DNA from: Lysobacter oculi
Lineage (GTDB): Bacteria; Pseudomonadota; Gammaproteobacteria; Xanthomonadales; Xanthomonadaceae
Reading direction: 5' to 3'
NCBI RefSeq assembly: GCF_003293695.1
Contig: NZ_CP029556.1
Location: 1,250,001-1,314,000, forward strand
Length of the DNA stretch: 64,000 bases
The notes below the pieces were generated by a model. That model was not told the DNA's origin and did not search any database. It saw nothing but the letters and a program-made list of their open reading frames with translations. Shown piece by piece: positions 1 to 64,000 of the stretch (positions are counted from its first letter, which is position 1; each line of letters starts with the position of its first letter). A program made the position numbers and the translations under genes.

Positions 1-113
1 TCCACGCGCAGCGCATCCAGCCCCGGCAGGCTGCGCACGGCGCGCGAATCGAGCAGCGCCTCCAGGCGATCGCAATCAACGCGGGTGATGAGGATGGGGG
101 GCAACGTGGACAA
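1..113 (-). CDS. rnk: Nucleoside diphosphate kinase regulator Rnk (N-terminal fragment)
   Basis: The gene runs off the left edge, and only the first 37 codons are present. The visible residues (LITRVDCDRLEALLDS, then a Leu-rich stretch) match the N-terminal coiled segment of Rnk/GreA-like proteins, which bind RNA polymerase and were first noted for affecting nucleoside diphosphate kinase levels. I chose a TTG start because a GGAG sits seven bases upstream on the minus strand and the family signature begins a few residues later. An ATG further upstream is in another frame. The C-terminal FKBP-like GreA/B domain would lie outside the window. The identification rests on a short stretch, so it is moderate. 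Confidence 0.6.
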   Translation of the reverse strand, partial: MSTLPPILITRVDCDRLEALLDSRAVRSLPGLDALRV

Positions 114-175
114 GTGCGTACTCCGAAGGCATGGGCGAAACGGCCAATGTCGCATCTTTGCCCGTTAATGCAAGC

Positions 176-442
176 TCAGCGCAGCTGCGAATCCTTGCTG
201 CCGCGGCGGTTGTAGCCGGAAAAACCGGCCTCTTCCGCGTCATGCGCCTCCTGGCAGGGCACGCACAGGCGCACGCCGGGCACGGCCTTGCGCCGTGCCT
301 CCGGGATCTCCGCATCGCATTCCTCGCAATGCTTCAGGCTTTCGCCCTGCGGCAACTGGCTGCGGACGCGTTTGATCGCGTCCTTGATGGTGGCGTCGAT
401 CTGGTCCTGCACCGCGCCATCGCCGGCCCATCCGGTCGCCAT
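176..442 (-). CDS. ybiI: DksA/TraR-family C4 zinc finger protein, YbiI type
   Basis: An 88-residue protein of the same length and layout as E. coli YbiI. It has a short N-terminal helix (AIKRVRSQLPQGES), a CEEC pair, then the PEARRKAVPGVRLCVPC segment with the second Cys pair, and a basic tail ending GYNRRGSKDSQLR. The four cysteines (CxxC-x17-CxxC) form the DksA-type zinc site. It lacks the long coiled coil that DksA inserts into the RNA polymerase secondary channel, so its effect on transcription cannot be predicted from sequence. It lies two bases downstream of the ferritin-like gene and is probably cotranscribed with it. Confidence 0.88.
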   Translation of the reverse strand: MATGWAGDGAVQDQIDATIKDAIKRVRSQLPQGESLKHCEECDAEIPEARRKAVPGVRLCVPCQEAHDAEEAGFSGYNRRGSKDSQLR

Positions 443-444
443 CC

Positions 445-912
445 TTACTCCGTGAATTCCTTGATGTCGCCCGGGCGGCGCAGCATCTTGTTGACCTCGT
501 CGGCGTGCAGTTCCTCGCCTTCGATCATCTGCCGGGCGTATTCCTCCAGCAGCACCGACTTGCCTTCGACCAAGTCCAGCAGCGCGTAATAGGCCTTGAG
601 CGCCTTTTCCTCGTGCGCCAGGCTTTCGCGCAGCATGTCGCCGATGTCGTGCTGTTCGGTTTCCAGCAGCGGCCCGATCTTCAGCGACGGGTGGCCGCCG
701 AGCAGCGTCACCAGTTCACCGGCCTTGTGCGCGTGCGCCAGCGATTCGTCGGCATTCGACTTCATCCACGACACGATCGGGATGCGCCCGTAGCCGTAGA
801 CCATCAGCGAGTAGTGCGTGTAGCGGACCACGCCGGCCAGTTCCAGCTCCATGATGGTGTTGAGCGTGTCGATGGCCTGCTGCTTGATGGCGGGGTCGAT
901 GGTGCGGCTCAT
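445..912 (-). CDS. Bacterioferritin-like ferritin-family protein
   Basis: A 155-residue all-helical protein, the usual size for a bacterioferritin subunit. Acidic/histidine metal-ligand clusters are visible on the expected helices: MELELAGVVRYTHYS (helix 1), ADESLAHAH (helix 2), LAHEEKALKAY (helix 3) and GEELHADEV (helix 4, a clear ExxH). Such proteins oxidise and store Fe(II), but I cannot tell whether this one assembles into a cage or binds haem. I chose the second Met because AAGGAG lies directly upstream of it on the minus strand; a start six codons earlier would put that site inside the gene. The ybiI-like gene follows two bases later. Confidence 0.82.
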   Translation of the reverse strand: MSRTIDPAIKQQAIDTLNTIMELELAGVVRYTHYSLMVYGYGRIPIVSWMKSNADESLAHAHKAGELVTLLGGHPSLKIGPLLETEQHDIGDMLRESLAHEEKALKAYYALLDLVEGKSVLLEEYARQMIEGEELHADEVNKMLRRPGDIKEFTE

Positions 913-963
913 GGCGGTCTCCTTGCGCATTTATGGCTGAATTCAAGCCGATTATGCGTGGCC

Positions 964-2292
964 TCAGCGTGAGGTGCCGGAATGCGAATCGACCTCGATT
1001 CCCACATTGGTCGATGCGGCTTCGTAGATGCCGCGATCGAGCATCCCGGTCTCCTTCGCCACCAGCACCGGTACCAGCACCTGGCCGGTGACGTTGGTCA
1101 TCGTGCGCATCATGTCCAGCACGCGGTCGATGGCGTACAGGTAGCCGATCGCGGCCAAGGGCAACTCCGCCGCGGTCAGCACGACTGTTGCCATCACCAC
1201 CGCAGTGCCGGGCACGCCGGCGGTACCGAAGCTGCCTAGCACCGAAGCGATCGCAATGATTACGTACTGCGTCGTCGACAACTCGGTGCCGGTGTACTGC
1301 GCGATGAATACCGCAGCCAGCGCCGGATAGATGGCTCCACAACCGTCCATCTTGATCGTCGCCCCGAGCGGCACCGAGAAACTCGCGTAATCCTTGTTGA
1401 CACCCAGATTGTGGATGGCCGAACGCAGCGACACCGGCATGGCCGCGAAGCTGGACGATGCGACGAAGCCGACCTCCATCGCAGGCGCGGCACCACGGAA
1501 GAACTTGAGCGGATTGAGCCCATGCACCAGCAGCAGGCCGCTGTAGACCACGAGGATGTGGAAGGCACACGCGGCGTACAGCGCCAGCACGAACTGCAGG
1601 AGCGGCCGCAGTTGTTCGAACCCGTAACCACCGACCAGTGCCGCGATCAGGCCGAACGTGCCGATAGGCGTGAACTCCAGCACGAAACGCGTGACCTGAA
1701 TCATCGTGTCGCTCGCTTCGCCGACCAGTTTGCGCAGGCCTGCGGTCCTTTCACCCAGCTTCACCAGCGCGAATCCGAGCAATCCGGCGAAGAAGATCAC
1801 CTGCAGCACCGTACCGTTGCGCGGCACGAGCACCCGCATGCCATCGGCGGTGCGGCTGCCGGAAGCACCCGCAAGCGCGGCAAACGGGTTGGACGGCACG
1901 ATATTGAGCAGCATGTCGAGGATGCCGGGAACCTCCTTCTCTTTGTATTCGGAGGCGACCTGCAGCACGCCCACCCCTAGGCCCGGCTTGAAGAGTAGGC
2001 CGGCAGCCAGACCCACCATCACCGCCAGCACCGCGGTCAGCGCGAACCACAGGAAAGTGCGCCCGGCCAGCGCGGCGATCGACTTCTGCCCGGCCAACGC
2101 CGACACCGCGTTGATCACGGCGAAGAACACCAGCGGCACCGCGATCATCATGATCAGGTTGACGTAGACGTCGCCCAGCGGCCCAAACCATTTTTCCGCA
2201 TTCGGCCCGAACAACCAGCCCGCCAACGCACCCAGCACGAAGCCGAGCAGCACGCGCTTCCAGAACTTGATGCGGAACCAACCCTCGATCAT
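964..2292 (-). CDS. Dicarboxylate/amino acid:cation symporter (SDF family)
   Basis: A 442-residue integral membrane protein of the sodium:dicarboxylate symporter family. It begins with IKFWKRVLLGFVLGALAGWLFG and has the family hallmarks: a serine-rich reentrant loop (VASSSFAAMPVSL), a KMDGCGAIYPALAAVFIAQ segment and a GTAGVPGTAV loop. The first two diverge from the usual SSS-ATLP and MDGT patterns, so the substrate (C4-dicarboxylate, glutamate or aspartate) cannot be assigned. The start is the Met just before EGWFRIKFW; longer versions would extend antisense into the alkaline phosphatase gene. It is divergent from that gene across about 100 bp. Confidence 0.88.
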   Translation of the reverse strand: MIEGWFRIKFWKRVLLGFVLGALAGWLFGPNAEKWFGPLGDVYVNLIMMIAVPLVFFAVINAVSALAGQKSIAALAGRTFLWFALTAVLAVMVGLAAGLLFKPGLGVGVLQVASEYKEKEVPGILDMLLNIVPSNPFAALAGASGSRTADGMRVLVPRNGTVLQVIFFAGLLGFALVKLGERTAGLRKLVGEASDTMIQVTRFVLEFTPIGTFGLIAALVGGYGFEQLRPLLQFVLALYAACAFHILVVYSGLLLVHGLNPLKFFRGAAPAMEVGFVASSSFAAMPVSLRSAIHNLGVNKDYASFSVPLGATIKMDGCGAIYPALAAVFIAQYTGTELSTTQYVIIAIASVLGSFGTAGVPGTAVVMATVVLTAAELPLAAIGYLYAIDRVLDMMRTMTNVTGQVLVPVLVAKETGMLDRGIYEAASTNVGIEVDSHSGTSR

Positions 2293-2392
2293 CGGAACTT
2301 CCCGGCAGGCAATCGGGGGACGATACCGCAGCGGGCGAAGTGCCACAAAGCCCGCGCATAATGGCCGTTCCACGTTATTTCCCCCTGTGACG

Positions 2393-4105
2393 ATGCCCGC
2401 GATCCGACATCTCCCCGCCCTCCTCGCTTCCTGTTCCGTGCTGCTGCTCGGCGCCTGCGCCACCAGTGGCAACGCGCCGCCTGCCGCGTCTTCGTATGAG
2501 GTCGATGTGCCTTCGATCCAGCGCCCGGCGGGTGAAAGCCCGGCGTGGTGGTTCCGCAACGGCGCGGCCCAGGCCGCCAGCCGTGGCGCGATGGCCGGCC
2601 GCGCGAAGAACCTGATCCTCTTCGTCGGCGATGGCATGAGCCTTCCGACCGTCGCTGCCGCCCGCATCCTGGAAGGCCAGCGCGCCGGCCGCCCGGGCGA
2701 GGAACAGAAGCTGGCCTGGGAGGAATTCCCGGCCACCGCGCTCAGCCGCACCTACAACACCGATTCGCAGACGCCGGATTCCGCCGGCACCATGTCGGCG
2801 ATGGCGACCGGAGTGAAAACCCGGCTCGGCGTGCTGTCCATCGGCCAGCAGGTGCCGCGTGGCGACTGCGCCGCCGGCCGCGCCACGCCGATGCTGAGCC
2901 TGTGGGAACTCGCCGCCGCCAGCGGCATGGCGACCGGCGTGGTCACCACCACCCGCGTCACCCACGCCACGCCGGGCGCGACGTTCTCGCATTCGGCCGA
3001 CCGCAACTGGGAGAACGACAGCGACCTGCCCGCCGACGCCAGGGCCGCCGGCTGCATCGACATCGCGCGGCAGATCGTGGAATCGGATTTCGGCAACGGC
3101 CCGGACGTGCTGATGGGCGGCGGCCGCAAGAGCTTCTTCGGCACCGACCAGCGCGACCCGGAATACGACGACAAGGTCGGTGAGCGCCTCGACGGCCGCG
3201 ACCTGATCGCCGAATGGAAGAACCGGCACCCGGAAGGCGCCTACGTCTGGAATGCGAAGCAACTGGCCGAAGCCCCGGCCGACGCGCCGCTGCTCGGCCT
3301 CTTCGAGCCCGACCACATGCAGTTCGAGCACGACCGCCCGCAGGATGCCGGCGGCGAGCCTTCGCTGGCGGACATGACCCGCGCCGCCATCGCCCGCCTC
3401 AAGCACAACCCGAACGGCTATGTATTGCTGGTGGAAGGCGGCCGCATCGACCACGCGCACCACGCCGGCAACGCGTTCCGTGCGCTGACCGACACCATCG
3501 CGCTGTCCGATGCGGTGCGTGCCGCCACCGAAGCCACCGACGCCGCCGACACGCTGGTGCTGGTCACCGCCGACCACGCGCACGTGATGAGCTTCGTCGG
3601 CTATCCGGCGCGCGGCAACCCGATCCTCGGCAAGGTCAAGGGCGGCAGCGGCGAAGACGGCGACCCGGCCCAGTACGCCCGCGATGCCACCGGCCTGCCC
3701 TACACCACGCTCAACTACACCAACGGCCCCGGCTACGTCGGCGCCACCGACCAGCAGGCGGAAGGCCCGAAGAACGCGCGCACCGAATCCAGCGGCTGGC
3801 AGCAGGCCGAAAAAGGCCGGCCCGATCTGAGCGACATCGACACCGAACACCCGGACTACCTGCAGGAAGCGATGTTCCCGCTGCGCTCGGAAACCCATGG
3901 CGGCGATGACGTCGGCGTGTGGGCGCGCGGCCCGGGCAGCGGCGCGGTTCGCGGCAGCGTGGAGCAGAACACCGTCTTCCACTTCCTGCTGCAGGCCAAT
4001 CCGCGCCTGCGAAAAGTGTTGTGCGATGCCGGCTACTGCAACGCGCAGGGCGTACCGGTGGCGTTGCCGGACCCGAAGCGTTTCGAGGCGCCGGCCAAGC
4101 GCTGA
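2393..4105 (+). CDS. Alkaline phosphatase, lipoprotein form
   Basis: A 570-residue PhoA-superfamily alkaline phosphatase. The N-terminus is a lipoprotein signal with lipobox LGAC (Cys22), so it is predicted to be anchored on the periplasmic side of a membrane. Metal and catalytic motifs are in order: LFVGDGMS, the nucleophile Ser in TPDSAGTMSAM, VEGGRIDHAHHAGNA, and LVTADHAHV. It releases phosphate from organic monoesters. That fits the phosphate-uptake genes at 19.6-27 kb, though no Pho box is evident here. A CATAAT -10-like hexamer lies near 2357. Ribosome binding is weak, and a GTG two codons upstream is an alternative start. Confidence 0.9.
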   Translation: MPAIRHLPALLASCSVLLLGACATSGNAPPAASSYEVDVPSIQRPAGESPAWWFRNGAAQAASRGAMAGRAKNLILFVGDGMSLPTVAAARILEGQRAGRPGEEQKLAWEEFPATALSRTYNTDSQTPDSAGTMSAMATGVKTRLGVLSIGQQVPRGDCAAGRATPMLSLWELAAASGMATGVVTTTRVTHATPGATFSHSADRNWENDSDLPADARAAGCIDIARQIVESDFGNGPDVLMGGGRKSFFGTDQRDPEYDDKVGERLDGRDLIAEWKNRHPEGAYVWNAKQLAEAPADAPLLGLFEPDHMQFEHDRPQDAGGEPSLADMTRAAIARLKHNPNGYVLLVEGGRIDHAHHAGNAFRALTDTIALSDAVRAATEATDAADTLVLVTADHAHVMSFVGYPARGNPILGKVKGGSGEDGDPAQYARDATGLPYTTLNYTNGPGYVGATDQQAEGPKNARTESSGWQQAEKGRPDLSDIDTEHPDYLQEAMFPLRSETHGGDDVGVWARGPGSGAVRGSVEQNTVFHFLLQANPRLRKVLCDAGYCNAQGVPVALPDPKRFEAPAKR

Positions 4106-4217
4106 TGCCCTTTCGGACGATGCCGGCCCGCGCCGACATCGCCCATGCTGGCCGTCTTTCACATTCCCCTAGCGTGCCGGGGGGATGATTGTTGCGTTGC
4201 ACAAAAGGAGTTTCCGC

Positions 4218-5006
4218 ATGAACAACCAACTCAACGGCAAGGTCTGCGTGGTCACCGGCGCGGCCAGCGGCATCGGCAAGCGCATCGCCGAGGTCTATGC
4301 CCAGGCCGGCGGCAAAGTGGTCATCGCCGACCTCAAGCTGGAGGCCGCCGAGGCGGTCGCCGGGGAGATCCGCCAGGCCGGCGGCGAGGCACTGGCGGTG
4401 GCGATGGATGTCACCGACGAGCAGCAGGTCATCGATGGCATGGCCAAGGCGGTGGCGACCTTCGGCCAGGTCGACGTGCTCGTGTCGAACGCCGGCATCC
4501 AGATCATCAACAAGATCACCGATTTCTCGCTGGCCGACTGGAAGAAGATGCTGGCGATCCATTGCGACGGCGCCTTCCTCACCACCCGCGAGGCGATGCG
4601 CGACATGGAGAAGCGCAAGGCACCGGGCGCGATCATCTACATGGGCAGCGTGCATTCGCACCTGGCCTCGCCGCTCAAGGCGCCCTACGTCACCGCCAAG
4701 CACGGCCTGCTGGGCCTGGCACGGGTGGTGGCGAAGGAAGGCGGGCCGCTCGGCATCCGCGCCAACGTGATCTGCCCGGGCTTCGTGCGCACGCCGCTGG
4801 TGGACAAGCAGATTCCCGAGCATTCGAAGGAGCTCGGCATCAGCGAGGAAGAGGTCGTGAAGAAGGTGATGCTGAAGGACACGGTGGATGGCGAGTTCAC
4901 CACGGTGGACGATGTCGCCAACGTGGCGCTGATGCTGGCGGCGTTCGAGAGCAATGCGCTGACCGGCCAGAGCATCGTGGTGTCGCATGGGTGGTTCATG
5001 CAGTGA
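4218..5006 (+). CDS. bdhA: 3-hydroxybutyrate dehydrogenase (SDR family)
   Basis: A 262-residue short-chain dehydrogenase that interconverts D-3-hydroxybutyrate and acetoacetate with NAD(H), the step after PHB hydrolysis. The Rossmann motif [10 protein letters not shown] is at residues 13-22, the NAG motif (VSNAGI) follows, and the catalytic Ser (GSVHSH) and Tyr-x3-Lys (PYVTAK) are present. The C-terminal half ([19 protein letters not shown], then [19 protein letters not shown]) is typical of the D-3-hydroxybutyrate dehydrogenase subfamily. A strong AAAAGGAG sits upstream of the chosen ATG. The next gene is a DUF3734 patatin and an intracellular PHB depolymerase follows 3.8 kb on, which supports the PHB role. 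Confidence 0.9.
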
Positions 5007-5097
5007 TGGGGTTTCGGGGCGAACTGCTGGTTGCCCGATGGCGTCGTGGAGTGGCTTGCAACGGCGACAAGCTAAGTTCAGACACCCGGTAGGCCGT

Positions 5098-5194
5098 GGA
5101 CCGAGGGCGGTTCGACGAGCGCGTCATGGATGACGCGCGCCCGCGAATCGGAGCTGGACGCGTAGCCTGAGCGGCGGCGAACCGCCCTCGGTCC
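5098..5194. repeat. Nested palindromic intergenic repeat (REP/MITE-like)
   Basis: Two perfect 17-bp inverted arms (5098-5114 and 5178-5194, GGACCGAGGGCGGTTCG and its complement) enclose a second perfect 9-bp hairpin with a two-base loop (5119-5138, GCGCGTCAT/ATGACGCGC). The transcript could fold into a long branched stem. It lies in the 231-bp gap between bdhA and the patatin gene, has no T-tract, and does not look like a plain terminator. CATGGATG-centred hairpins are a familiar element of xanthomonad intergenic repeats, so this may be one member of a dispersed family. Only one copy is in this window. Confidence 0.7.
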
Positions 5195-5237
5195 GCGGTC
5201 GGAGTCATCCACGCCATTCCCTAGACGAGGCCTCGCC

Positions 5238-6434
5238 ATGACCACCCACCCCGCCCTTCTCGACAAGATCGCGCAGTACCCGGCCGTCGCGCTGGTGCTG
5301 CAGGGCGGCGGCGCGCTCGGTGCCTACCAGTGCGGCGTCTACCAGGGCCTGCACGAAGCCGGCATCCGGCCCAACTGGCTGGCCGGCATCTCCATCGGCG
5401 CGATCAACGCGGCGCTGATCGCCGGCAACGCGCCGGAAGACCGCATCGACCGTCTGCAGGATTTCTGGAACACCATCTGCGAACCCGGCGGCGCATTGGC
5501 GATGCCCGCCACCGCCATCCGCCAGTGGCTTTCCCTCACCCCGATGAGCCCGATGCTGGAAGCCTGGGCCGCGTCGATGAGTGCGGTCGCAGCGCTCTGG
5601 CAGGGCCAGCAGGGGTTCTTCGAGGCACGCACCGTTTCACCCTTCCTGCTGCGCGACGGCAGCGAAGGCGCGACCAGCTTCTACGACACCGCGCCGTTGC
5701 GCGCGACGCTGGAACGGCTGGTCGATTTCGACCGCATCAATGGCGACGACGGCATCCGCTTCACCGTGGGCGCGACGGATGTGGAAACCGGCAACTTCCG
5801 CTACTTCGACAGCCGCGTCACCCGCATCGGGCCGGAGCACATATTGGCGTCGGGTGCATTGCCGCCGGCGTTTCCGGCGGTGGAGATCGAAGGCCGTTTC
5901 TATTGGGATGGCGGGCTGGTCTCCAACACGCCGCTCGAACACATCCTCGACGAATGGCCGCGGCAGGACACGCTGGCCCTGCAGGTCGACCTGTGGAGCG
6001 CGACCGGTGCGCAGCCGAAGTCGATGATGGATGTGCTGGAACGCGCCAAGGACATCCAGTATTCAAGCCGCACCCGCCACGGCACCGACATGGTGGCGCG
6101 CACCCAGCAGCTGCGCACCGCGCTGACCGACCTCATCCAGCGCCTGCCCGGCAAGAAGGTGCCGGACGAACTGGCCGAAGCCTTCGCGCCGTGGCTGGAC
6201 GACCGCGTTTTCAACATCGTCCACTTCATCTACCAGGCCAAGCCGCACGAGGAGCAGTTCAAGGACTACGCCTTCGGCCAGCGCAGCATGCGCGAACACT
6301 GGGACACCGGCCTGCGCGACACCGCGACCACGCTCGCCCATCCCGCCTATTTCAACCTGCCCGACCGTGCGCGCGGCTACGCCGTGCACGACGTGCACCG
6401 CAAGGCGCAGAAGACCCAGCTGACGCGGTTCTGA
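5238..6434 (+). CDS. Patatin-like phospholipase with C-terminal DUF3734
   Basis: A 398-residue cytoplasmic patatin-fold hydrolase with no signal peptide. The oxyanion glycine loop LQGGGALGAYQ is at residues 21-31, the nucleophile elbow GISIG has Ser52, and the dyad Asp is in WDGG (Asp224). The rest (AKDIQYSSRTRH, TALTDLIQRLP, HFIYQAKPHEEQFKDYAFG) resembles the DUF3734 region. Proteins of this architecture often sit beside 3-hydroxybutyrate dehydrogenase, as here. I infer a role near PHB or lipid turnover, but the substrate is unknown. The start is the ATG after the GACGAGGCCTCGCC spacer. Confidence 0.85.
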   Translation: MTTHPALLDKIAQYPAVALVLQGGGALGAYQCGVYQGLHEAGIRPNWLAGISIGAINAALIAGNAPEDRIDRLQDFWNTICEPGGALAMPATAIRQWLSLTPMSPMLEAWAASMSAVAALWQGQQGFFEARTVSPFLLRDGSEGATSFYDTAPLRATLERLVDFDRINGDDGIRFTVGATDVETGNFRYFDSRVTRIGPEHILASGALPPAFPAVEIEGRFYWDGGLVSNTPLEHILDEWPRQDTLALQVDLWSATGAQPKSMMDVLERAKDIQYSSRTRHGTDMVARTQQLRTALTDLIQRLPGKKVPDELAEAFAPWLDDRVFNIVHFIYQAKPHEEQFKDYAFGQRSMREHWDTGLRDTATTLAHPAYFNLPDRARGYAVHDVHRKAQKTQLTRF

Positions 6435-6452
6435 GGCCGCGGCCCGGCGTGA

Positions 6453-6878
6453 TCAGAACGGCTTGGCCAGCACCAGCCAGATGATCGGGATGAGCGCGAG
6501 CAGCGGCAGTTCGTTGATCCAGCGCAGGGCCTTGGACGAAGGCAGCGGCTTGCCGGCTTCGGCGTTCTTGAGCATGCGGCCGATGACGATGCCGTATGCC
6601 ATCAACGCCGCCACCAGCACCAGCTTGGCGTGCAGCCAGCCGCCGCGGATGCCGTAGCCGAGCCACAGCCACGCGCCGAACACGAAGGTCAGCCCGAACA
6701 TCACCTGACCGAAGCGCGACAGCCGCTTGCCCATCAACAGCAGGCGCGCGCGCACCGCCGGTTCATCCCACGCCTCGGAAATATTCACCAGGATGCGCGG
6801 CAGGTAGAACAGCACCGCCATCCAGCTGATGACGAAGACAAGGTGGAACGTCTTGATCCAGAGATAGGACGTGGACAT
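6453..6878 (-). CDS. hemJ: HemJ-like protoporphyrinogen IX oxidase (CopD/UPF0093 family)
   Basis: A 141-residue, four-helix membrane protein. It matches the HemJ pattern closely: WIKTFHLVFVISWMAVLFYLPR at the N-terminus with the conserved His, a central WLHAKL helix with the conserved Lys, and the C-terminal RWINELPLLALIPIIWLVLAKP. HemJ proteins oxidise protoporphyrinogen IX to protoporphyrin IX in bacteria lacking HemG and HemY. The start is supported by GGGAG six bases upstream on the minus strand. An alternative is a generic CopD-family membrane protein, but the NELP and LAKP ends favour HemJ. Confidence 0.8.
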   Translation of the reverse strand: MSTSYLWIKTFHLVFVISWMAVLFYLPRILVNISEAWDEPAVRARLLLMGKRLSRFGQVMFGLTFVFGAWLWLGYGIRGGWLHAKLVLVAALMAYGIVIGRMLKNAEAGKPLPSSKALRWINELPLLALIPIIWLVLAKPF

Positions 6879-6937
6879 CGGCGACTCCCGGCGAAACGGC
6901 GGGTAGGATGCCACGCAACGCAATCTGGAGGATGCCC

Positions 6938-7726
6938 ATGGCCACGCAACCCGTGCTCTTCATCGGCCACGGCTCGCCGATGAACGCGGTCGAGGACAAC
7001 GCCTGGTCACGCGCCTGGCGCGATCTCGGCACGCGCCTGACCAGGCCGCGCGCCGTCCTCTGCGTGTCGGCGCACTGGCAGACGCCGGGCGTGCTGCTGG
7101 GCGCGGCGGAGCAGCCGCGCACCATCCATGATTTCGGCGGCTTTCCGCCCGCGCTCTACCGCATCGAGTATCCGGCGCCCGGTGATCCGGCGCTGGCCGC
7201 ACGCGTGGCCGGGATGCTCGACCCCGCGCTCGACCCGCAGCTCGATGCCGACTACGGCCTCGACCACGGCGCCTGGCAGGTGCTGCTGCATCTCTTCCCC
7301 GAGGCCGATGTGCCCGTCGTGCAGCTGAGCCTGGACCTGCGCCGGCCCGGCCCGCAGCACTTCGCGATCGGGCGGATGCTGGCGCCGCTGCGCGACGAGG
7401 GCGTGCTGGTGCTGGCCAGCGGCAACATCGTCCACAACCTCGGCCTGCTCAACTTCCGCGACCCCACGCCGCCCGCCTGGGCCACCGCCTTCCGCGACCG
7501 CGTCAACAGCCTGATCGCCGCCGGGGATTTCGCCGCGCTGGCCGATGTCGAATCCCTGCCCGACAACCGCCTCGCCGTGCCCACGCCGGAGCACTACCTG
7601 CCGCTGCTCTACGCGCTCGCGCTGGCACGGCCGGGCGATGCACTAGACATCTTCAACGACGATGTCTGGAGCACGCTGTCGATGACTTCGCTCGCCATCG
7701 GCATGCCGGCGCAGGCAGGCGCCTGA
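6938..7726 (+). CDS. ygiD: 4,5-DOPA extradiol dioxygenase (YgiD/LigB family)
   Basis: A 262-residue class III extradiol dioxygenase. Zinc/iron ligand motifs are visible: FIGHGSPMNAV near the N-terminus, SAHWQTPG, the DYGLDHGAWQVL segment, and ASGNIVHNLG. E. coli YgiD opens the ring of 3,4-dihydroxyphenylalanine, and the physiological substrate elsewhere is usually unproven. I chose the Met after CTGGAGGATGCCC because the GGAGG lies at proper spacing; the Met two codons earlier abuts that site. It is divergent from hemJ with a short shared promoter region. Confidence 0.88.
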   Translation: MATQPVLFIGHGSPMNAVEDNAWSRAWRDLGTRLTRPRAVLCVSAHWQTPGVLLGAAEQPRTIHDFGGFPPALYRIEYPAPGDPALAARVAGMLDPALDPQLDADYGLDHGAWQVLLHLFPEADVPVVQLSLDLRRPGPQHFAIGRMLAPLRDEGVLVLASGNIVHNLGLLNFRDPTPPAWATAFRDRVNSLIAAGDFAALADVESLPDNRLAVPTPEHYLPLLYALALARPGDALDIFNDDVWSTLSMTSLAIGMPAQAGA

Positions 7727-7733
7727 AACAGCA

Positions 7734-7753
7734 ATGCCGCCCGAAGGCGGCAT
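7734..7753. terminator. Hairpin terminator between converging genes
   Basis: An 8-bp perfect stem (ATGCCGCC/GGCGGCAT) closes a four-base loop that reads TTCG on the minus strand, the very stable C(UUCG)G tetraloop. It sits between the stop codons of the dioxygenase and the small leftward gene at 7781, so it can serve both. The T-rich tail is poor. Confidence 0.55.
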
Positions 7754-7780
7754 CGCAATCCTGCACGCCGGTGACGCGGC

Positions 7781-8044
7781 TCAGCGCCCGTGGTCGTGGC
7801 GCGGCGCGTCCGGCTTGATGCGTTCCTCGCCTTCCGGCGGGTTCTCGCGCGATTCGTGCGAATGGTCGCGCGGTGCCTCGCCTTCCCTGTACATCTCGCG
7901 GGCACGGCTGTTGGACGGGTCGGTGTCGTCGTCCACCTGCGGCGGCTTCCTGCCGGGCTGCGGTTGCACGGCGGCGTGCGCGTTCTGTTTGCGGTGATCG
8001 TCGGCCACCTTCTTGTCGTGGGCGATGTTGCGTTCGTCGGTCAT
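7781..8044 (-). CDS. Small very hydrophilic protein, function unknown
   Basis: An 87-residue, highly charged protein with no hydrophobic core, rich in Asp, Arg, Pro and His (for example DDDTDPSNSRAREMYREGEA), and predicted to be largely disordered. ACGGAGAAC lies at good spacing upstream of the chosen ATG. I do not recognise a family. Similar short acidic/basic proteins are common in xanthomonads and are sometimes stress-induced, but nothing here shows that. It is divergent from the methyltransferase at 8106. Confidence 0.65.
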   Translation of the reverse strand: MTDERNIAHDKKVADDHRKQNAHAAVQPQPGRKPPQVDDDTDPSNSRAREMYREGEAPRDHSHESRENPPEGEERIKPDAPRHDHGR

Positions 8045-8105
8045 GACGGTTCTCCGTGGGGGAGCCGTTACCCTAGGCATCCACCTGCCGCCGATGCGTG
8101 AACGC

Positions 8106-8696
8106 ATGACCAAGCATTACGACCGTGCCTACTTCGACCGCTGGTACCGCCGCGAAGGCATGGGCGATGCGAAACGGCTGGCGCGCAAGGTCGCGCTGGC
8201 GGTGGCGATGGCCGAATACCACCTGGAACGCCCGATCCGCAGCGTGCTCGACATCGGCTGCGGCGAAGGCGCCTGGCGTGCGCCGCTGCTCAAGCTGCGC
8301 CCCAAACTGGACTACTTGGGCTTCGATGCCAGCGAATACGCGGTGCGCCGCTACAGCGGCAGCCGCAACATCCATTACGCGCGCTTCGGCGACTTCGAAT
8401 ACCTGCGCCCCTGCCCGCCGGCCGACCTGCTCATCTGCAGCGACGTGCTGCACTACCTCGACACCCGCGAGTTGAACCGCGGCCTGCCCGGCCTGGCCGA
8501 TCTCTGCGGCGGCGTCGCCTTCATCGAGATGTTCGCGAAGGAGGATGCGGCGATCGGCGACGAGGACGAATTCCACGCCCGCCCGGCCAGTTTCTACCGC
8601 CGCAAGCTGGCCGATGCCGGCTTCGTCCAGATCGGCTCGCACGGCTGGCTGTCGCCGGCGCTGGCCGGCCACGCCACGGCGCTGGAACACGCCTGA
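8106..8696 (+). CDS. Class I SAM-dependent methyltransferase
   Basis: A 196-residue protein with the SAM-binding motif I SVLDIGCGEGAWRAPLL, an acidic end of strand 2 (DYLGFDAS), and a motif IV-like segment PADLLICSDVLHYLD. The target is not predictable. The C-terminal FIEMFAKEDAAIGDEDEF and ASFYRRKLADAGF segments are typical of small-molecule methyltransferases of this fold. Neither the chosen Met nor the one four codons upstream (8094) has a good ribosome-binding site; I prefer the second because the protein start MTKHYDRAYFDRWY reads like a family N-terminus. Confidence 0.75.
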   Translation: MTKHYDRAYFDRWYRREGMGDAKRLARKVALAVAMAEYHLERPIRSVLDIGCGEGAWRAPLLKLRPKLDYLGFDASEYAVRRYSGSRNIHYARFGDFEYLRPCPPADLLICSDVLHYLDTRELNRGLPGLADLCGGVAFIEMFAKEDAAIGDEDEFHARPASFYRRKLADAGFVQIGSHGWLSPALAGHATALEHA

Positions 8697-8737
8697 ACCC
8701 CGCCGCCCGGGTTAACGAACGCAGGCGGCGACAGGAG

Positions 8738-8755
8738 TATGCTGCGTCGCAGCAT
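8738..8755 (+). promoter_or_regulatory. phaZ promoter with perfect CTGC-N3-GCAG palindrome
   Basis: TATGCT at 8738-8743 is a plausible -10 box. The perfect palindrome ATGCTGCG-T-CGCAGCAT (8739-8755) overlaps it and ends 15 bases before the phaZ start codon. Its core is CTGC-GTC-GCAG, the TGC-rich form recognised by PhaR, the PHA-responsive repressor of phasin and PHA genes. A repressor bound here would block initiation. The regulator itself is not in this window. Confidence 0.55.
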
Positions 8756-8770
8756 CCATCAGGAAATCCC

Positions 8771-10192
8771 ATGCTGCTCTATCAGATGCACGAAGCCGCC
8801 CGCGCCTGGATGACCCCGCTGACCTACTGGTCGGACGCGGTCGCCAAGATGTACACCGCGCAGGGCAGCTGGCTTTCCACCCTGCCCGGCGCCCAGCGCG
8901 TGGCCGCCGGCTACGACCTGCTGTACCGCGTCGGCAAGGACTACGAAAAGCCGGAGTTCGGCATCCACCAGATCGAGGTGGAAGGCGTCAACATCCCGGT
9001 GGTCGAGCGGGTGGCGATGGACAAGCCGTTCTGCCGCCTGCTGCGCTTCAAGCGCTACCACGACCAGGCCGATGGCCTGTCGCGGATGAAGGACGACCCG
9101 ACCGTGCTGATCGTCGCGCCGCTGTCCGGCCACCACAGCACCCTGCTGCGCGACACCGTCAAGACGATGCTGCGCGACCACAAGGTCTACATCACCGACT
9201 GGACCGACGCGCGCATGGTCCCGAAGGAGGCCGGTGCATTCCATCTGGATGACTACATCGCCTACATCGAGGAATTCATCCGCCACATCGGCGCCGACAA
9301 CCTGCACGTGATCAGCGTCTGCCAGCCGACCGTGCCGGTGCTGGCCGCGGTGTCGCTGATGGCCGCGCGTGGCGAGAAGACGCCGCGTTCGCTGACGATG
9401 ATGGGCGGGCCGATCGACGCCCGCGAGTCGCCGACCGCGGTCAACAACCTGGCGATGCAGCGGCCGATCTCGTGGTTCGAGCAGAACCTGATCCACACGG
9501 TGCCGGCCAACTATCCGGGCGGCGGCCGCAAGGTGTATCCGGGCTTCCTGCAGCACATGGGCTTCGTGGCGATGAACCCGGAGCGCCATGCCATGTCGCA
9601 CTGGGACTACTACCAGGACCTGGTCAAGGGCGATGAGGAAACCGTCGCCTCGCACCGCCGTTTCTACGACGAATACAACGCCGTGCTCGACATGCCCGCC
9701 GAGTACTACCTGGACACCGTGCGCACCGTTTTCCAGGACTACCTGCTGCCGCGCGGGCTGTGGAAGGTGCATGGCAAGCGCGTCGATCCCGGCGCGATCC
9801 GCGACACCGCGCTGCTCACCATCGAAGGCGAGCTGGATGACATTTCCGGTGCCGGCCAGACGCGTGCGGCGCTCGGCCTGTGCAGCGGCGTGCCGGCTGC
9901 GCGCAAGCAGCACATCACCGTTGATGGCGCCGGCCACTACGGCATCTTCAGCGGCAAGCGCTGGCGCGGCCAGGTCTATCCGCAGGTGCGCGATTTCATC
10001 GCGGCGCAGCAGAGGGATGGGGTGAAGCCGGCTTCGACGAGCAAGCCGGCTTTGGCGAAGAAGCGCGCGGTCTCAGTCGCAACATCGGCTGCAGCGAAGA
10101 AGCAGGCCACGCCGGTGAAGCCCGCCGCCAAGCGCGGCAAGCCGGTCGCCGCGAAGAAGCCGGCCACCCGCCGCAACGCGCGACGCGGCTGA
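8771..10192 (+). CDS. phaZ: Intracellular polyhydroxybutyrate depolymerase
   Basis: A 473-residue cytoplasmic enzyme that hydrolyses native PHB granules to 3-hydroxybutyrate oligomers. It has no signal peptide. The lipase-box-like VISVCQPTVP places the nucleophile at Cys184, as in the Ralstonia PhaZ1 family, where Cys replaces Ser. Downstream IEGELDDISGAGQT and DGAGHYGIFSG carry the expected Asp and His. After about residue 415 there is a 58-residue Lys/Ala/Pro-rich tail (AKKQATPVKPAAKRGKPV) like the DNA/granule-binding tails of PhaF or PhaM. CAGGAAATCCC precedes the ATG. It works with bdhA at 4218. Confidence 0.9.
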   Translation: MLLYQMHEAARAWMTPLTYWSDAVAKMYTAQGSWLSTLPGAQRVAAGYDLLYRVGKDYEKPEFGIHQIEVEGVNIPVVERVAMDKPFCRLLRFKRYHDQADGLSRMKDDPTVLIVAPLSGHHSTLLRDTVKTMLRDHKVYITDWTDARMVPKEAGAFHLDDYIAYIEEFIRHIGADNLHVISVCQPTVPVLAAVSLMAARGEKTPRSLTMMGGPIDARESPTAVNNLAMQRPISWFEQNLIHTVPANYPGGGRKVYPGFLQHMGFVAMNPERHAMSHWDYYQDLVKGDEETVASHRRFYDEYNAVLDMPAEYYLDTVRTVFQDYLLPRGLWKVHGKRVDPGAIRDTALLTIEGELDDISGAGQTRAALGLCSGVPAARKQHITVDGAGHYGIFSGKRWRGQVYPQVRDFIAAQQRDGVKPASTSKPALAKKRAVSVATSAAAKKQATPVKPAAKRGKPVAAKKPATRRNARRG

Positions 10193-10213
10193 CTTCCAGC
10201 ATCGGCACACAGG

Positions 10214-10242
10214 AAAGCCCGCCCCGATCCGAGGCGGGCTTT
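10214..10242 (+). terminator. Rho-independent terminator of phaZ
   Basis: A 10-bp perfect stem AAAGCCCGCC/GGCGGGCTTT with a nine-base loop lies 21 bases after the phaZ stop, ending in a short T-rich run. It also separates phaZ from the convergent HAAS-domain gene. Confidence 0.8.
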
Positions 10243-10257
10243 ATGTTGGCGGCGACC

Positions 10258-11170
10258 TCAGACCTTGACCAGCAGGTGCTTGGCCAGCAGCCCGTGCCAG
10301 CGGCCGATGGCGCGCGCCAGATGCATCGTCAGCGTCAGCACCAGGAAACCGGCCAGCATCACCAGCGGCGCCAGGAAGGGATAGCTGCCAAGCAGGTCGA
10401 CGTCGTTGAACAGCACCACTTCGACATGCGCGGAGAACAGCCGCAGCAGCGGCGCCAGCATCAGCGACAGCGACAGCGACAGCCCGGTGACCGCGACGGT
10501 GAAATAGGCGGTGCCGAGCGGCAGCATCAGCAGGAAATACAGGAAGGTGCCCCAGGTGCGCGGGTCGGTGAACATCGCACCGATGCGCTTGAGCAGCGGC
10601 AGTTCCACATCGGCGTGCTGCGGGCGGCGCGGCATGCGCTCGCCGAGCAGGGCCTCGACCGCGCGGCCCTCCGCCAGCGCCAGCACCCGGCTCGCGCCGA
10701 CGAACAGCACGAAGAACGGCAGGCCGATGATCAGGATCAACAGGCCGGGCCGACAGGCTCATGCCCACCACCGTCCAGGTGAACAGGAAGATGCCGCTGG
10801 CGATCGACAGCAGCATGTAGAACAGCGCGCCGTAGCTGCGCGCGTCGGTGAACACGCCGAACACGCGCCGCCAGAGGGAAGGTGACGCGGCCGCCACCGC
10901 CGCCTTCGACGGCAACGGACGTAGCGCGGCTTCCACCTTGGCCTCGGTGTCGCGGTAGATGTCGGCGACCTCGTCGGGCGCGCCGTAGCTGCCGGCCACG
11001 TCGGCGATGACCTCGGCCTCGGTCTTGCCGGGATGGGCGGCCAGTTCGGCGCGCAGGTATTCCTCGGCGTCGTAGAGCGCGTCCTGGATCATCGCGGCGT
11101 CGGCGCCTTCCAGCGAGCGCCGCAGTTGCGCCAGGTAGGCGGGGATGGTGGTCGGCAACACGCTGTTCAT
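10258..11170 (-). pseudogene. HAAS/sensor-domain membrane protein, broken by a one-base frameshift
   Basis: The N-terminal part (ALYDAEEYLRAELAAHPGKT and VAGSYGAPDEVADIYRDTE) is a HAAS/DUF1700-type helical domain. It is followed by two tandem membrane sensor-like modules, each with FTD(A/P)R, a Y/F-rich helix and GMSLS or GLSLS. The frame is lost at the run of three G on the plus strand (10747-10749). Removing one base restores SLSAGLLILIIGLPFFVLFVG and a 303-residue protein with both modules intact. The upstream PadR gene overlaps it by ATGA, the usual PadR-HAAS arrangement. It may be a true mutation or a sequencing error in a short homopolymer. Confidence 0.75.
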
Positions 11171-11529
11171 TCGAATTTCCCCTTCAGCACGACATCAACG
11201 GAATCACGGGTGGCACGCCAGGCTTCGGCCCAACGCGCGAGGGCGTCCTGGCCAGCCGGCGTGGCGCGGTAATAGCGGCGCGGCGGGCCGCTGGCGGAGG
11301 GCTCGACGAAGCTTTCCAGCAGCCCCGACGCCTCCAGGTTGCGCAGCACCGGGTACAGCGCGCTCTGCTTGCCGGCCAACACGCCGCCGCCGAGCTGCTC
11401 CAGCGACTTGGCGATCTGGTAGCCGTACAGCGGCTCGGCAGCCGCCGCCACGACCGCCAGCAGCGCCAGCGAGACCGTGCCGGCGGAGAGTTCTTTCTGG
11501 AATTTGCGCAGCAGCGGATCGTCTTCCAT
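11167..11529 (-). CDS. PadR-family transcriptional regulator
   Basis: A 120-residue PadR-type winged-helix regulator. The HTH region LLAVVAAAAEPLYGYQIAKSLEQLG and the wing LYPVLRNLEASGLLESFVEPSASGPPRRYYRAT are intact, followed by a short C-terminal helix (GQDALARWAEAWRATRDSV). In PadR-HAAS pairs the regulator usually represses its own operon. The downstream HAAS gene starts inside its stop codon (ATGA). The chosen start is ATG; an in-frame TTG nine codons upstream is also possible, and that TTG lies directly beside the palindrome at 11558-11578. Confidence 0.85.
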   Translation of the reverse strand: MEDDPLLRKFQKELSAGTVSLALLAVVAAAAEPLYGYQIAKSLEQLGGGVLAGKQSALYPVLRNLEASGLLESFVEPSASGPPRRYYRATPAGQDALARWAEAWRATRDSVDVVLKGKFE

Positions 11530-11557
11530 CGCAGGCCCACCCTTGTTGCGGACCAAT

Positions 11558-11578
11558 CTATTGCGAATCTCGATATAG
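11558..11578. promoter_or_regulatory. Putative PadR operator
   Basis: The 21-bp interrupted dyad CTAT-N2-CGA-N3-TCG-N2-ATAG lies immediately upstream of the padR gene. PadR repressors of this type typically bind AT-rich dyads of TAT...ATA form at their own promoter. Autoregulation is inferred from position and symmetry only. Confidence 0.5.
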
Positions 11579-11653
11579 CGGATGTGCCACTAGTAATCCA
11601 CCCACCCTTCATCGGGCTGGAGGCAGCCTCGGAGGCCCGCACGGAGCCTGCCC

Positions 11654-11860
11654 ATGACCCGCGGCGACAAATCCGCCTACACCGACAAGCAGAAGCGCCA
11701 GGCCGCGCATATCGAGGCAAGCGAGCTGGACGCCGGCCGCAGCCGCGAGGACGCCGAGCGCATCGCCTGGGCCACCGTCAACAAGCAGGACGGCGGCGGC
11801 AAGCTGTCCGGCAGCGGCCGCAAGCGCGCCGCGAAGAAGGTGGCGAAGAAAACCGGCTGA
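11654..11860 (+). CDS. Small basic protein of the 'plasmid stabilization protein' annotation group
   Basis: A 68-residue protein that starts MTRGDKSAYTDKQKRQAAHIE, continues REDAERIAWATVNKQDGGGK and ends in a Lys-rich SGRKRAAKKVAKK tail. Short chromosomal proteins with this start and a WATVNK-GGGK core are widespread and are often annotated as plasmid stabilization proteins on weak grounds. The real function is unknown. A CGGAGCCTGCCC ribosome-binding region precedes the ATG. The basic tail suggests nucleic-acid contact. Confidence 0.7.
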   Translation: MTRGDKSAYTDKQKRQAAHIEASELDAGRSREDAERIAWATVNKQDGGGKLSGSGRKRAAKKVAKKTG

Positions 11861-11920
11861 CCTCCCGCGCCGGACGAGCCGCGGCTATGCTCCGGGGATT
11901 CCCCGATTGCCGGAGCCTCC

Positions 11921-12844
11921 ATGTCGCGCCTGCCGCTCACCCTCGCCCTGACCGCCCTGCTCCCCCTCGCCGTACAGGCCGCCGACACGCCGAAGAAGTC
12001 CACCTACCGCAGCGCCAAGCAGATCATCGACGCCAGCCCGGCCGGCGACTGGCGCGCGCTGGACCCGGCCAACACGCTGTACATGGAACTGCCCGGCGGG
12101 CGCGTGGTCATCGAACTGGCGCCCGGATTCGCGCCGGCGCACGTCGCCAACATCAAGACAATGGCGCGAGGCGGCTTCTGGGACGGCACCAGCATCTATC
12201 GCGCGCAGGACAATTTCGTCGTGCAGTTCGGCGACGCCGATGCCGATGACGCCGCCAAGGCGAAGCCGCATCCCGATGGCACCAAGGAGAAGCTGCCCGC
12301 CGAGTTCACCCGCGCGATCAAGGGCGCACCGTTCACCCGCATCCCCGATGTCGATGGCTGGGCGCCGCAGGTCGGTTTCAGCGAAGGCTTCCCCGCCGCC
12401 CGCGATCCCAAGAAAAACCGCATGTGGATGCCGCATTGCTACGGCGTGGTCGGCGCCGGCCGCAACAACGCGCCGGACAGCAGCATCGGCGCCGAGCTCT
12501 ACGTGGTGATCGGCCAGGCCCCGCGCGCGCTCGACCACCAGCTGACCATGGTCGGCCGCGTGGTCAAGGGGATGGAACTGCTGAGCGCCACGCCGCGCGG
12601 CCCGGAGCCGATGGGCTTCTACGAGGATCCCGCACAGCGCACGCCGATCAAGCGCATCGCGCTGGCCAGCGAACTGCCGGAAGCCGAACGCACGCCGCTG
12701 GAAATCCTGCGCACCGACAGCGCCACCTTCCGCGCCGCCACCGAAGCGCGGCGCAACCGCAAGGACGATTTCTATACCGAGCCCGCCGGCCACATCGACC
12801 TGTGCAACATCCCGATCCCGGTGCGAACGCCCGCCAAGCCGTAA
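11921..12844 (+). CDS. Periplasmic cyclophilin-type peptidylprolyl isomerase
   Basis: A 307-residue protein with a Sec signal peptide (about residues 1-20, cleavage after AVQA). The cyclophilin fold shows in [53 protein letters not shown] (a divergent form of the catalytic FHRV-x2-FMIQGG strand), GVVGAGRN and [18 protein letters not shown]. The catalytic Arg is kept as YRAQ. It has a long insertion between the catalytic strand and the GVVGAGRN segment and a C-terminal extension. It likely assists folding of exported proteins. A TATGCT -10-like hexamer lies about 30 bases upstream of the start. Confidence 0.85.
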
Positions 12845-12847
12845 GCG

Positions 12848-13390
12848 TCAGACCTGCCGGTCGCCGCCCAGGACTTCGTGCTGGAACAGGCGCATCCGGT
12901 AGGCGCTGCGGTAGCGGCCATCGCTGAAGAATTCGTCCTTCAACAGGCCCTCCTGCTGGAAGCCGCAACGCTCGTACACCTTGATCGCCGGCGCGTTGTC
13001 CACGTCCACCACCCGGTACAGCTTGTAGAGGTTGAGGACACGGAAGGCGTAGTTGATCGCCAGCCGCGTGGCCACGCCGGCATAGCCGCGCCGCTGGAAT
13101 TCCGGCGCCACCATGATCAGGAACTCCGCGCGCCGGTGCAGGTGGTTGATCTCCACCAGTTCCACCAGCCCCACGCGTACCCGGTCGCGGTCCTCGATGA
13201 TGAAGCGGCGTTCGCTCTGATCGTGGATGTGCTTGGCGAAGAGTTCCTCCAGCTCCACGAACGACTCGTAGGGTTCCTCGAACCAGTAGCCCATCATGTT
13301 GCGGTTGTTGTTGAGCTGGTGGACGAAATTCAGGTCCCCGCGTTCAAGCGGGCGCAGCACCACGAGGGCGGCGGCAGGCGTGTTTTCCAT
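12848..13390 (-). CDS. speG: Spermidine N1-acetyltransferase
   Basis: A 180-residue GNAT acetyltransferase very close in layout to E. coli Spe[64 protein letters not shown], and [21 protein letters not shown]. The acetyl-CoA binding loop is EFQRRGYAG. It acetylates spermidine or spermine and limits polyamine toxicity. On the minus strand a TAGGCT box lies exactly six bases before the ATG and no Shine-Dalgarno is seen, so the mRNA may be leaderless. It converges on the cyclophilin gene with three bases between them. Confidence 0.92.
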
Positions 13391-13488
13391 CGCCCAAGCC
13401 TACCCGCCGGGAACGTGATTGGCATGCGATGCCGCACCCGCATGGGGCTGCTAGGCTAGCGGCTCCCCTCGACACCCGAGACTCCGCC

Positions 13489-13782
13489 ATGCCCATGTTG
13501 AAAGTGCGCATCACCGGCAGCGAGGACGATGTCCGCGCCATCAGCAACCTGCTGCAGAGCATCGACGGCATCGAACATGTCGAGGAAATCGCCGACCTGA
13601 TGTCGCATATGGACGATGCCGATTCCAGCTCGGCCGGGCTGTCGGATGTCGGCGGCCCCGACATGCACGAGATCGAAGTGGAAGCGCCCAACGCCGCCAC
13701 CGCGCGACGCGTACGCCAGGCACTGGAAGAGTTGGCGTTCGACCTCGACGCGATGGTCGAATTCGAGGAAGACGAGGACTGA
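13489..13782 (+). CDS. Small conserved acidic protein of unknown function
   Basis: A 97-residue acidic protein. The N-terminus (MLKVRITGSEDDVRAISNLLQSIDGIEHVEEI) reads like a beta-alpha-beta unit similar to small ferredoxin-like or ACT-like folds. A disordered Asp/Ser linker follows, then a second beta-alpha unit (HEIEVEAPNAATARRVRQALEEL) and an acidic tail. I do not recognise a named family. A TAGGCT -10-like box lies about 30 bases upstream. The Met two codons downstream is an alternative start. Confidence 0.65.
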   Translation: MPMLKVRITGSEDDVRAISNLLQSIDGIEHVEEIADLMSHMDDADSSSAGLSDVGGPDMHEIEVEAPNAATARRVRQALEELAFDLDAMVEFEEDED

Positions 13783-13791
13783 GCCCCGCCC

Positions 13792-14241
13792 TCAGTCCGG
13801 CTTGCGGGCGATGAATTCGCCGACGAATTCGCGCCCGTCGGACAGTTTGAACACCAGTGCGATGCGGCTGCCCCCGCGTACCGTCGGCTTCGGGTCCATC
13901 AACATCAGGTGCATGCCGCCGGGCTTGAGCGTGGCGGCGTCCTTCGGCGCGATGCGCAGCTCGCGCAGCTCACGCATCCGCATCACCCCATCGACATTGC
14001 GCGTCTCGTGCAGCTCCACGCTGCCGTAGCTGCTGCTGCTCACGCCGACGATGCTGACCGGCGCCGGGCACCGGTTCTCGATCCGCGCGAAGCCGCCGTG
14101 CATCGGCATTCCGCCCGGCAGCAGGCGGATCCAGCCCTGTTGCACCTGCGGCATGCAGGCGGGCTTCTCGCGTGCGGCGAGCGGGAGCGCCATCGACAAC
14201 GCGGCGATGGCAACGAAGAACGCGGACTTGATCGGCTTCAT
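13792..14241 (-). CDS. Periplasmic copper chaperone PCu(A)C
   Basis: A 149-residue exported protein with a Sec signal (FFVAIAALSMALPLAA). The copper-binding signature is intact: GMPMHGGFARIENR, then VELHETRNVDGVMRMR and, after about 20 residues, KPGGMHLMLM, giving the His/Met ligands of the H-M-x-H-x-M type site. PCu(A)C proteins bind Cu(I) in the periplasm and deliver it to the Cu(A) centre of cytochrome oxidase. A TATCAT box lies eight bases before the start codon on the minus strand and ribosome-binding sequence is weak. It converges on the small protein at 13489. Confidence 0.88.
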   Translation of the reverse strand: MKPIKSAFFVAIAALSMALPLAAREKPACMPQVQQGWIRLLPGGMPMHGGFARIENRCPAPVSIVGVSSSSYGSVELHETRNVDGVMRMRELRELRIAPKDAATLKPGGMHLMLMDPKPTVRGGSRIALVFKLSDGREFVGEFIARKPD

Positions 14242-14321
14242 GACGAGGCATGATAGGGACTCGCTGCCGTGGTCGCACGGCCAAGACCTCATCACCATCC
14301 ACACCGTTCACGGAGTTCCGC

Positions 14322-15077
14322 ATGATCGATTCGCAACGCCACGGCCCGCACATCCACCTGGCCTTGGCGCGCGCGCCGGTCAACGCGCTCGACCCGACCC
14401 TGTGCAACGCACTGGTCGATGCGCTGGCGCGGGCGGTGGACGATGGCGCTCACGGCATTGTGCTGTCGGGCGGTGCGCGGGTGTTTTCCGCCGGCCTCGA
14501 CGTGCCCTATCTGATGGGTCTGGGCGATGACGCTTCGGCTCTGCGCGCGGGCTGGGAAGCGTTCTTCGCCGCGGCACGCGCGCTGGCCGAATGTCCGGTG
14601 CCGGTAGTCGCCGCCATCGAAGGCCACGCGCCGGCCGGTGGCTGCGTGCTGGCACTGTGCTGCGACCACCGCATCATGGCCGACGCGCCGATCCGGATCG
14701 GCCTCAACGAGACCCAGGTCGGGCTCGCCGTGCCGGAAAGCGTGCAGCACCTGTTGCGGCGCACGGTGGGCCGGCGCATCGCCGAACGCATGTTGCTGGT
14801 CGGCGCGATGATCGAGCCGCGCGAGGCACTCGCCATCCACATGATCGACGCGCTGGTGCCACCCGGCGAGACCGTCGCCGCCGCGCTTGAATGGCTGGCC
14901 GCGCTGGAAGCCCTGCCGCGCGCACCGATGCTCACCACCCGCGCGATGGGCCGCGCCGATCTGGTCCGCGCACTGTCGCCGGAACATCTCGACATCGACC
15001 AGCCCCTGCGCGACTGGCTGCACCCGGATACCCAGCAGGGCCTACGCGCGCTGCTGGCGAAACTCGGCAAAAGTTGA
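14322..15077 (+). CDS. Crotonase-family delta3-delta2-enoyl-CoA isomerase-like protein
   Basis: A 251-residue crotonase-fold protein. SAGLDVPYLMGL forms the first oxyanion loop, and HAPAGGCVLALCCDHRIM with IGLNETQVGLAVP closely resembles mitochondrial dodecenoyl-CoA isomerase (ECI1), where the Glu in GLNET is catalytic. The enoyl-CoA hydratase pair of glutamates seen in the gene at 17671 is not present. I infer isomerisation of 3-enoyl-CoA to 2-enoyl-CoA in beta-oxidation of unsaturated fatty acids. CACGGAGTTCCGC precedes the ATG. The gene ends one base before the stop codon of the convergent sulfurtransferase. Confidence 0.75.
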   Translation: MIDSQRHGPHIHLALARAPVNALDPTLCNALVDALARAVDDGAHGIVLSGGARVFSAGLDVPYLMGLGDDASALRAGWEAFFAAARALAECPVPVVAAIEGHAPAGGCVLALCCDHRIMADAPIRIGLNETQVGLAVPESVQHLLRRTVGRRIAERMLLVGAMIEPREALAIHMIDALVPPGETVAAALEWLAALEALPRAPMLTTRAMGRADLVRALSPEHLDIDQPLRDWLHPDTQQGLRALLAKLGKS

Positions 15078-15078
15078 G

Positions 15079-15945
15079 TCAGGCCGCGCCGGTGGCGACC
15101 GGGCGCGCGTCGTCTGAAATCCAGCCGCTCCACGAGCCCTTGTAGAGCTTCGCGCCCTGCAGGCCGGCATGCGCCATCGCCAGCAGGTGGTGGCAGGCGG
15201 TCACGCCGGAGCCGCACATCGCCACCATGTCGGACGGCGTGCGGCCACCGAGCAGTTCGGCGAATTCGGCGAACAACACCTCGCGCGGCTTGAAGCGGCC
15301 TTCGGCATCCAGATTGGCGACGAAGGGGCGGTTGACCGCGCCCGGCACGTGGCCGGCCTTGCGGTCGATCGGCTCCACCTCGCCACGGAAACGTTCGGGC
15401 GCGCGGGCATCGACCAGCAGGCCGCCGTGTTCGACATGCGCGGCGACATCGTCATGGTCGAACAGGCGCGCGTGGTCGAACGCGCCCGCCACCGGTGCGA
15501 CATCGCCATCCAGCATCGGCACGATGTTGTCGATGGGGAAGCCGCCGGCCTGCCAGGCCTTCAGGCCGCCGTCGAGCACGGCGACGTGTTCATGGCCGGC
15601 CATCCGCAGCAAGCACCAGGCGCGGGCGGCGTACATGCCGTTGTCGGCGTCGTAGGCGACGACCTGGGTCTCCGGCCCGATGCCCCACTGCGCCAGCGTG
15701 CGCGCGAACGCGTCGGCGCGCGGCCACGGGTGGCGGCCCTGCCCGGCCTGCGCCATGTCGGACAGGTCGCGCTCCAGGCTGGCGTGGAACGCGCCGGGCA
15801 GATGGCCATCGGCATACATCTGCGCGCCGGCGTCGGGATCGGTCAGCACCGAGCGGCAGTCCAGCAGGACCAGGTCGTCGCGGCCCAAGGCACCGGCGAG
15901 CGTGGCGGCGTCCACCAGCGTGGTCCATCCGGTCGTGGCGTTCAT
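15079..15945 (-). CDS. sseA: 3-mercaptopyruvate sulfurtransferase (two rhodanese domains)
   Basis: A 288-residue protein with two rhodanese domains. The first contains LLDCRSVLTDPDAG and YADGHLPGAFHA without a catalytic Cys. The second carries the active-site loop CGSGVTA, the form that distinguishes mercaptopyruvate sulfurtransferase from thiosulfate sulfurtransferase (CRxGxT). It transfers sulfur from 3-mercaptopyruvate to thiol or cyanide acceptors. The start overlaps the stop of the NUDIX gene (ATGA), so it is the last gene of a DUF1289-NUDIX-sulfurtransferase operon. Confidence 0.9.
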   Translation of the reverse strand: MNATTGWTTLVDAATLAGALGRDDLVLLDCRSVLTDPDAGAQMYADGHLPGAFHASLERDLSDMAQAGQGRHPWPRADAFARTLAQWGIGPETQVVAYDADNGMYAARAWCLLRMAGHEHVAVLDGGLKAWQAGGFPIDNIVPMLDGDVAPVAGAFDHARLFDHDDVAAHVEHGGLLVDARAPERFRGEVEPIDRKAGHVPGAVNRPFVANLDAEGRFKPREVLFAEFAELLGGRTPSDMVAMCGSGVTACHHLLAMAHAGLQGAKLYKGSWSGWISDDARPVATGAA

Positions 15946-16559
15946 GGCAGGGCCTCCAGGCGTTGGCGCAGGTTGTCGATGATGATGGCGGTGGCGCCCC
16001 ATACGCGGGCGTGAGCGCCGCCCGGCCACGGCCGCAGCTCGGCGATCCGGCGGATGCGGCCGCGCCACGGCATTTCGGCGTGGAACAGGCTGTCGGGCGC
16101 GAGCAGGAAGTCGAGCGGCAGTTCGAAGACTTCGGCCACTTCGTTCGGGTCGGGGATGGCGCGGTAACCGGGGTCGATGCGGGCCACCACGGGCACCACG
16201 CGGAAGCCGGTGATGGTGGCCATGGGGTCGAGCAGGCCGAGCGGCTCGATCGAAGCCGCCTCCACCCCGATTTCCTCGTGGGTCTCGCGCAGCGCGGCGG
16301 CCACCGCATCGGCGTCACCCGGCTCCATCGCGCCACCGGGAAAACTCACCTGGCCGGCGTGGTGCCGCAGGTGCTCGGTGCGGCGGGTGAACAGCACGCG
16401 CGGGCCGTCCTCGCGGTCGACCAGGCCCATCAGCACCGCCGCCTCGCGCAGGGTGGGCGGCATCAGGTCATCGAGTTGGCCGTGGTTCCAGGCGCGCTCG
16501 GCGGGCAAGGCATCCAGCGGATGCAGCGCGCGCAGCACGCGGTCCAGCGCGGCGCTCAT
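15942..16559 (-). CDS. nudL: NUDIX CoA pyrophosphatase
   Basis: A 205-residue NUDIX hydrolase. The NUDIX box GGAMEPGDADAVAAALRETHEEIGV is complete (REx2EE with following G), and it is preceded by the LRHHAGQVSFPGG segment that marks the NudL/UPF0035 coenzyme A pyrophosphatase group. Such enzymes cleave CoA to 4'-phosphopantetheine and 3',5'-ADP. Both ends overlap neighbours by ATGA, giving translational coupling with the DUF1289 gene upstream and sseA downstream. Confidence 0.88.
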   Translation of the reverse strand: MSAALDRVLRALHPLDALPAERAWNHGQLDDLMPPTLREAAVLMGLVDREDGPRVLFTRRTEHLRHHAGQVSFPGGAMEPGDADAVAAALRETHEEIGVEAASIEPLGLLDPMATITGFRVVPVVARIDPGYRAIPDPNEVAEVFELPLDFLLAPDSLFHAEMPWRGRIRRIAELRPWPGGAHARVWGATAIIIDNLRQRLEALP

Positions 16560-16762
16560 TCCTCCACCGGCTGCAGCGGCACCCAGCCGCGTGCCGGCAG
16601 GATGTCGTGCAAGAAGTGCCGGCGCTCGTCATCGCCCATCTGCCGCCAGCGGGCGATCTCCGGGCCGCTGCGCCGGCAGCCCAGGCACAGGCCGGCCGGG
16701 TCCAGCTGGCAGACGCCGCTGCACGGGCTCGCGATGGTCTGGGTGGATGGGGGAATCTGCAT
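16556..16762 (-). CDS. DUF1289 protein
   Basis: A 68-residue protein with the DUF1289 pattern SPCSGVCQLDPAGLCLGCRRS-GPEIARWRQMGDDERRHFL. The four cysteines (CxxxC-x7-CxxC) look like a metal or Fe-S site. The function is not established. There is no good ribosome-binding site before the chosen ATG; the start is set by the beginning of the conserved part. Its stop overlaps the NUDIX start, and the GAGGA of its last codons serves as that gene's ribosome-binding site. Confidence 0.75.
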   Translation of the reverse strand: MQIPPSTQTIASPCSGVCQLDPAGLCLGCRRSGPEIARWRQMGDDERRHFLHDILPARGWVPLQPVEE

Positions 16763-16772
16763 CGGATCGGGC

Positions 16773-16809
16773 AAAAAGAAAGCGCCGGCTCCACGGGGGA
16801 ACCGGCGCT
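16773..16809 (-). terminator. Rho-independent terminator of the FKBP gene
   Basis: On the minus strand AGCGCCGGTTCC pairs with GGAGCCGGCGCT (one G-U) around a five-base loop, followed by TTCTTTTT. It lies 18 bases past the FKBP stop and separates it from the DUF1289-nudL-sseA operon. Confidence 0.85.
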
Positions 16810-16826
16810 CCATCATGCCATCGGGA

Positions 16827-17519
16827 TTACTGGACGTTGACCAGCTTGATCTCGAAGGCGACCGCGACGTTCGGCGGGAAGCCCGAGCGCGGATCGTTGC
16901 CGAAGGCCTTCTCGGACGGCAGCACGACTTCCCACTTCGAGCCCATCGGCATCTGGGTGATGACATCGCGCATGGCCTGCATCTCGATCTCGTTGACCTT
17001 GACGTTCGGGGTCTGCGGCGACTGCGCCTGCTGCGGACGCATGCCGAAGGGCATCGGGCCCAGCACCTGCAGCGACACGGTATTGGTCAGGGTCGGCTTG
17101 CGGCCGGTGCCGTTCTCCAGCACGCGGTACATCACGCCGCCCGGCAGCGTCTTGACGCCGGCCTGGGTCTTGTACTGGTTGAGGTAGGTGGTGGACTTGG
17201 TGCGGTTTTCACCGGCGATCTTGTTGAACTCGGCCTGCGCGGCCTGGGCCTTGGCCTGCTGGCGCTTCTGGAAGGCTTCCAGCGCGGGCTTGGCCTGGTC
17301 CGGGGTAATGGCCGGGTTCTTCTTGGCCAGGCCGTCCTGCACGGCCTTGACCACGGCGGCGGTGTCGATCTGCTCACCGCTCTCGGCCAGATTGCGTGCA
17401 AAGTCGTAACCGAACGCGTAGCTCAGCTTGCCCTTCTCGGAATTCAGGTCCTGCGCACCGGCGATGCCTGCGGTCAGGGTAAGAGCCGCAACGGCGGCGG
17501 CCAGCAAACGCAATTTCAT
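16827..17519 (-). CDS. FKBP-type peptidylprolyl isomerase, FkpA/Mip-like, with altered active site
   Basis: A 230-residue exported protein: signal peptide (LLAAAVAALTLTAGIAGA), then the helical dimerisation domain of FkpA/Mip (KLSYAFGYDFARNL, Gln/Ala-rich helix), then an FKBP domain. The FKBP domain is unusual. The expected VxVxYxGxLxDGxxFDSS strand is replaced by VSLQVLGPMPFGMRPQQAQ, while GSKWEVVLPSEKAFG and PPNVAVAFEIKLV remain. It may act as a chaperone with little isomerase activity. I prefer the second Met because AGAGAG is then properly spaced; the first Met (17525) is possible. Confidence 0.8.
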   Translation of the reverse strand: MKLRLLAAAVAALTLTAGIAGAQDLNSEKGKLSYAFGYDFARNLAESGEQIDTAAVVKAVQDGLAKKNPAITPDQAKPALEAFQKRQQAKAQAAQAEFNKIAGENRTKSTTYLNQYKTQAGVKTLPGGVMYRVLENGTGRKPTLTNTVSLQVLGPMPFGMRPQQAQSPQTPNVKVNEIEMQAMRDVITQMPMGSKWEVVLPSEKAFGNDPRSGFPPNVAVAFEIKLVNVQ

Positions 17520-17670
17520 AGACATCTCTCTGTGATGGGATGGCCGCGGCCAAAAAACAACGCGTTAGGATAGTCGGCACCGGCCTTAACCGCCACTGAC
17601 GCCATATGGACCGTGGCCTGGGCCGATGGTTCCCCATTCATTTCAACGGCCCCGGCCGTCGCGAGGATTC

Positions 17671-18453
17671 ATGTCCGATTCGCCCCTGTCCATCGCCACC
17701 GAAGCTGGCATCCGCACCATCACGGTCAACCGCCCCGACAAGCTCAACGCGCTCAACAGCGCCACGCTCGACGCCCTGCACGCCGCCTTCGATGACGCCG
17801 CCAATGACGCCGCCGTGCGCGTGGTCGTGCTGACCGGTGCGGGCGAGAAGGCGTTCGTCGCCGGCGCCGACATCAGCGAGATGAACGGCCTGACCCCGGT
17901 CGAAGGCCGCGATTTCTCCCTGCGCGGCCAGCGCATGATGCGCCGCGTGGAAAAGATGCCGAAGCCGGTCATCGCCGCCGTCAACGGCTTCGCGCTGGGC
18001 GGCGGGCTGGAACTCGCCATGTGCTGCCACCTGCGGATCGCCGCCGACAGCGCCAAGGTCGGCCAGCCCGAGATCAACCTGGGCCTGATCCCCGGCTTCG
18101 GTGGCAGCCAGCGCCTGCTGCGACTGGCCGGCCGCGCCGCGACGCTGGAACTCTGCCTCGGCGGTGCGCCGGTCAACGCCGAACGCGCGCGCGAACTCGG
18201 CATCGTCAACCGCGTGGTGCCGGCCGCCGAGCTGATGGCGGAGACAACGAAGCTCGCCACCCAGCTCGCCAACGCCGCCCCGCTTGCACTCCGCGCGATG
18301 CTCGACTGCGTGAACATCGGGGGCGAATGCGGCATCGAGGAAGGGCTGGAATACGAGTCCGCGCAGTTCGGCCTGGTGTTCTCCACCGACGACATGCGCG
18401 AGGGCACTTCGGCCTTCCTCGAAAAGCGCAAACCGGAATTCAAGGGCCGCTGA
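17671..18453 (+). CDS. Enoyl-CoA hydratase (crotonase)
   Basis: A 260-residue enoyl-CoA hydratase. Both catalytic glutamates are in place: GFALGGGLELAMCC and GQPEINLGLIPGFGGSQRL. The first oxyanion loop is FVAGADISEM, and the C-terminal EGLEYESAQFGLVFSTDDMREGTSAFLEKRKPEFKG is typical of short-chain crotonases. It hydrates trans-2-enoyl-CoA to 3-hydroxyacyl-CoA in beta-oxidation or butanoate metabolism. Ribosome binding is CGAGGATTC before ATG. The following gene begins at the very next base. Confidence 0.9.
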   Translation: MSDSPLSIATEAGIRTITVNRPDKLNALNSATLDALHAAFDDAANDAAVRVVVLTGAGEKAFVAGADISEMNGLTPVEGRDFSLRGQRMMRRVEKMPKPVIAAVNGFALGGGLELAMCCHLRIAADSAKVGQPEINLGLIPGFGGSQRLLRLAGRAATLELCLGGAPVNAERARELGIVNRVVPAAELMAETTKLATQLANAAPLALRAMLDCVNIGGECGIEEGLEYESAQFGLVFSTDDMREGTSAFLEKRKPEFKGR

Positions 18454-18813
18454 GTGGCCGACGTGCGTGCCATCGACTGGCCGGCGCTGGCCCGCGCGGT
18501 GGCCGATGACGACATCGATGCCGCCTTCGCACTGGGCCTGCTGGCGTGGATGGGCGATGTCGCTTCGCCCCGCGATGCCGGGCTGGCCGATGGCGACATC
18601 GCCCGCCTGATCGAGGCACGCCACGCACGCGTCACCGCACTGGCCGCGCGAGATCGCCATCGGGCGCGCGATGCGCGGTTGGCGCGGCTGCAGGCCGAAC
18701 GCCGGCAGCGGCAGGCGCCGCAAGCGCAGCCCGAGGCCGCCTCCCCCACCCCTGCCCTGCCCAATGCCGCGGCGGCCGCACTGGCACGCGCCTTGGCGAA
18801 GGCGAAGCGATGA
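18454..18813 (+). CDS. Hypothetical Ala/Arg-rich protein between crotonase and nth
   Basis: A 119-residue protein with a GTG start that directly follows the crotonase stop codon. The N-terminal half (IDWPALARAVADDDIDAAFALGLLAWMGD) is hydrophobic-helical. The C-terminal half is a long Arg/Ala/Gln helix, probably a coiled coil (HRARDARLARLQAERRQRQ). I recognise no family. Its last four bases overlap the nth start (ATGA), so it is translationally coupled on both sides. That packing is the main evidence that it is real. Confidence 0.65.
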   Translation: MADVRAIDWPALARAVADDDIDAAFALGLLAWMGDVASPRDAGLADGDIARLIEARHARVTALAARDRHRARDARLARLQAERRQRQAPQAQPEAASPTPALPNAAAAALARALAKAKR

Positions 18814-19589
18814 GCCCGCCGGTCGGCGGCAAGGCCACGAAAAAGGCGACGAAGAAAGCCAAGGCCGCGGCATCGAAATCCATCGGCAAAACATCGGCGA
18901 AAGCGCCCCGCGTCGCCAAGCCGATGAGCGCCGCCGAGATCCACGAAGCCTTCCGCCGCTGGCACGCGCTCGACCCCGAACCGAAGACCGAGCTGGAATA
19001 CACCACGCCGTTCGAACTGCTGGTGGCGGTCGCGCTCTCGGCGCAGGCCACCGACGTCGGCGTCAACAAGGCGACGCGCAAGCTCTTCCCCGTCGCCAAC
19101 ACGCCGGCCGCCATCGCCGCGCTCGGCGTGGAGGGACTGAAGCCCTACATCGCCACCATCGGGCTGTTCAACACCAAGGCGGCCAACGTGGTGCGGCTGG
19201 CGGAACTGCTGCTGGAACGCCACGGTGGCGAGGTGCCGGAAGACCGCGACGCGTTGGAGGCGCTGCCCGGCGTCGGCCGCAAGACCGCCAATGTGGTGCT
19301 CAACACCGCCTTCGGTCATTCCACGATGGCGGTGGACACGCACATCTTCCGCGTCGGCAACCGCACCGGCCTGGCCGTCGGCAAGGGCGTGCGCGCGGTG
19401 GAGGACCGGCTGCTCACGCGCGTGCCGACGGAGTACCTGCGCCACGCCCACCACTGGCTGATCCTGCACGGGCGTTACATCTGCAAGGCACGCAAACCGG
19501 AATGCGCGCTGTGCCCGGTGTTTGATCTGTGCCATTGGCCGGAAAAATCTTTGGAACTGACGGCAAAAACGCTGACTTGCACCGCCTAA
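18810..19589 (+). CDS. nth: Endonuclease III
   Basis: A 259-residue DNA glycosylase/AP lyase acting on oxidised pyrimidines. Residues 1-45 are a Lys/Ala-rich extension (KKATKKAKAAASKS) absent from E. coli Nth. The core follows: LLVAVALSAQATDVGVNKAT, helix-hairpin-helix with catalytic Lys in LPGVGRKTANVVLN, catalytic Asp in AVDTHIFRV, and the [4Fe-4S] loop C-x6-C-x2-C-x5-C near the C-terminus. The ATG overlaps the preceding stop. A bidirectional terminator follows. Confidence 0.93.
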   Translation: MSPPVGGKATKKATKKAKAAASKSIGKTSAKAPRVAKPMSAAEIHEAFRRWHALDPEPKTELEYTTPFELLVAVALSAQATDVGVNKATRKLFPVANTPAAIAALGVEGLKPYIATIGLFNTKAANVVRLAELLLERHGGEVPEDRDALEALPGVGRKTANVVLNTAFGHSTMAVDTHIFRVGNRTGLAVGKGVRAVEDRLLTRVPTEYLRHAHHWLILHGRYICKARKPECALCPVFDLCHWPEKSLELTAKTLTCTA

Positions 19590-19592
19590 AAG

Positions 19593-19625
19593 AACAACGC
19601 CCCGGATTTCCGAGGCGTTGTTTCA
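19593..19625. terminator. Bidirectional terminator between nth and the porin gene
   Basis: AACAACGCC/GGCGTTGTT form a 9-bp perfect stem with a 12-base loop. Both sides carry T-rich runs in their own reading direction, so it can end both the nth and the convergent porin transcript. Confidence 0.8.
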
Positions 19626-19643
19626 TTCGTTTCCAGTGGCCGC

Positions 19644-20942
19644 TTAGAACGCGAATTGCGTGCGTAATGCGTACTGACCGGTCTTGTCACCGTTGACTTC
19701 GTTTTCGCCGCGCGTGTAGTTGAACATGAAGCGCAGGTTCGGATTGACGTAGTAGTTCACGCCGAAGATTGCAGAGTTGGCGCGACGGTTCGCGATGTCT
19801 TTGTTCTCGATGGTGTCATAGCGGGCCGTCAATTCCCATGCACCGCCGTCCGGCACGGTAGCCGAACCAAACACACCATTTGCCGACTTGTACGGCTTGT
19901 GGCCGCCGCTCAACAGCCAGCTGCCCTGCACGTACCACGTGTCAACTTGCTGGGCGGGACCGATCGGCATATCGAAATCGGCGCGCGCAAACTCGCTTTG
20001 CACGAATACCGGGCCGAACGAGCCGGCCGCTTCAACACCAATCGTGCTGATGCTCTTTGCGCTACCCGCAGTGATCGCTGCGATGGTTTGCGAAGGACCG
20101 CGACGACCCGCGTAGTTAGACACGGCGGTCAACGTCGGGGTGCCTTGGTTGCTGTTTTCGTTGCTGTACGACACGCCAAGGTGCAAGGTGCTTTCCGCAT
20201 CGTTGATCGGTGCCCAAGTCGCGCGGCTCGCAAAACCGACACCCTCGTTACGCGCTGTCGGCGTCGCGCGCAAGGTGAACGCCGAGGCGCCGAAGGTGTA
20301 GTTCGGGCCACCCATCAAGTAACCCACACCTTGCTGGAACTGACGACCGTTGTACAAACCCGTGGCCGAGGCAAACGGGCGCTCCATCATCAGAATTTCG
20401 TTGGAGCTGGTCAGTTCTTCCATCGAGCGGTAGGGCTTAAAGTGACCGATGGTCAACTTGCCTGGGCCAATTTGTTTGGCGATATACAGATCACGCAGGC
20501 CGTCCAAGTTGGTACCGGCGGCGAAATCCTGTTCCATCTTGTAGTCCCAACCCAGCGCCTTGCCCGACAGCGTCAGGCGAGCGCGGCGAAACTCGTTACC
20601 TGCAGTAACGGCTGCGCGATCACGATCGAACAAATAGGTATCGAAGTGGATACGGCCACCCAGCGAGGCTTCGAATTTTTTATCCGCGGACGTGACCTTG
20701 ATGCCGCCCTTGGTTTCCACTTTGGGCAGGTTGTCCGACAATTTGTCGAATTCTTCCTTGCTGGTCACGTTGATGTCCTGCTGGGCATCGGCACGTTCTT
20801 CCAACTCGGTGACCTTGGACTCCAGCATCTTGATCTGCTCGCGCAAGGCAGCCAATTCGGCGCTGCTGGCGTTCTGGGCGTAAGCGGCAGGGCTAATGCC
20901 TGCAGCGGCGGCCAATGAAAGGGCCAGGACGGAAACTCGCAT
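19644..20942 (-). CDS. OprP/OprO-type phosphate-selective porin
   Basis: A 432-residue outer-membrane protein. It has a signal peptide cleaved after AAYA, a short coiled coil (ELAALREQIKMLESKVTELEERAD), then a beta-barrel of the phosphate-selective porin family starting SLGGRIHFDTYLFDRD and including MEQDFAAGTNLDGLRDLYI and IGHFKPYRSMEELTSS. It ends in the aromatic signature RTQFAF. GTGGAG lies upstream of the ATG. The gene and the divergent pstS1 have visibly lower G+C than their surroundings (a sampled 60-base line counts 52 percent here, against 72 percent in pstA), which suggests acquisition by transfer. Confidence 0.9.
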   Translation of the reverse strand: MRVSVLALSLAAAAGISPAAYAQNASSAELAALREQIKMLESKVTELEERADAQQDINVTSKEEFDKLSDNLPKVETKGGIKVTSADKKFEASLGGRIHFDTYLFDRDRAAVTAGNEFRRARLTLSGKALGWDYKMEQDFAAGTNLDGLRDLYIAKQIGPGKLTIGHFKPYRSMEELTSSNEILMMERPFASATGLYNGRQFQQGVGYLMGGPNYTFGASAFTLRATPTARNEGVGFASRATWAPINDAESTLHLGVSYSNENSNQGTPTLTAVSNYAGRRGPSQTIAAITAGSAKSISTIGVEAAGSFGPVFVQSEFARADFDMPIGPAQQVDTWYVQGSWLLSGGHKPYKSANGVFGSATVPDGGAWELTARYDTIENKDIANRRANSAIFGVNYYVNPNLRFMFNYTRGENEVNGDKTGQYALRTQFAF

Positions 20943-21131
20943 GGGTTACTCCACTCGGTAGGTGTGATGTGTCGGGCACCAAAGGCGATGCCGTTAAGGA
21001 AGCGTCAAAGCGGCGCCAGATTGTCTGAGCGATGTGACTATTAGGTGGATTAAATATTGCAGTTCGATGACGCGTGGTCGTTATTCGATCACGTTCGGGA
21101 ATGTGGTGGAAAATCGCGCGCGCCTTCTGGA

Positions 21132-21175
21132 TGTCACCAAAACGTCATCTAGTCATCAACGATCTGTCATCAATA
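21132..21175 (+). promoter_or_regulatory. Pho box array upstream of pstS1
   Basis: Four consecutive 11-base units start TGTCACC, CGTCATC, CATCAAC and TGTCATC. Three of them match the CTGTCAT PhoB half-site, in the exact 11-base phase that PhoB dimers need. The array ends about 52 bases before the pstS1 GTG, replacing a -35 element. The rest of the 285-bp divergent region holds the porin promoter, for which I see no convincing Pho box. Confidence 0.8.
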
Positions 21176-21227
21176 ACGCGTCGAATGCACTGCGATTCCT
21201 ACCCATCCTGATTTCCCGGAGTGCACC

Positions 21228-22247
21228 GTGCGCAACATCTTCAAGACCACCCTCCCCGTGTTGGCGCTGGCCGCCAGCCTTAGTCTCAGTGCGCACGCCG
21301 CCGAATCCACGGGCGCAGGCGCTTCATTTGTGTATCCCGTGATGTCGAAGTGGTCGGCCGACTACGCCCGCACCACCGGCAACAAGATCAATTACCAATC
21401 GATTGGTTCCGGCGGCGGCATCGCCCAGATCAAAGCCGGCACGGTGAACTTCGGCTCGTCCGATGCGCCGCTTTCGCCGAAGGAGCTGGGCCAGTTCAAG
21501 TTGGCGCAATTCCCGTCGGTGATCGGCGGCGTCGTGCCCGCGATGAACATTCCGGGCGTCAAAGCCGGCGCAATGAAGATGGACGGCGACCTTTTGGCCG
21601 ACATCTATTTGGGCAAGGTGACGATGTGGAACGACCCGCGCATCGTCGCACTCAACTCTGGCGTGAACCTGCCCGCCATGAAGATCACGGTGGTGCGTCG
21701 CTCGGACGCGTCTGGCACCACCTTCAACTTCGTCAACTATTTGTCGAAGGTGAGCCCTGAGTGGAAGTCCAAAGTGGGCGAAGGCACTTCGGTGCGCTGG
21801 CCTGTCGGTATCGGCGGCAAGGGCAACGAAGGCGTGTCGGGTTACGTGAAGCAGATCAAGGGCGCGATTGGCTACGTCGAATTGTCATTTGCTTTGCAAA
21901 ACAAGCTGGCATACAGCCGCTTGAAGAACTCCGCGGGCAATTACATCGTCCCGAGCGACGACAGCTTCCAAGCCGCCGCTGCCAACGCCAACTGGGCGGC
22001 GAGCAAGGACTTCCACCTCGTCATGACCAATGCGCCGGGCGCAGAGAGCTGGCCGATCACCGCAACCAACTTCATCCTGATGCACCGCTCGCCGAAGAAT
22101 GCGGCAGGCGCCAAGACCGCGAAGGAATTCTTCCGCTGGGTGTACGCCAATGGCGATGCGGAAGCACGCAAGCTGGGTTACGTGCCGCTGCCCGACGCCC
22201 TCGTCAAGCAGATCGAGACCTACTGGGCCCAGAACATGGCCTACTGA
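21228..22247 (+). CDS. pstS: Phosphate ABC transporter substrate-binding protein PstS (first copy)
   Basis: A 339-residue periplasmic phosphate-binding protein with a type I signal peptide (LAASLSLSAHA, no lipobox). Phosphate-contact motifs are present: TGAGASFVYPVMSKW, SIGSGGGIAQI, GSSDAPLS, RSDASGTTFNF and GKGNEGVSG. The start is GTG with CGGAG six bases upstream. The sequence is colinear with the second copy at 22426 but has lower G+C (55 percent in a sampled line against 72 percent there). It is a single-gene unit bounded by a Pho box array and a strong terminator, and divergent from the porin, which probably supplies phosphate to it. Confidence 0.92.
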   Translation: MRNIFKTTLPVLALAASLSLSAHAAESTGAGASFVYPVMSKWSADYARTTGNKINYQSIGSGGGIAQIKAGTVNFGSSDAPLSPKELGQFKLAQFPSVIGGVVPAMNIPGVKAGAMKMDGDLLADIYLGKVTMWNDPRIVALNSGVNLPAMKITVVRRSDASGTTFNFVNYLSKVSPEWKSKVGEGTSVRWPVGIGGKGNEGVSGYVKQIKGAIGYVELSFALQNKLAYSRLKNSAGNYIVPSDDSFQAAAANANWAASKDFHLVMTNAPGAESWPITATNFILMHRSPKNAAGAKTAKEFFRWVYANGDAEARKLGYVPLPDALVKQIETYWAQNMAY

Positions 22248-22276
22248 GCCAGCAGAAAACCTCCAGAGCAAATTTG

Positions 22277-22305
22277 GCGCGGGCCCACGGGTCCGCGCTT
22301 TTTTT
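22277..22305 (+). terminator. Rho-independent terminator of pstS1
   Basis: GCGCGGGCCC and GGGTCCGCGC form a stem (one G-U) with a tight loop, followed by seven T. It isolates pstS1 from the pstSCAB-phoU operon. Confidence 0.9.
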
Positions 22306-22342
22306 GTGCACCAATGCCGGTCGAGGCGGATTTGTGACGATT

Positions 22343-22364
22343 CGTAACCTGGTTGTCACATTGA
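22343..22364 (+). promoter_or_regulatory. Pho box upstream of pstS2
   Basis: Two 11-base units, CGTAACCTGGT and TGTCACATTGA, form a PhoB-type direct repeat about 60 bases before the pstS2 ATG. The first unit is degenerate, so this site looks weaker than the array before pstS1. Confidence 0.65.
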
Positions 22365-22425
22365 AATATTTCCATAGGCACACCGTCGCGGACCCGCGGC
22401 CACGCCCATGTTTCCAGGAGTTGCC

Positions 22426-23517
22426 ATGAATACGACCCCGGTGCGCATCGCCGCCCTCGCCCTTGCCGCCACCGTTTTCGTCGCCGGCTGCAAGAAGTCC
22501 GACACCGCCGACGCCACCCCGCCCGCCGCGGGCGCGCAGGCCGATGGCGCGACGCAGGCCGGCGACAAGGTCGCCGCCGAGATCACCGGCGCCGGTGCCA
22601 GCTTCATCTACCCGCTGGTCTCGAAGTGGTCCGCGGACTACCACAAGGCCACCGCCAACAAGATCAACTACCAGTCGATCGGTTCCGGCGGCGGCATCGC
22701 CCAGATCAAGGCCGGCACGGTGGACTTCGGTTCGACCGACAAGCCGCTATCGTCCGAGGAGCTGGCGCAGGCCGGCCTGGCGCAGTTCCCGTCGGCGATC
22801 GGCGGCGTGGTGCCGGTGGTGAACATGCCGGGCATGGAAGCCGGCAAGCTGCGCATCTCCGGCCCGGTGCTGGCCGACATCTACCTCGGCAAGATCACCA
22901 GCTGGAACGATCCGCGCATCGTCGCCGAGAACCCGGGCACCACGCTCCCGGCCGACAAGATCAACGTGGTCCGCCGCTCGGACGGCTCGGGTACCACGTT
23001 CAACTTCACCAACTACCTGTCGAAGGTCAGCGCCGACTTCAAGACGAAGATCGGCGAAGGCACCACGGTGAACTTCCCGGTCGGCATGGGCGGCAAGGGC
23101 AACGAAGGCGTCGCCGCCTACGTCAAGCAGATCAAGAACTCGATCGGCTACGTCGAGCTGTCCTACGCGCTGCAGAACAAGATGCCGTACGCAGCCATGC
23201 AGAATGCCGCCGGCAACTGGGTGCAGCCTTCGGCCGAGAGCTTCGCCGCCGCGGCCGCCAGCGCCGACTGGAAGAGCGCCAAGGACTTCAGCCTAGTCAT
23301 CACCAACGCGCCGGGTGCCGATGCGTGGCCGATCACCGCGACCAACTTCATGCTGATCTACAAGCAGCCGAAGAACGCCGCCAAGCAGCAGGCCACGCTG
23401 GACTTCTTCAAGTGGGCGTTCGAGAACGGCCAGGCGCAGGCCAAGTCGCTCGACTACGTGCCGCTGCCGGCCGAGCTGGTGACGCAGGTCGAGGCCTACT
23501 GGGCGTCGCTCAAGTAA
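22426..23517 (+). CDS. pstS: Phosphate ABC transporter substrate-binding lipoprotein PstS (second copy)
   Basis: A 363-residue PstS. It differs from the first copy in its N-terminus, which is a lipoprotein signal (ATVFVAGC, Cys22) followed by a 35-residue Ala/Asp-rich linker before TGAGASFIYPLVSKW. All phosphate-binding motifs are kept (SIGSGGGIAQI, GSTDKPLS, RSDGSGTTFNF, GKGNEGVAA). Base composition matches the host. CCAGGAGTTGCC precedes the ATG. It is the first gene of pstSCAB-phoU, and the hairpin at 23531 probably sets PstS above the other subunits. Confidence 0.93.
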   Translation: MNTTPVRIAALALAATVFVAGCKKSDTADATPPAAGAQADGATQAGDKVAAEITGAGASFIYPLVSKWSADYHKATANKINYQSIGSGGGIAQIKAGTVDFGSTDKPLSSEELAQAGLAQFPSAIGGVVPVVNMPGMEAGKLRISGPVLADIYLGKITSWNDPRIVAENPGTTLPADKINVVRRSDGSGTTFNFTNYLSKVSADFKTKIGEGTTVNFPVGMGGKGNEGVAAYVKQIKNSIGYVELSYALQNKMPYAAMQNAAGNWVQPSAESFAAAAASADWKSAKDFSLVITNAPGADAWPITATNFMLIYKQPKNAAKQQATLDFFKWAFENGQAQAKSLDYVPLPAELVTQVEAYWASLK

Positions 23518-23530
23518 TCCCGCGACACGC

Positions 23531-23561
23531 GCGCGGGGCGGTGATGCCGCCTCGCGCTTTT
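23531..23561 (+). terminator. Attenuating hairpin between pstS2 and pstC
   Basis: GCGCGGGGCGG and CCGCCTCGCGC pair over 11 positions (one G-U) around a five-base loop, followed by TTTT. Placed inside the operon, it likely lets only part of the transcripts continue into pstCAB. Confidence 0.75.
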
Positions 23562-23607
23562 CCGTGACGGGCCACGCGCCCCGCCTTCCACGCTTCGAGC
23601 ATCGCTG

Positions 23608-24570
23608 ATGAATGCAGCCGTCCTGCCCGCGCCCAGCGCGCGCAACACCCGCGACACCCGCAACGACCGGCTCTTCCGCTGGATCCTGGCGGCGACCGCG
23701 ATCTTCGTGCTGTTCACGCTGGCCGCCGCCGCGCTGTCGATGCTCTGGGGCGGGCGCAGCGTGCTGCAGAGCGAAGGCCTGTCGTTCTTCACCTCTTCCG
23801 ACTGGAATCCGGTCGAAGACAAGTACGGCGCGCTGGTGCCGATCTACGGCACCATCGTCACCGCGCTCATCGCGATGCTGATCGCGGTGCCGGTGAGCTT
23901 CGGCATCGCCTTCTTCCTGACCGAAGTGGCGCCGCGCTGGCTGCGCGGTCCGGTCGGCACGGCGATCGAACTGCTGGCCGGCATCCCCTCGATCATCTAC
24001 GGCATGTGGGGCTTCTTCGTGCTGATGCCGGTGATGCGCGAAACCATCATTCCCTGGCTGGACGAGAACATCGGCCCGCTGCCGGTCATCGGCCGGCTGT
24101 TCCAGGGACCGCCGATCGGCGCCGGCATGCTGACCTCCGGCATCGTGCTGTCGATCATGGTGATTCCCTTCATCTCGTCGGTGATGCGCGAGGTCTTTTT
24201 GACCGTGCCTTCGCGCCTGAAGGAATCGGCCTACGCGCTCGGCTCGACCAAGTGGGAAGTGAGCTGGGACATCGTGCTGCCCTACACACGCTCGGCGGTG
24301 ATCGGCGGCATCTTCCTCGGCCTGGGCCGCGCGCTCGGCGAGACGATGGCGGTGGCCTTCGTCATCGGCAACTCGGTGCAGTTCACCGCGTCGCTGCTGG
24401 AGCCTTCCACCACCATCGCGGCGCTGATCGCCAATGACTTCGGCGAGGCCACGGAAACCTACCGCTCGGCGCTGCTGCTGCTCGGCTTCGTGCTGTTCAT
24501 CGTGACCTTCATCGTGCTCGCGCTGGCCCGCCTGATGTTGATGAAGCTCGCCCGCAAGGAGGGCAACTGA
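23608..24570 (+). CDS. pstC: Phosphate ABC transporter permease PstC
   Basis: A 320-residue inner-membrane permease with six predicted helices. GALVPIYGTIVTALIAMLIAVP is the start of the permease domain, and the EAA-type loop that contacts PstB reads ESAYALGSTKWEVSWDIVLPY. It pairs with PstA to form the channel for phosphate. The stop codon shares one base with the pstA start (TGATG), giving translational coupling. Confidence 0.93.
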   Translation: MNAAVLPAPSARNTRDTRNDRLFRWILAATAIFVLFTLAAAALSMLWGGRSVLQSEGLSFFTSSDWNPVEDKYGALVPIYGTIVTALIAMLIAVPVSFGIAFFLTEVAPRWLRGPVGTAIELLAGIPSIIYGMWGFFVLMPVMRETIIPWLDENIGPLPVIGRLFQGPPIGAGMLTSGIVLSIMVIPFISSVMREVFLTVPSRLKESAYALGSTKWEVSWDIVLPYTRSAVIGGIFLGLGRALGETMAVAFVIGNSVQFTASLLEPSTTIAALIANDFGEATETYRSALLLLGFVLFIVTFIVLALARLMLMKLARKEGN

Positions 24571-25460
24571 TGAACGCCCGCACCCTGCCCGCCAAGGATT
24601 TCGAACGCGCCGACGCGCTGTTCCGCCGCCGCAAGTTCGTCAACCTGATCGCGGTGGCGATGGCCAACCTGGCCGCGCTGTTCGGCCTGTGCTTTCTGGG
24701 CTGGATTCTATGGACGCTGCTGTCGAAGGGCCTGTCCAGCCTCAACCTTGACCTCTTCACCATGGACCAGCCGCCGCCGATGGAACGCGGCGGCATGCGC
24801 AACGCCATCGTCGGCAGCCTGATGATGTGCGCGATGGGCGTCGGCATCGGCACGCCGCTCGGCATCGCCGCCGGCACCTGGCTGGCCGAATACGGCAACC
24901 GCAGCAAGCTGGGTACCGCGGTGCGCTTCGTCAACGACATCCTGCTGTCGGCACCGTCGATCGTGCTGGGCCTGTTTGTCTATGCGATGTTCGTGATGCA
25001 GACCGGCGGGCGCTTCTCCGCGATCGCCGGTGCGCTGGCGCTGGCCTTTATCGTGCTGCCGGTGGTGGTGCGCACCACCGACGAGATGCTGCGGCTGGTG
25101 CCGGTGACGATGCGCGAAGCCGCGCTGTCGCTGGGCGTGCCGCAGTGGAAGGTGATCATGCAAGTGCTGTACCGCTCGGCGCTGCCGGGCATCGTGACCG
25201 GCATCCTGCTGGCGCTGGCGCGCATCAGCGGCGAGACCGCCCCGCTGCTGTTCACCGCCTTCGGCAACGAGTTCTTCAGCATGGACCCGACCGGCGCGAT
25301 GTCGGCGGTGCCGCTGGTGATGTACAAGTTCGCCGGTTCGGGCTTCGAGAACTGGGAACAGATCGCCTGGGCCGGCGCCCTTGTCATCACCCTGTTCGTA
25401 CTCTCCGTCAGCCTGTTCGCACGCGCCATCCTGCTGCGCAACAAGATTTCCCATGACTAA
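24570..25460 (+). CDS. pstA: Phosphate ABC transporter permease PstA
   Basis: A 296-residue inner-membrane permease. [22 protein letters not shown] opens the permease domain, and the EAA loop is [20 protein letters not shown]. The tail [13 protein letters not shown] is typical of PstA. It overlaps pstC by one base. The pstB ATG at 25483 lies 22 bases downstream; an upstream in-frame ATG of pstB would lie inside pstA. Confidence 0.93.
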
Positions 25461-25482
25461 CCTCACATACCGGACGCTCGAA

Positions 25483-26298
25483 ATGAACGACGCACGCCCC
25501 GCCATGCACATGCACGTCCGCGAAGGCCAAGCCGCCGCGCCCGCGCCGGTGAAGATCTCCACGCGTGGCCTGGATTTCTTCTACGACAAGTTCCATGCGT
25601 TGAAGGGCATCAACCTGGACATCCCGGAGAAGCGCGTGACCGCGCTGATCGGGCCGTCGGGCTGCGGCAAGTCCACCCTGCTGCGCGTGTACAACCGCAT
25701 CTATGCGCTGTATCCCAAGCTGGAGGCGAAGGGCGAGGTGCTGCTGGACGGCGAGAACGTGCTGGACCCGAAGTTCCCGATGAACCGCCTGCGTTCCAAG
25801 GTGGGCATGGTGTTCCAGAAGCCGGTGCCGTTCCCGATGACCATCTTCGAGAACGTGGCCTACGGCATCCGTCACCACGAGAAGATCGGCAAGGCCGAGA
25901 TGAACGACCGGGTCGAACACGCGCTGCGCCAGGGTGCGCTGTGGGACGAGGTGAAGGACAAGCTGGGCCAGAGCGCGCTGGGCCTGTCCGGTGGCCAGCA
26001 GCAGCGCCTGTGCATCGCGCGTGCCGTGGCATTGCGCCCGGACGTGCTGCTGCTCGACGAACCGACCTCCGCGCTCGACCCGATCTCCACCAGCCGCATC
26101 GAGCAGCTGGTCGAGGAGCTCAAGCACGACTACACCATCGTCATCGTCACCCACAACATGCAGCAGGCGGCGCGCGTCTCCGACTACACCGCCTTCATGT
26201 ACCTGGGCGACCTGATCGAACACGACGCCACTTCCACCATCTTCTCCAATCCTTCGAAGCAGCAGACCGAGGACTACATCACCGGCCGCTTCGGCTGA
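25483..26298 (+). CDS. pstB: Phosphate ABC transporter ATPase PstB
   Basis: A 271-residue ATPase that energises PstCA. Walker A is GPSGCGKST, the Q-loop is [10 protein letters not shown], the signature is LSGGQQQR, Walker B is [11 protein letters not shown], and the H-loop is VTHNMQQA. The end EDYITGRFG matches the family. The first 30 residues (His/Met/Ala-rich, MHMHVREGQ) are an extension. I chose the ATG outside pstA; the in-frame ATG at 25453 would overlap pstA by eight bases. Confidence 0.93.
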
Positions 26299-26338
26299 TC
26301 CACGCGCCGCTTCCGCTTCGAATCAAAGGACCCCGAAC

Positions 26339-27049
26339 ATGCCCAACGAACACGACCACATCGTCAGGAGCTACGACGAGGAACAGCAGCGACTGACCCA
26401 CGAGATCCAGCGCATGGGCGCGATGGCCGTGGCGCAGCTGGAAGCCGCGCTGGACGTGATGGAGCGTCGCGACGACAACGCCGCCGAACGCATCATCGCC
26501 AACGACGAGGCCATCGATGCGCTCGAACACGAAGTCAGCCAGGACGTGATGAAGCTGGCGCTCCGCGGCCCGATGGCCAGCGACCTGCGCATCATCCTGG
26601 CCGCGCTGCGCATCGCCTCCGACATCGAACGCGTGGGTGACTACGCCGCCAACATGGCCAAGCGCTCGATGGTGCTCAACACCGCGCCGCCGGTGCCGCA
26701 TACCGGTGGCCTGCACGCGCTCGGCCGCCTGGCCGCCGAGCAGATGCGCGAAGTCCTGAAGGCCTACAAGGACCTGGACGCCGATGCCGCCCAGCGCGTG
26801 CGCGAGCGCGACACCGAACTGGACCTGCAGTACACTGCACTGTTCCGCGAACTGCTGACCTACATGATGGAAGACCCGCGCAACATCACGCCCTGCACGC
26901 ACCTGCTGTTCATGGCGAAGAACATGGAGCGCATCGGCGACCACGCGACCAACATCGCCGAGAACATCTGGTTCCGCGTGCACGGCGACCAGCACCCGCT
27001 GCCGCCGCGCGAAAAGCGCGACGACAGCAGCGCGATCAGCCGCGCCTGA
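26339..27049 (+). CDS. phoU: Phosphate signalling protein PhoU
   Basis: A 236-residue helical protein with two three-helix repeats. Metal-binding E/D-rich signatures are visible in each: ASDIERVGDYAANMAKRS and AKNMERIGDHATNIAEN. PhoU links the Pst transporter to the PhoR kinase and restrains the Pho response when phosphate is ample. AAAGGACCCC precedes the ATG. No phoB or phoR lies in this window. A terminator follows at 27073. Confidence 0.95.
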   Translation: MPNEHDHIVRSYDEEQQRLTHEIQRMGAMAVAQLEAALDVMERRDDNAAERIIANDEAIDALEHEVSQDVMKLALRGPMASDLRIILAALRIASDIERVGDYAANMAKRSMVLNTAPPVPHTGGLHALGRLAAEQMREVLKAYKDLDADAAQRVRERDTELDLQYTALFRELLTYMMEDPRNITPCTHLLFMAKNMERIGDHATNIAENIWFRVHGDQHPLPPREKRDDSSAISRA

Positions 27050-27072
27050 GGCGCTTTCCACCGTCCGACATG

Positions 27073-27105
27073 CGAAGCCCGCCACCCGGCGGGCTTCGTG
27101 TTTCC
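27073..27105 (+). terminator. Rho-independent terminator of pst-phoU operon
   Basis: CGAAGCCCGCC/GGCGGGCTTCG is an 11-bp perfect stem with a four-base loop and a short T-rich tail, 23 bases after the phoU stop. Confidence 0.85.
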
Positions 27106-27131
27106 GGGCCGATAGCGTTTTCTTTACCCTT

Positions 27132-27156
27132 GGATGGCGCCGCGGCGCTACCATCC
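27132..27156 (+). promoter_or_regulatory. Dyad over the -10 region of the MNIO locus
   Basis: GGATGG and CCATCC arms (27132-27137 and 27151-27156) enclose the perfect palindrome GCGCCGCGGCGC. The right arm overlaps TACCAT (27149-27154), a plausible -10 box, about 30 bases before the precursor start. This could be an operator or a 5' UTR hairpin. The binding factor is unknown. Confidence 0.4.
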
Positions 27157-27182
27157 GCGCATTCCCTCACTGGATGCGTCCG

Positions 27183-27713
27183 ATGACCACCAAGCGCAAC
27201 AAGACCCTCGCCCTCGGCACCCTGGCTGGCGGCATCGCCCTGTCCGGCGCCGCGTTCGCCATCGCCCCCATGGTCTCCGGCTACATGCAGGACGAGCACG
27301 CGGCGCATGAGCACGCCAGCGCCGCGGACCACATGAAGCAGATGGACACCGATGGCGACGGCAAGCTGTCGAAGACGGAATTCGCGGCGGCGCACGGCGG
27401 CAAGACCGACAAGTTCGCCGCGCACGACCTGGACAGCGACGGCTTCATCACCGTGGCCGAGATGGACAAGGCCCACGCCGCGATGGGCGGGAAAAAAGAC
27501 GCCAAGGCCAGCGAAGGCAAATGCGGCGAGGGCAAGTGTGGTGAAGGCAAGTGCGGCGCCGCGCCCGCCAAGGCCGGCGGCAACGACGCCAAGGCCGGCG
27601 AAGGCAAATGTGGCGAGGGCAAGTGCGGCGCCGCGCCCGCCAAGGCCGGCGGCAACGACGCCAAGGCCGGCGAAGGCAAATGTGGCGAGGGCAAGTGCGG
27701 CGGCAGCCTCTGA
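27183..27713 (+). CDS. EF-hand/EGKCG-repeat precursor of an MNIO-modified copper-binding RiPP
   Basis: A 176-residue exported protein. Residues 1-26 are a signal peptide (LGTLAGGIALSGAAFA). A His/Met-rich stretch is followed by two canonical 12-residue EF-hand loops, DTDGDGKLSKTE (55-66) and DLDSDGFITVAE (82-93). The C-terminal third carries seven EGKCG motifs (Cys114, 119, 124, 143, 148, 167, 172) separated by AAPAKAGGNDAKAG linkers. EGKCG is the motif that the Haemophilus HvfBC pair modifies in HvfA to copper-binding oxazolone/thioamide groups, and the genes for that enzyme pair follow directly. The start is uncertain; ATG at 27174 is an alternative. Confidence 0.85.
   Translation: MTTKRNKTLALGTLAGGIALSGAAFAIAPMVSGYMQDEHAAHEHASAADHMKQMDTDGDGKLSKTEFAAAHGGKTDKFAAHDLDSDGFITVAEMDKAHAAMGGKKDAKASEGKCGEGKCGEGKCGAAPAKAGGNDAKAGEGKCGEGKCGAAPAKAGGNDAKAGEGKCGEGKCGGSL
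27546..27689 (+). repeat. Perfect 72-bp tandem duplication inside the precursor gene
   Basis: Two identical 72-base copies (27546-27617 and 27618-27689) are followed by the first bases of a third. Each encodes 24 residues with two EGKCG motifs and one linker. The copies show no base difference, including at synonymous positions, which points to recent expansion or gene conversion of the modification-site array. Confidence 0.9.
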
Positions 27714-27735
27714 CCCGCACGCCCGGTTTGATGGA

Positions 27736-27755
27736 GGGCGCCTCACGGGGCGCCC
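27736..27755 (+). terminator. Hairpin between precursor and MNIO genes
   Basis: GGGCGCC/GGCGCCC form a 7-bp stem with a six-base loop, followed by TTCGC rather than a T-run. It probably acts as a partial terminator or RNA-stabilising hairpin, leaving more precursor mRNA than enzyme mRNA. Confidence 0.55.
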
Positions 27756-27777
27756 TTCGCATTGAAGGCGACCGGTG

Positions 27778-28602
27778 ATGCACGCGGAACACGGCATGGC
27801 GATGGTGGGCCTCGGCCTGCGCCGGGGATTGATGGATGCCATCGCGTCCGCGCCCGCCGGTGATTTCGATTTCCTCGAATGCGCGCCGGAGAACTGGATC
27901 GGCGTCGGTGGCGCGCTCGGCGCCCGCTTCGACGCGCTGGCCGCGCGCTTTCCGGTCACCCTGCACGGTTTGTCACTCTCGCTCGGGGGCGCCGAGCCGC
28001 TGGATGACGCATTGCTCGACGGCATCGCCGGCTTCATGCAGCGGCACGGCATCCACCACTACAGCGAACACCTGAGCTACAGCGCCGATGACGGCCATCT
28101 CTACGACCTGATGCCGCTGGCCTTCGACGAAGTGACCGTGGCGCACGTCGCCGCACGCATCGACCAGGTGCAACAGCGCCTCGGCCGGCGCATCGCCATC
28201 GAAAACGTCAGCTATTACGCCGCGCCCTGGCAGCGCATGCCGGAAGCGGACTTCATCAACGCGGTGATCGATGCCGGCGACTGCGACTTGCTGCTCGACG
28301 TCAACAACGTCTTCGTCAACGCGATCAACCACGGCTACGACGCCCGCGCCTTCATCGACGCGATGCCGACCGCGCGCATCGCCGGTTATCACATTGCCGG
28401 CCATTACGACGAAGCCGACGACCTCAAGATCGACACCCACGGCGCGGCGGTGAAAGACGATGTCTGGGCCCTGCTCGACCACACCTATGCGCGCCACGGC
28501 GTGCAGCCGACGCTGCTCGAACGCGACTTCAACTACCCCGCATGGCCTGAACTACAACACGAACTCTCGCGCATCCGCACCCTGCAGGCGGCACACGCAT
28601 GA
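27778..28602 (+). CDS. Multinuclear non-heme iron oxidative enzyme (MNIO, DUF692; BufB/HvfB-like)
   Basis: A 274-residue TIM-barrel enzyme of the DUF692/MNIO family. Metal-ligand positions are visible in order: [10 protein letters not shown] (His), HYSEHLSYS (Glu-His), [10 protein letters not shown] (Glu), [15 protein letters not shown] (Asp-Asn), [10 protein letters not shown] (His), KIDTHGAAV (Asp-His) and LLERDFN (Glu). These enzymes use two or three iron ions and O2 to rewrite Cys residues in RiPP precursors. The adjacent EGKCG precursor and DUF2063 partner make oxazolone/thioamide formation the most likely reaction. The next gene overlaps by ATGA. A GTG one codon upstream is an alternative start. 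Confidence 0.92.
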
Positions 28603-29351
28603 GCGCGCACGACGACCGCCTGCGCGACCGCCAGTTCGCCTTCGCCGCCCATCTGCGCGACGCCGCGAATCCGCCGCCGCCCGGCATCGAACCGCGCCGC
28701 ATGGCGGTCTATCGCGAGCTGTTCCGCGCCACGCTGGAATCGCTGCTTGCCGCCAACTTCCCGGTCATCCGCAGGACGCTGGGCGATGATGCGTGGATGA
28801 CGCTGGTCGGCGATTTCCATCGCGAACATCGCTGCGCCACGCCGCTGTTCACCGAGATCGCGCCGGAGTTCATCGCCTGGCTCGCCGACAACGTCGAACG
28901 CCTTCCGTCGTGGCTGCCGGAGCTCGCGCATTACGAATGGATGGAACTGCGCGCGCAGATCGACGATGCGCCGCTGCCGCCGCACGCGCCCGATGGCGAC
29001 CTGCTGACCGGCGTACCGGTGCTGTCACCGCAGGCCTGGCCGCTGGCCTACGCGTGGCCGGTGGACCGGATCGGGCCGGCGTTCCAGCCCGCATCTTCCC
29101 CGGTTGAACCGACCTTGCTGCTGGTGCGCCGCGATGCCGCGATGCAGGTGCATTTCGCGAGACTATCGGCGCTCGCCTTCCGGCTGCTGCAGATGATCGA
29201 GGCCGACGAAGGCCACAGCGGCCAGACGCTCATCGATGCACTGGCGCACGAAGCCGGCCTGCCCGATGACGCGGCCTTCGCCCACGATGCGCGCGCGATG
29301 CTGCAGCGCCTGCGTGACGAGGGCACGGTGATCGGTATACGCAGCCGCTAA
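28599..29351 (+). CDS. DUF2063 partner protein of the MNIO enzyme (BufC/HvfC-like)
   Basis: A 250-residue protein. The N-terminal DUF2063 domain reads [52 protein letters not shown], with the family's Y(R) and FPV elements. A central domain ([16 protein letters not shown]) and a C-terminal winged-helix-like region that resembles RiPP recognition elements follow. HvfC-type proteins deliver the precursor to the MNIO enzyme. Its start overlaps the MNIO stop. No DoxX-like fourth gene follows, so this locus is a minimal A-B-C set. Confidence 0.9.
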
Positions 29352-29360
29352 ACTGCGTGC

Positions 29361-30026
29361 ATGCCCGACGCCCCGCCTCCCCACAAACCCATGACCATGG
29401 CCACCCGTTTCCGCGGCTTCCTGCCGGTGGTGGTCGATGTGGAAACCGGCGGCTTCGACTGGAACCGCCACGCGTTGTTGGAAATCGCCGCGATTCCGCT
29501 GGAGATGGACGAAGACGGACGTCTTTACCCCGGCAAGACCGCGTGCGCGCACCTGCATCCCGCGCCCGGCACCGACATCGATCCCAAGTCACTCGCGGTG
29601 ACCGGCATCCAGCTCGATCATCCGTTCCGGCTGGCGAAGGAAGAGAAAGAAGGCCTGGAGCATGTGTTCGCCCCGGTGCGCGAGGCGGTGAAGCGGCAGG
29701 GCTGCCAGCGCGCGATCCTGGTCGGGCACAACGCGCACTTCGACCTCAACTTCCTCAATGCCGCGGTCGCGCGCAGCAAGCACAAGCGCAATCCGTTCCA
29801 CCCCTTCAGCGTGTTCGACACGGTGACGATGGCCGGCCTGGCCTACGGACAGACCGTGCTCGCACGCGCGGTGCAGGCGGCCGGGCTGACATGGAATTCG
29901 GCGGATGCGCATTCGGCCGTGTACGACGCCGAGATCACCGCCGAGTTGTTCTGCCGCATCGCCAATGCATGGCCGATGCAGCTGCCGGTCAGCCCTGCTG
30001 TGGAGATGGCCGACGACGCGACCTGA
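29361..30026 (+). CDS. rnt: Ribonuclease T
   Basis: A 221-residue DEDD-family 3'-5' exoribonuclease that trims tRNA CCA ends and 5S/23S rRNA. Exo I is [11 protein letters not shown], Exo II is [13 protein letters not shown], and Exo III is [14 protein letters not shown], with all four acidic residues and the DEDDh His. A TAAACT box lies exactly six bases before the first ATG, so a leaderless mRNA starting at this ATG is likely; Met at codons 11 and 13 are alternatives. The last 38 bases overlap the oppositely oriented small membrane protein gene. Confidence 0.92.
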
Positions 30027-30264
30027 GCGTCCGCGCGATGCCGTACACGCTGATCAGCATCCAGATGCCTTCGAGCACGAAGACCGACAGGTTGAACTTG
30101 CCGGCCAGCGAGACCAGCACTCCGCCCGCGCCGAGCAGGTTGAGCAGCTGGTAGACCAGGCCGGTGCCGTGCAGGCGCCCGGCCTGCAGCATGAAGAAGC
30201 CGAACAGGATGGTCGCCGTGCCCAGCAGGCCGACCCAGTCGTACCACGCGAGTTCAAAGCCCAT
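29989..30264 (-). CDS. Small membrane protein, CBU_0592-like family
   Basis: A 91-residue protein with three predicted helices ([58 protein letters not shown]). The pattern WYDW-GLLG, then [11 protein letters not shown], then FNLSVF--E--W--IS-YGI matches a family of small membrane proteins of unknown function. GGGGAAACG precedes the ATG. Its 3' end overlaps the end of rnt on the other strand by 38 bases, so the transcripts are complementary there. rlmB lies upstream on the same strand, with its stop codon 17 bases before this start. Confidence 0.75.
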
Positions 30265-30281
30265 CGTTTCCCCCTTGCAAC

Positions 30282-31028
30282 TCAGGCCTGGCGCTGGCGC
30301 ACGGCCTCGAACAGCGCGATGCCGCTCGCCACCGAAACATTGAGGCTTTCCATTTCGCCGGGCATCGGGATGCGCACCAGCGCGTCGCAGTTCTCGCGGG
30401 TCAGGCGGCGCAGGCCTTCGCCCTCGCTGCCCAGCACCAGCGCGACATTGCCCTTCAGGTCGATGCCGTAGAGGGAGGCCTCGGTTTCGCCGGCCAGCCC
30501 GTAGATCCACACACCCTGCTTCTGCAGGTCACGCAGGCAGCGCGAGAGATTGGTCGCGGCCACCACCGGGATGCGGTCCGCCGCACCGGCCGAGGTCTTG
30601 CGCACGGTGGCGTTGACCTGCACCGCCTTGTCGCGCGGAATCACCACCGCCGTCGCGCCCGCCGCCGCCGCCGAACGCAGGCAGGCGCCGAGGTTGTGCG
30701 GGTCCTGCACGCCATCGAGCACCAACACCAGCGCACGGCCTTCGGCCTGCTCGATCAGCGCGGCCAGCTCATGCTCGTCCCAGGTTTTCGCGGCCTGGTA
30801 GCGCGCGACCACGCCTTGGTGACGCAAACCGCCGGCCACGCCTTCCAGCGCCTGCTGCGCCACGCGGCGCACATCGATGCCGAGCCGGCGCGCCTGGGTT
30901 TCGATATCGGCCAGGCGCGTGTTCTTGCCGCCCGCCTCCACCAGCACTTCGCGGACGTTGTCCGCGTCGTGCTCCAGGGCCGAGGCCACGGCGTTGATGC
31001 CGGCGATCCATTGGGAAGCTTTGCTCAT
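30282..31028 (-). CDS. rlmB: 23S rRNA (guanosine-2'-O-)-methyltransferase RlmB
   Basis: A 248-residue SPOUT-class methyltransferase that methylates G2251 of 23S rRNA. The N-terminal substrate-binding domain (ASQWIAGINAVASALE) is followed by the SPOUT knot motifs LVLDGVQDPHNLGACLRSAAAAGA, ALVLGSEGEGLRRL and IPMPGEMESLNVSVASGIALFE. On the minus strand TACAAT lies exactly six bases before the ATG and there is no Shine-Dalgarno, a clear leaderless arrangement. The stop codon of rnr is 36 bases upstream of the start. Confidence 0.94.
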   Translation of the reverse strand: MSKASQWIAGINAVASALEHDADNVREVLVEAGGKNTRLADIETQARRLGIDVRRVAQQALEGVAGGLRHQGVVARYQAAKTWDEHELAALIEQAEGRALVLVLDGVQDPHNLGACLRSAAAAGATAVVIPRDKAVQVNATVRKTSAGAADRIPVVAATNLSRCLRDLQKQGVWIYGLAGETEASLYGIDLKGNVALVLGSEGEGLRRLTRENCDALVRIPMPGEMESLNVSVASGIALFEAVRQRQA

Positions 31029-31063
31029 GCCGGCATTGTAGGCGTTGGCCGAAGCCGCTTCCC

Positions 31064-33559
31064 TCAATACTTCTGCTTGGGCCGCCTGGCCGGTTGACCG
31101 CGCGGCGGCCGTGCTGGGGCGGCATCGTCCTCATCGACCAGCCGGAAGTCGATCTTGCGTTCCTCCAGGCTCGCCTTCAGCACCACGATGCGCACGCGGT
31201 CGCCGAGGCGGAACTGGCGGCCACGGCGCTCGCCGGTCAGCGTCTTGCGGATGGCGTCGAAGTGGTAGAAGTCGTGCGGCAGCTGGGTCACGTGGACCAG
31301 CCCGTTGACCTTGGAATCGTCCAGCTCGACGAACAGCCCGAAGCTGGTGACGCCGCTGATCACGCCGTCGAATTCGCCGCCGACGTGCTTCTCCATCCAC
31401 GCCGCGCGGTAACGCTCGTCCACCTCGCGCTCGGCTTCATCGGCACGGCGTCCGCGTTCCGAACTCTGCAGCGAGAGCTGGTCCATGTCGCGCGCGCTGT
31501 AGCGGAAATCATCGGCCCGTCCGCCACCGATCGCATGCTTGATGGCGCGATGCACCAGCAGGTCGGGATAGCGGCGGATCGGCGAGGTGAAGTGCGCGTA
31601 GCTCTCCAGCGCCAGCCCGAAGTGGCCGACGTTGCTCGGCGAATACACCGCCAGCGACTGGCTGCGCAGCAATACGGATTCGATCAGCGCGGCGTCGGCG
31701 CGTTCGCGCACCTTGTGGATGAGCGCGGTGAAGTCGCGCGGATGCACCTTGCTCCACGGCGGCATCGACAGCTTGAATTCCTTCAGGAACTCCTGCAGGT
31801 CGGCGTACTTCTGCTCCGGCGGGCGCTCGTGGATGCGGAACGGCGCGGGGATGCCGCGTGCCAGCAGGAATTCCGCCGCTTGCACGTTGGCCGCGATCAT
31901 GCATTCCTCGATCAGCTTGTGCGCGTCGTTGCGCTGGAGCATGCCGGCCTGGGTGACTTCGCCGCGGTTGTCGAGGACGAAGCGCACCTCGCCCGACTCG
32001 AACTCGATCGCGCCACGCGCCTCGCGTGCCTTCGCCATCTGCCGGTAGAGCTGGTGCAGGTGGCGCACATGCCCGAGCAGCGGGCCGATCTTGGCTTCCG
32101 CCGCCTCGCGGTCTTCGTCGGGGATGCCCTCGCCCACCACGTTCCACACTTCGGTGTAGGTCAGGCGGGCGTGCGAGTTCATCACCGCCTCGTAGAACTC
32201 CGCCGACTGGGTGACGCCGTGGTTGTCCAGCTGCATGTCGCAGACGAAGCACAGCCGGTCCACCTTCGGGTTGAGCGAGCAGATGCCGTTGGACAACGTC
32301 TCCGGCAGCATCGGCACCACGAAACCGGGGAAGTAGACCGAGGTCGCACGCTTCTGCGCCTCGTCGTCCAGCGGCGTGCTGGGACGCACGTAATGCGAGA
32401 CATCGGCGATCGCCACCACCAGCCGCCAGCCGCCGCGGGTGCGTTCGCAGTAGACGGCGTCATCGAAATCCTTGGCGTCCTCGCCGTCGATGGTGACCAG
32501 CGGCATCGCGCGCAGGTCCACGCGGGTGGCGGCGACGGCAGCCGGCACTTCCAGCGGCACGGCGGCGGCTTCCTCCAGCACCTCCTGCGGGAATTCGTGC
32601 GGGATGTCGTGGCCGTGGATCGCCGCTTCCACCACCAGCGACGGCGTCAGCTTGTCGCCCAGCACCGCGACGATGCGGCCGATCGGCGGGCGGCGCGCAT
32701 CCTGGGCCTGGGTGATCTCGGCGACGACCAGCTGGCCGCGCTTCGCGTTGTTGCGCTCAGCCTCGGGGATCATCACGTTGCGCTGGATGCGGGCGTCGTC
32801 CGGCACCACGAAGCCGACGCCGGCCTCCTCGTCATAGCGGCCGACCAGGCGGGTGACGCGGCGCTCCAGCACCTCGACGATGGCGCCTTCGCGGCGGCCA
32901 CGGCGATCCATGCCGGTGACGCTGGCCAGCACCCGGTCGCCATGCATCACCTTGCGCATCTCGGCCGGCGGCAGGAACAGGTCCTCGCCACCGCCCGCGT
33001 CCGGGCGCAGGAAGCCGAAACCTTCGGGATTGGCGATGACCGTGCCCGGCATCAGGTCGAGCTGCGCGGCCGGCGCGAACGCCCCGCGACGGTTCTGCAG
33101 CAACTGGCCATCGCGCACCATCGCGCCGAGGCGGCGGTCGAGTGCTTCGCGGCGGTCGGGCGCGGTCAGGCCGAGTTGCTGCGCCAGCGCGTCGGCGGCC
33201 ATCGGGCCATCGGCCTCGGCCAGCACCTGCAGGATGAAATCGCGGCTGGCGATGGGCTCGGCGTAGCGCTGGGCCTCGCGGTGGTGGTTGGGATCCTGCA
33301 TCGGGCGCTTGCCCGGCTTGCCCACCTCGCCCGGTGCCCAGCCCTTGCGTGCCGGCGCCTTGCCGGGCTTGCCGGGCCCACCGCCGCGCGCGGGCTTGGC
33401 CAGATGCTCCGGCAACCACGGCGCCGCGGCCTTCGCCGGCTTGCGCTTGGCGCCGCCTGCGGGCGTTGCCGGGGCTTGGGTGGCCTTGGGTGTGCGATGG
33501 CCGGGCTTGCCGGCGCTGTTGCCCGGCGAACGCGGGCCCTTGCTGGAGGTTTTCTTCAT
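31064..33559 (-). CDS. rnr: Ribonuclease R
   Basis: An 831-residue 3'-5' exoribonuclease that degrades structured RNA. A Lys/Pro/Gly/Ala-rich tail covers roughly residues 1-95. It is followed by an HTH_12 domain (FILQVLAEADGPMAADALAQQ), two cold-shock domains, the RNB catalytic domain with TIDGEDAKDFDDAVYCE (the four Asp of the active site), and a C-terminal S1 domain (GVISGVTSFGLFVELDD). The end is again basic (RPPRGQPARRPKQKY). In E. coli the basic tail is at the C-terminus only. The adjacent rlmB downstream matches the E. coli rnr-rlmB order. Confidence 0.94.
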   Translation of the reverse strand: MKKTSSKGPRSPGNSAGKPGHRTPKATQAPATPAGGAKRKPAKAAAPWLPEHLAKPARGGGPGKPGKAPARKGWAPGEVGKPGKRPMQDPNHHREAQRYAEPIASRDFILQVLAEADGPMAADALAQQLGLTAPDRREALDRRLGAMVRDGQLLQNRRGAFAPAAQLDLMPGTVIANPEGFGFLRPDAGGGEDLFLPPAEMRKVMHGDRVLASVTGMDRRGRREGAIVEVLERRVTRLVGRYDEEAGVGFVVPDDARIQRNVMIPEAERNNAKRGQLVVAEITQAQDARRPPIGRIVAVLGDKLTPSLVVEAAIHGHDIPHEFPQEVLEEAAAVPLEVPAAVAATRVDLRAMPLVTIDGEDAKDFDDAVYCERTRGGWRLVVAIADVSHYVRPSTPLDDEAQKRATSVYFPGFVVPMLPETLSNGICSLNPKVDRLCFVCDMQLDNHGVTQSAEFYEAVMNSHARLTYTEVWNVVGEGIPDEDREAAEAKIGPLLGHVRHLHQLYRQMAKAREARGAIEFESGEVRFVLDNRGEVTQAGMLQRNDAHKLIEECMIAANVQAAEFLLARGIPAPFRIHERPPEQKYADLQEFLKEFKLSMPPWSKVHPRDFTALIHKVRERADAALIESVLLRSQSLAVYSPSNVGHFGLALESYAHFTSPIRRYPDLLVHRAIKHAIGGGRADDFRYSARDMDQLSLQSSERGRRADEAEREVDERYRAAWMEKHVGGEFDGVISGVTSFGLFVELDDSKVNGLVHVTQLPHDFYHFDAIRKTLTGERRGRQFRLGDRVRIVVLKASLEERKIDFRLVDEDDAAPARPPRGQPARRPKQKY

Positions 33560-33606
33560 CCCGCCATCGTGGCACAGGCCGGGTGATCGCTCCGCGGAAG
33601 ACGGGC

Positions 33607-33637
33607 AAAAAGAAACCCCCGATCGCTCGGGGGTTTC
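33607..33637 (-). terminator. Rho-independent terminator of tRNA-Leu
   Basis: GAAACCCCCGA/TCGGGGGTTTC form a long perfect stem followed by TTTTT on the minus strand, seven bases past the tRNA 3' end and before rnr. Confidence 0.92.
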
Positions 33638-33644
33638 TCATGTC

Positions 33645-33729
<85 letters not shown>

Positions 33730-33833
33730 AGGTGGGCGCGTATCTTGCTTGTTGGCCGGGCGGATGTCAACGGTCTTCCCGCTTCATCCCCGTGCGTGGT
33801 GACGCGCGGCCGCCGCCCGATGACGGCACCGCC

Positions 33834-33839
33834 TAGAAT
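33834..33839 (+). promoter_or_regulatory. -10 box of parC
   Basis: TAGAAT lies 27 bases before the parC ATG in the gap between tRNA-Leu and parC. A good -35 is not visible. Confidence 0.5.
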
Positions 33840-33866
33840 CACCGCTTGTTTTCCACGCAAGCACCG

Positions 33867-36119
33867 ATGAGCAGCAACGACCTGACCCGCCCCGCCTTCC
33901 ACGGTTTCGAGCAGATCCCCCTGCGCGAGTACGCCGAGCGCGCCTACCTCGACTATTCGATGTACGTGGTGCTCGACCGCGCCCTGCCCTTCATCGGCGA
34001 CGGGCTGAAGCCGGTCCAGCGCCGCATCATCTATGCGATGAGCGAACTCGGCCTCAACGCCGGGTCCAAGCCGAAGAAATCCGCGCGCACCGTGGGCGAC
34101 GTCATCGGCAAATACCACCCGCATGGCGACAGCGCCTGCTACGAGGCGCTGGTGTTGATGGCGCAGCCGTTCTCCTACCGCTATCCGCTGATCGAAGGCC
34201 AGGGCAACTTCGGTTCGCCGGACGACCCGAAATCCTTCGCGGCGATGCGCTACACCGAGTCCAAGCTGACGCCGATCGCCGAAGTGCTGCTGGGCGAACT
34301 GGGCCAGGGCACGGTGGACTGGGATCCCAACTTCGACGGCACGCTGGAAGAGCCGACGTGGATGCCGGCGCGCCTGCCGCACCTGCTGCTCAACGGCACC
34401 ACCGGCATCGCGGTCGGCATGGCCACCGACGTGCCGCCGCACAACCTCAACGAGGTGGTGAGCGCCTGCATCCGCCTGCTGGAGGATCCCGATGCCTCGG
34501 TCGCCGACCTCTGCGAGCACATCCTCGGGCCGGACTATCCGACCACCGCCGAGATCATCACCCCGGTCGCCGACCTGCGCACGATCTACGAGACCGGCAA
34601 CGGCGGCGTGCGCGTGCGCGCGACCTACGCGAAGGAGAACGGCAACATCATCATCACCGCGCTGCCTTACCAGGTGTCGCCGTCGAAGGTGATCGAGCAG
34701 ATCGCGCAGCAGATGCGCGCGAAGAAGCTGCCGTGGCTGGAGGACATCCGCGACGAATCCGACCACGCCACGCCGGTGCGCATCGCGCTGGTGCCGCGCA
34801 GCAACCGCGTCGACATCGACCAGCTGATGGGCCACCTCTTCGCCACCACCGATCTGGAGAAGAGCTACCGCGTCAACATGAACGTGATCGGGCTCGATGG
34901 CCGGCCGCAGGTGAAGAACCTGAAGATGCTGCTGTCGGAGTGGCTGCGCTTCCGCCAGGACACCGTGGTCCGCCGCCTCAAGCACCGGCTGGAAAAAGTC
35001 GAGCGCCGCCTGCACCTGTTGGAAGGCCTGTTGACCGCCTTCCTCAACCTGGACGAGGTGATCCGGATCATCCGCAGCGAGGACGAGCCGAAGCCGGTGC
35101 TGATGGCGCGTTTCGCGCTCAGCGACGACCAGGCCGACTATATCCTCGACACCAAGCTGCGCCAGCTGGCACGGCTGGAGGAAATGAAGATCCGTGGCGA
35201 GCAGGACCAGCTCGACAGCGAGCGCGACCGCCTGATCGCGACGCTCGGCAGCAATGCCAAGCTCAAGAAACTGATCAAGGAAGAACTGCTGGCCGATGCG
35301 AAGAAGTTCGGCGATGCGCGGCGTTCACCGCTGGTCGCGCGCGTGGCGGCGCAGGCGCTGGACGAAACCGAACTGGTCGCCAGCGAACCGGTGACGGTGG
35401 TGATGAGCGAAAAGGGCTGGGTACGCGCGGCGAAGGGCCACGATGTGGATGCCGCCGCGTTGTCCTACCGCGATGGCGACGGCCTGCTTGCCGCGGTCAA
35501 GGGCCGCAGCAACCAGCAGGTCGCGTTCCTGGATTCCGCCGGCCGCAGCTATTCCACCGCCGCGCACACGCTGCCTTCGGCGCGTGGCAATGGCGAGCCG
35601 CTGACCGGGCGCTTCTCGCCGGCGTCGGGCGCTTCGTTCCGCGCGCTGGCCAGCGGCGACAACGACATGCGCCTGGTGCTGGCATCGAGCGAGGGCTACG
35701 GCTTCGTCACCCGCTTCGAAAACCTGACCGGCCGCAACAAGGCGGGCAAGGCGATGATCTCGCTCGGCAACGGCGCCGACGTGCTGCAGCCCGCTCCCGC
35801 GACGAAAGTGGAGAGCGACCGCATCGTGATCGCCACCAGCGCCGGCCATGTGCTGGCCTTCCCGCTGGCCGACCTGCCTGAGCTCGACAAGGGCAAGGGC
35901 AACAAGCTGATCGAAATCCCCAAGGCCAAGCGCGGCACCGAGAAGGTGGTCGCGGTCGCGGTGATCCCCGAAGGCGGCAAGCTGCAGGTGAAGTCCGGTG
36001 CCCGCACCATGACGCTGTCGTGGAAGGAACTGGACGAATACCTGGGCGCGCGCGCCTCGCGGGGCAGCCTGTTGCCGCGCGGCTGGCAGAAGGTGGATGC
36101 GCTTTCGGCGGAAGGCTGA
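33867..36119 (+). CDS. parC: DNA topoisomerase IV subunit A
   Basis: A 750-residue type IIA topoisomerase A subunit, which decatenates daughter chromosomes with ParE. The catalytic Tyr is in [11 protein letters not shown] (Tyr129). The quinolone-determining region reads [17 protein letters not shown] with Ser89 and Glu93, the susceptible-type residues. The C-terminal half has the degenerate beta-pinwheel blades of ParC rather than the GyrA box. I chose the ATG; an in-frame TTG lies seven codons upstream. Confidence 0.95.
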
Positions 36120-36183
36120 TTGTTGACGCAGGCCGCGCACGCAACGGGGGCGGCATCGGGATTTCCAACACGGGAGTGATCGG

Positions 36184-36564
36184 ATGAAACGCGTGACCGG
36201 CATCGGCGGCATCTTCTTCAAGGCGAACGACCCCAAGGCGCTGTCGGCCTGGTATCGCGACCATCTGGGGCTCGACGTCACCGAATGGGGCGGCGCGATC
36301 ATCAAATGGGGCGGCGAAGGCTCGGAATCGGGCCTCACCGTGTGGAGCCCGTTCGCCGCCGACACCGATTACATGCAGCCGGGCATCGCCTCGTTCATGG
36401 TCAATTTCCGCGTCGAAGACGTGGACGCGCTGCTGGCGGCCCTTCGCGAGGAAGGCTGCAACGTGATGGACAAGACCGACAGTTCCGAGCAGGGCAAGTT
36501 CGGCTGGGTGATCGACCCCGAAGGCAACAAGATCGAACTCTGGCAACCCGCCGCGGGCATGTAG
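36184..36564 (+). CDS. VOC-superfamily (glyoxalase-like) protein
   Basis: A 126-residue single VOC module: GIGGIFFKANDPKALSAWYRDHLG for the first beta-alpha-beta-beta-beta unit and SFMVNFRVEDVDALLAALREEG with GWVIDPEGNKIELWQP for the second. Metal ligands of the glyoxalase type (final Glu in KIELWQ) are kept. Substrate unknown. GGGAGTGATCGG precedes the ATG. It ends with TAG nine bases before the interrupted tpm gene, with which it is probably cotranscribed. Confidence 0.82.
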   Translation: MKRVTGIGGIFFKANDPKALSAWYRDHLGLDVTEWGGAIIKWGGEGSESGLTVWSPFAADTDYMQPGIASFMVNFRVEDVDALLAALREEGCNVMDKTDSSEQGKFGWVIDPEGNKIELWQPAAGM

Positions 36565-36572
36565 GCCGCGAC

Positions 36573-37229
36573 ATGGACGCCGCTTACTGGCAAAGCCGCT
36601 GGCAGCGCGGCGAAACCGGCTGGCATCGCGATTAGGTGATGCCGCTGCTGCAGAAGCATTGGCCGGCGATTGATCCGCTGCCCGGTGCGCGCGTGGTAGT
36701 GCCGCTGTGTGGAAAGACGCTGGACATGCCGTGGCTGGCCGCGCGGGGACATGGCGTGTTGGGTATCGAAGTCGCGGCGGAAGGCATCGCGGCGTTCTTC
36801 GCCGAACAGGGTCTGGACGATGACGCGGTCGATACGCCGGCCGGGCAGCTGCATCGTGCGGGCGCCATCGACATCCTCCAGGCCGATGTGTTCGAAATCG
36901 ATGCCGCCACGCTCGCCGACTGCCGGCATGTCTACGACCGCGCCGCACTCATCGCGCTGCCGCCCGAACTGCGCCGCCGCTATGCCGACACGTTCTACGC
37001 GCGGCTGCCTTCGGGTTGCCGTGGCCTGCTGATCACGCTGGAGTATCCGCAGCACCAGAAGGCCGGCCCACCGTTCTCGGTCAGCGAAAACGAGGTGCAT
37101 GCACTGTTTTCGCCGGGCTGGGATGTTACGCTGCTGGAGCGGCGCGACATCCTTGCGCAGCAGCCCGCCTTCGTCGCCGAAGGCGTGGGCGCCCTGCACA
37201 CGACCGTCTATCGGCTCGACAAACGCTGA
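36573..37229 (+). pseudogene. tpm: Thiopurine S-methyltransferase, interrupted by an in-frame TAG
   Basis: The reading frame starts DAAYWQSRWQRGETGWHRD, meets TAG at 36633-36635 (codon 21), and continues without shift as VMPLLQKHWP, VVVPLCGKTLDMPWLAARGHGVLGIE and ADVFEIDAATL to a normal end (DKR). Homologs run straight through this point, so one codon, probably GAG or CAG, has become TAG. The rest, including the SAM motif, is intact. A shorter product could start at GTG 36636 or ATG 36639, but it would lack the N-terminal substrate-lid helix. The family methylates thiopurines and, in bacteria, selenium or tellurium oxyanions. Confidence 0.8.
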
Positions 37230-37238
37230 CGCGAAGCC

Positions 37239-38924
37239 TCAGGCAGTCGCCGCGTTGTGCACCCCCGCCACCGCGCGTCCCGAGGGATCCGCCGCCGCCG
37301 AGAACGCCGCATCCCATTCGATCGCCGCCGGTGATGAGCAGGCGATCGACTTGCCGCCCGGCACCGTGCGCGCGCAGCCTTCGCCCGGAAATTCGCGTTC
37401 GAACAGGCGGCGATAGAAATAGGCCTCCTTGCTCTGCGGCGGGTTGTGCGGGAAACGCTGCGCGGCCATGGCGAATTCGGCATCGCCCACCTGCGCTTCG
37501 GCGTGCGCCTTGAGGCCGTCGATCCAGCCGTAGCCGACGCCGTCGCTGAACTGCTCCTTCTGCCGCCACAGGATCTCGTCGGGCAGAACGCCTTCGAAGG
37601 CCGCGCGCAGCACGTGCTTCTCGATGCGCCCGCCCTTCGCCATCTTCGCTTCGGCATCCATCGCCATCGCCACCTCGATGAATTCGCGGTCCAGGAACGG
37701 CACGCGCGGCTCCACGCCCCAGGCCATCATCGATTTGTTGGCGCGCAGGCAGTCGTACTGGTGCAGCGCGTCGAGCTTGCGCACCAGTTCCTCGTGGAAA
37801 GAACGCGCGTCCGGCGCCTTGTGGAAATACAGGTAGCCGCCGAACAGTTCATCGCTGCCCTCGCCCGACAGCACCATCTTCACGCCCATCGCCTTGATCC
37901 GCCGCGCCAGCAGGTACATCGGCGTGGAGGCGCGGATGGTGGTGACGTCGCAGGTCTCGACATGGCGGATGACGTCGGGGATCGCGTCGAGCCCTTCCTC
38001 GAAGGTGTAGGTGAAACCGTGGTGCACGGTGCCGAGCGCATCGGCGGCGATCTGCGCGGCCTTGAGGTCGGGCGAGCCCTCCAGCCCGATGGCGAAGGAA
38101 TGCAGGCGCGGCCACCAGGCTTCCGAGGCGTCATCGTCCTCGATGCGCTGGCGGGCGAACTTCGCGGCGCAGGCGGCGACCAGCGATGAATCCAGCCCGC
38201 CCGACAGCAGCACGCCGTAGGGCACATCGCTCATCAACTGGCGATGCACGGCGGCTTCGAACGCCTCGCGCAGGGCGGCCTTCGATACCTGCACGCCTTC
38301 GGTGGCGGCGACATCCCGCCATGGCCGCTGGTAATAGCGATGCAGCACGCCGCTGCGCGTGTCGAACCAGTGGCCGGGCGGAAACTGGGCGACGTCATCG
38401 CACAGCCGCGCGATTGCCTTCATCTCCGACGAGACCCACAGCCGGCCTTCGACATCGTGGCCCCAGTACAGCGGGCAGATGCCGATGTGGTCGCGGGCGA
38501 TGATCGCGCGCTGCCGCCGCGCATCCCACAGCACGAAGGCGAACATGCCGTTGAGCCGGTCGAGCCACGCGCCGGCATCGCCCTCGGGATCGCGGGCATG
38601 CAGCGCGTTGATCACCTCGCAATCGGAGCCGCTCTGGAAGGCGTAGGCGTCCTCAAGATCCGTGCGCAGTTCGCGGTGGTTGTAGATCTCGCCGTTGACC
38701 GCGAGCGCCAGTTGCCCGTCGCCGGAGAGCAACGGTTGCGCGCCGCCAGCGGGATCGACGATGGCCAATCGCTCGTGCACCAGCAGCGCATGGGGATGCT
38801 GGTACACGCCGCTCCAGTCGGGCCCGCGATGGCGCTGCCGTGCGGACAGCGAGAGCGCGAGTGGCCGCAGCACGGCGAGATCGCTGCCGGGGCGGAGGTC
38901 GATGACGGAAAGGATGGAACACAT
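37239..38924 (-). CDS. asnB: Asparagine synthetase B (glutamine-hydrolysing)
   Basis: A 561-residue enzyme that makes asparagine from aspartate, glutamine and ATP. Cys2 is the glutaminase nucleophile (MCSILSV), with HRGPD, HERLAIVDP and NGEIYNH in the class II amidotransferase domain. The synthetase domain has the PPi loop LLSGGLDSS, then AIGLEGSPDL and LSGEGSDELFGGYLYF. AAGGAG lies upstream of the ATG. In front of the gene are a leader peptide with five clustered Asn codons and a terminator, a classical attenuator for asparagine supply. It is convergent with the broken tpm gene. Confidence 0.95.
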   Translation of the reverse strand: MCSILSVIDLRPGSDLAVLRPLALSLSARQRHRGPDWSGVYQHPHALLVHERLAIVDPAGGAQPLLSGDGQLALAVNGEIYNHRELRTDLEDAYAFQSGSDCEVINALHARDPEGDAGAWLDRLNGMFAFVLWDARRQRAIIARDHIGICPLYWGHDVEGRLWVSSEMKAIARLCDDVAQFPPGHWFDTRSGVLHRYYQRPWRDVAATEGVQVSKAALREAFEAAVHRQLMSDVPYGVLLSGGLDSSLVAACAAKFARQRIEDDDASEAWWPRLHSFAIGLEGSPDLKAAQIAADALGTVHHGFTYTFEEGLDAIPDVIRHVETCDVTTIRASTPMYLLARRIKAMGVKMVLSGEGSDELFGGYLYFHKAPDARSFHEELVRKLDALHQYDCLRANKSMMAWGVEPRVPFLDREFIEVAMAMDAEAKMAKGGRIEKHVLRAAFEGVLPDEILWRQKEQFSDGVGYGWIDGLKAHAEAQVGDAEFAMAAQRFPHNPPQSKEAYFYRRLFEREFPGEGCARTVPGGKSIACSSPAAIEWDAAFSAAADPSGRAVAGVHNAATA

Positions 38925-38969
38925 GGCCGGACTCCTTGTCGTGGGGGTGATGCGTGGTGGTCGGAAACG

Positions 38970-38997
38970 AAAAAGCCCGCCTTGGAGGGCGGGCTTC
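38970..38997 (-). terminator. Attenuator terminator upstream of asnB
   Basis: AAGCCCGCC/GGCGGGCTT form a 9-bp stem with a six-base loop and a T5 run on the minus strand. It lies 26 bases after the leader peptide stop and 45 bases before asnB, so it must be read through for asnB expression. Confidence 0.88.
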
Positions 38998-39023
38998 AGG
39001 AAGGTTGGCGTGGAGAGGACGCG

Positions 39024-39143
39024 CTAACCGCTGGCCCGCGGGAGGCTGGCGTTATTGCGGTTATTGGCGTTGGCGACCATGCATGCCGGCACCGCCGCGA
39101 CGTGGGCGGCGAAGGCGTGGGCAGGCGTGCGCGGGTTCATCAT
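39024..39143 (-). CDS. asnB leader peptide with clustered Asn codons
   Basis: A 39-residue peptide beginning MMNPRTPAH. Five of seven consecutive codons (39051-39071, NANNRNN) encode Asn, against a low overall Asn frequency in this high-G+C genome. It ends with TAG 26 bases before the attenuator terminator. RNA segment TAACCGC, across the Asn codons (39057-39063), is exactly complementary to GCGGTTA near the stop codon (39025-39031), as expected for a ribosome-controlled 1:2 hairpin. Stalling at Asn codons would disrupt this pairing. A CACACT box six bases before the ATG suggests leaderless translation. Confidence 0.8.
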   Translation of the reverse strand: MMNPRTPAHAFAAHVAAVPACMVANANNRNNASLPRASG

Positions 39144-39240
39144 GGCCCGAGTGTGCACCCGCGCGCGGACCAAGCGCAATCCCGGGCGGGAACCTTTTCC
39201 GCGTCCGCCGCATCCCATGCAGGACAACCGAGGACTCCAG

Positions 39241-39969
39241 ATGGTCAGCCCCGTTCCACGCGACGCAATCGATTACGCGGCCCAGACGCTTGACCAGCTG
39301 GTGGTGCTGGCCCGGACCGGCCACCGCGAGGCGTTCCGGCACCTGATGCAAAAATGCAATCAGCGCCTGTTCCGCACCGCCCGCGCCGTGCTCAACGACG
39401 ATGCCGAAGCCGAGGACGCGCTGCAGTAGGCCTATATCAAGGCCTTCCGTGCGCTGCAGGCCTTTCGCGGCGATGCCGCCGTCACCACCTGGCTGACCCG
39501 CATCGTGCTCAACGAGTGCTACGCGCGATTGCGCCAGCGTCATCCCACGGTCGATCTGGACCAGGTCGATGCCGCGCGTGGCGACGCCCGCATCCTTCAA
39601 TTCCCCACGAGGTTCGGCATGGAAGATCCGGCCAATTCCGCTTCACGCCTGCAGATGCGCGGGTTCATCGAAAACGCCATCGCCGCGCTGCCCGAAGCCT
39701 TCCGCGTGGTCTTCGTGATGCGCGACATCGAGGAATGCAGCACCGAGGAAACCGCCGAGGCGCTCGGCATCCTGCCGGAAACGGTGAAGACGCGGCTGCA
39801 TCGCGCGCGCCGGCAATTGCGCCTGGCGCTGGAGGAATCCGTCGCGTCCTCGCTGGGCGATGCCTTCCCCTTCCTGGGCCCGCGCTGCGCACGCCTGACC
39901 GACGCGGTCATGCAGCGCCTGCCCGTTGCCGCACCGATGCCACATCCCACCCACCCCGGAGAACACTGA
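39241..39969 (+). pseudogene. ECF-type RNA polymerase sigma factor, interrupted by an in-frame TAG
   Basis: Region 2 reads GHREAFRHLMQKCNQRLFRTARAVLNDDAEAEDALQ, then TAG (39427-39429, codon 63), then AYIKAFRALQAFRGDAAVTTWLTRIVLN in the same frame. Family members have Glu or Asp at this position (DALQEAYIKAF), so a GAG to TAG change is the simplest explanation. Region 4 follows intact (AIAALPEAFRVVFVMRDIEECSTEETAEALGI, TVKTRLHRARRQL). CGAGGACTCCAG precedes the chosen ATG. Unless the stop is read through, region 4 is separated from region 2 and the factor is non-functional. Confidence 0.8.
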
Positions 39970-39970
39970 C

Positions 39971-40303
39971 ATGCTCGAGTACGCCCTGATCGTCCTTGCC
40001 ATCGGCGCCGTTGGCGGCCTCGTGATGGCCACGCGCGTGCTGCGCGGCCAGTTCGCGCCGTGGGCGCTTTCCGTGCTGCATGCCCTGCTCGGCGCGACCG
40101 GCCTGGTGCTGCTGATCCTGCTGATGCTGCAGGGCTCACCGCCGCAACGCGTGCTGGTCGGCTTCGGTCTGCTGCTGCTGGCGGCGCTGGGCGGATTCTT
40201 CCTCGCCTCCTTCCACCTGCGCCGCACGCTGCCGCCCAAGGCGGTGGTCATCATCCATGCGGGCGCGGCCGGCTTCCTCACCCTGCTCAGCCTGTTCTTC
40301 TGA
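39971..40303 (+). CDS. Small four-helix membrane protein, unknown function
   Basis: A 110-residue hydrophobic protein with four predicted helices (ALIVLAIGAVGGLVMA, ALSVLHALLGATGLVLLILLM, VLVGFGLLLLAALGGFFLA, VVIIHAGAAGFLTLLSL). No named family is recognised. It starts one base after the sigma-factor stop, uses GGAG from that gene's end, and is followed three bases later by the DUF2231 gene, so it belongs to the same transcript. Confidence 0.7.
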   Translation: MLEYALIVLAIGAVGGLVMATRVLRGQFAPWALSVLHALLGATGLVLLILLMLQGSPPQRVLVGFGLLLLAALGGFFLASFHLRRTLPPKAVVIIHAGAAGFLTLLSLFF

Positions 40304-40306
40304 GCG

Positions 40307-40738
40307 ATGGAAGGCCGCCATCCCCTGCATCCGGCGCTGGTGCATTTCCCGGTCGCGTGCTGGTCGCTGGGCACGCTGGCGGATTTCGCCAGCCTGCATT
40401 TCGGTGGCGATGCGGCACGGCTGTGTGGCGTGCTGCTGCTCGCCGGCACCGGCATCGCGTTGCCCGCGGCGGCGGCCGGGCTGTACGAGTTCACGCGCAT
40501 TCCCGCCGGCAGCCCGGCCATGCGCACGGCATGGATACACATGGGCGCGATGCTCACCGCGTTCGTGCTCTACGCCAGCAGCCTGCTGCTGCGCGTCAAC
40601 CATCTGCATGAGCCGCAGGTCGGCGCGTGGCCGCTCGCGCTGGATGTCGCGGGCTTCATCGCGCTCACTGTCGGCGGCTGGCAGGGCGGCCGCCTCGTCT
40701 ACCACCACGGCACAGGAACCCGCGCGCCATGCGACTGA
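40307..40738 (+). CDS. DUF2231 membrane protein
   Basis: A 143-residue protein with four predicted helices. The opening HPLHPALVHFPVACWSLGTLADF has the paired His motif that defines DUF2231; further His residues lie in WIHMGAML and NHLHEP. Proteins of this family may bind haem or metal in the membrane, but the function is not established. It overlaps the following redoxin gene by 10 bases. Confidence 0.8.
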   Translation: MEGRHPLHPALVHFPVACWSLGTLADFASLHFGGDAARLCGVLLLAGTGIALPAAAAGLYEFTRIPAGSPAMRTAWIHMGAMLTAFVLYASSLLLRVNHLHEPQVGAWPLALDVAGFIALTVGGWQGGRLVYHHGTGTRAPCD

Positions 40739-41286
40739 CCGCGCAGACACCCGCTCCCCAATGCCTGTTGTTCGACATCCGCGGTCAGCGCGTGCAGCTG
40801 GGCGGTGCCACCGGACGGCCCGCGCTGGTCAGCTTCTTCCGCGACGCCGCCTGCCCGTTCTGCAACTTCCGCATCTACGAATTCACCCGGCACCACGATG
40901 CGCTGTCGAAGCAGGGGCTGGATGTCGTCGCGGTGTTCACGTCGGATGTCGCAGCGGTGAAGCGCTTCGTCGCCCGCACGCCGCGACCCTTCGCGGTGAT
41001 CGCCGACCCCAGCGGCAACGCGCACCAGGCCTACCGCATCGAGCAGTCGTTGCGCGGCAAGCTGAAGGCGACCCTGACCCGCATCCCCACGTTGCTGCGC
41101 GGTCTACGCTTCGTCGGCCTGCACGGCCTCAATACGACCAACATCCTGCCTGCTGATTTCCTTGTCGATGGTCAGGGCAACATCGTCGAAGCCTGGTACG
41201 GCCGCGATGCCGGCGACCACATCCCGCTGGCGCGCGTGCATGCGTGGCTTGGGCAGGCAGCGCTGCCGCAGGCGCAAGCCGCCTAG
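40729..41286 (+). CDS. Peroxiredoxin-like (AhpC/TSA-family) protein
   Basis: A 185-residue thioredoxin-fold protein without signal peptide. The active site [17 protein letters not shown] carries a CxxC pair at the peroxiredoxin position, followed by [36 protein letters not shown] and [16 protein letters not shown]. It likely reduces peroxides or acts as a disulfide reductase. It is the last gene of the sigma-factor operon. Its stop TAG and that of the convergent dapE share the palindrome CTAG. Confidence 0.82.
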
Positions 41287-42413
41287 CGGGCCAGCAATCG
41301 CTCGCAGAGTGCGCGATACAGCGCCGGCAACGCTTCCAGGTCCACCACGCGCACATGCTCGTCCACCTTGTGGATGCTGGCGTTGACCGGCCCGATCTCG
41401 ATGCACTCCGCCCCCAGCGGCGCGATGAAGCGCGCATCGGAGGTACCGCCGCCGGTGCTTTCCTCCGGCACATCGCCGGAGATCGCCGCCAGTACCTCGC
41501 GCGCGGCGGCACGCAACGGGCCTTCGGCGGTGTAGAACGGCTCGCCGCTGCGATGCCAGTGGATGCGGTAGTCCAGTCCATGCGCGCGCAGGATGTCTTC
41601 GCAGGCGGCTTCCAGCTTCGCCGCATCCCAATGCGGGTTGTAGCGCAGGTTGAACAGCACTTCGAGCGCGCCGGGAATCACGTTGTTGGCGTGGTTGCCG
41701 GCGTGGACGTCGGTGATCTGCAGCGAGGTGGGCGGGAAGGTTTCGTAACCCTCGTCCCAGCGCCGCGCGGCGAGTTCCGCCAATGCAGGCAGGGCCTGGT
41801 GGATCGGATTGCGCGCTTTCTCCGGATACGCGACATGGCCCTGCACACCGTTCACCGTGAGCCTCGCCGACAGCGAACCGCGACGCCCGACGCGCAGCAG
41901 GTCGCCGAGGGTCTGCTTCGACGAGGGCTCGCCGGTGATGCACCAGTCGATACGCTGACCGCGCTCGCGGAACAGATCGGCCACCTTGCGCACGCCGTCG
42001 ATCGCATCGCCTTCCTCATCGGAGGTCAGCAGCAACGCGACGGTGCCCACGTGATCCGGATGCGCGGCGACGAACTGTTCCAGCGCCACCACGAAGGCCG
42101 CCACGCTGCCTTTCATGTCCGCCGCGCCGCGCCCGTAGAGCACGCCATCGCGGATCTCCGGCGTGAACGGATCGCTCGCCCATGCGTCCAGCGGGCCCGG
42201 CGGCACCACATCGGTATGGCCGAGCAGCACCAGCACCGGCCCGCCTTCGCCATGCGTGGCCCAGAGGTTGTCCACATCGCCAAAGCGCAGCTGTTCGATG
42301 TCGAAACCGGCGCGTTGCAGGCGCTCGCCGATCAAGGCCTGGCAACCGGCATCGTCCGGCGTGACCGAGGGCCGCGCGATCAGTTCGCGGGTGAGGTCGA
42401 GGACGTCGCTCAT
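41283..42413 (-). CDS. dapE: Succinyl-diaminopimelate desuccinylase
   Basis: A 376-residue M20 metallohydrolase of the lysine/diaminopimelate pathway. Zinc ligands and the catalytic acid appear in [33 protein letters not shown] (catalytic Glu), ITGEPSS and [14 protein letters not shown]. It removes succinate from N-succinyl-L,L-DAP. The ATG follows GGGTGAGTGGCG; a GTG two codons upstream is possible. yffB is immediately upstream, as in E. coli, and dapD is 3 kb away. Confidence 0.94.
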
Positions 42414-42419
42414 CGCCAC

Positions 42420-42776
42420 TCACCCGACTCCGAACAGCTTTTTGAAACCGTTGTCGCTGAAGCCCTGGCTGACGCGGCCATCGTCCATCACCACCAGCGG
42501 GCGCTTGATCAGCGCGGGATGTTCGCGCAGCAGCAGCTTCCATTCGGCATCGCTGCCCGGCGTCTTCCGGTTCGGCGGCAACTGCCGCCAGGTGGTCGAT
42601 GACTTGTTGACCAGCGCATCCCAACCGCCGACCGCCTCCTTCCACGCCAGCAGGGTGTCGGGCGAAGGGGGTGCCTCGCGCACATCGACAAATTGATAGG
42701 GAATGTCGAAGCGTTTCAGCCAGTTCTGCGCCTTGCGGCAGGTGTCGCAGTTCTTCAGGCCATGCAGCGTGGTCAT
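42420..42776 (-). CDS. yffB: ArsC-family reductase YffB (Spx-like)
   Basis: A 118-residue thioredoxin-fold protein. NCDTCRKAQNWLKR contains the CxxC pair, followed by YQFVDVREAPPS, NKSSTTWRQLP and IKRPLVVMDDG (the cis-Pro strand). Family members resemble arsenate reductase and Spx, but YffB is thought to act on glutathione-type thiols. It sits six bases upstream of dapE, the conserved yffB-dapE pair. Confidence 0.88.
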   Translation of the reverse strand: MTTLHGLKNCDTCRKAQNWLKRFDIPYQFVDVREAPPSPDTLLAWKEAVGGWDALVNKSSTTWRQLPPNRKTPGSDAEWKLLLREHPALIKRPLVVMDDGRVSQGFSDNGFKKLFGVG

Positions 42777-42935
42777 GCGCGTCGATCCATGCGGGATGCG
42801 GCATTGTCGCCAGTCGCACCGGGCCACGCCAGCACGCCTTCGCTGAACACCATCCCGCGCGAACGTCACGGAGACCGGCGCGGTTCATGCGCGGCCCTCC
42901 AGCATGGCCGCATCGCACAGCACAAGGAGAACGCG

Positions 42936-43292
42936 ATGAAGCGCTTCGCCATCCAGACTTCGCTCGCCACCGCCCTGCTCGCCTTCGGCCTGGCCACCGC
43001 GCCGGCGATGGCGCAGAGCACGCCGCGCGCGCAGGTGCAGAGCCTCAAGCAGAACATCAAGGCGGATTTCCGCAGCGTCACCTCCAACGTCAAGCAGGAT
43101 GTGCGCGATCTCAGGAACGGCAACATCCGCGGTGCGCACGAACGCCACAAGCGCGTCCTGCGCGGCGACCATGCCCGCCATCGCGCGGCGGTCCGGCAGT
43201 CGCACCAGCGCCGGATGACGGCGGCGCAATGCCTCGCGCGTCACGGCAGGTTCGATTGCCAGCGCCGCGGTTATCGCTACGCGCGTCGCTGA
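42936..43292 (+). CDS. Small secreted basic protein
   Basis: A 118-residue exported protein with a clear signal peptide (LATALLAFGLATAPAMA). The mature part is very basic and His/Arg-rich (HERHKRVLRGDHARHRAAVRQSHQRR) and ends RGYRYARR. It has two Cys (AAQCLARHGRFDCQRRG), which may form a disulfide. AAGGAG is well placed. I do not recognise a family; the basic mature domain could bind the outer-membrane surface, DNA or metals. Confidence 0.7.
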   Translation: MKRFAIQTSLATALLAFGLATAPAMAQSTPRAQVQSLKQNIKADFRSVTSNVKQDVRDLRNGNIRGAHERHKRVLRGDHARHRAAVRQSHQRRMTAAQCLARHGRFDCQRRGYRYARR

Positions 43293-43316
43293 TCACGCAT
43301 CGACATCGACATGCAG

Positions 43317-43344
43317 AAACGGGCACCTGTGGGTGCCCGTTTTC
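43317..43344 (+). terminator. Terminator between the secreted protein and the CocE hydrolase
   Basis: AAACGGGCACC/GGTGCCCGTTT form an 11-bp perfect stem with a four-base loop and a T-run. It lies between two convergent genes and could also act on the opposite strand. Confidence 0.85.
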
Positions 43345-43364
43345 GTTGCAGCCGCGATGACGCA

Positions 43365-45350
43365 TCAGCCCTTGGGCAGCACGCCCACTTCCAACGCTGT
43401 CGGGTACTGCGCGTTCTGGTAGAGCCGGTGTGTGGCCTTGATGAAGTCCGCGTCGGTCGCCTTGTAGATGTTGGGCACGTATTTCTGCGGGTTGCGGTCG
43501 ATGAAGGGGAACCAGCTCGACTGCACCTGCACCATGATCCGGTGGCCCTTCTTGAAGGTGTGCAGCACGTCGTTGAGCTGGTAGTCCACCGCGGTCGGCC
43601 TGCCGGGCACCATCGGCTCGGGCTTCTCGAAGCTGTTGCGGAAGCGCGCACGCATCGGTTCGCCGCGCACCAGCTGCTGCAGGCCGCCACGCGGCTTGCG
43701 GCCGGCGGCACGGTCTTCCGCCGAGGTCGGCAGGTCGTCCGGGTAGACATCGATCAGCTTGACCACGAAGTCGGCATCGGTGCCGGTGGTCGAGACCCAC
43801 AGCTTGGCCTTGATCGGCCCGGCGATGGTCGTGTCCTCGGGCAGCGGTTCGGTCTGGTAGACCAGCACGTCGGGACGCGAGGCGGCGAAGCGCTGGTCGG
43901 CGGCGATGTAGTCGCGGCTCCAGCCGGTCATGATCTCGGTGGTGTACGGCACCGGCTTGGCGGGATCGCTCACGTATTCGGCGAAGCCCTTCGCCGCCAC
44001 CGGCTTGGCATCGAAACGCAGCCCGCCCTGCGGCTGGAAATACAGCGTGCGCATGTCGAGATGCTTCGGCGGCCAGCTGGCGTAGCGCTCCCACTGGTTG
44101 GCGCCGGTACGGAACATCCAGGCTTCCGGCAGGTTGGCATCGCCCTCACCCTTCAGGTGTTGCCTGAAGAAGGCGTATTCGACCGGCCGGTAATCCAGCG
44201 AGGTTTCGCGCCCGAATTCCGCATCGCCCACCCGCTCGCCCTTGCCGCGCGACCAGCCGCCATGCGTCCACGGCCCCATCACCAAGGTGTTCTGGATGCC
44301 GGGATTGTTCTTCTCGATGGCCTGGTAGAGATGCAGCGGGCCGTACAGGTCCTCGGTGTCGAACCAGCCGCCGACGATCATCACCGCCGCACGCACGTTC
44401 TTCATCTTCGAAGGCAGGTCGCGCGCCTGCCAGAACGCGTCGTAATTGGGGTGGTTCACCACGTCGTCCCAGAATGCCACCGGCTCGCGGAAGCGCTTCG
44501 GCGCATTCGACAGCCCGCCCAGCCGCAGGTAGTAGTCGTAGCCGTCGGGCGTGCCGAAGTCGTAGCGCCTGGGCGAATCCGCAGTCGGCTTGGGACGCGG
44601 ATAGCCGAAGCCCATGCCGTGGAAGAAACCGTAGGCCATGTTGAGCGTGAACGCGCCATTGCGGTGCATGTCGTCGCCGAGGAACCAGTTGGCGATCGGG
44701 GCCTGCGGCGAGATCGCCACCAGCGCGGGGTGCGTGTCGATCGCCGACACCGCGCTGTAATAGCCGGGATACGAAATGCCCATCTGGCCGACCTTGCCGC
44801 TGTTGCCCGGCAGGTTCTTCACCATCCAGTCCACCGTGTCCCACGCGTCGGTGTTGTCGTTGACCTTGCCTTCGACCGGACGCATGTTCACGTACTCGCC
44901 TTCGGACATGTATTTCCCGCGCACGTCCTGGCAGACGAAGATGAAACCGTCCTTCTCGTAATCGGCGGTCGGGCCGAGCGTGTCTTCGTAGGCACCTTCG
45001 CCATAGGGTCCGCAGGCATACGGCGTGCGCTGCATCAGGATGGGATAGGTCTTGCCCGCACCGGCATCCTTCGGCGTGTAGACCACCGTGTGCAGCTTGA
45101 TGCCGTCGCGCATGGCGATGTCGTATTCGGCCTTGCCGTAATGCGCCTTGATGTAGGCGCTGCGTTCGCGCACCTGCTCAAGGAAGGCGCGCATCTCCGG
45201 GCTCGATGCCGCAGCCGGTGCCTGCGTGGCGGCCGCGGCTTTCGGCGCTTCGGGGGCCGTGGTGCGGGTCGGCTGCTGCGCGCAGGCCGCGACGACCAGG
45301 CTCAACGCCAGCGGCAGCGCCGCACGGCGGAAGGATGAACCGACAGGCAT
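43365..45350 (-). CDS. CocE/NonD-family hydrolase, lipoprotein
   Basis: A 661-residue protein with a lipoprotein signal (LSLVVAAC, Cys23) and an Ala/Pro-rich linker. The alpha/beta-hydrolase domain has FVCQDVRGKYMSEGEY, the nucleophile in GQMGISYPGYYSA, and GGWFDTEDLYG. The C-terminal jelly-roll X-Pro dipeptidyl-peptidase domain (AKLWVSTTGTDADFVVKLIDVYP) is complete. Relatives include alpha-amino acid ester hydrolases, glutaryl-7-ACA acylases and cocaine esterase. The natural substrate is not predictable. AAGGGGAG precedes the ATG; a longer TTG-started form would include that site. Confidence 0.88.
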   Translation of the reverse strand: MPVGSSFRRAALPLALSLVVAACAQQPTRTTAPEAPKAAAATQAPAAASSPEMRAFLEQVRERSAYIKAHYGKAEYDIAMRDGIKLHTVVYTPKDAGAGKTYPILMQRTPYACGPYGEGAYEDTLGPTADYEKDGFIFVCQDVRGKYMSEGEYVNMRPVEGKVNDNTDAWDTVDWMVKNLPGNSGKVGQMGISYPGYYSAVSAIDTHPALVAISPQAPIANWFLGDDMHRNGAFTLNMAYGFFHGMGFGYPRPKPTADSPRRYDFGTPDGYDYYLRLGGLSNAPKRFREPVAFWDDVVNHPNYDAFWQARDLPSKMKNVRAAVMIVGGWFDTEDLYGPLHLYQAIEKNNPGIQNTLVMGPWTHGGWSRGKGERVGDAEFGRETSLDYRPVEYAFFRQHLKGEGDANLPEAWMFRTGANQWERYASWPPKHLDMRTLYFQPQGGLRFDAKPVAAKGFAEYVSDPAKPVPYTTEIMTGWSRDYIAADQRFAASRPDVLVYQTEPLPEDTTIAGPIKAKLWVSTTGTDADFVVKLIDVYPDDLPTSAEDRAAGRKPRGGLQQLVRGEPMRARFRNSFEKPEPMVPGRPTAVDYQLNDVLHTFKKGHRIMVQVQSSWFPFIDRNPQKYVPNIYKATDADFIKATHRLYQNAQYPTALEVGVLPKG

Positions 45351-45434
45351 GGCAGGACTCCCCTTCGACAATCCTGCATTGTTCGCAGGCGGGCCGGCGC
45401 CGGCCCCCTGCCAAAGGTCACGACCGGGCGGTAT

Positions 45435-46274
45435 TCAGCTGGCCAATCCGCGCAGCAGGTCGTTGACCGAGGTCTTGCTGCGGGTCTTCTCGTCCACCTG
45501 CTTGACGATCACCGCGCAGTACAGCGAATGCGAGCCATCGGCGGCCGGCAGCGAACCGCTGACCACCACGCTGCCCGGCGGCACCACGCCGTAGCTGATT
45601 TCCTTCGTTTCGCGGTTGTAGATGCGGGTGGACTGGCCCAGGAACACGCCCATGCCGATCACGCTGTGGTGGCCGACGATGACGCCTTCCACCACCTCCG
45701 AACGGGCACCGATGAAGCAGTGGTCCTCGATGATGGTGGGCGAAGCCTGCAGCGGTTCCAGCACGCCGCCGATGCCCGCGCCGCCGCTGATGTGGCAGTG
45801 CTTTCCGACCTGCGCGCAGCTGCCGACGGTGGCCCAGGTATCGACCATCGTGCCCTCGCCCACGTGCGCGCCGATGTTGACGAAGCTCGGCATCAGCACC
45901 ACGTCGCGGCCGATGTGGCAGCCACGGCGCGCCACCGTGCCCGGCACCACGCGCACACCGTCGCGCTTGAACGCATCGGTGTCGTAGCCGTCGAAACGCA
46001 GCGGGATCTTGTCCCAGTACGGCGCCGGCACACCGGCCATCACCTGCATGTCGTGGGTGCGGAAGTACAGCAGCACCGCCTTCTTCAGCCATTCGTTGAC
46101 CTGCCAGCCGCCGTCCACCGGTTCGGCCACGCGTGCGGCGCCGGATTCCAGCAGGTCGATGGCCGCCTCGACATCGGGATGCAGCGCGGCCAGCGATGCG
46201 GCGTCCAGTTCGGCGCGGCGCTCGAAGGCGGTTTCGATGCGGCTGCGGAGTGCGGCGTGGGGGGCGTCGGTCAT
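45435..46274 (-). CDS. dapD: 2,3,4,5-tetrahydropyridine-2,6-dicarboxylate N-succinyltransferase
   Basis: A 279-residue left-handed beta-helix acyltransferase, which succinylates tetrahydrodipicolinate in lysine biosynthesis. The N-terminal helical domain is followed by [30 protein letters not shown] and hexapeptide repeats from [19 protein letters not shown] through [32 protein letters not shown]. The start overlaps the glnD stop by ATGA, and GGAGAACACCCGCC precedes it. Confidence 0.95.
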
Positions 46275-48877
46275 GGCGGGTGTTCTCCGGAATTGCTGGC
46301 GAGCAGGGCTTCGCGCAGGGCGTGTTGGCGGGGTTCGTCGAGCGGCAGGTCGCGCTCGTCGGTGATCTGGAAGACGTCTTCGGCGCGCTCGCCGAAGGTG
46401 GCGATGCGCGCATCGTGCACGCGCAGGCGATGCGCACGCAGGGTCTGCGCGACATCGGCCAGCAGGCCGGGCCGGTCGGTGCAGACCAGGCTCATCAGCG
46501 TGCGGCGTCCGTGGTCGGCATCGACAAACGCCACCTGCGGGCGGATGCGGAAATGCTGCAGGTGGCGCGGCTGGGTGCGGCGCGGCGGGCGCACCTCGGA
46601 CAGGTCGGCCTTGGACAGGGCATCGCGCAGGCGCTGCTCCACCTGCGCGGCCAAGGCGGGGCGCTGCGGGTCGATGGGCATGCACTGGAAGGTGTCGAAG
46701 ACGCTTCCGCCCGGCCCGTGCAGCAGCCGCGCCTGCTGGATCGCCAGTCCGGCGCGGTCGAGCGTGGCGACGATGGCGGCGAACAGGCCGTCGCGGTCGG
46801 GCGAACGCACGAAGACTTCCAGCACGCCGGCCTCGTCACCGGCCAGCGCGCGTGCGGCGACATGCAAGTCGGCATCGACATCCCGCGCCAGCACGCCGGC
46901 CTGCCACGCGACCTGGTCGGGATGCCCGCGCAGGAAACTTTCCTCCGGCATGGTCAGGAACAGCGCGTCGGCCTGGGTCTCGGTCACGCCATGCGCGCGC
47001 AGCAGCTCGCGGGTGCTCGCGCGTGTCTCGGCGATGCGCTCGGCGGCGGCCACCGGGTTTTCCAGCCCGCGTCGCAGCGCCAGCCGCGTGGCGACGTAGA
47101 GATCGGCCAGCAGCCGGTCCTTCCACGCATTCCACAGCTTGGGCGAGGTAGCGGCGATGTCGGCGCAGGTCAGCAGATAGAGATGGTCCAGATGCTCGCG
47201 GTCGGCGACGGTCTCGGCGAAACGCTGCACGACCTCGGGGTCGGCGATGTCCTGTTTCTGCGCGGTCACCGACATCAGCAGGTGCTTGAGCACCAGCCAC
47301 GCGACCAGTTCGGTGTCGCCCTCGGACAGCCCGTGCGCGAGGCAGAACTCGCGCGCATCGACCGCACCGAGTTCGGAATGATCGCCGCCGCGACCCTTGG
47401 CGATGTCATGGAACAGGCCGGCCAGCAACAGCAGCTCGGGACGGCGCAGGCGCGGCCAGACTTCGTGCGCCATCGAGAAGCGTTCGGTGTCCGCGCCCTG
47501 CTGGAACAGCGCGAAATTGCCGAGCAGCGCCAGCGTGTGCTGGTCGACGGTATAGACATGGAAGAGGTCGAACTGCATGCGCCCGGTCACCCGCGCGAAC
47601 GCGGGAATCCAGCGCGCCAGCAGGCCCAGCTGCGACATCCGCTTCAAGGTCTGCACGGCATGGGGATGCTGCAGCAGCTGCATGAAACGGGCACGCAGGG
47701 CGTCGTCGGCGTCATGGAAGGCCGGCACCTGCGGCAGCGCTTCGGCCAGCGCGCGCGCCGTGCCGGAATGCAGGCCGGTGGCCTCGGGCAGTTCGGCCCA
47801 GGTGGAGAACAGCGCGAACACCTGCGCGGCATCGCCATGCGGCCAGGCCGGATCAGTCGCCGCCAGCCAGCGCCCGCGCAGCTCGAAGCCCTCGCCCAGC
47901 GGTTGCGGCGCGGCCTCGCCTTCCAACTCCTCCTCGAAGCGTTGCAGCAGGCGCTCGCCGATCCGCAGCACCAGCGCGGCGCTGCGGTAGAAGCCCTGCA
48001 TCATCCGCTCGACATCGCCGTTGCCGGCATCCTCCAGACCGTTGAGGCGGGCCGCCAGCAGGCGCTGGTAATCGAAGCGCAGGCGCTCCTCGCGCTTGCC
48101 GGCAACCAGGTGCAGGCCCCAGCGCAACTGCTGCAGTTCGCTGGCGGCGCGCAGCATGGTCTCGCGCTCGTCGTGGCCGATCTTGCCCATCGCCTCCAGC
48201 GCGGCCAGCCCGCCGATGCCGTACACGCGCATCGCCATCCAGCGCAGCGTCTGCAGGTCACGCAGGCCGCCCGGGCCTTCCTTGATGTTGGGTTCCAGGT
48301 TGTCGGCGGTGTCGCCGAAACGGGCGTGGCGGCGGCGCAGTTCCTCGCGCTTGGCCAGGTAGTAGTCGCGCGGCGGCCAGTTGGCCTCGGGGGCGATGGC
48401 ACCGAGCAAGGCGGCTTCCGCACCCGCTTCGCCTGTCATCCAGCGCGCGTCCATCAACGCGGTCTGGGTAGCGATGTCGACAGCGGCGGCCTCACGGGTC
48501 GCGGTCAACGAGCGCACCGCGTGCGAGACCTGCACGCCGGCATCCCACAACATCGCGATGAACGCGGAAATCGCTTCGCCATGGCCCTGTTGCGCGGCCT
48601 CGTCGCCCATCACCAGCAGATCGACATCGGACTGCGGATACAGGCTGCGACGCCCGTAGCCACCGACGGCGAACAGCGACAACGCGGCATCGACGGGCAT
48701 GCACTGCGCCCAGGCTTCGAGGATCAGCGCATCGATGCCATCCGAACGCGCCCGCGACAAGCGGTAGGCGGCCTCGCCCTCATCGAACCGGGTGGCCAGC
48801 GCCGCATCCAGCGCGGCCAGACGCGCACGCGCCGATGCGGCCCACGCCTGCATGCCGGCAGCCGGCGCCGGGTTCAC
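46271..48877 (-). CDS. glnD: Bifunctional [protein-PII] uridylyltransferase/uridylyl-removing enzyme
   Basis: An 868-residue nitrogen sensor. The nucleotidyltransferase domain has [22 protein letters not shown] linker contains [17 protein letters not shown]. The HD domain has [14 protein letters not shown] and a [12 protein letters not shown] helix, and two C-terminal ACT domains follow ([37 protein letters not shown]). It uridylylates PII when glutamine is low and reverses this when glutamine is high. I chose the GTG that overlaps the map stop codon (GTGA); the first ATG is eight codons later. It is coupled to dapD by ATGA. Confidence 0.93.
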
Positions 48878-49656
48878 GCCGCGGGCGGCGGCGGAGAACC
48901 GGCGGAAAGCGTGAGCACGTCGAAACCGTCTTCGGTGACGGCGATCATGTGCTCCCACTGGGCGGACAACTTGCGGTCCTTGGTGACCACGGTCCAGCCA
49001 TCGGGCAGCAGCTTGGAATGGCGCGCGCCCTCGTTGACCATCGGCTCGATGGTGAAGGTCATGCCGGGCTTCAGCACCAGGCCTTCGCCTGCGCGGCCGT
49101 AATGCAGCACCTGCGGGTCTTCGTGGTAGATGCGGCCGATGCCGTGGCCGCAGTATTCGCGCACCACGCTGAAACGCTGCGCTTCGACGAACTCCTGGAT
49201 GGCCTGGCCGACGTGGCCGAGCGTCGCGCCCGGACGCACCTGGCGGATGCCGCGCCACATCGCCTCGTAAGTGGTGTCCACGAGCCGCTTCGCCATGACC
49301 GACGGCGTGCCCGCGTAGTACATGCGGCTGGTGTCGCCGTGCCAGCCGTCCTTGATGACGGTGACGTCGATGTTGACGATGTCGCCGTCCTTCAACACCT
49401 TCGATTCGCTCGGGATGCCGTGGCAGATGACGTTGTTGACCGAGGTGCACAGCGTCTTGGGGAAGCCGCGGTAGCCGACATTGGCCGGGATGGTCCCCTG
49501 CACCTTGACGATGTGCTCGTGGGCGATGCGGTCCAGCTCCTCGGTGCTGATGCCGGGGCGCACGTGCTCGGTCATCAGGTCGAGGACTTCGGCGGCGAGG
49601 CGGCCGGCCTCGCGCATCCGTTCGATTTCTTCGCGGGTCTTGATGGTGATGCTCAT
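48874..49656 (-). CDS. map: Methionine aminopeptidase, type I
   Basis: A 260-residue enzyme that removes the initiator Met. The five metal ligands lie in [15 protein letters not shown] (two Asp), [12 protein letters not shown] (His), FTIEPM (Glu) and QWEHMIAV (Glu), and the catalytic His is in NNVICHGIP. On the minus strand GATAAT lies exactly six bases before the ATG with no Shine-Dalgarno, so the mRNA is probably leaderless. It is divergent from rpsB and followed by glnD in an overlapping arrangement. Confidence 0.95.
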
Positions 49657-49738
49657 GCGGGCATTATCGCCCAAGTGCCACATGCAGCCGAGGCCGGACC
49701 GGACGGCCCCGGCCCTCCGATCCCCCGGCAGGCGCGAT

Positions 49739-49768
49739 TTGCCCCGCCACCCCTCATCCCCCTATAAT
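49739..49768 (+). promoter_or_regulatory. Promoter of the rpsB operon
   Basis: TTGCCC (49739-49744), an 18-base spacer and a consensus TATAAT (49763-49768) form a strong sigma-70 promoter between map and rpsB. Confidence 0.85.
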
Positions 49769-49774
49769 CCCGCG

Positions 49775-49984
49775 CTTGCCCAACCGGGCACGTCCACGCC
49801 GTGCGTCATCGGCGAATACACACCTGCTGTTGCAACCCGCGCCGGGGTGTCCAAGGGTTCGCCCGAGGATCTGACGCGGAGGCCGCAGGGAGGCCCAACC
49901 CCGGAATCCATCGCCCGCCATCGCGGGGGCGAGCGCCGCATCCAACCCTTCCGCGGCGGGGTTCCAACTACTCAGGAATCTGCA
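49775..49984 (+). promoter_or_regulatory. Long structured 5' leader of rpsB
   Basis: About 210 bases separate the promoter from the rpsB start, in a map-rpsB gap of 328 bases with no other gene. The leader is rich in complementary G/C blocks (for example CGCCCGCCATCGCGGGGGCG near 49912). Gammaproteobacterial rpsB leaders commonly bind S2 to repress rpsB-tsf translation, so an autoregulatory role is likely here, but I have not matched it to a known consensus. Confidence 0.5.
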
Positions 49985-50860
49985 ATGCCCCAGATCACCA
50001 TGCGCCAGATGCTGGAAGCCGGCGTCCATTTCGGCCACCAGACCCGCTACTGGAACCCCAAGATGGGCCCGTACATCTTCGGTGCCCGCGGCAAGATCCA
50101 CATCATCAACCTCGAGAAGACCGTCCCGCTGTTCAACGACGCGATGAACTTCCTCTCGAAGATCGCCCAGAAGCGCGGCGTCGTGCTGTTCGTCGGCACC
50201 AAGCGCAGCGCGCGCGATGCCATCAAGGACGAAGCCGAGCGTTGCGGCATGCCGTTCATGACCCAGCGCTGGCTGGGCGGCACCCTGACCAACTTCGCCA
50301 CCGTGAAGAAGTCCGTCAGCCGCCTGAAGGAGCTGGAATCGGCCGAAACCGACGGCACCTTCCAGAAGCTGGTCAAGCACGAAGTGCTGGGCCTGCGCCG
50401 CGAGCGCGACAAGCTTGAAGCCAGCCTCGGCGGCATCAAGGACATGAACCGCCTGCCCGACGCGCTGTTCGTGATCGACATCGGCCACGAAGACATCGCC
50501 ATCAAGGAAGCCAAGACCCTCGGCATCCCGGTGGTCGCCGTGGTCGACACCAACTACGACCCGGCCCTGGTCGACTACGCCATCCCGGGCAACGACGACG
50601 CCATTCGCGCCGTGCAGCTGTACGCCCGTGCCGCCGCCGACGCCGTGCTGGAAGGCAAGGCCGCCGCGCCGAACGCCGCTTCGGTGGGCGAGGAAGATTT
50701 CGCCGAAGGCGCCAAGCCGGCCCGCAAGGCCCCGGCCAAGAAGGCCGCCCCGGCTGCTGCCGCCGGCGGTACCGCCAGCGACGCCGCCGAGGGCGAAGCC
50801 GCGGTCCAGGCCGATGCCGAAGCCGCCGCCGCGACTCCCGGCGACGCCACCGAGGCCTGA
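49985..50860 (+). CDS. rpsB: 30S ribosomal protein S2
   Basis: A 291-residue S2 protein: [19 protein letters not shown] at the start, [23 protein letters not shown] and [31 protein letters not shown]. After about residue 235 there is a low-complexity Ala/Lys/Glu tail ([15 protein letters not shown], then acidic), longer than in E. coli S2. CAGGAATCTGCA precedes the ATG. A small gene lies between it and tsf. Confidence 0.95.
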
Positions 50861-50872
50861 AGGGACGCGGCC

Positions 50873-51061
50873 ATGCCGAACACCCCCAAGAAGCCCGACG
50901 ACGAGCTGATGACCTCGCCGGTCCTCCCCGGCGAGGATCCGAACGCCGAGCTCGATCCCGACGTGGCCGCCCGCGCCGAGGCGCAGGTGGCCGAAAACGA
51001 ACGGCTCGAGCGCGAGGCGGCTTACGACAATCCCGACCCGGACACGGGCGCGGACGCGTAA
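50873..51061 (+). CDS. Small acidic protein between rpsB and tsf
   Basis: A 62-residue, very acidic and probably disordered protein (DDELMTSPVLPGEDPNAELDPDVAA, then ENERLEREAAYDNPDPDTG). A GGGACGCGGCC region precedes the ATG, 12 bases after the rpsB stop. It has no recognised family. rpsB and tsf are adjacent in most proteobacteria, so this is an insertion into a highly conserved pair. It may be a real small protein or a translated spacer; codon use is like its neighbours. Confidence 0.55.
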   Translation: MPNTPKKPDDELMTSPVLPGEDPNAELDPDVAARAEAQVAENERLEREAAYDNPDPDTGADA

Positions 51062-51163
51062 GCGGCGTCACCGTCGCGCAACGCCGCGCGCGCATCCTGC
51101 GCCGCGGCACCCCCACGATTGGCCGGCGCCCGCCGCCGGCCCGCAATACACAAGGACACCGAA

Positions 51164-52027
<864 letters not shown>

Positions 52028-52052
52028 TCGCGGCTTTTCCGCGATGATCGAA

Positions 52053-52082
52053 GAAAACCCGCCGCATGGCGGGTTTTCTTTT
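52053..52082 (+). terminator. Rho-independent terminator of rpsB-tsf
   Basis: GAAAACCCGCC/GGCGGGTTTTC form an 11-bp perfect stem with a four-base loop followed by TTTT. A second small hairpin (ATCGCGG/CCGCGAT) lies at the tsf stop. Confidence 0.92.
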
Positions 52083-52158
52083 GGGCGGCCGGCGGCGTCG
52101 CGCGGCCTTCATCGCCGGCCGGGCAGGATGCGGCTTCCCGCTTCGCTCCCGGCACGAC

Positions 52159-53373
52159 ATGGACCTCAAGAGCGGCTATCCCTTCTGGGCGGTGAAGAAT
52201 GGCCTGATGCACGCCTTCCCGCCGCTCGCGGCCGACCTGGACGTGGATGTCGCGATCATCGGCGGCGGCATCACCGGCGCGCTGGTGGCGCATGAACTGG
52301 CCAGCCACGGCCACGCCGTCGCGGTCATCGACCAACGCGACATCGGCTGGGGCAGCACGGCCGCCAGCACGGCGCTGCTGCAGTACGAGATCGACACCCA
52401 CATGGTCGACCTGGCGAAGCAGCATGGCGAAGCCGACGCGCTGCTGGCCTACCGCGCCTGCGCCGAGGCGATCGACATGGCCGCGTCCCTGGCCAAGGAC
52501 GTGGGCGATGTCGATTTCGCGCGGATGTCCAGCCTGTACTACGCCAGCAAGCGCGGGCACCGGCGCGACCTGGAAGACGAATTCGCGCTGCGTGCCCGCC
52601 ACGGTTTCGAGGTCGAGTGGCTGGAGCCCGGGGCCATCCGCGAACGCTTCGGCTTCGATGCGCCCGCAGCCATCCTGTCAGCCAAGGCTGCCCGCATCGA
52701 TCCCTACCGCATGGCCTATCGGTTGCTCGCGCGGCTGGAGAAATCGGGCAGCGCGGTGCATGACCGCACCGTCATCACGCGGATCCAGGCCGGCCCGCGC
52801 GACGTGGCCCTGGAAACCGCGACGGGCCACCGCATCCGGGCGAAATGGCTGGTGATCGCCGCAGGCTATGCCGCGCAGCGGTTCCTGCACCGCAACGTGG
52901 CAAAAAACCGCAGCAGCTACGCCTTCATCACCGATCCGATCGACCCCGGCCTGCTCGGCCCGCTGCGCCAGACGATGGTCTGGGAGTCGGCGCGGCCCTA
53001 CCTCTATCTGCGCACCACCGGCGATGGCCGGCTGCTGGTGGGCGGCGAGGACGATGCGGTCGACATCCCCGCCAGGCGCGACGCGCAGGTGGACAGGAAG
53101 GCACGCAAGCTCGCGCGCCAGGTCGCCAAGCTGTTCCCACACCTGCCGGTGGAGCCGGCCTTCGCCTGGGCCGGCACCTTCGCCGAGACCGCCGACGGCC
53201 TGCCCTGGTTCGGCGCCAGCGACGAGCATGGTCCGCGCGTGCTGTTCGCGATGGCCTACGGCGGAAACGGCATCACCTATTCGATGCTGGGCGCGGGGCT
53301 GCTGCGCGCGCTGATCGAGCGGCGCCGGCATCCGCTCGCGCGGCTGTTCTCGTTCGCTCGCGACGCCGGATGA
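52159..53373 (+). CDS. FAD-dependent oxidoreductase (DAO family)
   Basis: A 404-residue flavoprotein of the D-amino acid oxidase/GlpO fold. The dinucleotide-binding motif DVAIIGGGITGALVAHELA is at about residues 30-48. The FAD pyrophosphate contact GWGSTAASTALLQYEID follows, then a second FAD region (WLVIAAGYAAQRF) and C-terminal FAMAYGGNGITYSMLGAGLL. Substrate unknown. It lies between tsf and pyrH, which are usually adjacent, and has its own upstream terminator, so it is a separate unit. Confidence 0.82.
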   Translation: MDLKSGYPFWAVKNGLMHAFPPLAADLDVDVAIIGGGITGALVAHELASHGHAVAVIDQRDIGWGSTAASTALLQYEIDTHMVDLAKQHGEADALLAYRACAEAIDMAASLAKDVGDVDFARMSSLYYASKRGHRRDLEDEFALRARHGFEVEWLEPGAIRERFGFDAPAAILSAKAARIDPYRMAYRLLARLEKSGSAVHDRTVITRIQAGPRDVALETATGHRIRAKWLVIAAGYAAQRFLHRNVAKNRSSYAFITDPIDPGLLGPLRQTMVWESARPYLYLRTTGDGRLLVGGEDDAVDIPARRDAQVDRKARKLARQVAKLFPHLPVEPAFAWAGTFAETADGLPWFGASDEHGPRVLFAMAYGGNGITYSMLGAGLLRALIERRRHPLARLFSFARDAG

Positions 53374-53387
53374 AGCGGGGCAGCGGT

Positions 53388-53393
53388 TAGAAT
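53388..53393 (+). promoter_or_regulatory. -10 box of pyrH
   Basis: TAGAAT lies 28 bases before the pyrH ATG and just after the oxidoreductase stop codon, starting the long envelope operon. Confidence 0.55.
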
Positions 53394-53421
53394 GGTGCAC
53401 CCCCTGCACCCCGGAGCCGCC

Positions 53422-54150
53422 ATGTCCCAGCTCGCCCATCGCCGTGTCCTGCTGAAACTGTCCGGCGAGGCGTTGATGGGGGATGAGGACTACGGCATCG
53501 ACCCGAAGGTGCTGCACCGCATCGCCCGCGAGGTGATCGAGGCACGCGACGCCGGCGCGGAAATCGCCCTGGTGATCGGCGGCGGCAACATCTTCCGCGG
53601 CGCGGGCCTGGCGGCCGGCGGCATGGACCGCGTGACCGGCGACCAGATGGGCATGCTCGCCACCGTCATCAATGCGCTGGCCATGCAGGACGCGCTGGAA
53701 AAGCTCGGCGGCAAGGCGCGGGTGATGAGCGCGCTCAAGATCAACGACGTCTGCGAGGACTACATCCGCCGTCGCGCGGTGCGTCATCTGGAAAAGGGCC
53801 GCATCACCATTTTCGCGGCCGGCACCGGCAACCCCTTCTTCACCACCGATTCCGGCGCCGCCCTGCGCGCGATCGAGATCGGCGCCGACCTGCTGCTCAA
53901 GGCGACCAAGGTCGATGGCGTCTACGACCGCGACCCCAAGAAGCACGCCGACGCGGTGCGCTTCGACACCCTCGACTACGACCAGATCATCACCCGCGAC
54001 CTGCAGGTGATGGATACCGCCGCCTTCGCGCTCTGCCGCGACGCGGAAATGCCGATGCGCATCTTCGACATGGACCGCCCGGGCGCGCTGCTCGGCATCC
54101 TGCGCGGCGAGAGCATCGGCACGCTGGTGCAGGGCCGCGCGGCGCGCTGA
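53422..54150 (+). CDS. pyrH: UMP kinase
   Basis: A 242-residue amino-acid-kinase-fold enzyme phosphorylating UMP to [15 protein letters not shown] is the N-terminal nucleotide loop; [35 protein letters not shown] and [16 protein letters not shown] complete the active site. CCCGGAGCCGCC precedes the ATG. A cation transporter gene begins two bases after the stop. Confidence 0.95.
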
Positions 54151-54151
54151 G

Positions 54152-55057
54152 ATGGGCGCCGGCCACGGCCACCATCACGGCAACGACACCCGCGCCTTCG
54201 CGTGGGTCACCCTGATCAATCTCGCCTACACGGTGGTGGAGGCCGGCTACGGCTTCGCCACCGATTCGCTGGCCCTGCTCACCGACGCGCTGCACAACTT
54301 CGGTGACGTGCTCGGGCTGGCGCTGGCCTGGGGCGCGGCCTCGCTGGCCAAGCGCGCGCCGACCACCCGCCACACCTACGGCTGGCGTCGCGCCACCCTG
54401 CTCTCGCCGCTGATCAACGCGATGCTGCTGGTGACGTTCTCCGGCGCGCTGGGCTGGGAAGCGTTCCGCCGTTTCAGCGCGCCGCCGGATATCCCCGCCA
54501 TACAGGTCATGGTGGTCGCGGCGATCGGCATCCTGGTCAACCTGGGCGCGGCCTGGTTCGTGCGCGACGGCCACCAGCACGACCTCAACCGGCGCGGCGC
54601 CTTCCTGCATCTGGTGGCGGATGCGGCGGTCTCGCTGGCGGCGGTGCTGGCCGGGCTGGGCATGTGGAAGCTGGGCTGGAACTGGCTGGATCCGGCCACC
54701 GCGCTGCTGATCAGCGTGGTGGTGGCGGTCGGCGCCTTCGCGCTGCTCAGGGACAGTTTCGATGCCGCGATGGACGCGGTGCCGCGCGGCATCGAACGCG
54801 AGCGCGTGCTGGCCTTCCTCGAAGCCCAGCCGGGCGTGCAGACCGTCCACCACCTGCACATCTGGGCGCTGGGCGCGGGCGAGATCGCGATGACCGCGCA
54901 CCTGGTCCGCGCGCAGGCCGGCGACCACGATGACTTCATCGACCGCATCACCCATGCGCTCGACCACGAGTTCGGCATCAACCATCCCACCCTGCAGATC
55001 GAGCACGGCGGCGGCTGCGAGCACGACCTGCACGACCGCGCGCCGCACGCGCACTAG
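54152..55057 (+). CDS. Cation diffusion facilitator family transporter
   Basis: A 301-residue CDF protein with six predicted helices. The transport site residues are in LLTDALHNFGDVLGLAL (helix 2) and HLVADAAVSLAAV (helix 5). His-rich ends (GAGHGHHHGND at the start, GGCEHDLHDRAPHAH at the end) suggest zinc or cobalt. The cytoplasmic domain has VQTVHHLHIWALGAGEIAMTAHL. It sits between pyrH and frr, normally adjacent genes, two bases after pyrH, and probably shares its transcript. Confidence 0.88.
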   Translation: MGAGHGHHHGNDTRAFAWVTLINLAYTVVEAGYGFATDSLALLTDALHNFGDVLGLALAWGAASLAKRAPTTRHTYGWRRATLLSPLINAMLLVTFSGALGWEAFRRFSAPPDIPAIQVMVVAAIGILVNLGAAWFVRDGHQHDLNRRGAFLHLVADAAVSLAAVLAGLGMWKLGWNWLDPATALLISVVVAVGAFALLRDSFDAAMDAVPRGIERERVLAFLEAQPGVQTVHHLHIWALGAGEIAMTAHLVRAQAGDHDDFIDRITHALDHEFGINHPTLQIEHGGGCEHDLHDRAPHAH

Positions 55058-55088
55058 GCCGCCACGCCGCGCCGGGACAGTCCCCGCC

Positions 55089-55094
55089 TATAAT
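55089..55094 (+). promoter_or_regulatory. -10 box of frr
   Basis: A consensus TATAAT lies 29 bases before the frr ATG in the gap after the CDF gene. It gives frr and the downstream genes an internal promoter. No clear -35 is seen. Confidence 0.6.
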
Positions 55095-55123
55095 CATTGG
55101 CTTACGTTTGCCCGGAGCCGGCC

Positions 55124-55681
55124 ATGATCAAGGACATCCACCACGACGCGCAGACCCGCATGCAGAAGAGCATCGAGTCGCTGCGCCACAATCTGGCCAA
55201 GGTCCGCACCGGCCGCGCCACGTCCGCCCTGGTCGACCACATCAAGGTCCAGAGCTACGGCTCCGACGTGCCGCTGTCGCAGGTCGCCAGCGTGGCCGTG
55301 TCCGATGCGCGCTCGCTGACCATCTCGCCGTGGGACAAGCAGATGGTCGCGCCGATCGAGAAGGCGATCATCAATTCGGACCTGGGCCTGACCCCGAACA
55401 CCGCCGGCATGACCATCCGCATCAACATCCCGCCGCTGACCGAGGAACGCCGCAAGGAGCTAACCAAGGTCGTGCATTCCGAAGGCGAGGACGCCAAGGT
55501 GGCGATCCGCAACATCCGCCGCGACGCCAACCAGCAGGTCAAGGACCTGATGAAGGACAAGACCGTCACCGAGGACGACGTGCGCCGCAGCGAGGACGAC
55601 ATCCAGAAGATGACCGACAAGGCGGTCAAGGACGTGGATGAAGTGCTGAAGACCAAGGAACAGGAGTTGATGGCGGTCTGA
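55124..55681 (+). CDS. frr: Ribosome recycling factor
   Basis: A 185-residue protein with the two-domain tRNA-mimic shape: helical SIESLRHNLAKVRTGRAT, the small domain VPLSQVASVAVSDARSLTISPWD, and the C-terminal helices with RRKELTKVVHSEGEDAKVAIRNIRRDAN. It splits post-termination ribosomes with EF-G. CCGGAGCCGGCC precedes the ATG. Confidence 0.96.
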   Translation: MIKDIHHDAQTRMQKSIESLRHNLAKVRTGRATSALVDHIKVQSYGSDVPLSQVASVAVSDARSLTISPWDKQMVAPIEKAIINSDLGLTPNTAGMTIRINIPPLTEERRKELTKVVHSEGEDAKVAIRNIRRDANQQVKDLMKDKTVTEDDVRRSEDDIQKMTDKAVKDVDEVLKTKEQELMAV

Positions 55682-55793
55682 TCCGGCCTATCGCGCCCGG
55701 TCCTGCGCCGGTCGCCTGCGCCGTTCACGCGTTGCCGCCTGGCGGCCTCCACTTCCCGGGGCCGCGATCGTTCCACCCTTGGATTCCTGATTG

Positions 55794-56555
55794 ATGGGCG
55801 AAGCCGCCTCTCCCGCCGTTCCGCGCCACCTCGCCGTCATCATGGACGGCAACGGCCGCTGGGCCGAACAGCGCCGCCGCCCGCGGCTGATCGGCCATCG
55901 CGCCGGCGCCCGCGCGGTCAACCTGTGCATGGAGTTCTGCCTTGAACAGGGCGTGGAAGCACTGACCCTGTTCGCGTTCTCCAGCGAGAACTGGGGCCGC
56001 CCGCAGGAGGAAGTGAGCGGCCTGATGCGGCTGTTCACCGGCACCCTCGACCGCGAGGTGGACGACCTGCACCGGCGCGGCATCCGCCTACGCTTCATCG
56101 GCGATGACACGCGCTTCTCGCCCGACATCCGCCGCCGCATGCAGGCCGGCGAGGCGCTGACCGCCGGCAACACGCGGATGACGCTGACCATTGCCGCCAG
56201 CTACGGCGGGCGCCAGGACATCGTCGGGGCCGCCCGCGTGCTGGCCACCGAAGTCGCCGCCGGCCGGATGCGCCCGGAAGACATCGACGAAGCCGCCTTC
56301 GCCCGCCATGTCGCCCTGCCCGACCTGCCCGCGCCCGACCTGCTGATCCGCACCGGCGGCGACCAGCGCATCAGCAATTTCCTGCTCTGGCAGGCCGCCT
56401 ACACCGAGCTCTGGTTCACGCCGCGCTTGTGGCCCGAACTCGATGCCGCCACACTCCAGCACGCCTTCGACGATTACGCCCGCCGCGAACGCCGCTTCGG
56501 CCTGACCGGGGCACAGGTCGCGGCACCCGCCCAGGACTCCCCGTCGAACGCATGA
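55794..56555 (+). CDS. uppS: Undecaprenyl diphosphate synthase
   Basis: A 253-residue cis-prenyltransferase that makes C55-PP, the lipid carrier for peptidoglycan and O-antigen. The catalytic Asp is in VIMDGNGRWAEQR (Asp18), with FAFSSENWGRP, and DLLIRTGGDQRISNFLLWQAAYTELWF at the C-terminal substrate site. The cdsA start overlaps its stop by ATGA. Confidence 0.95.
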   Translation: MGEAASPAVPRHLAVIMDGNGRWAEQRRRPRLIGHRAGARAVNLCMEFCLEQGVEALTLFAFSSENWGRPQEEVSGLMRLFTGTLDREVDDLHRRGIRLRFIGDDTRFSPDIRRRMQAGEALTAGNTRMTLTIAASYGGRQDIVGAARVLATEVAAGRMRPEDIDEAAFARHVALPDLPAPDLLIRTGGDQRISNFLLWQAAYTELWFTPRLWPELDAATLQHAFDDYARRERRFGLTGAQVAAPAQDSPSNA

Positions 56556-57415
56556 CCAAGACCCGTTTCCTCGCCGCCCTCGTCATGGGCCCCGCCGCCA
56601 TCCTCGCGGTACTGTTCCTGCCCACGCCGTGGATGATGGTGCTGGCCGCCGTGCTGTTCCTGGCCGGGCTGTGGGAGTGGTTCAAGCTGGCCGATGTCGA
56701 AGACACGCTGACCCGCACCTTCCTGCTGGCCGCCAACCTGTTGCTGATGGTGATGCTGGTCTGGGGCTCGCGCACCGAGCGCGGCGGCTCGCTGGCGCTG
56801 TTCCACCTGATGATCCTGGTTGGCCTGGGCTGGTGGCTGCTGGCCGCGCTGTGGCTGCGCTTCCCCACCTTCGGTTCCCACCACGAGGGCTGGGCCCGCG
56901 CGATCAAGCTGGCCGCCGGCACGCTCGCCGTGGTTCCGGCCTGGTGCGCGCTGGCGGTGATCCACGGCGACCCGGCCGATGCCGCCACCGTCGGCATCAT
57001 CCCCCGCAACCATTTGTGGCTGCTGACCGCGCTGATGATGATCTGGATGGCGGATACCGGCGCCTATTTCGCCGGCCGCAAATTCGGGCGCCACAAGCTG
57101 TCGCCGCGCATCAGCCCCAACAAGACGGTCGAAGGCCTCATCGGCGGCGCCGTGGCCGCGACGGTGTTCGGCCTGATCTTCGCGATGATCGCCGGCGCCT
57201 CCACCGCGCAGCTGCCGTGGGTGGCGCTGACCGCGCTGATCACGGTGATCGCCTCGGTGGTCGGCGACCTCTTCGAGAGCCTGCTCAAGCGCCACGCCGG
57301 GGCCAAGGATTCCAGCGACCTGATCCCGGGTCACGGCGGCATCCTGGACCGCGTCGACAGCGTGCTGGCGGCGCTGCCGGTGTTCGCCATCTGCAAGGCC
57401 AGTTTTGGCTTCTGA
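56552..57415 (+). CDS. cdsA: Phosphatidate cytidylyltransferase
   Basis: A 287-residue polytopic membrane enzyme forming CDP-diacylglycerol. The family signature is [19 protein letters not shown] near the C-terminus, preceded by [19 protein letters not shown] and [12 protein letters not shown]. About eight helices are predicted. It starts inside the uppS stop, and dxr starts one base after its stop. Confidence 0.94.
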
Positions 57416-57416
57416 C

Positions 57417-58595
57417 ATGCGCGGGGTGCGGCGCATCGCCCTGTTCGGTGCGACCGGCTCCATCGGCGCCTCGGCGCTGGACGTCATCGCCCGCCATCCC
57501 GACCGCTACCGCGCCACCGTGCTGGCCGCCGGCACGCAGGTCGAAGCGCTCATCGAGCTCTGCCGCGTCCATCGCCCCGAGCACGCGGTGATCGCGGACG
57601 AAGCCGCCTTCCCCACCCTGCGTGACGGCCTGCGCGACGCCGGCCTCGCCACCCAGGCCCACGCTGGCATGGCGGCGATGGCGCAACTGGCCGCCTCCGA
57701 CGCCTGCGACACGGTGATCGCGGCCATCGTCGGCGCCGCCGGCTTGCCGTCCACGCTTGCCGCCGCCTGCGCCGGCAAGCGCCTGCTGCTGGCCAACAAG
57801 GAATCGCTGGTGCTGGCCGGCGAGCTGCTGATGCGCGAAGTCGCCGCTTCCGGCAGCACGCTGGTGCCGATCGACAGCGAGCACAACGCGATCTTCCAGT
57901 GCCTGCCCGAGGGCCGCTGCGGCGAGGGCGTGGCGAAGATCATCCTGACCGCGTCCGGCGGGCCGTTCCGTGGCCGCCGCCGCGATGAACTGGCCACGGT
58001 CACCCCGGCCCAGGCGGTGGCGCATCCCAAATGGTCGATGGGCCCGAAGATCTCGGTCGATTCGGCCACGCTGATGAACAAGGGGCTCGAAGTGATCGAG
58101 GCCCACCACCTGTTCGGCCTGCCCGGCGAACGCATCGAGGTGCTCGTGCACCCGCAGTCGCTGGTGCATTCCTTCGTCGAATTCGTCGATGGCTCGACGC
58201 TGGCGCAGCTCGGCCTGCCGGACATGCGCACCACGCTGGCGGTCGGGCTGGCCTGGCCGGAGCGCGTGGCCTCGGGCGTGGCCGGGCTGGACCTGGTCGC
58301 CCAGGGCGGTGCGCTCACCTTCGAGCCGCCGGACCTCGACGCCTTCCCCTGCCTGCGCCTGGCCTTCCACGCGCTTTCGGCCGGTGGCACCGCGCCGGCG
58401 CTGCTCAACGCGCTCAACGAGGAAGCCGTTTCAGCCTTTCTTCAGGGCCGGATTGGTTTTCTGGCGATCCCCGCGCTGGTCGAAGATGGTCTGGCCGCGC
58501 TCCCCTCCACCCGGGCGGAATCGCTCGACGTGCTGCACGCCGCCGACGAAGCGGCGCGCCGGTACGCGCGCACCGCGATTTCGCGCCTGAATTGA
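57417..58595 (+). CDS. dxr: 1-deoxy-D-xylulose 5-phosphate reductoisomerase
   Basis: A 392-residue enzyme committing to MEP-pathway isoprenoids, which feed uppS. NADPH motif [14 protein letters not shown]; metal and substrate sites [33 protein letters not shown] and [20 protein letters not shown], with [12 protein letters not shown]. An in-frame TTG four codons upstream overlaps cdsA and is less likely. Confidence 0.95.
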
Positions 58596-58604
58596 CGCGC
58601 CCGC

Positions 58605-59960
58605 ATGACTGACTTCGCAGGCTCGGTGTTCTGGCTGATCGTCAGCCTCGGCATCCTGGTCACCTTCCACGAGTTCGGCCACTTCTGGGTCGCGCGCCGC
58701 TGTGGCGTCAAGGTACTGCGTTTCTCGGTGGGCTTCGGCAAGCCGCTGTGGATGCGCCGCGGCCAGGACGGCACCGAATACGCCATCGCCGCCATTCCGC
58801 TCGGCGGCTACGTGAAGATGCTCGACGAGCGCGAGGGGGATGTCGCGTCGTCCGAGCTGCCGCAGGCCTTCAACCGCAAATCGGTCTGGCAGCGCATCGC
58901 CATCGTCGCCGCCGGGCCCATCGCCAACCTGCTGCTCTGCGTCGCCCTGCTGTGGGCGATGTTCGTGGTCGGCCGGCCCGATTACGCACCGGAGATCGGC
59001 CGCGTCGACGGAATCGCCGCCCAGTCCGGCTTCCAGCGCGGCGACCGCCTGCTCGCGGTCGATGGCGAAGCCACGCCCAGCTGGAGCGAAGCCGGGCTGG
59101 CGCTGATGACCGCCGCGCTCGACCGCCAGCCGGTCACCGTCAAGGTCACCGATGCCAGCGGCCAGCCGCGCGAACGCACCCTGCACCTGGAACGCCTGTC
59201 GCCCGAGGTGAAGGAGCGCCAGGCGCTCGGCGCGATCGGGCTGGTGCCGGCGCACTTCATCGCGCCCGCCGTGGTGGGCAATGTCAGCGCCGACGGTCCC
59301 GCCGCCGGCAAGCTGAAAGCCGGCGACCGCATCCTCGCCGTGGATGGCCAGCCGGCCAGCGACTTCGAATCCCTGCCGGCGCCGATCACCGCCGCCGGCC
59401 AGGCCGGGCGTGCCGCGCACCTGCGGATCGAGCGCGACGGCGTCCAGTCCGACATCGACATCACCCCGCGCCGCATGCACCACCCGCAGGCCGGCGACTA
59501 CTGGGGCATCGGGATCAGCGCGGCACAGGCCGGCACCCCGCCGCATACCGCCCTGCTGCGGCATGGCCCGCTGGCGGCGGTTCCCGCGGCGTTCAGCGAA
59601 GCCTGGAAGCTGGCGCGTGAATCGGTGGGGATGATGGCGCGCATGTTCAGCGGCCGCGCCTCGGTGGAAAACGTCTCCGGCCCCATCACCATCGCCCGCT
59701 ACGCCAATGCTTCCGCCGGCATGGGCGTGGCCTGGTTCCTGAACTTCCTGGCGCTGGTGTCGCTCAGCCTGGCCATCATCAACCTGCTGCCGATTCCCAT
59801 GCTGGATGGCGGGCACCTGCTGTATTACCTTATCGAATTGGTCAAAGGCCGCCCGCTGGACGAGCGCGCCATGGCCTTCGGCCAGTACCTCGGCCTGGCC
59901 CTGCTGGCCGGCCTGATGGGGCTGGCGTTCTACAATGACCTCCACGGTCTGCTGCGATGA
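58605..59960 (+). CDS. rseP: Site-2 protease RseP
   Basis: A 451-residue inner-membrane zinc metalloprotease. The active-site helix has HEFGH (residues 22-26), and LPIPMLDGGHLLYY near the C-terminus supplies the third ligand. Two PDZ domains lie between (around SGFQRGDRLLAVDGEATP and AAGKLKAGDRILAVDGQPAS). It cleaves anti-sigma-E after DegS. It lies directly upstream of bamA, the usual order. Confidence 0.95.
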   Translation: MTDFAGSVFWLIVSLGILVTFHEFGHFWVARRCGVKVLRFSVGFGKPLWMRRGQDGTEYAIAAIPLGGYVKMLDEREGDVASSELPQAFNRKSVWQRIAIVAAGPIANLLLCVALLWAMFVVGRPDYAPEIGRVDGIAAQSGFQRGDRLLAVDGEATPSWSEAGLALMTAALDRQPVTVKVTDASGQPRERTLHLERLSPEVKERQALGAIGLVPAHFIAPAVVGNVSADGPAAGKLKAGDRILAVDGQPASDFESLPAPITAAGQAGRAAHLRIERDGVQSDIDITPRRMHHPQAGDYWGIGISAAQAGTPPHTALLRHGPLAAVPAAFSEAWKLARESVGMMARMFSGRASVENVSGPITIARYANASAGMGVAWFLNFLALVSLSLAIINLLPIPMLDGGHLLYYLIELVKGRPLDERAMAFGQYLGLALLAGLMGLAFYNDLHGLLR

Positions 59961-60003
59961 CACCCACCGCCGCAGGCCTTTCCACGCAACCCGGATATCC
60001 GTA

Positions 60004-62514
60004 ATGACGCGAACCCCCACCCGTCGCCGCCTGCTCGCCCTCGCGCTCGCCACCGCCCTCGCGACGCCCGCCTGGGCGCAGTCGATCGACCCGTTCACCG
60101 TCAGCGACATCCGCGTCGACGGCCTGCAGCGCATCTCGGCGGGCACGGTGTTCACCTACCTGCCGGTGGAACGCGGCGACACCCTCGACCAGTCGAAGGC
60201 CGCCGAGGCGATCCGCGCCCTCTACAAGACCGGTTTCTTCGAGGACATCCGCCTCGACCGCCAGGGCGACATCCTGGTGCTGACGGTGGTGGAACGCCCG
60301 GCCATCAACAAGCTCACGGTCAGCGGCAACAAGGACCTGCAGACCGACCAGCTGATGAAGAGCCTGAAGGACATCGGCCTGTCCGAGGGCGAGACCTACG
60401 ACCGGATGAGCCTGGACCGGGTCAAGCAGGAACTCACCCGCGCCTACCAGAACCGCGGCAAGTACAACGTCGAGATCAACCCGACGGTCACCCGCCTCGA
60501 CCGCAACCGCGTCGACGTGGCCATCGAGATCAAGGAAGGCAAGGCGGCCAAGATCAGCCACGTCAACGTGATCGGCAACGACGTCTTCAGCGACAAGCAG
60601 CTGCTGAAGGGTTGGGAATCCAAGCCGTCCAACTGGCTGTCCTGGTACCGCCGCGACGACCAGTATTCGAAGGAAAAGCTCTCCGGCGACCTGGAGAAGC
60701 TGCAGTCCTACTACCTCGACCGTGGCTATATCGATGCCGATGTCGGGCCGGACAACACCCAGGTGTCGATCAGCCCGGACAAGCGCGAGGTGTTCATCAC
60801 CGCCGGCCTGACCGAGGGTGAGCAGTACAAGATCTCCACCGTGTCGGTGAGCGGTGACACCGTGCTGCCGAAGGAAGACATCGAGGCCCGCGTGAAGGCC
60901 TTCGTGCGCCCCGGCGACGTGTTCTCGCGCGCGCGCCTGGAAATGGCGACCGAGAGCATCACCGGCTCGCTGAGCAACATCGGCTATGCGTTCGCGCAGG
61001 TGCAGCCGGCGCCGGACGTGGACCGCGAGGGCCGCACCGTGGCCATCGACATGCAGGTGGTGCCGGGCCCGCGCGTCAACGTGCGCCGCATCGTCTTCAA
61101 GGACAACAACCGCACCAAGGACGAGGTCCTGCGCCGCGAGATGCGCCAGCTGGAAGGCGCGTGGTACTCGCAGGCGGCGATCGACCGCTCGAAGATCCGC
61201 CTGCAGCAGCTGGGCTACTTCGAGACCGTGGACATCGAAAGCAAGCCGGTACCCGGCAGCAGCGACCAGGTCGACCTGGAAGTGAAGGTCAAGGAGACCA
61301 ACTCCGGCCAGGTGATGCTGGCGCTGGGTTATTCGCAGCTCGGCGGCATGCAGATCAGCGGCCAGCTGTCGGAGAACAACTTCCTGGGCAGCGGCAACCG
61401 CGTCTCCGTCGCGGCGATGCGCAGCACCTACCAGAAGCGCTACGACTTCTCGTTCACCAACCCGTACTTCACCGACAACGGTGTCTCGCTGGGCTACAAC
61501 CTGTTCTGGAACGAGTTCGACTACTCCAACTTCAACGTGGCCCAGTATTCGACCAACTCGGGCGCGGCGCAGATGTTCCTCGGCATCCCGGTCACCGAAT
61601 ACGACACGGTGAGCTGGATGCTCGGCATCGACAGCAAGAAGGTGCTGGCGATCCCGGGCTCCACACCCGACACGATCGTCGATTACATCAATGCCGTGGG
61701 CAACCAGACGTTCCACTCCTGGCGCACCCAGCTGGCCTTCGCCCGCGACACCCGCAACCACGCGCTGACGCCGACCGCCGGCACCTTCCAGCGCATCGGC
61801 CTGGAAGCCACCCTGCCCGGCTCGACCGTGCAGTACTGGAAGCTCGACTACCAGTTCTCCAAGTACTGGCCGATCAGCCCGGCGCTGGTGCTCAACACCG
61901 CCTTCAACATCGGCTACGGCGATTCCTACGGCAAGGAATTCGAGCGCGCGCTCTGCTATTCGCCTTCCACCATCGTCGACAGCGACGGCGACGGCGTGCC
62001 CGATACCGTGGTGCCGGGTGCGGCGCCGAGCGTGCCCTGCTTCCCGACCTCGCCCGACTACGTCAAGACGGTCACCGCGACCGGCCTGCCGTTCTTCGAG
62101 AACTACTACGCCGGCGGCGTGTCGTCCTCGGGTCGCGTGCGCGGCTTCACCGACAACACGCTCGGCCCGCGCGTGCCGAATGCCTACGGCTACATGCAGC
62201 CGCTGGGCGGTTCGCTGAAGACGGTCGGCTCGCTGGAGATGTTCTTCCCGAAGCTGATCGACAGCCCGGCCGCGCGTTTCTCGGCCTTCGTCGACATCGG
62301 CAACGTGTACAAGGACTTCAACAGTTTCGATGCCAACGATCTGCGCGTGTCGACCGGCATCGCGATGATGTGGCGTTCGCCGATGGGCCCGATCACCATC
62401 AGCTACGCGCTGCCGATCCGCAAGAAAGACTCGATCTACGACGCCAGCGGGAAGCTGATCCAGGAAGGCGACCGCATCGAGCGCCTGCAGTTCACCTTCA
62501 CCGGCGGCTTCTGA
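60004..62514 (+). CDS. bamA: Outer membrane protein assembly factor BamA
   Basis: An 836-residue Omp85 protein. It has a signal peptide ending in TPAWA, five POTRA domains (starting FTVSDIRVDGLQRISAGTVF) and a 16-strand barrel. The essential loop-6 motif is VRGFTDNTLGPR, and the C-terminus is FTFTGGF. Just before it, a barrel loop carries CYSPS and a DSDGDGVPDT calcium-type loop followed by a second Cys (SVPCFP). This insertion is not in E. coli BamA. It catalyses insertion of outer-membrane barrels. skp is absent downstream. Confidence 0.95.
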   Translation: MTRTPTRRRLLALALATALATPAWAQSIDPFTVSDIRVDGLQRISAGTVFTYLPVERGDTLDQSKAAEAIRALYKTGFFEDIRLDRQGDILVLTVVERPAINKLTVSGNKDLQTDQLMKSLKDIGLSEGETYDRMSLDRVKQELTRAYQNRGKYNVEINPTVTRLDRNRVDVAIEIKEGKAAKISHVNVIGNDVFSDKQLLKGWESKPSNWLSWYRRDDQYSKEKLSGDLEKLQSYYLDRGYIDADVGPDNTQVSISPDKREVFITAGLTEGEQYKISTVSVSGDTVLPKEDIEARVKAFVRPGDVFSRARLEMATESITGSLSNIGYAFAQVQPAPDVDREGRTVAIDMQVVPGPRVNVRRIVFKDNNRTKDEVLRREMRQLEGAWYSQAAIDRSKIRLQQLGYFETVDIESKPVPGSSDQVDLEVKVKETNSGQVMLALGYSQLGGMQISGQLSENNFLGSGNRVSVAAMRSTYQKRYDFSFTNPYFTDNGVSLGYNLFWNEFDYSNFNVAQYSTNSGAAQMFLGIPVTEYDTVSWMLGIDSKKVLAIPGSTPDTIVDYINAVGNQTFHSWRTQLAFARDTRNHALTPTAGTFQRIGLEATLPGSTVQYWKLDYQFSKYWPISPALVLNTAFNIGYGDSYGKEFERALCYSPSTIVDSDGDGVPDTVVPGAAPSVPCFPTSPDYVKTVTATGLPFFENYYAGGVSSSGRVRGFTDNTLGPRVPNAYGYMQPLGGSLKTVGSLEMFFPKLIDSPAARFSAFVDIGNVYKDFNSFDANDLRVSTGIAMMWRSPMGPITISYALPIRKKDSIYDASGKLIQEGDRIERLQFTFTGGF

Positions 62515-62521
62515 CCGCCGC

Positions 62522-63541
62522 ATGTCCGCGACGTATACCGCGGCCGGACTGGCTGAACGCTTCGGGTTGGGGGTGGTGGGGGACGGCGAAACCGCCGTCT
62601 CCGGCGTCGGCACCTTGGCGGGCGCGAAGCCGGGGCAGCTCGGCTTTCTCGCCAATCCGCGTTACCGCAGCCAGCTGGAGGCCACCGCCGCCAGCGTGGT
62701 GGTGATGCGCGCCGCCGATGCCGAAAACGCGCCGGTCACCGCGCTCGTCGCGCGTGATCCCTACGCCGCCTTCGCCCGCATCGCCGCGCTGTTCGAACCG
62801 GTGCCGGAATATCCGCCCGGCATCCACCCGAGCGCCGTCATCGCGCCCGAAGCCGTCATCGACCCCGGCGCCCACGTCGGGCCCTTCGTCAGCATCGGCG
62901 CGCGCAGCCATGTCGGTGCCGGCGCGGTGATCGGCCCGGGCTGCGTGATCGGCGAGGACTGCGTGGTCGGCGCCGGCAGCGAACTCATCGCCCGGGTCAC
63001 TCTGGTCACCCGCGTGCGGCTGGGCGAACGCGTGCGCATCCATCCCGGCGCGGTGCTCGGCGCCGACGGCTTCGGCCTGGCGTTGGAGGGCGGGCGCTGG
63101 CTCAAGGTGCCGCAGCTCGGCGGCGTGCGCATCGGCGACGACTGCGAGATCGGCGCCAACACCTGCATCGACCGTGGCGCGCTGGACGACACCGTGCTGG
63201 AGGAAGACGTCCGCCTCGACAACCAGATCCAGATCGGCCACAACGTCCACATCGGCGCGCATACCGCGATGGCCGGCTGCTCGGCCGCGGCCGGCAGCGC
63301 GAAGATCGGCCGCTACTGCCTGATCGGCGGCGGCGCGGGCGTGCTGGGGCATCTGGAAATCTGCGACCAGGCGGTGGTGACCGCGATGAGCCTGGTCACC
63401 CATTCGATCCGCGAGCCCGGGGAGTACTCTTCCGGGACGCCGTTGATGGACAATCGCAGCTGGCGCAAGAGCGCCGCCCGCTTCAAGCAACTCGACAAGC
63501 TGTTCCGCGGCATGCGTGGCGGCGACAAGGACCCGGCATGA
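62522..63541 (+). CDS. lpxD: UDP-3-O-acylglucosamine N-acyltransferase
   Basis: A 339-residue lipid A enzyme. An N-terminal uridine-binding domain is followed by hexapeptide repeats (IHPSAVIAPEAVIDPGAHVG onward), GADGFGLALEGGRW, the catalytic His in IQIGHNVHIGAHTAMAGC, and the C-terminal helices (SWRKSAARFKQLDKL). It adds the second 3-hydroxyacyl chain to UDP-3-O-acyl-glucosamine. It overlaps fabZ by ATGA. Confidence 0.95.
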   Translation: MSATYTAAGLAERFGLGVVGDGETAVSGVGTLAGAKPGQLGFLANPRYRSQLEATAASVVVMRAADAENAPVTALVARDPYAAFARIAALFEPVPEYPPGIHPSAVIAPEAVIDPGAHVGPFVSIGARSHVGAGAVIGPGCVIGEDCVVGAGSELIARVTLVTRVRLGERVRIHPGAVLGADGFGLALEGGRWLKVPQLGGVRIGDDCEIGANTCIDRGALDDTVLEEDVRLDNQIQIGHNVHIGAHTAMAGCSAAAGSAKIGRYCLIGGGAGVLGHLEICDQAVVTAMSLVTHSIREPGEYSSGTPLMDNRSWRKSAARFKQLDKLFRGMRGGDKDPA

Positions 63542-63990
63542 CCGAACTGCAGCTCCCCGTGGACATCGAGCGCATCCGCGAGATGCTGCCGCACCGCTAT
63601 CCCTTCCTGCTGGTGGACCGCGTGGTGGAGTTCGACTCCGGCCAGCGGATCAAGGCGTGGAAGAACGTCAGCATCAACGAGCCCTTCTTCAACGGCCATT
63701 TCCCCGCGCATGCGGTGATGCCGGGCGTGCTGGTGATCGAGGCGCTGGCCCAGGCCGGCGGCCTGCTGAGCCACATGAGCCGCGGCGGCGCGGTCGAAGG
63801 CAAGCTGTCCTACCTGGTGAAGGTGGATGCGGCCAAGTTCTCCAGCATGGTGGTGCCGGGCGACCGCCTGGAGCTGGAGGTCACGATCAAGCGCGAGATC
63901 CGCAACATGGTCCTGTACGTGGGCGTGGCCAGCGTGGACGGCAAGCAGGTCGCCTGCGCTGAGATCCTCTGCGCCGAGGTCGATGCCTGA
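63538..63990 (+). CDS. fabZ: 3-hydroxyacyl-[acyl-carrier-protein] dehydratase FabZ
   Basis: A 150-residue hot-dog-fold dehydratase of fatty acid synthesis. [14 protein letters not shown], then the active-site [24 protein letters not shown] with catalytic His and Glu. The usual Pro in HFPxxPVMPG is Ala here, which is probably neutral. It sits between lpxD and lpxA, the conserved position that ties fatty acid and lipid A supply. Confidence 0.95.
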
Positions 63991-63991
63991 G

Positions 63992-64000
63992 ATGGCCGGC
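63992..64000 (+). CDS. lpxA: Start of the next gene, probably lpxA (three codons only)
   Basis: ATG GCC GGC begins one base after the fabZ stop and runs off the window. Only the conserved lpxD-fabZ-lpxA order suggests its identity; the sequence itself shows nothing specific. Confidence 0.4.

Follow-up and report, generated by a model that had tools for sequence, protein, structure and literature searches.

The window analyzed here is a stretch of 64,000 nucleotides of Lysobacter oculi DNA, and the locus of interest consists of three genes on its forward (+) strand: an HvfA-like RiPP precursor gene (27183..27713, identified by its open reading frame and profile matches), hvfB, which encodes an MNIO (DUF692) enzyme (27775..28602), and hvfC, which encodes a DUF2063 partner (28599..29351). 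The open reading frame of the precursor, 27174-27713, encodes 179 amino acids from the ATG at 27174, or 176 from a start at 27183; we prefer the latter start because the homologues P0001-P0003 begin with MTTKR or MTPKR at the equivalent position. The protein opens with a Sec-type signal peptide, MTTKRNKTLALGTLAGGIALSGAAFA (27183..27260, read from the sequence), which would be cut after AFA, a site that we placed by eye. It continues with an EF-hand pair and ends in seven EGKCG core motifs, arranged in blocks of 3+2+2 (27513..27701, by motif count). Open reading frame, profiles and motif count agree with the earlier note on this DNA, in which a signal peptide, two EF-hand loops of canonical form and seven EGKCG motifs had been described.

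The repeat model NF050137 (KCGExKCG) scores 48.3 bits on the precursor, against a cut-off of 19.5. The full-length HvfA model NF050188 gives 41.5 bits, below its cut-off of 95, perhaps because of the extra domain; by this model the precursor is not an HvfA equivalog, though it may still work in an HvfA-like way. Two other identities, lanmodulin (LanM equivalog NF053806, 18.9 bits against a cut-off of 135) and the XopAW calcium-binding effector subfamily (NF041410, 34.5 bits against a cut-off of 120), were dropped, as their scores fall below the cut-offs. Among the 120 homologues listed, out of 1858 matches, 119 combine an EF loop with KC motifs under a relaxed pattern. We aligned the window's precursor with 41 of these 120, giving an alignment, A1, of 42 sequences. 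Three histidines stand out in A1 (numbering from 27183): H71 is fully conserved, H81 and H98 almost fully, and they could possibly form a further metal site.

The hvfB gene starts at either GTG 27775 or ATG 27778. Its product matches PF05114 (326 bits) and the ‘HvfB family’ model NF003818 (392 bits, cut-off 360), it resembles PDB 3bww at E 1.1e-67, and it is the single PF05114 match in the whole genome. Its score with the BufB equivalog model NF050167, 257.9 bits, is below the cut-off of 310. The hvfC product matches NF050145 (278 bits, cut-off 142) as well as PF09836 and PF22106, and resembles PDB 3dee at E 5.1e-05. We compared the locus with a named set of 81 MNIO loci, comprising the window and the best 80 of 179 confirmed loci, and thus biased towards near relatives. 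Residues H64, E98, H99, E143, N144, D175, N178, H206, D212, H222 and E249 of the enzyme are invariant in 81/81 rows, and presumably include the putative iron ligands. The description of a DUF692 enzyme with a full set of putative ligands (these 11 residues), whose gene overlaps that of a DUF2063 partner by ATGA, is therefore borne out.

A recognizable EGKCG precursor accompanies the enzyme at 69 of the 81 named loci; at the other 12, none is found by pattern. Eight loci (L057, L058, L066, L068, L069, L071, L073 and L080), from Piscirickettsiaceae/Methylophaga and unclassified gammaproteobacteria, are HvfB-HvfC pairs of this precursor-less kind, and may have a substrate of another type. We also surveyed the class, in which EGKCG repeats occur in 98 of 369 genomes. 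The resulting class-wide set contains 72 regions from 67 of those 98 genomes, with a precursor found in 71; it leaves out contig-edge matches and weak or unlisted ones, including G012 and G165 from the window's own family, and this selection may undercount EF-type precursors with few repeats. In 17 of the 72 regions, each 5-6 kb long, there is an EGKCG-repeat gene and no MNIO match above 100 bits (e.g. L117, L126, L129, L142, L160 and L182). Closer to the window, 78 of 99 family genomes have PF05114 matches, some of which may not be of the HvfB kind. In the genus, 11 of 17 genomes give a precursor match, several of these being weak, so that the precursor is not universal even there.

The two EF-hand loops of the precursor, DTDGDGKLSKTE (27345..27380) and DLDSDGFITVAE (27426..27461), were located with EF-hand models and AlphaFold, and both are canonical by sequence. 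PF13202 scores 36.6 bits (cut-off 25.9) and PF13499 scores 34.3 bits (cut-off 30). An AlphaFold model built with 42 sequences has a mean pLDDT of 57.5; the EF-hand pair is confident, with block means of 84-94 at residues 51-100, and confidence is low outside it. Foldseek with this model returned 876 matches at E ≤ 10, none of them at E ≤ 0.001; all 50 of those listed are EF-hand proteins or complexes of such proteins. Across the 40 EF-type loci of the named set, window included, with the loops placed by alignment, Asp at position 1 and Glu at position 12 are found in 40/40 in both loops, Asp at position 5 in 39/40 (loop 1) and 40/40 (loop 2), and Gly at position 6 of loop 2 in 40/40, all of these figures being inflated because the rows were first picked for at least one loop pattern. 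By analogy with its relatives, the L. oculi precursor would bind Ca2+.

EF-hand precursors occur at 40 of the 69 named loci that have a precursor, the window among them. Such fusions are common in Lysobacteraceae and occur in Pseudomonas and Cupriavidus rows as well; the remaining 29 of the 69 precursors lack EF-hands. Class-wide, EF-hands appear in 3 of 71 precursors, in a sample weighted towards strong repeat scores, from which EF-types with few repeats may be missing. The fusion itself had been thought to set the locus apart, but EF-hand/EGKCG fusions adjoining MNIO genes are already in print (PMC12452194). What does differ is the order of domains. In the published description the EF-hands lie C-terminal to a short EGKCG domain, and the available text of PMC12452194 contains no other order. 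In the window's precursor both EF-hands lie ahead of all seven EGKCG motifs (0-EF2-7), and among the 40 EF-type precursors 33 have the order EGKCG-EF-EGKCG, five EGKCG-EF, and two, those of the window and L015, EF-EGKCG. Judged by sequence, it is this EF-first order that sets the window's precursor apart from the published description. The number of core repeats seems easily changed, since P0001, the closest homologue listed, is one 24-residue unit shorter than the 176-residue precursor, matching a 72-bp tandem unit found at 27524-27702 (2.5 copies, 96% matches).

A further feature shared across precursors is a segment of the form F-x4-M/L-x2-GY (27255..27284, +), a candidate recognition site that lies across the signal-peptide junction. 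Under a strict pattern, F.{2,5}[LM]..GY, it occurs in 66/69 named precursors at full length, with EF-hands or without, and in 63/69 within the first 110 residues, compared with 6/3179 and 3/3179, respectively, for other ORFs, a background that includes spurious frames. Class-wide the strict pattern occurs in 55/71 precursors; of the 16 misses, several begin at contig ends, some are variants such as QFSNGY, and others are without the segment. A looser pattern, [LIMV]xx[GA]Y, occurs in 68/69 named precursors, 55/71 class-wide and 118/3179 background ORFs. All 42 sequences of A1 keep F25 and Y34. These pattern counts suggest that the segment is likely to be the recognition site of HvfBC. HvfA without its signal sequence receives less than one modification per peptide from HvfBC (PMC13419390), and the same paper cites a bufferin paper as proposing the same idea about the signal sequence. 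Because the segment spans the expected signal-peptidase site, as placed by eye, cleavage would destroy it, and we infer that modification must precede export; the junction segment offers a simple way to test why this is so. The available texts of PMC12452194, PMC12668002 and PMC13419390 contain no statement of the motif, which may be in print, sequence patterns not being searchable in the literature.

Upstream of the precursor, at a distance of 125 bp, lies phoU (26339..27049, +; PF01895, 145 bits), and a phoU homologue is present within 1.5 kb upstream at 41 of the 69 loci with a precursor. A hairpin after phoU (27074..27097, +, read from the sequence) is a possible phoU terminator, a weak reading because the terminator scan did not report it. 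At 30 of the 69 named loci an ECF sigma gene lies upstream of the precursor (e.g. L006, L012, L014, L016, L019, L020 and L024; Pfam confirms it on L016), and in 19/19 loci having both it is nearer the precursor than phoU is, which suggests a dedicated regulation. There is no ECF sigma gene upstream of the window's precursor, where such regulation would be missing. Relocation of this gene elsewhere in the genome was considered and rejected, the three matches being 30-33% identical at 34-38 bits. An ECF-sigma-like match with one in-frame TAG lies at 39301-39831 (+) of the window. Promoter and Rfam scans of 26900-29600 returned nothing useful and no promoter match, and inspection by eye of the regions upstream of 25 near loci gave no convincing operator, with a -10-like GCTAC(A/C)AT in several.

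Between the precursor and hvfB, RNA folding of the intergenic region identifies a G+C-rich hairpin (27729..27761, +). The region 27714-27774 folds at -30.9 kcal/mol (z -2.68), and 0/200 shuffles fold as well; of the 25 near loci listed, window included, 14 have a fold after the precursor that reaches -30 kcal/mol or below, its stem and length varying from locus to locus. Perhaps this hairpin sets the dosage of precursor to enzyme. Downstream of hvfC lies an RNase_T-type exonuclease gene (29361..30026, +; PF00929, 69 bits), and an exonuclease-like gene also follows hvfC in L002. Neither of the two neighbours tested, phoU and the exonuclease gene, is a copper gene.

Elsewhere the genome encodes the multicopper oxidase CopA (TIGR01480, 915 bits), so copper handling is present in the genome; nothing ties CopA to the locus. 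CopA contains a Met/Cys-rich insert with MKCGAGMCG (C1:884180-884263; L083, about 1501-1585), which scores 21.4 bits with NF050137 (cut-off 19.5). This insert is the genome's other NF050137 match, and the idea of a second precursor was dropped accordingly. An MNIO-modified CopA was likewise set aside: [KR]CG occurs in 13 of the 120 CopA homologues listed (of 8000 matches), exactly the 13 nearest rows. EGSCG or EGGCG variants stand at the insert in a number of the other CopA homologues listed.

We conclude, with a probability of roughly 0.85, that the locus is a three-gene HvfABC-type system of the oxazolin/captophorin/Buf_EGKCG kind, in which the EF-hand pair of the precursor follows the signal peptide and precedes the modifiable repeats, and that it works as follows. 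HvfC would hold the precursor by its signal peptide and FxxxxLxxGY segment, while HvfB, acting in the cytoplasm, would turn the EGKCG cysteines into 5-thiooxazoles by oxidation. Export of the modified product by Sec would come next, with signal peptidase cutting within the recognition segment. The thiooxazole tail would then bind copper in the periplasm, where the EF-hand pair would take up Ca2+. Each of these elements, that is, the modification chemistry, the signal peptide as leader, and the binding of copper and calcium, is carried over from characterized relatives. The product of oxazolin maturation, which the earlier note gave as oxazolone/thioamide, has since been reassigned to 5-thiooxazole (PMC12668002, PMC13419390), and the related fontiphorin and gonophorin bind copper (PMC12668002). 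On the calcium side, EfhP of Pseudomonas aeruginosa, which combines a pair of EF-hands with four EGKCG repeats (PMC11559002), binds Ca2+ selectively with a Kd of 13.7 uM, and its decalcified form gives a poorly dispersed NMR spectrum (PMC9132961). The exported metal buffer with an EF domain that had been proposed for this DNA survives as an HvfABC-type MNIO RiPP locus, probably a metal buffer, with less novelty than was claimed. Counting against our explanation are the EfhP work, which in the available texts points to calcium and iron regulation and not to copper (PMC11559002, PMC9132961), together with the low score of the precursor on the full-length HvfA model, the two neighbours without a copper role, the lack of a promoter match, the precursor-less MNIO loci (12/81), the repeat regions without an MNIO (17/72), and the non-universality of the precursor in the genus.

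How the two metals might be connected is more speculative; Ca2+ binding may tune or anchor the copper buffer. One version of this idea, which draws on the same thiooxazole chemistry and on the Ca2+ binding and NMR behavior of EfhP, is that the EF pair is a calcium-operated folding switch for the RiPP, unfolded in the low-Ca2+ cytoplasm and folded by periplasmic calcium after export. In EF-type loci the EGKCG cores start 76-134 residues beyond the signal-peptide/FxxxxLxxGY segment, and an unfolded EF pair would let HvfBC hold that segment and yet reach these distant cores. Following export and loss of the recognition site, Ca2+ folding would lock in the modified copper-binding tail, and copper buffering would thereby be coupled to calcium. 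We consider this switch rather unlikely; if it were true, the ‘calcium sensors’ of the EfhP type would be thiooxazole-modified two-metal proteins that have been studied recombinantly without their MNIO.

Alternatively, calcium sensing in the manner of EfhP may be the main role of the protein, with the modified cysteines adding no more than a redox- or iron-responsive input and copper buffering being secondary. The EF ligands are well conserved, EfhP is Ca2+-selective and required for Ca2+ induction of pyocyanin (PMC9132961), and its EGKCG repeats have been proposed as iron sensors (PMC11559002). However, relatives without EF-hands have the same enzymes, cores and recognition segment, which argues for a separate function of the modified tail, and the characterized EGKCG products bind copper (PMC12668002). 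We therefore regard a primary role in calcium sensing as unlikely. It is similarly unlikely that the EF-hands are non-regulatory and act as a module for solubility or folding, preventing a copper-loaded tail that tends to aggregate from coming out of solution in the periplasm. Fontiphorin did precipitate upon copper loading (PMC12668002), and the EF-type is patchy, with at least five state changes on the MNIO tree and few class-wide examples (the 3/71 given above, which may miss EF-types with few repeats). Nonetheless, the EF ligand residues, beyond the fold, are kept in 40/40 rows, albeit rows first picked by loop pattern.

The fourth gene of some related operons, doxX, raises a final alternative. 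PF07681 (DoxX) has no match at E ≤ 0.001 anywhere in the L. oculi genome, and the lack of this gene had been taken to distinguish the locus; yet 36/38 near EF-type loci with room downstream are without a downstream doxX. Among near loci the gene lies downstream in 24/29 without EF-hands versus 2/38 with them (Fisher p 3e-11), a count from which the 12 precursor-less loci were omitted, along with L062 and L064, which have no room downstream, and in which four loci without EF-hands (L029, L031, L061 and L077, with an early-starting doxX ORF) were assigned to ‘downstream’ by hand. Pfam confirms doxX on L024. That the EF-hand fusion replaces DoxX in the operon is nevertheless very improbable, since there are just three supported independent contrasts (five on all branches; sign test p 0.25-1), doxX lies in the region of 3/3 class-wide EF-type loci (in L138 and L168 it is downstream, in L184 upstream) as against 31/68 without EF-hands, and L025 and L027 have it upstream and L075 nearby on the other strand. 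The contrasts and the class-wide regions point at most to loss of doxX in a lineage.

The locus is, then, ordinary in kind. Its place in a family already described is well supported, and its form is a reduced one, with three genes and an EF-first precursor. What makes it worth testing is the two-metal question that EfhP raises. If modified as predicted, the precursor would be a single exported protein with two ways of binding metal, enzyme-made heterocycles for copper and EF-hands for calcium, and studies of the EfhP group as calcium sensors would have to be re-read in the light of the modified protein.

Among known systems, the HvfABC oxazolin of Haemophilus influenzae, fontiphorin and gonophorin share with the window the families of enzyme and partner and the EGKCG cores, and HvfA, B and C are likewise encoded in one operon; their precursors, in contrast to the window's, have no EF-hands mentioned in the available texts, and the hvf operon includes hvfX, a DoxX-like gene for which the window has no counterpart (PMC13419390, PMC12668002). 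Bufferins Buf1 and Buf2 of Caulobacter also combine an MNIO and a DUF2063 partner with an exported, copper-protective product, but their precursors belong to families other than the window's (PMC12452194). The Buf_EGKC|EF-hand_5 chimaera is MNIO-linked as well, starts with a helix or a signal peptide and contains EGKCG motifs along with two EF-hands (PMC12452194); its EF-hands follow a short N-terminal EGKCG stretch, whereas those of the window precede seven such motifs. EfhP resembles the window in its exported EF-hand pair, its EGKCG repeats (four) and the adjoining DUF692 and DUF2063 genes, with which it appears to be operonic (PA4107-PA4106-PA4105; PMC4053335). The available text of that paper names no DoxX for the operon, and the likeness to the window is drawn by description. 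EfhP has been studied as a Ca2+ sensor, and MNIO modification is not mentioned in the available texts of PMC4053335, PMC9132961 and PMC11559002.
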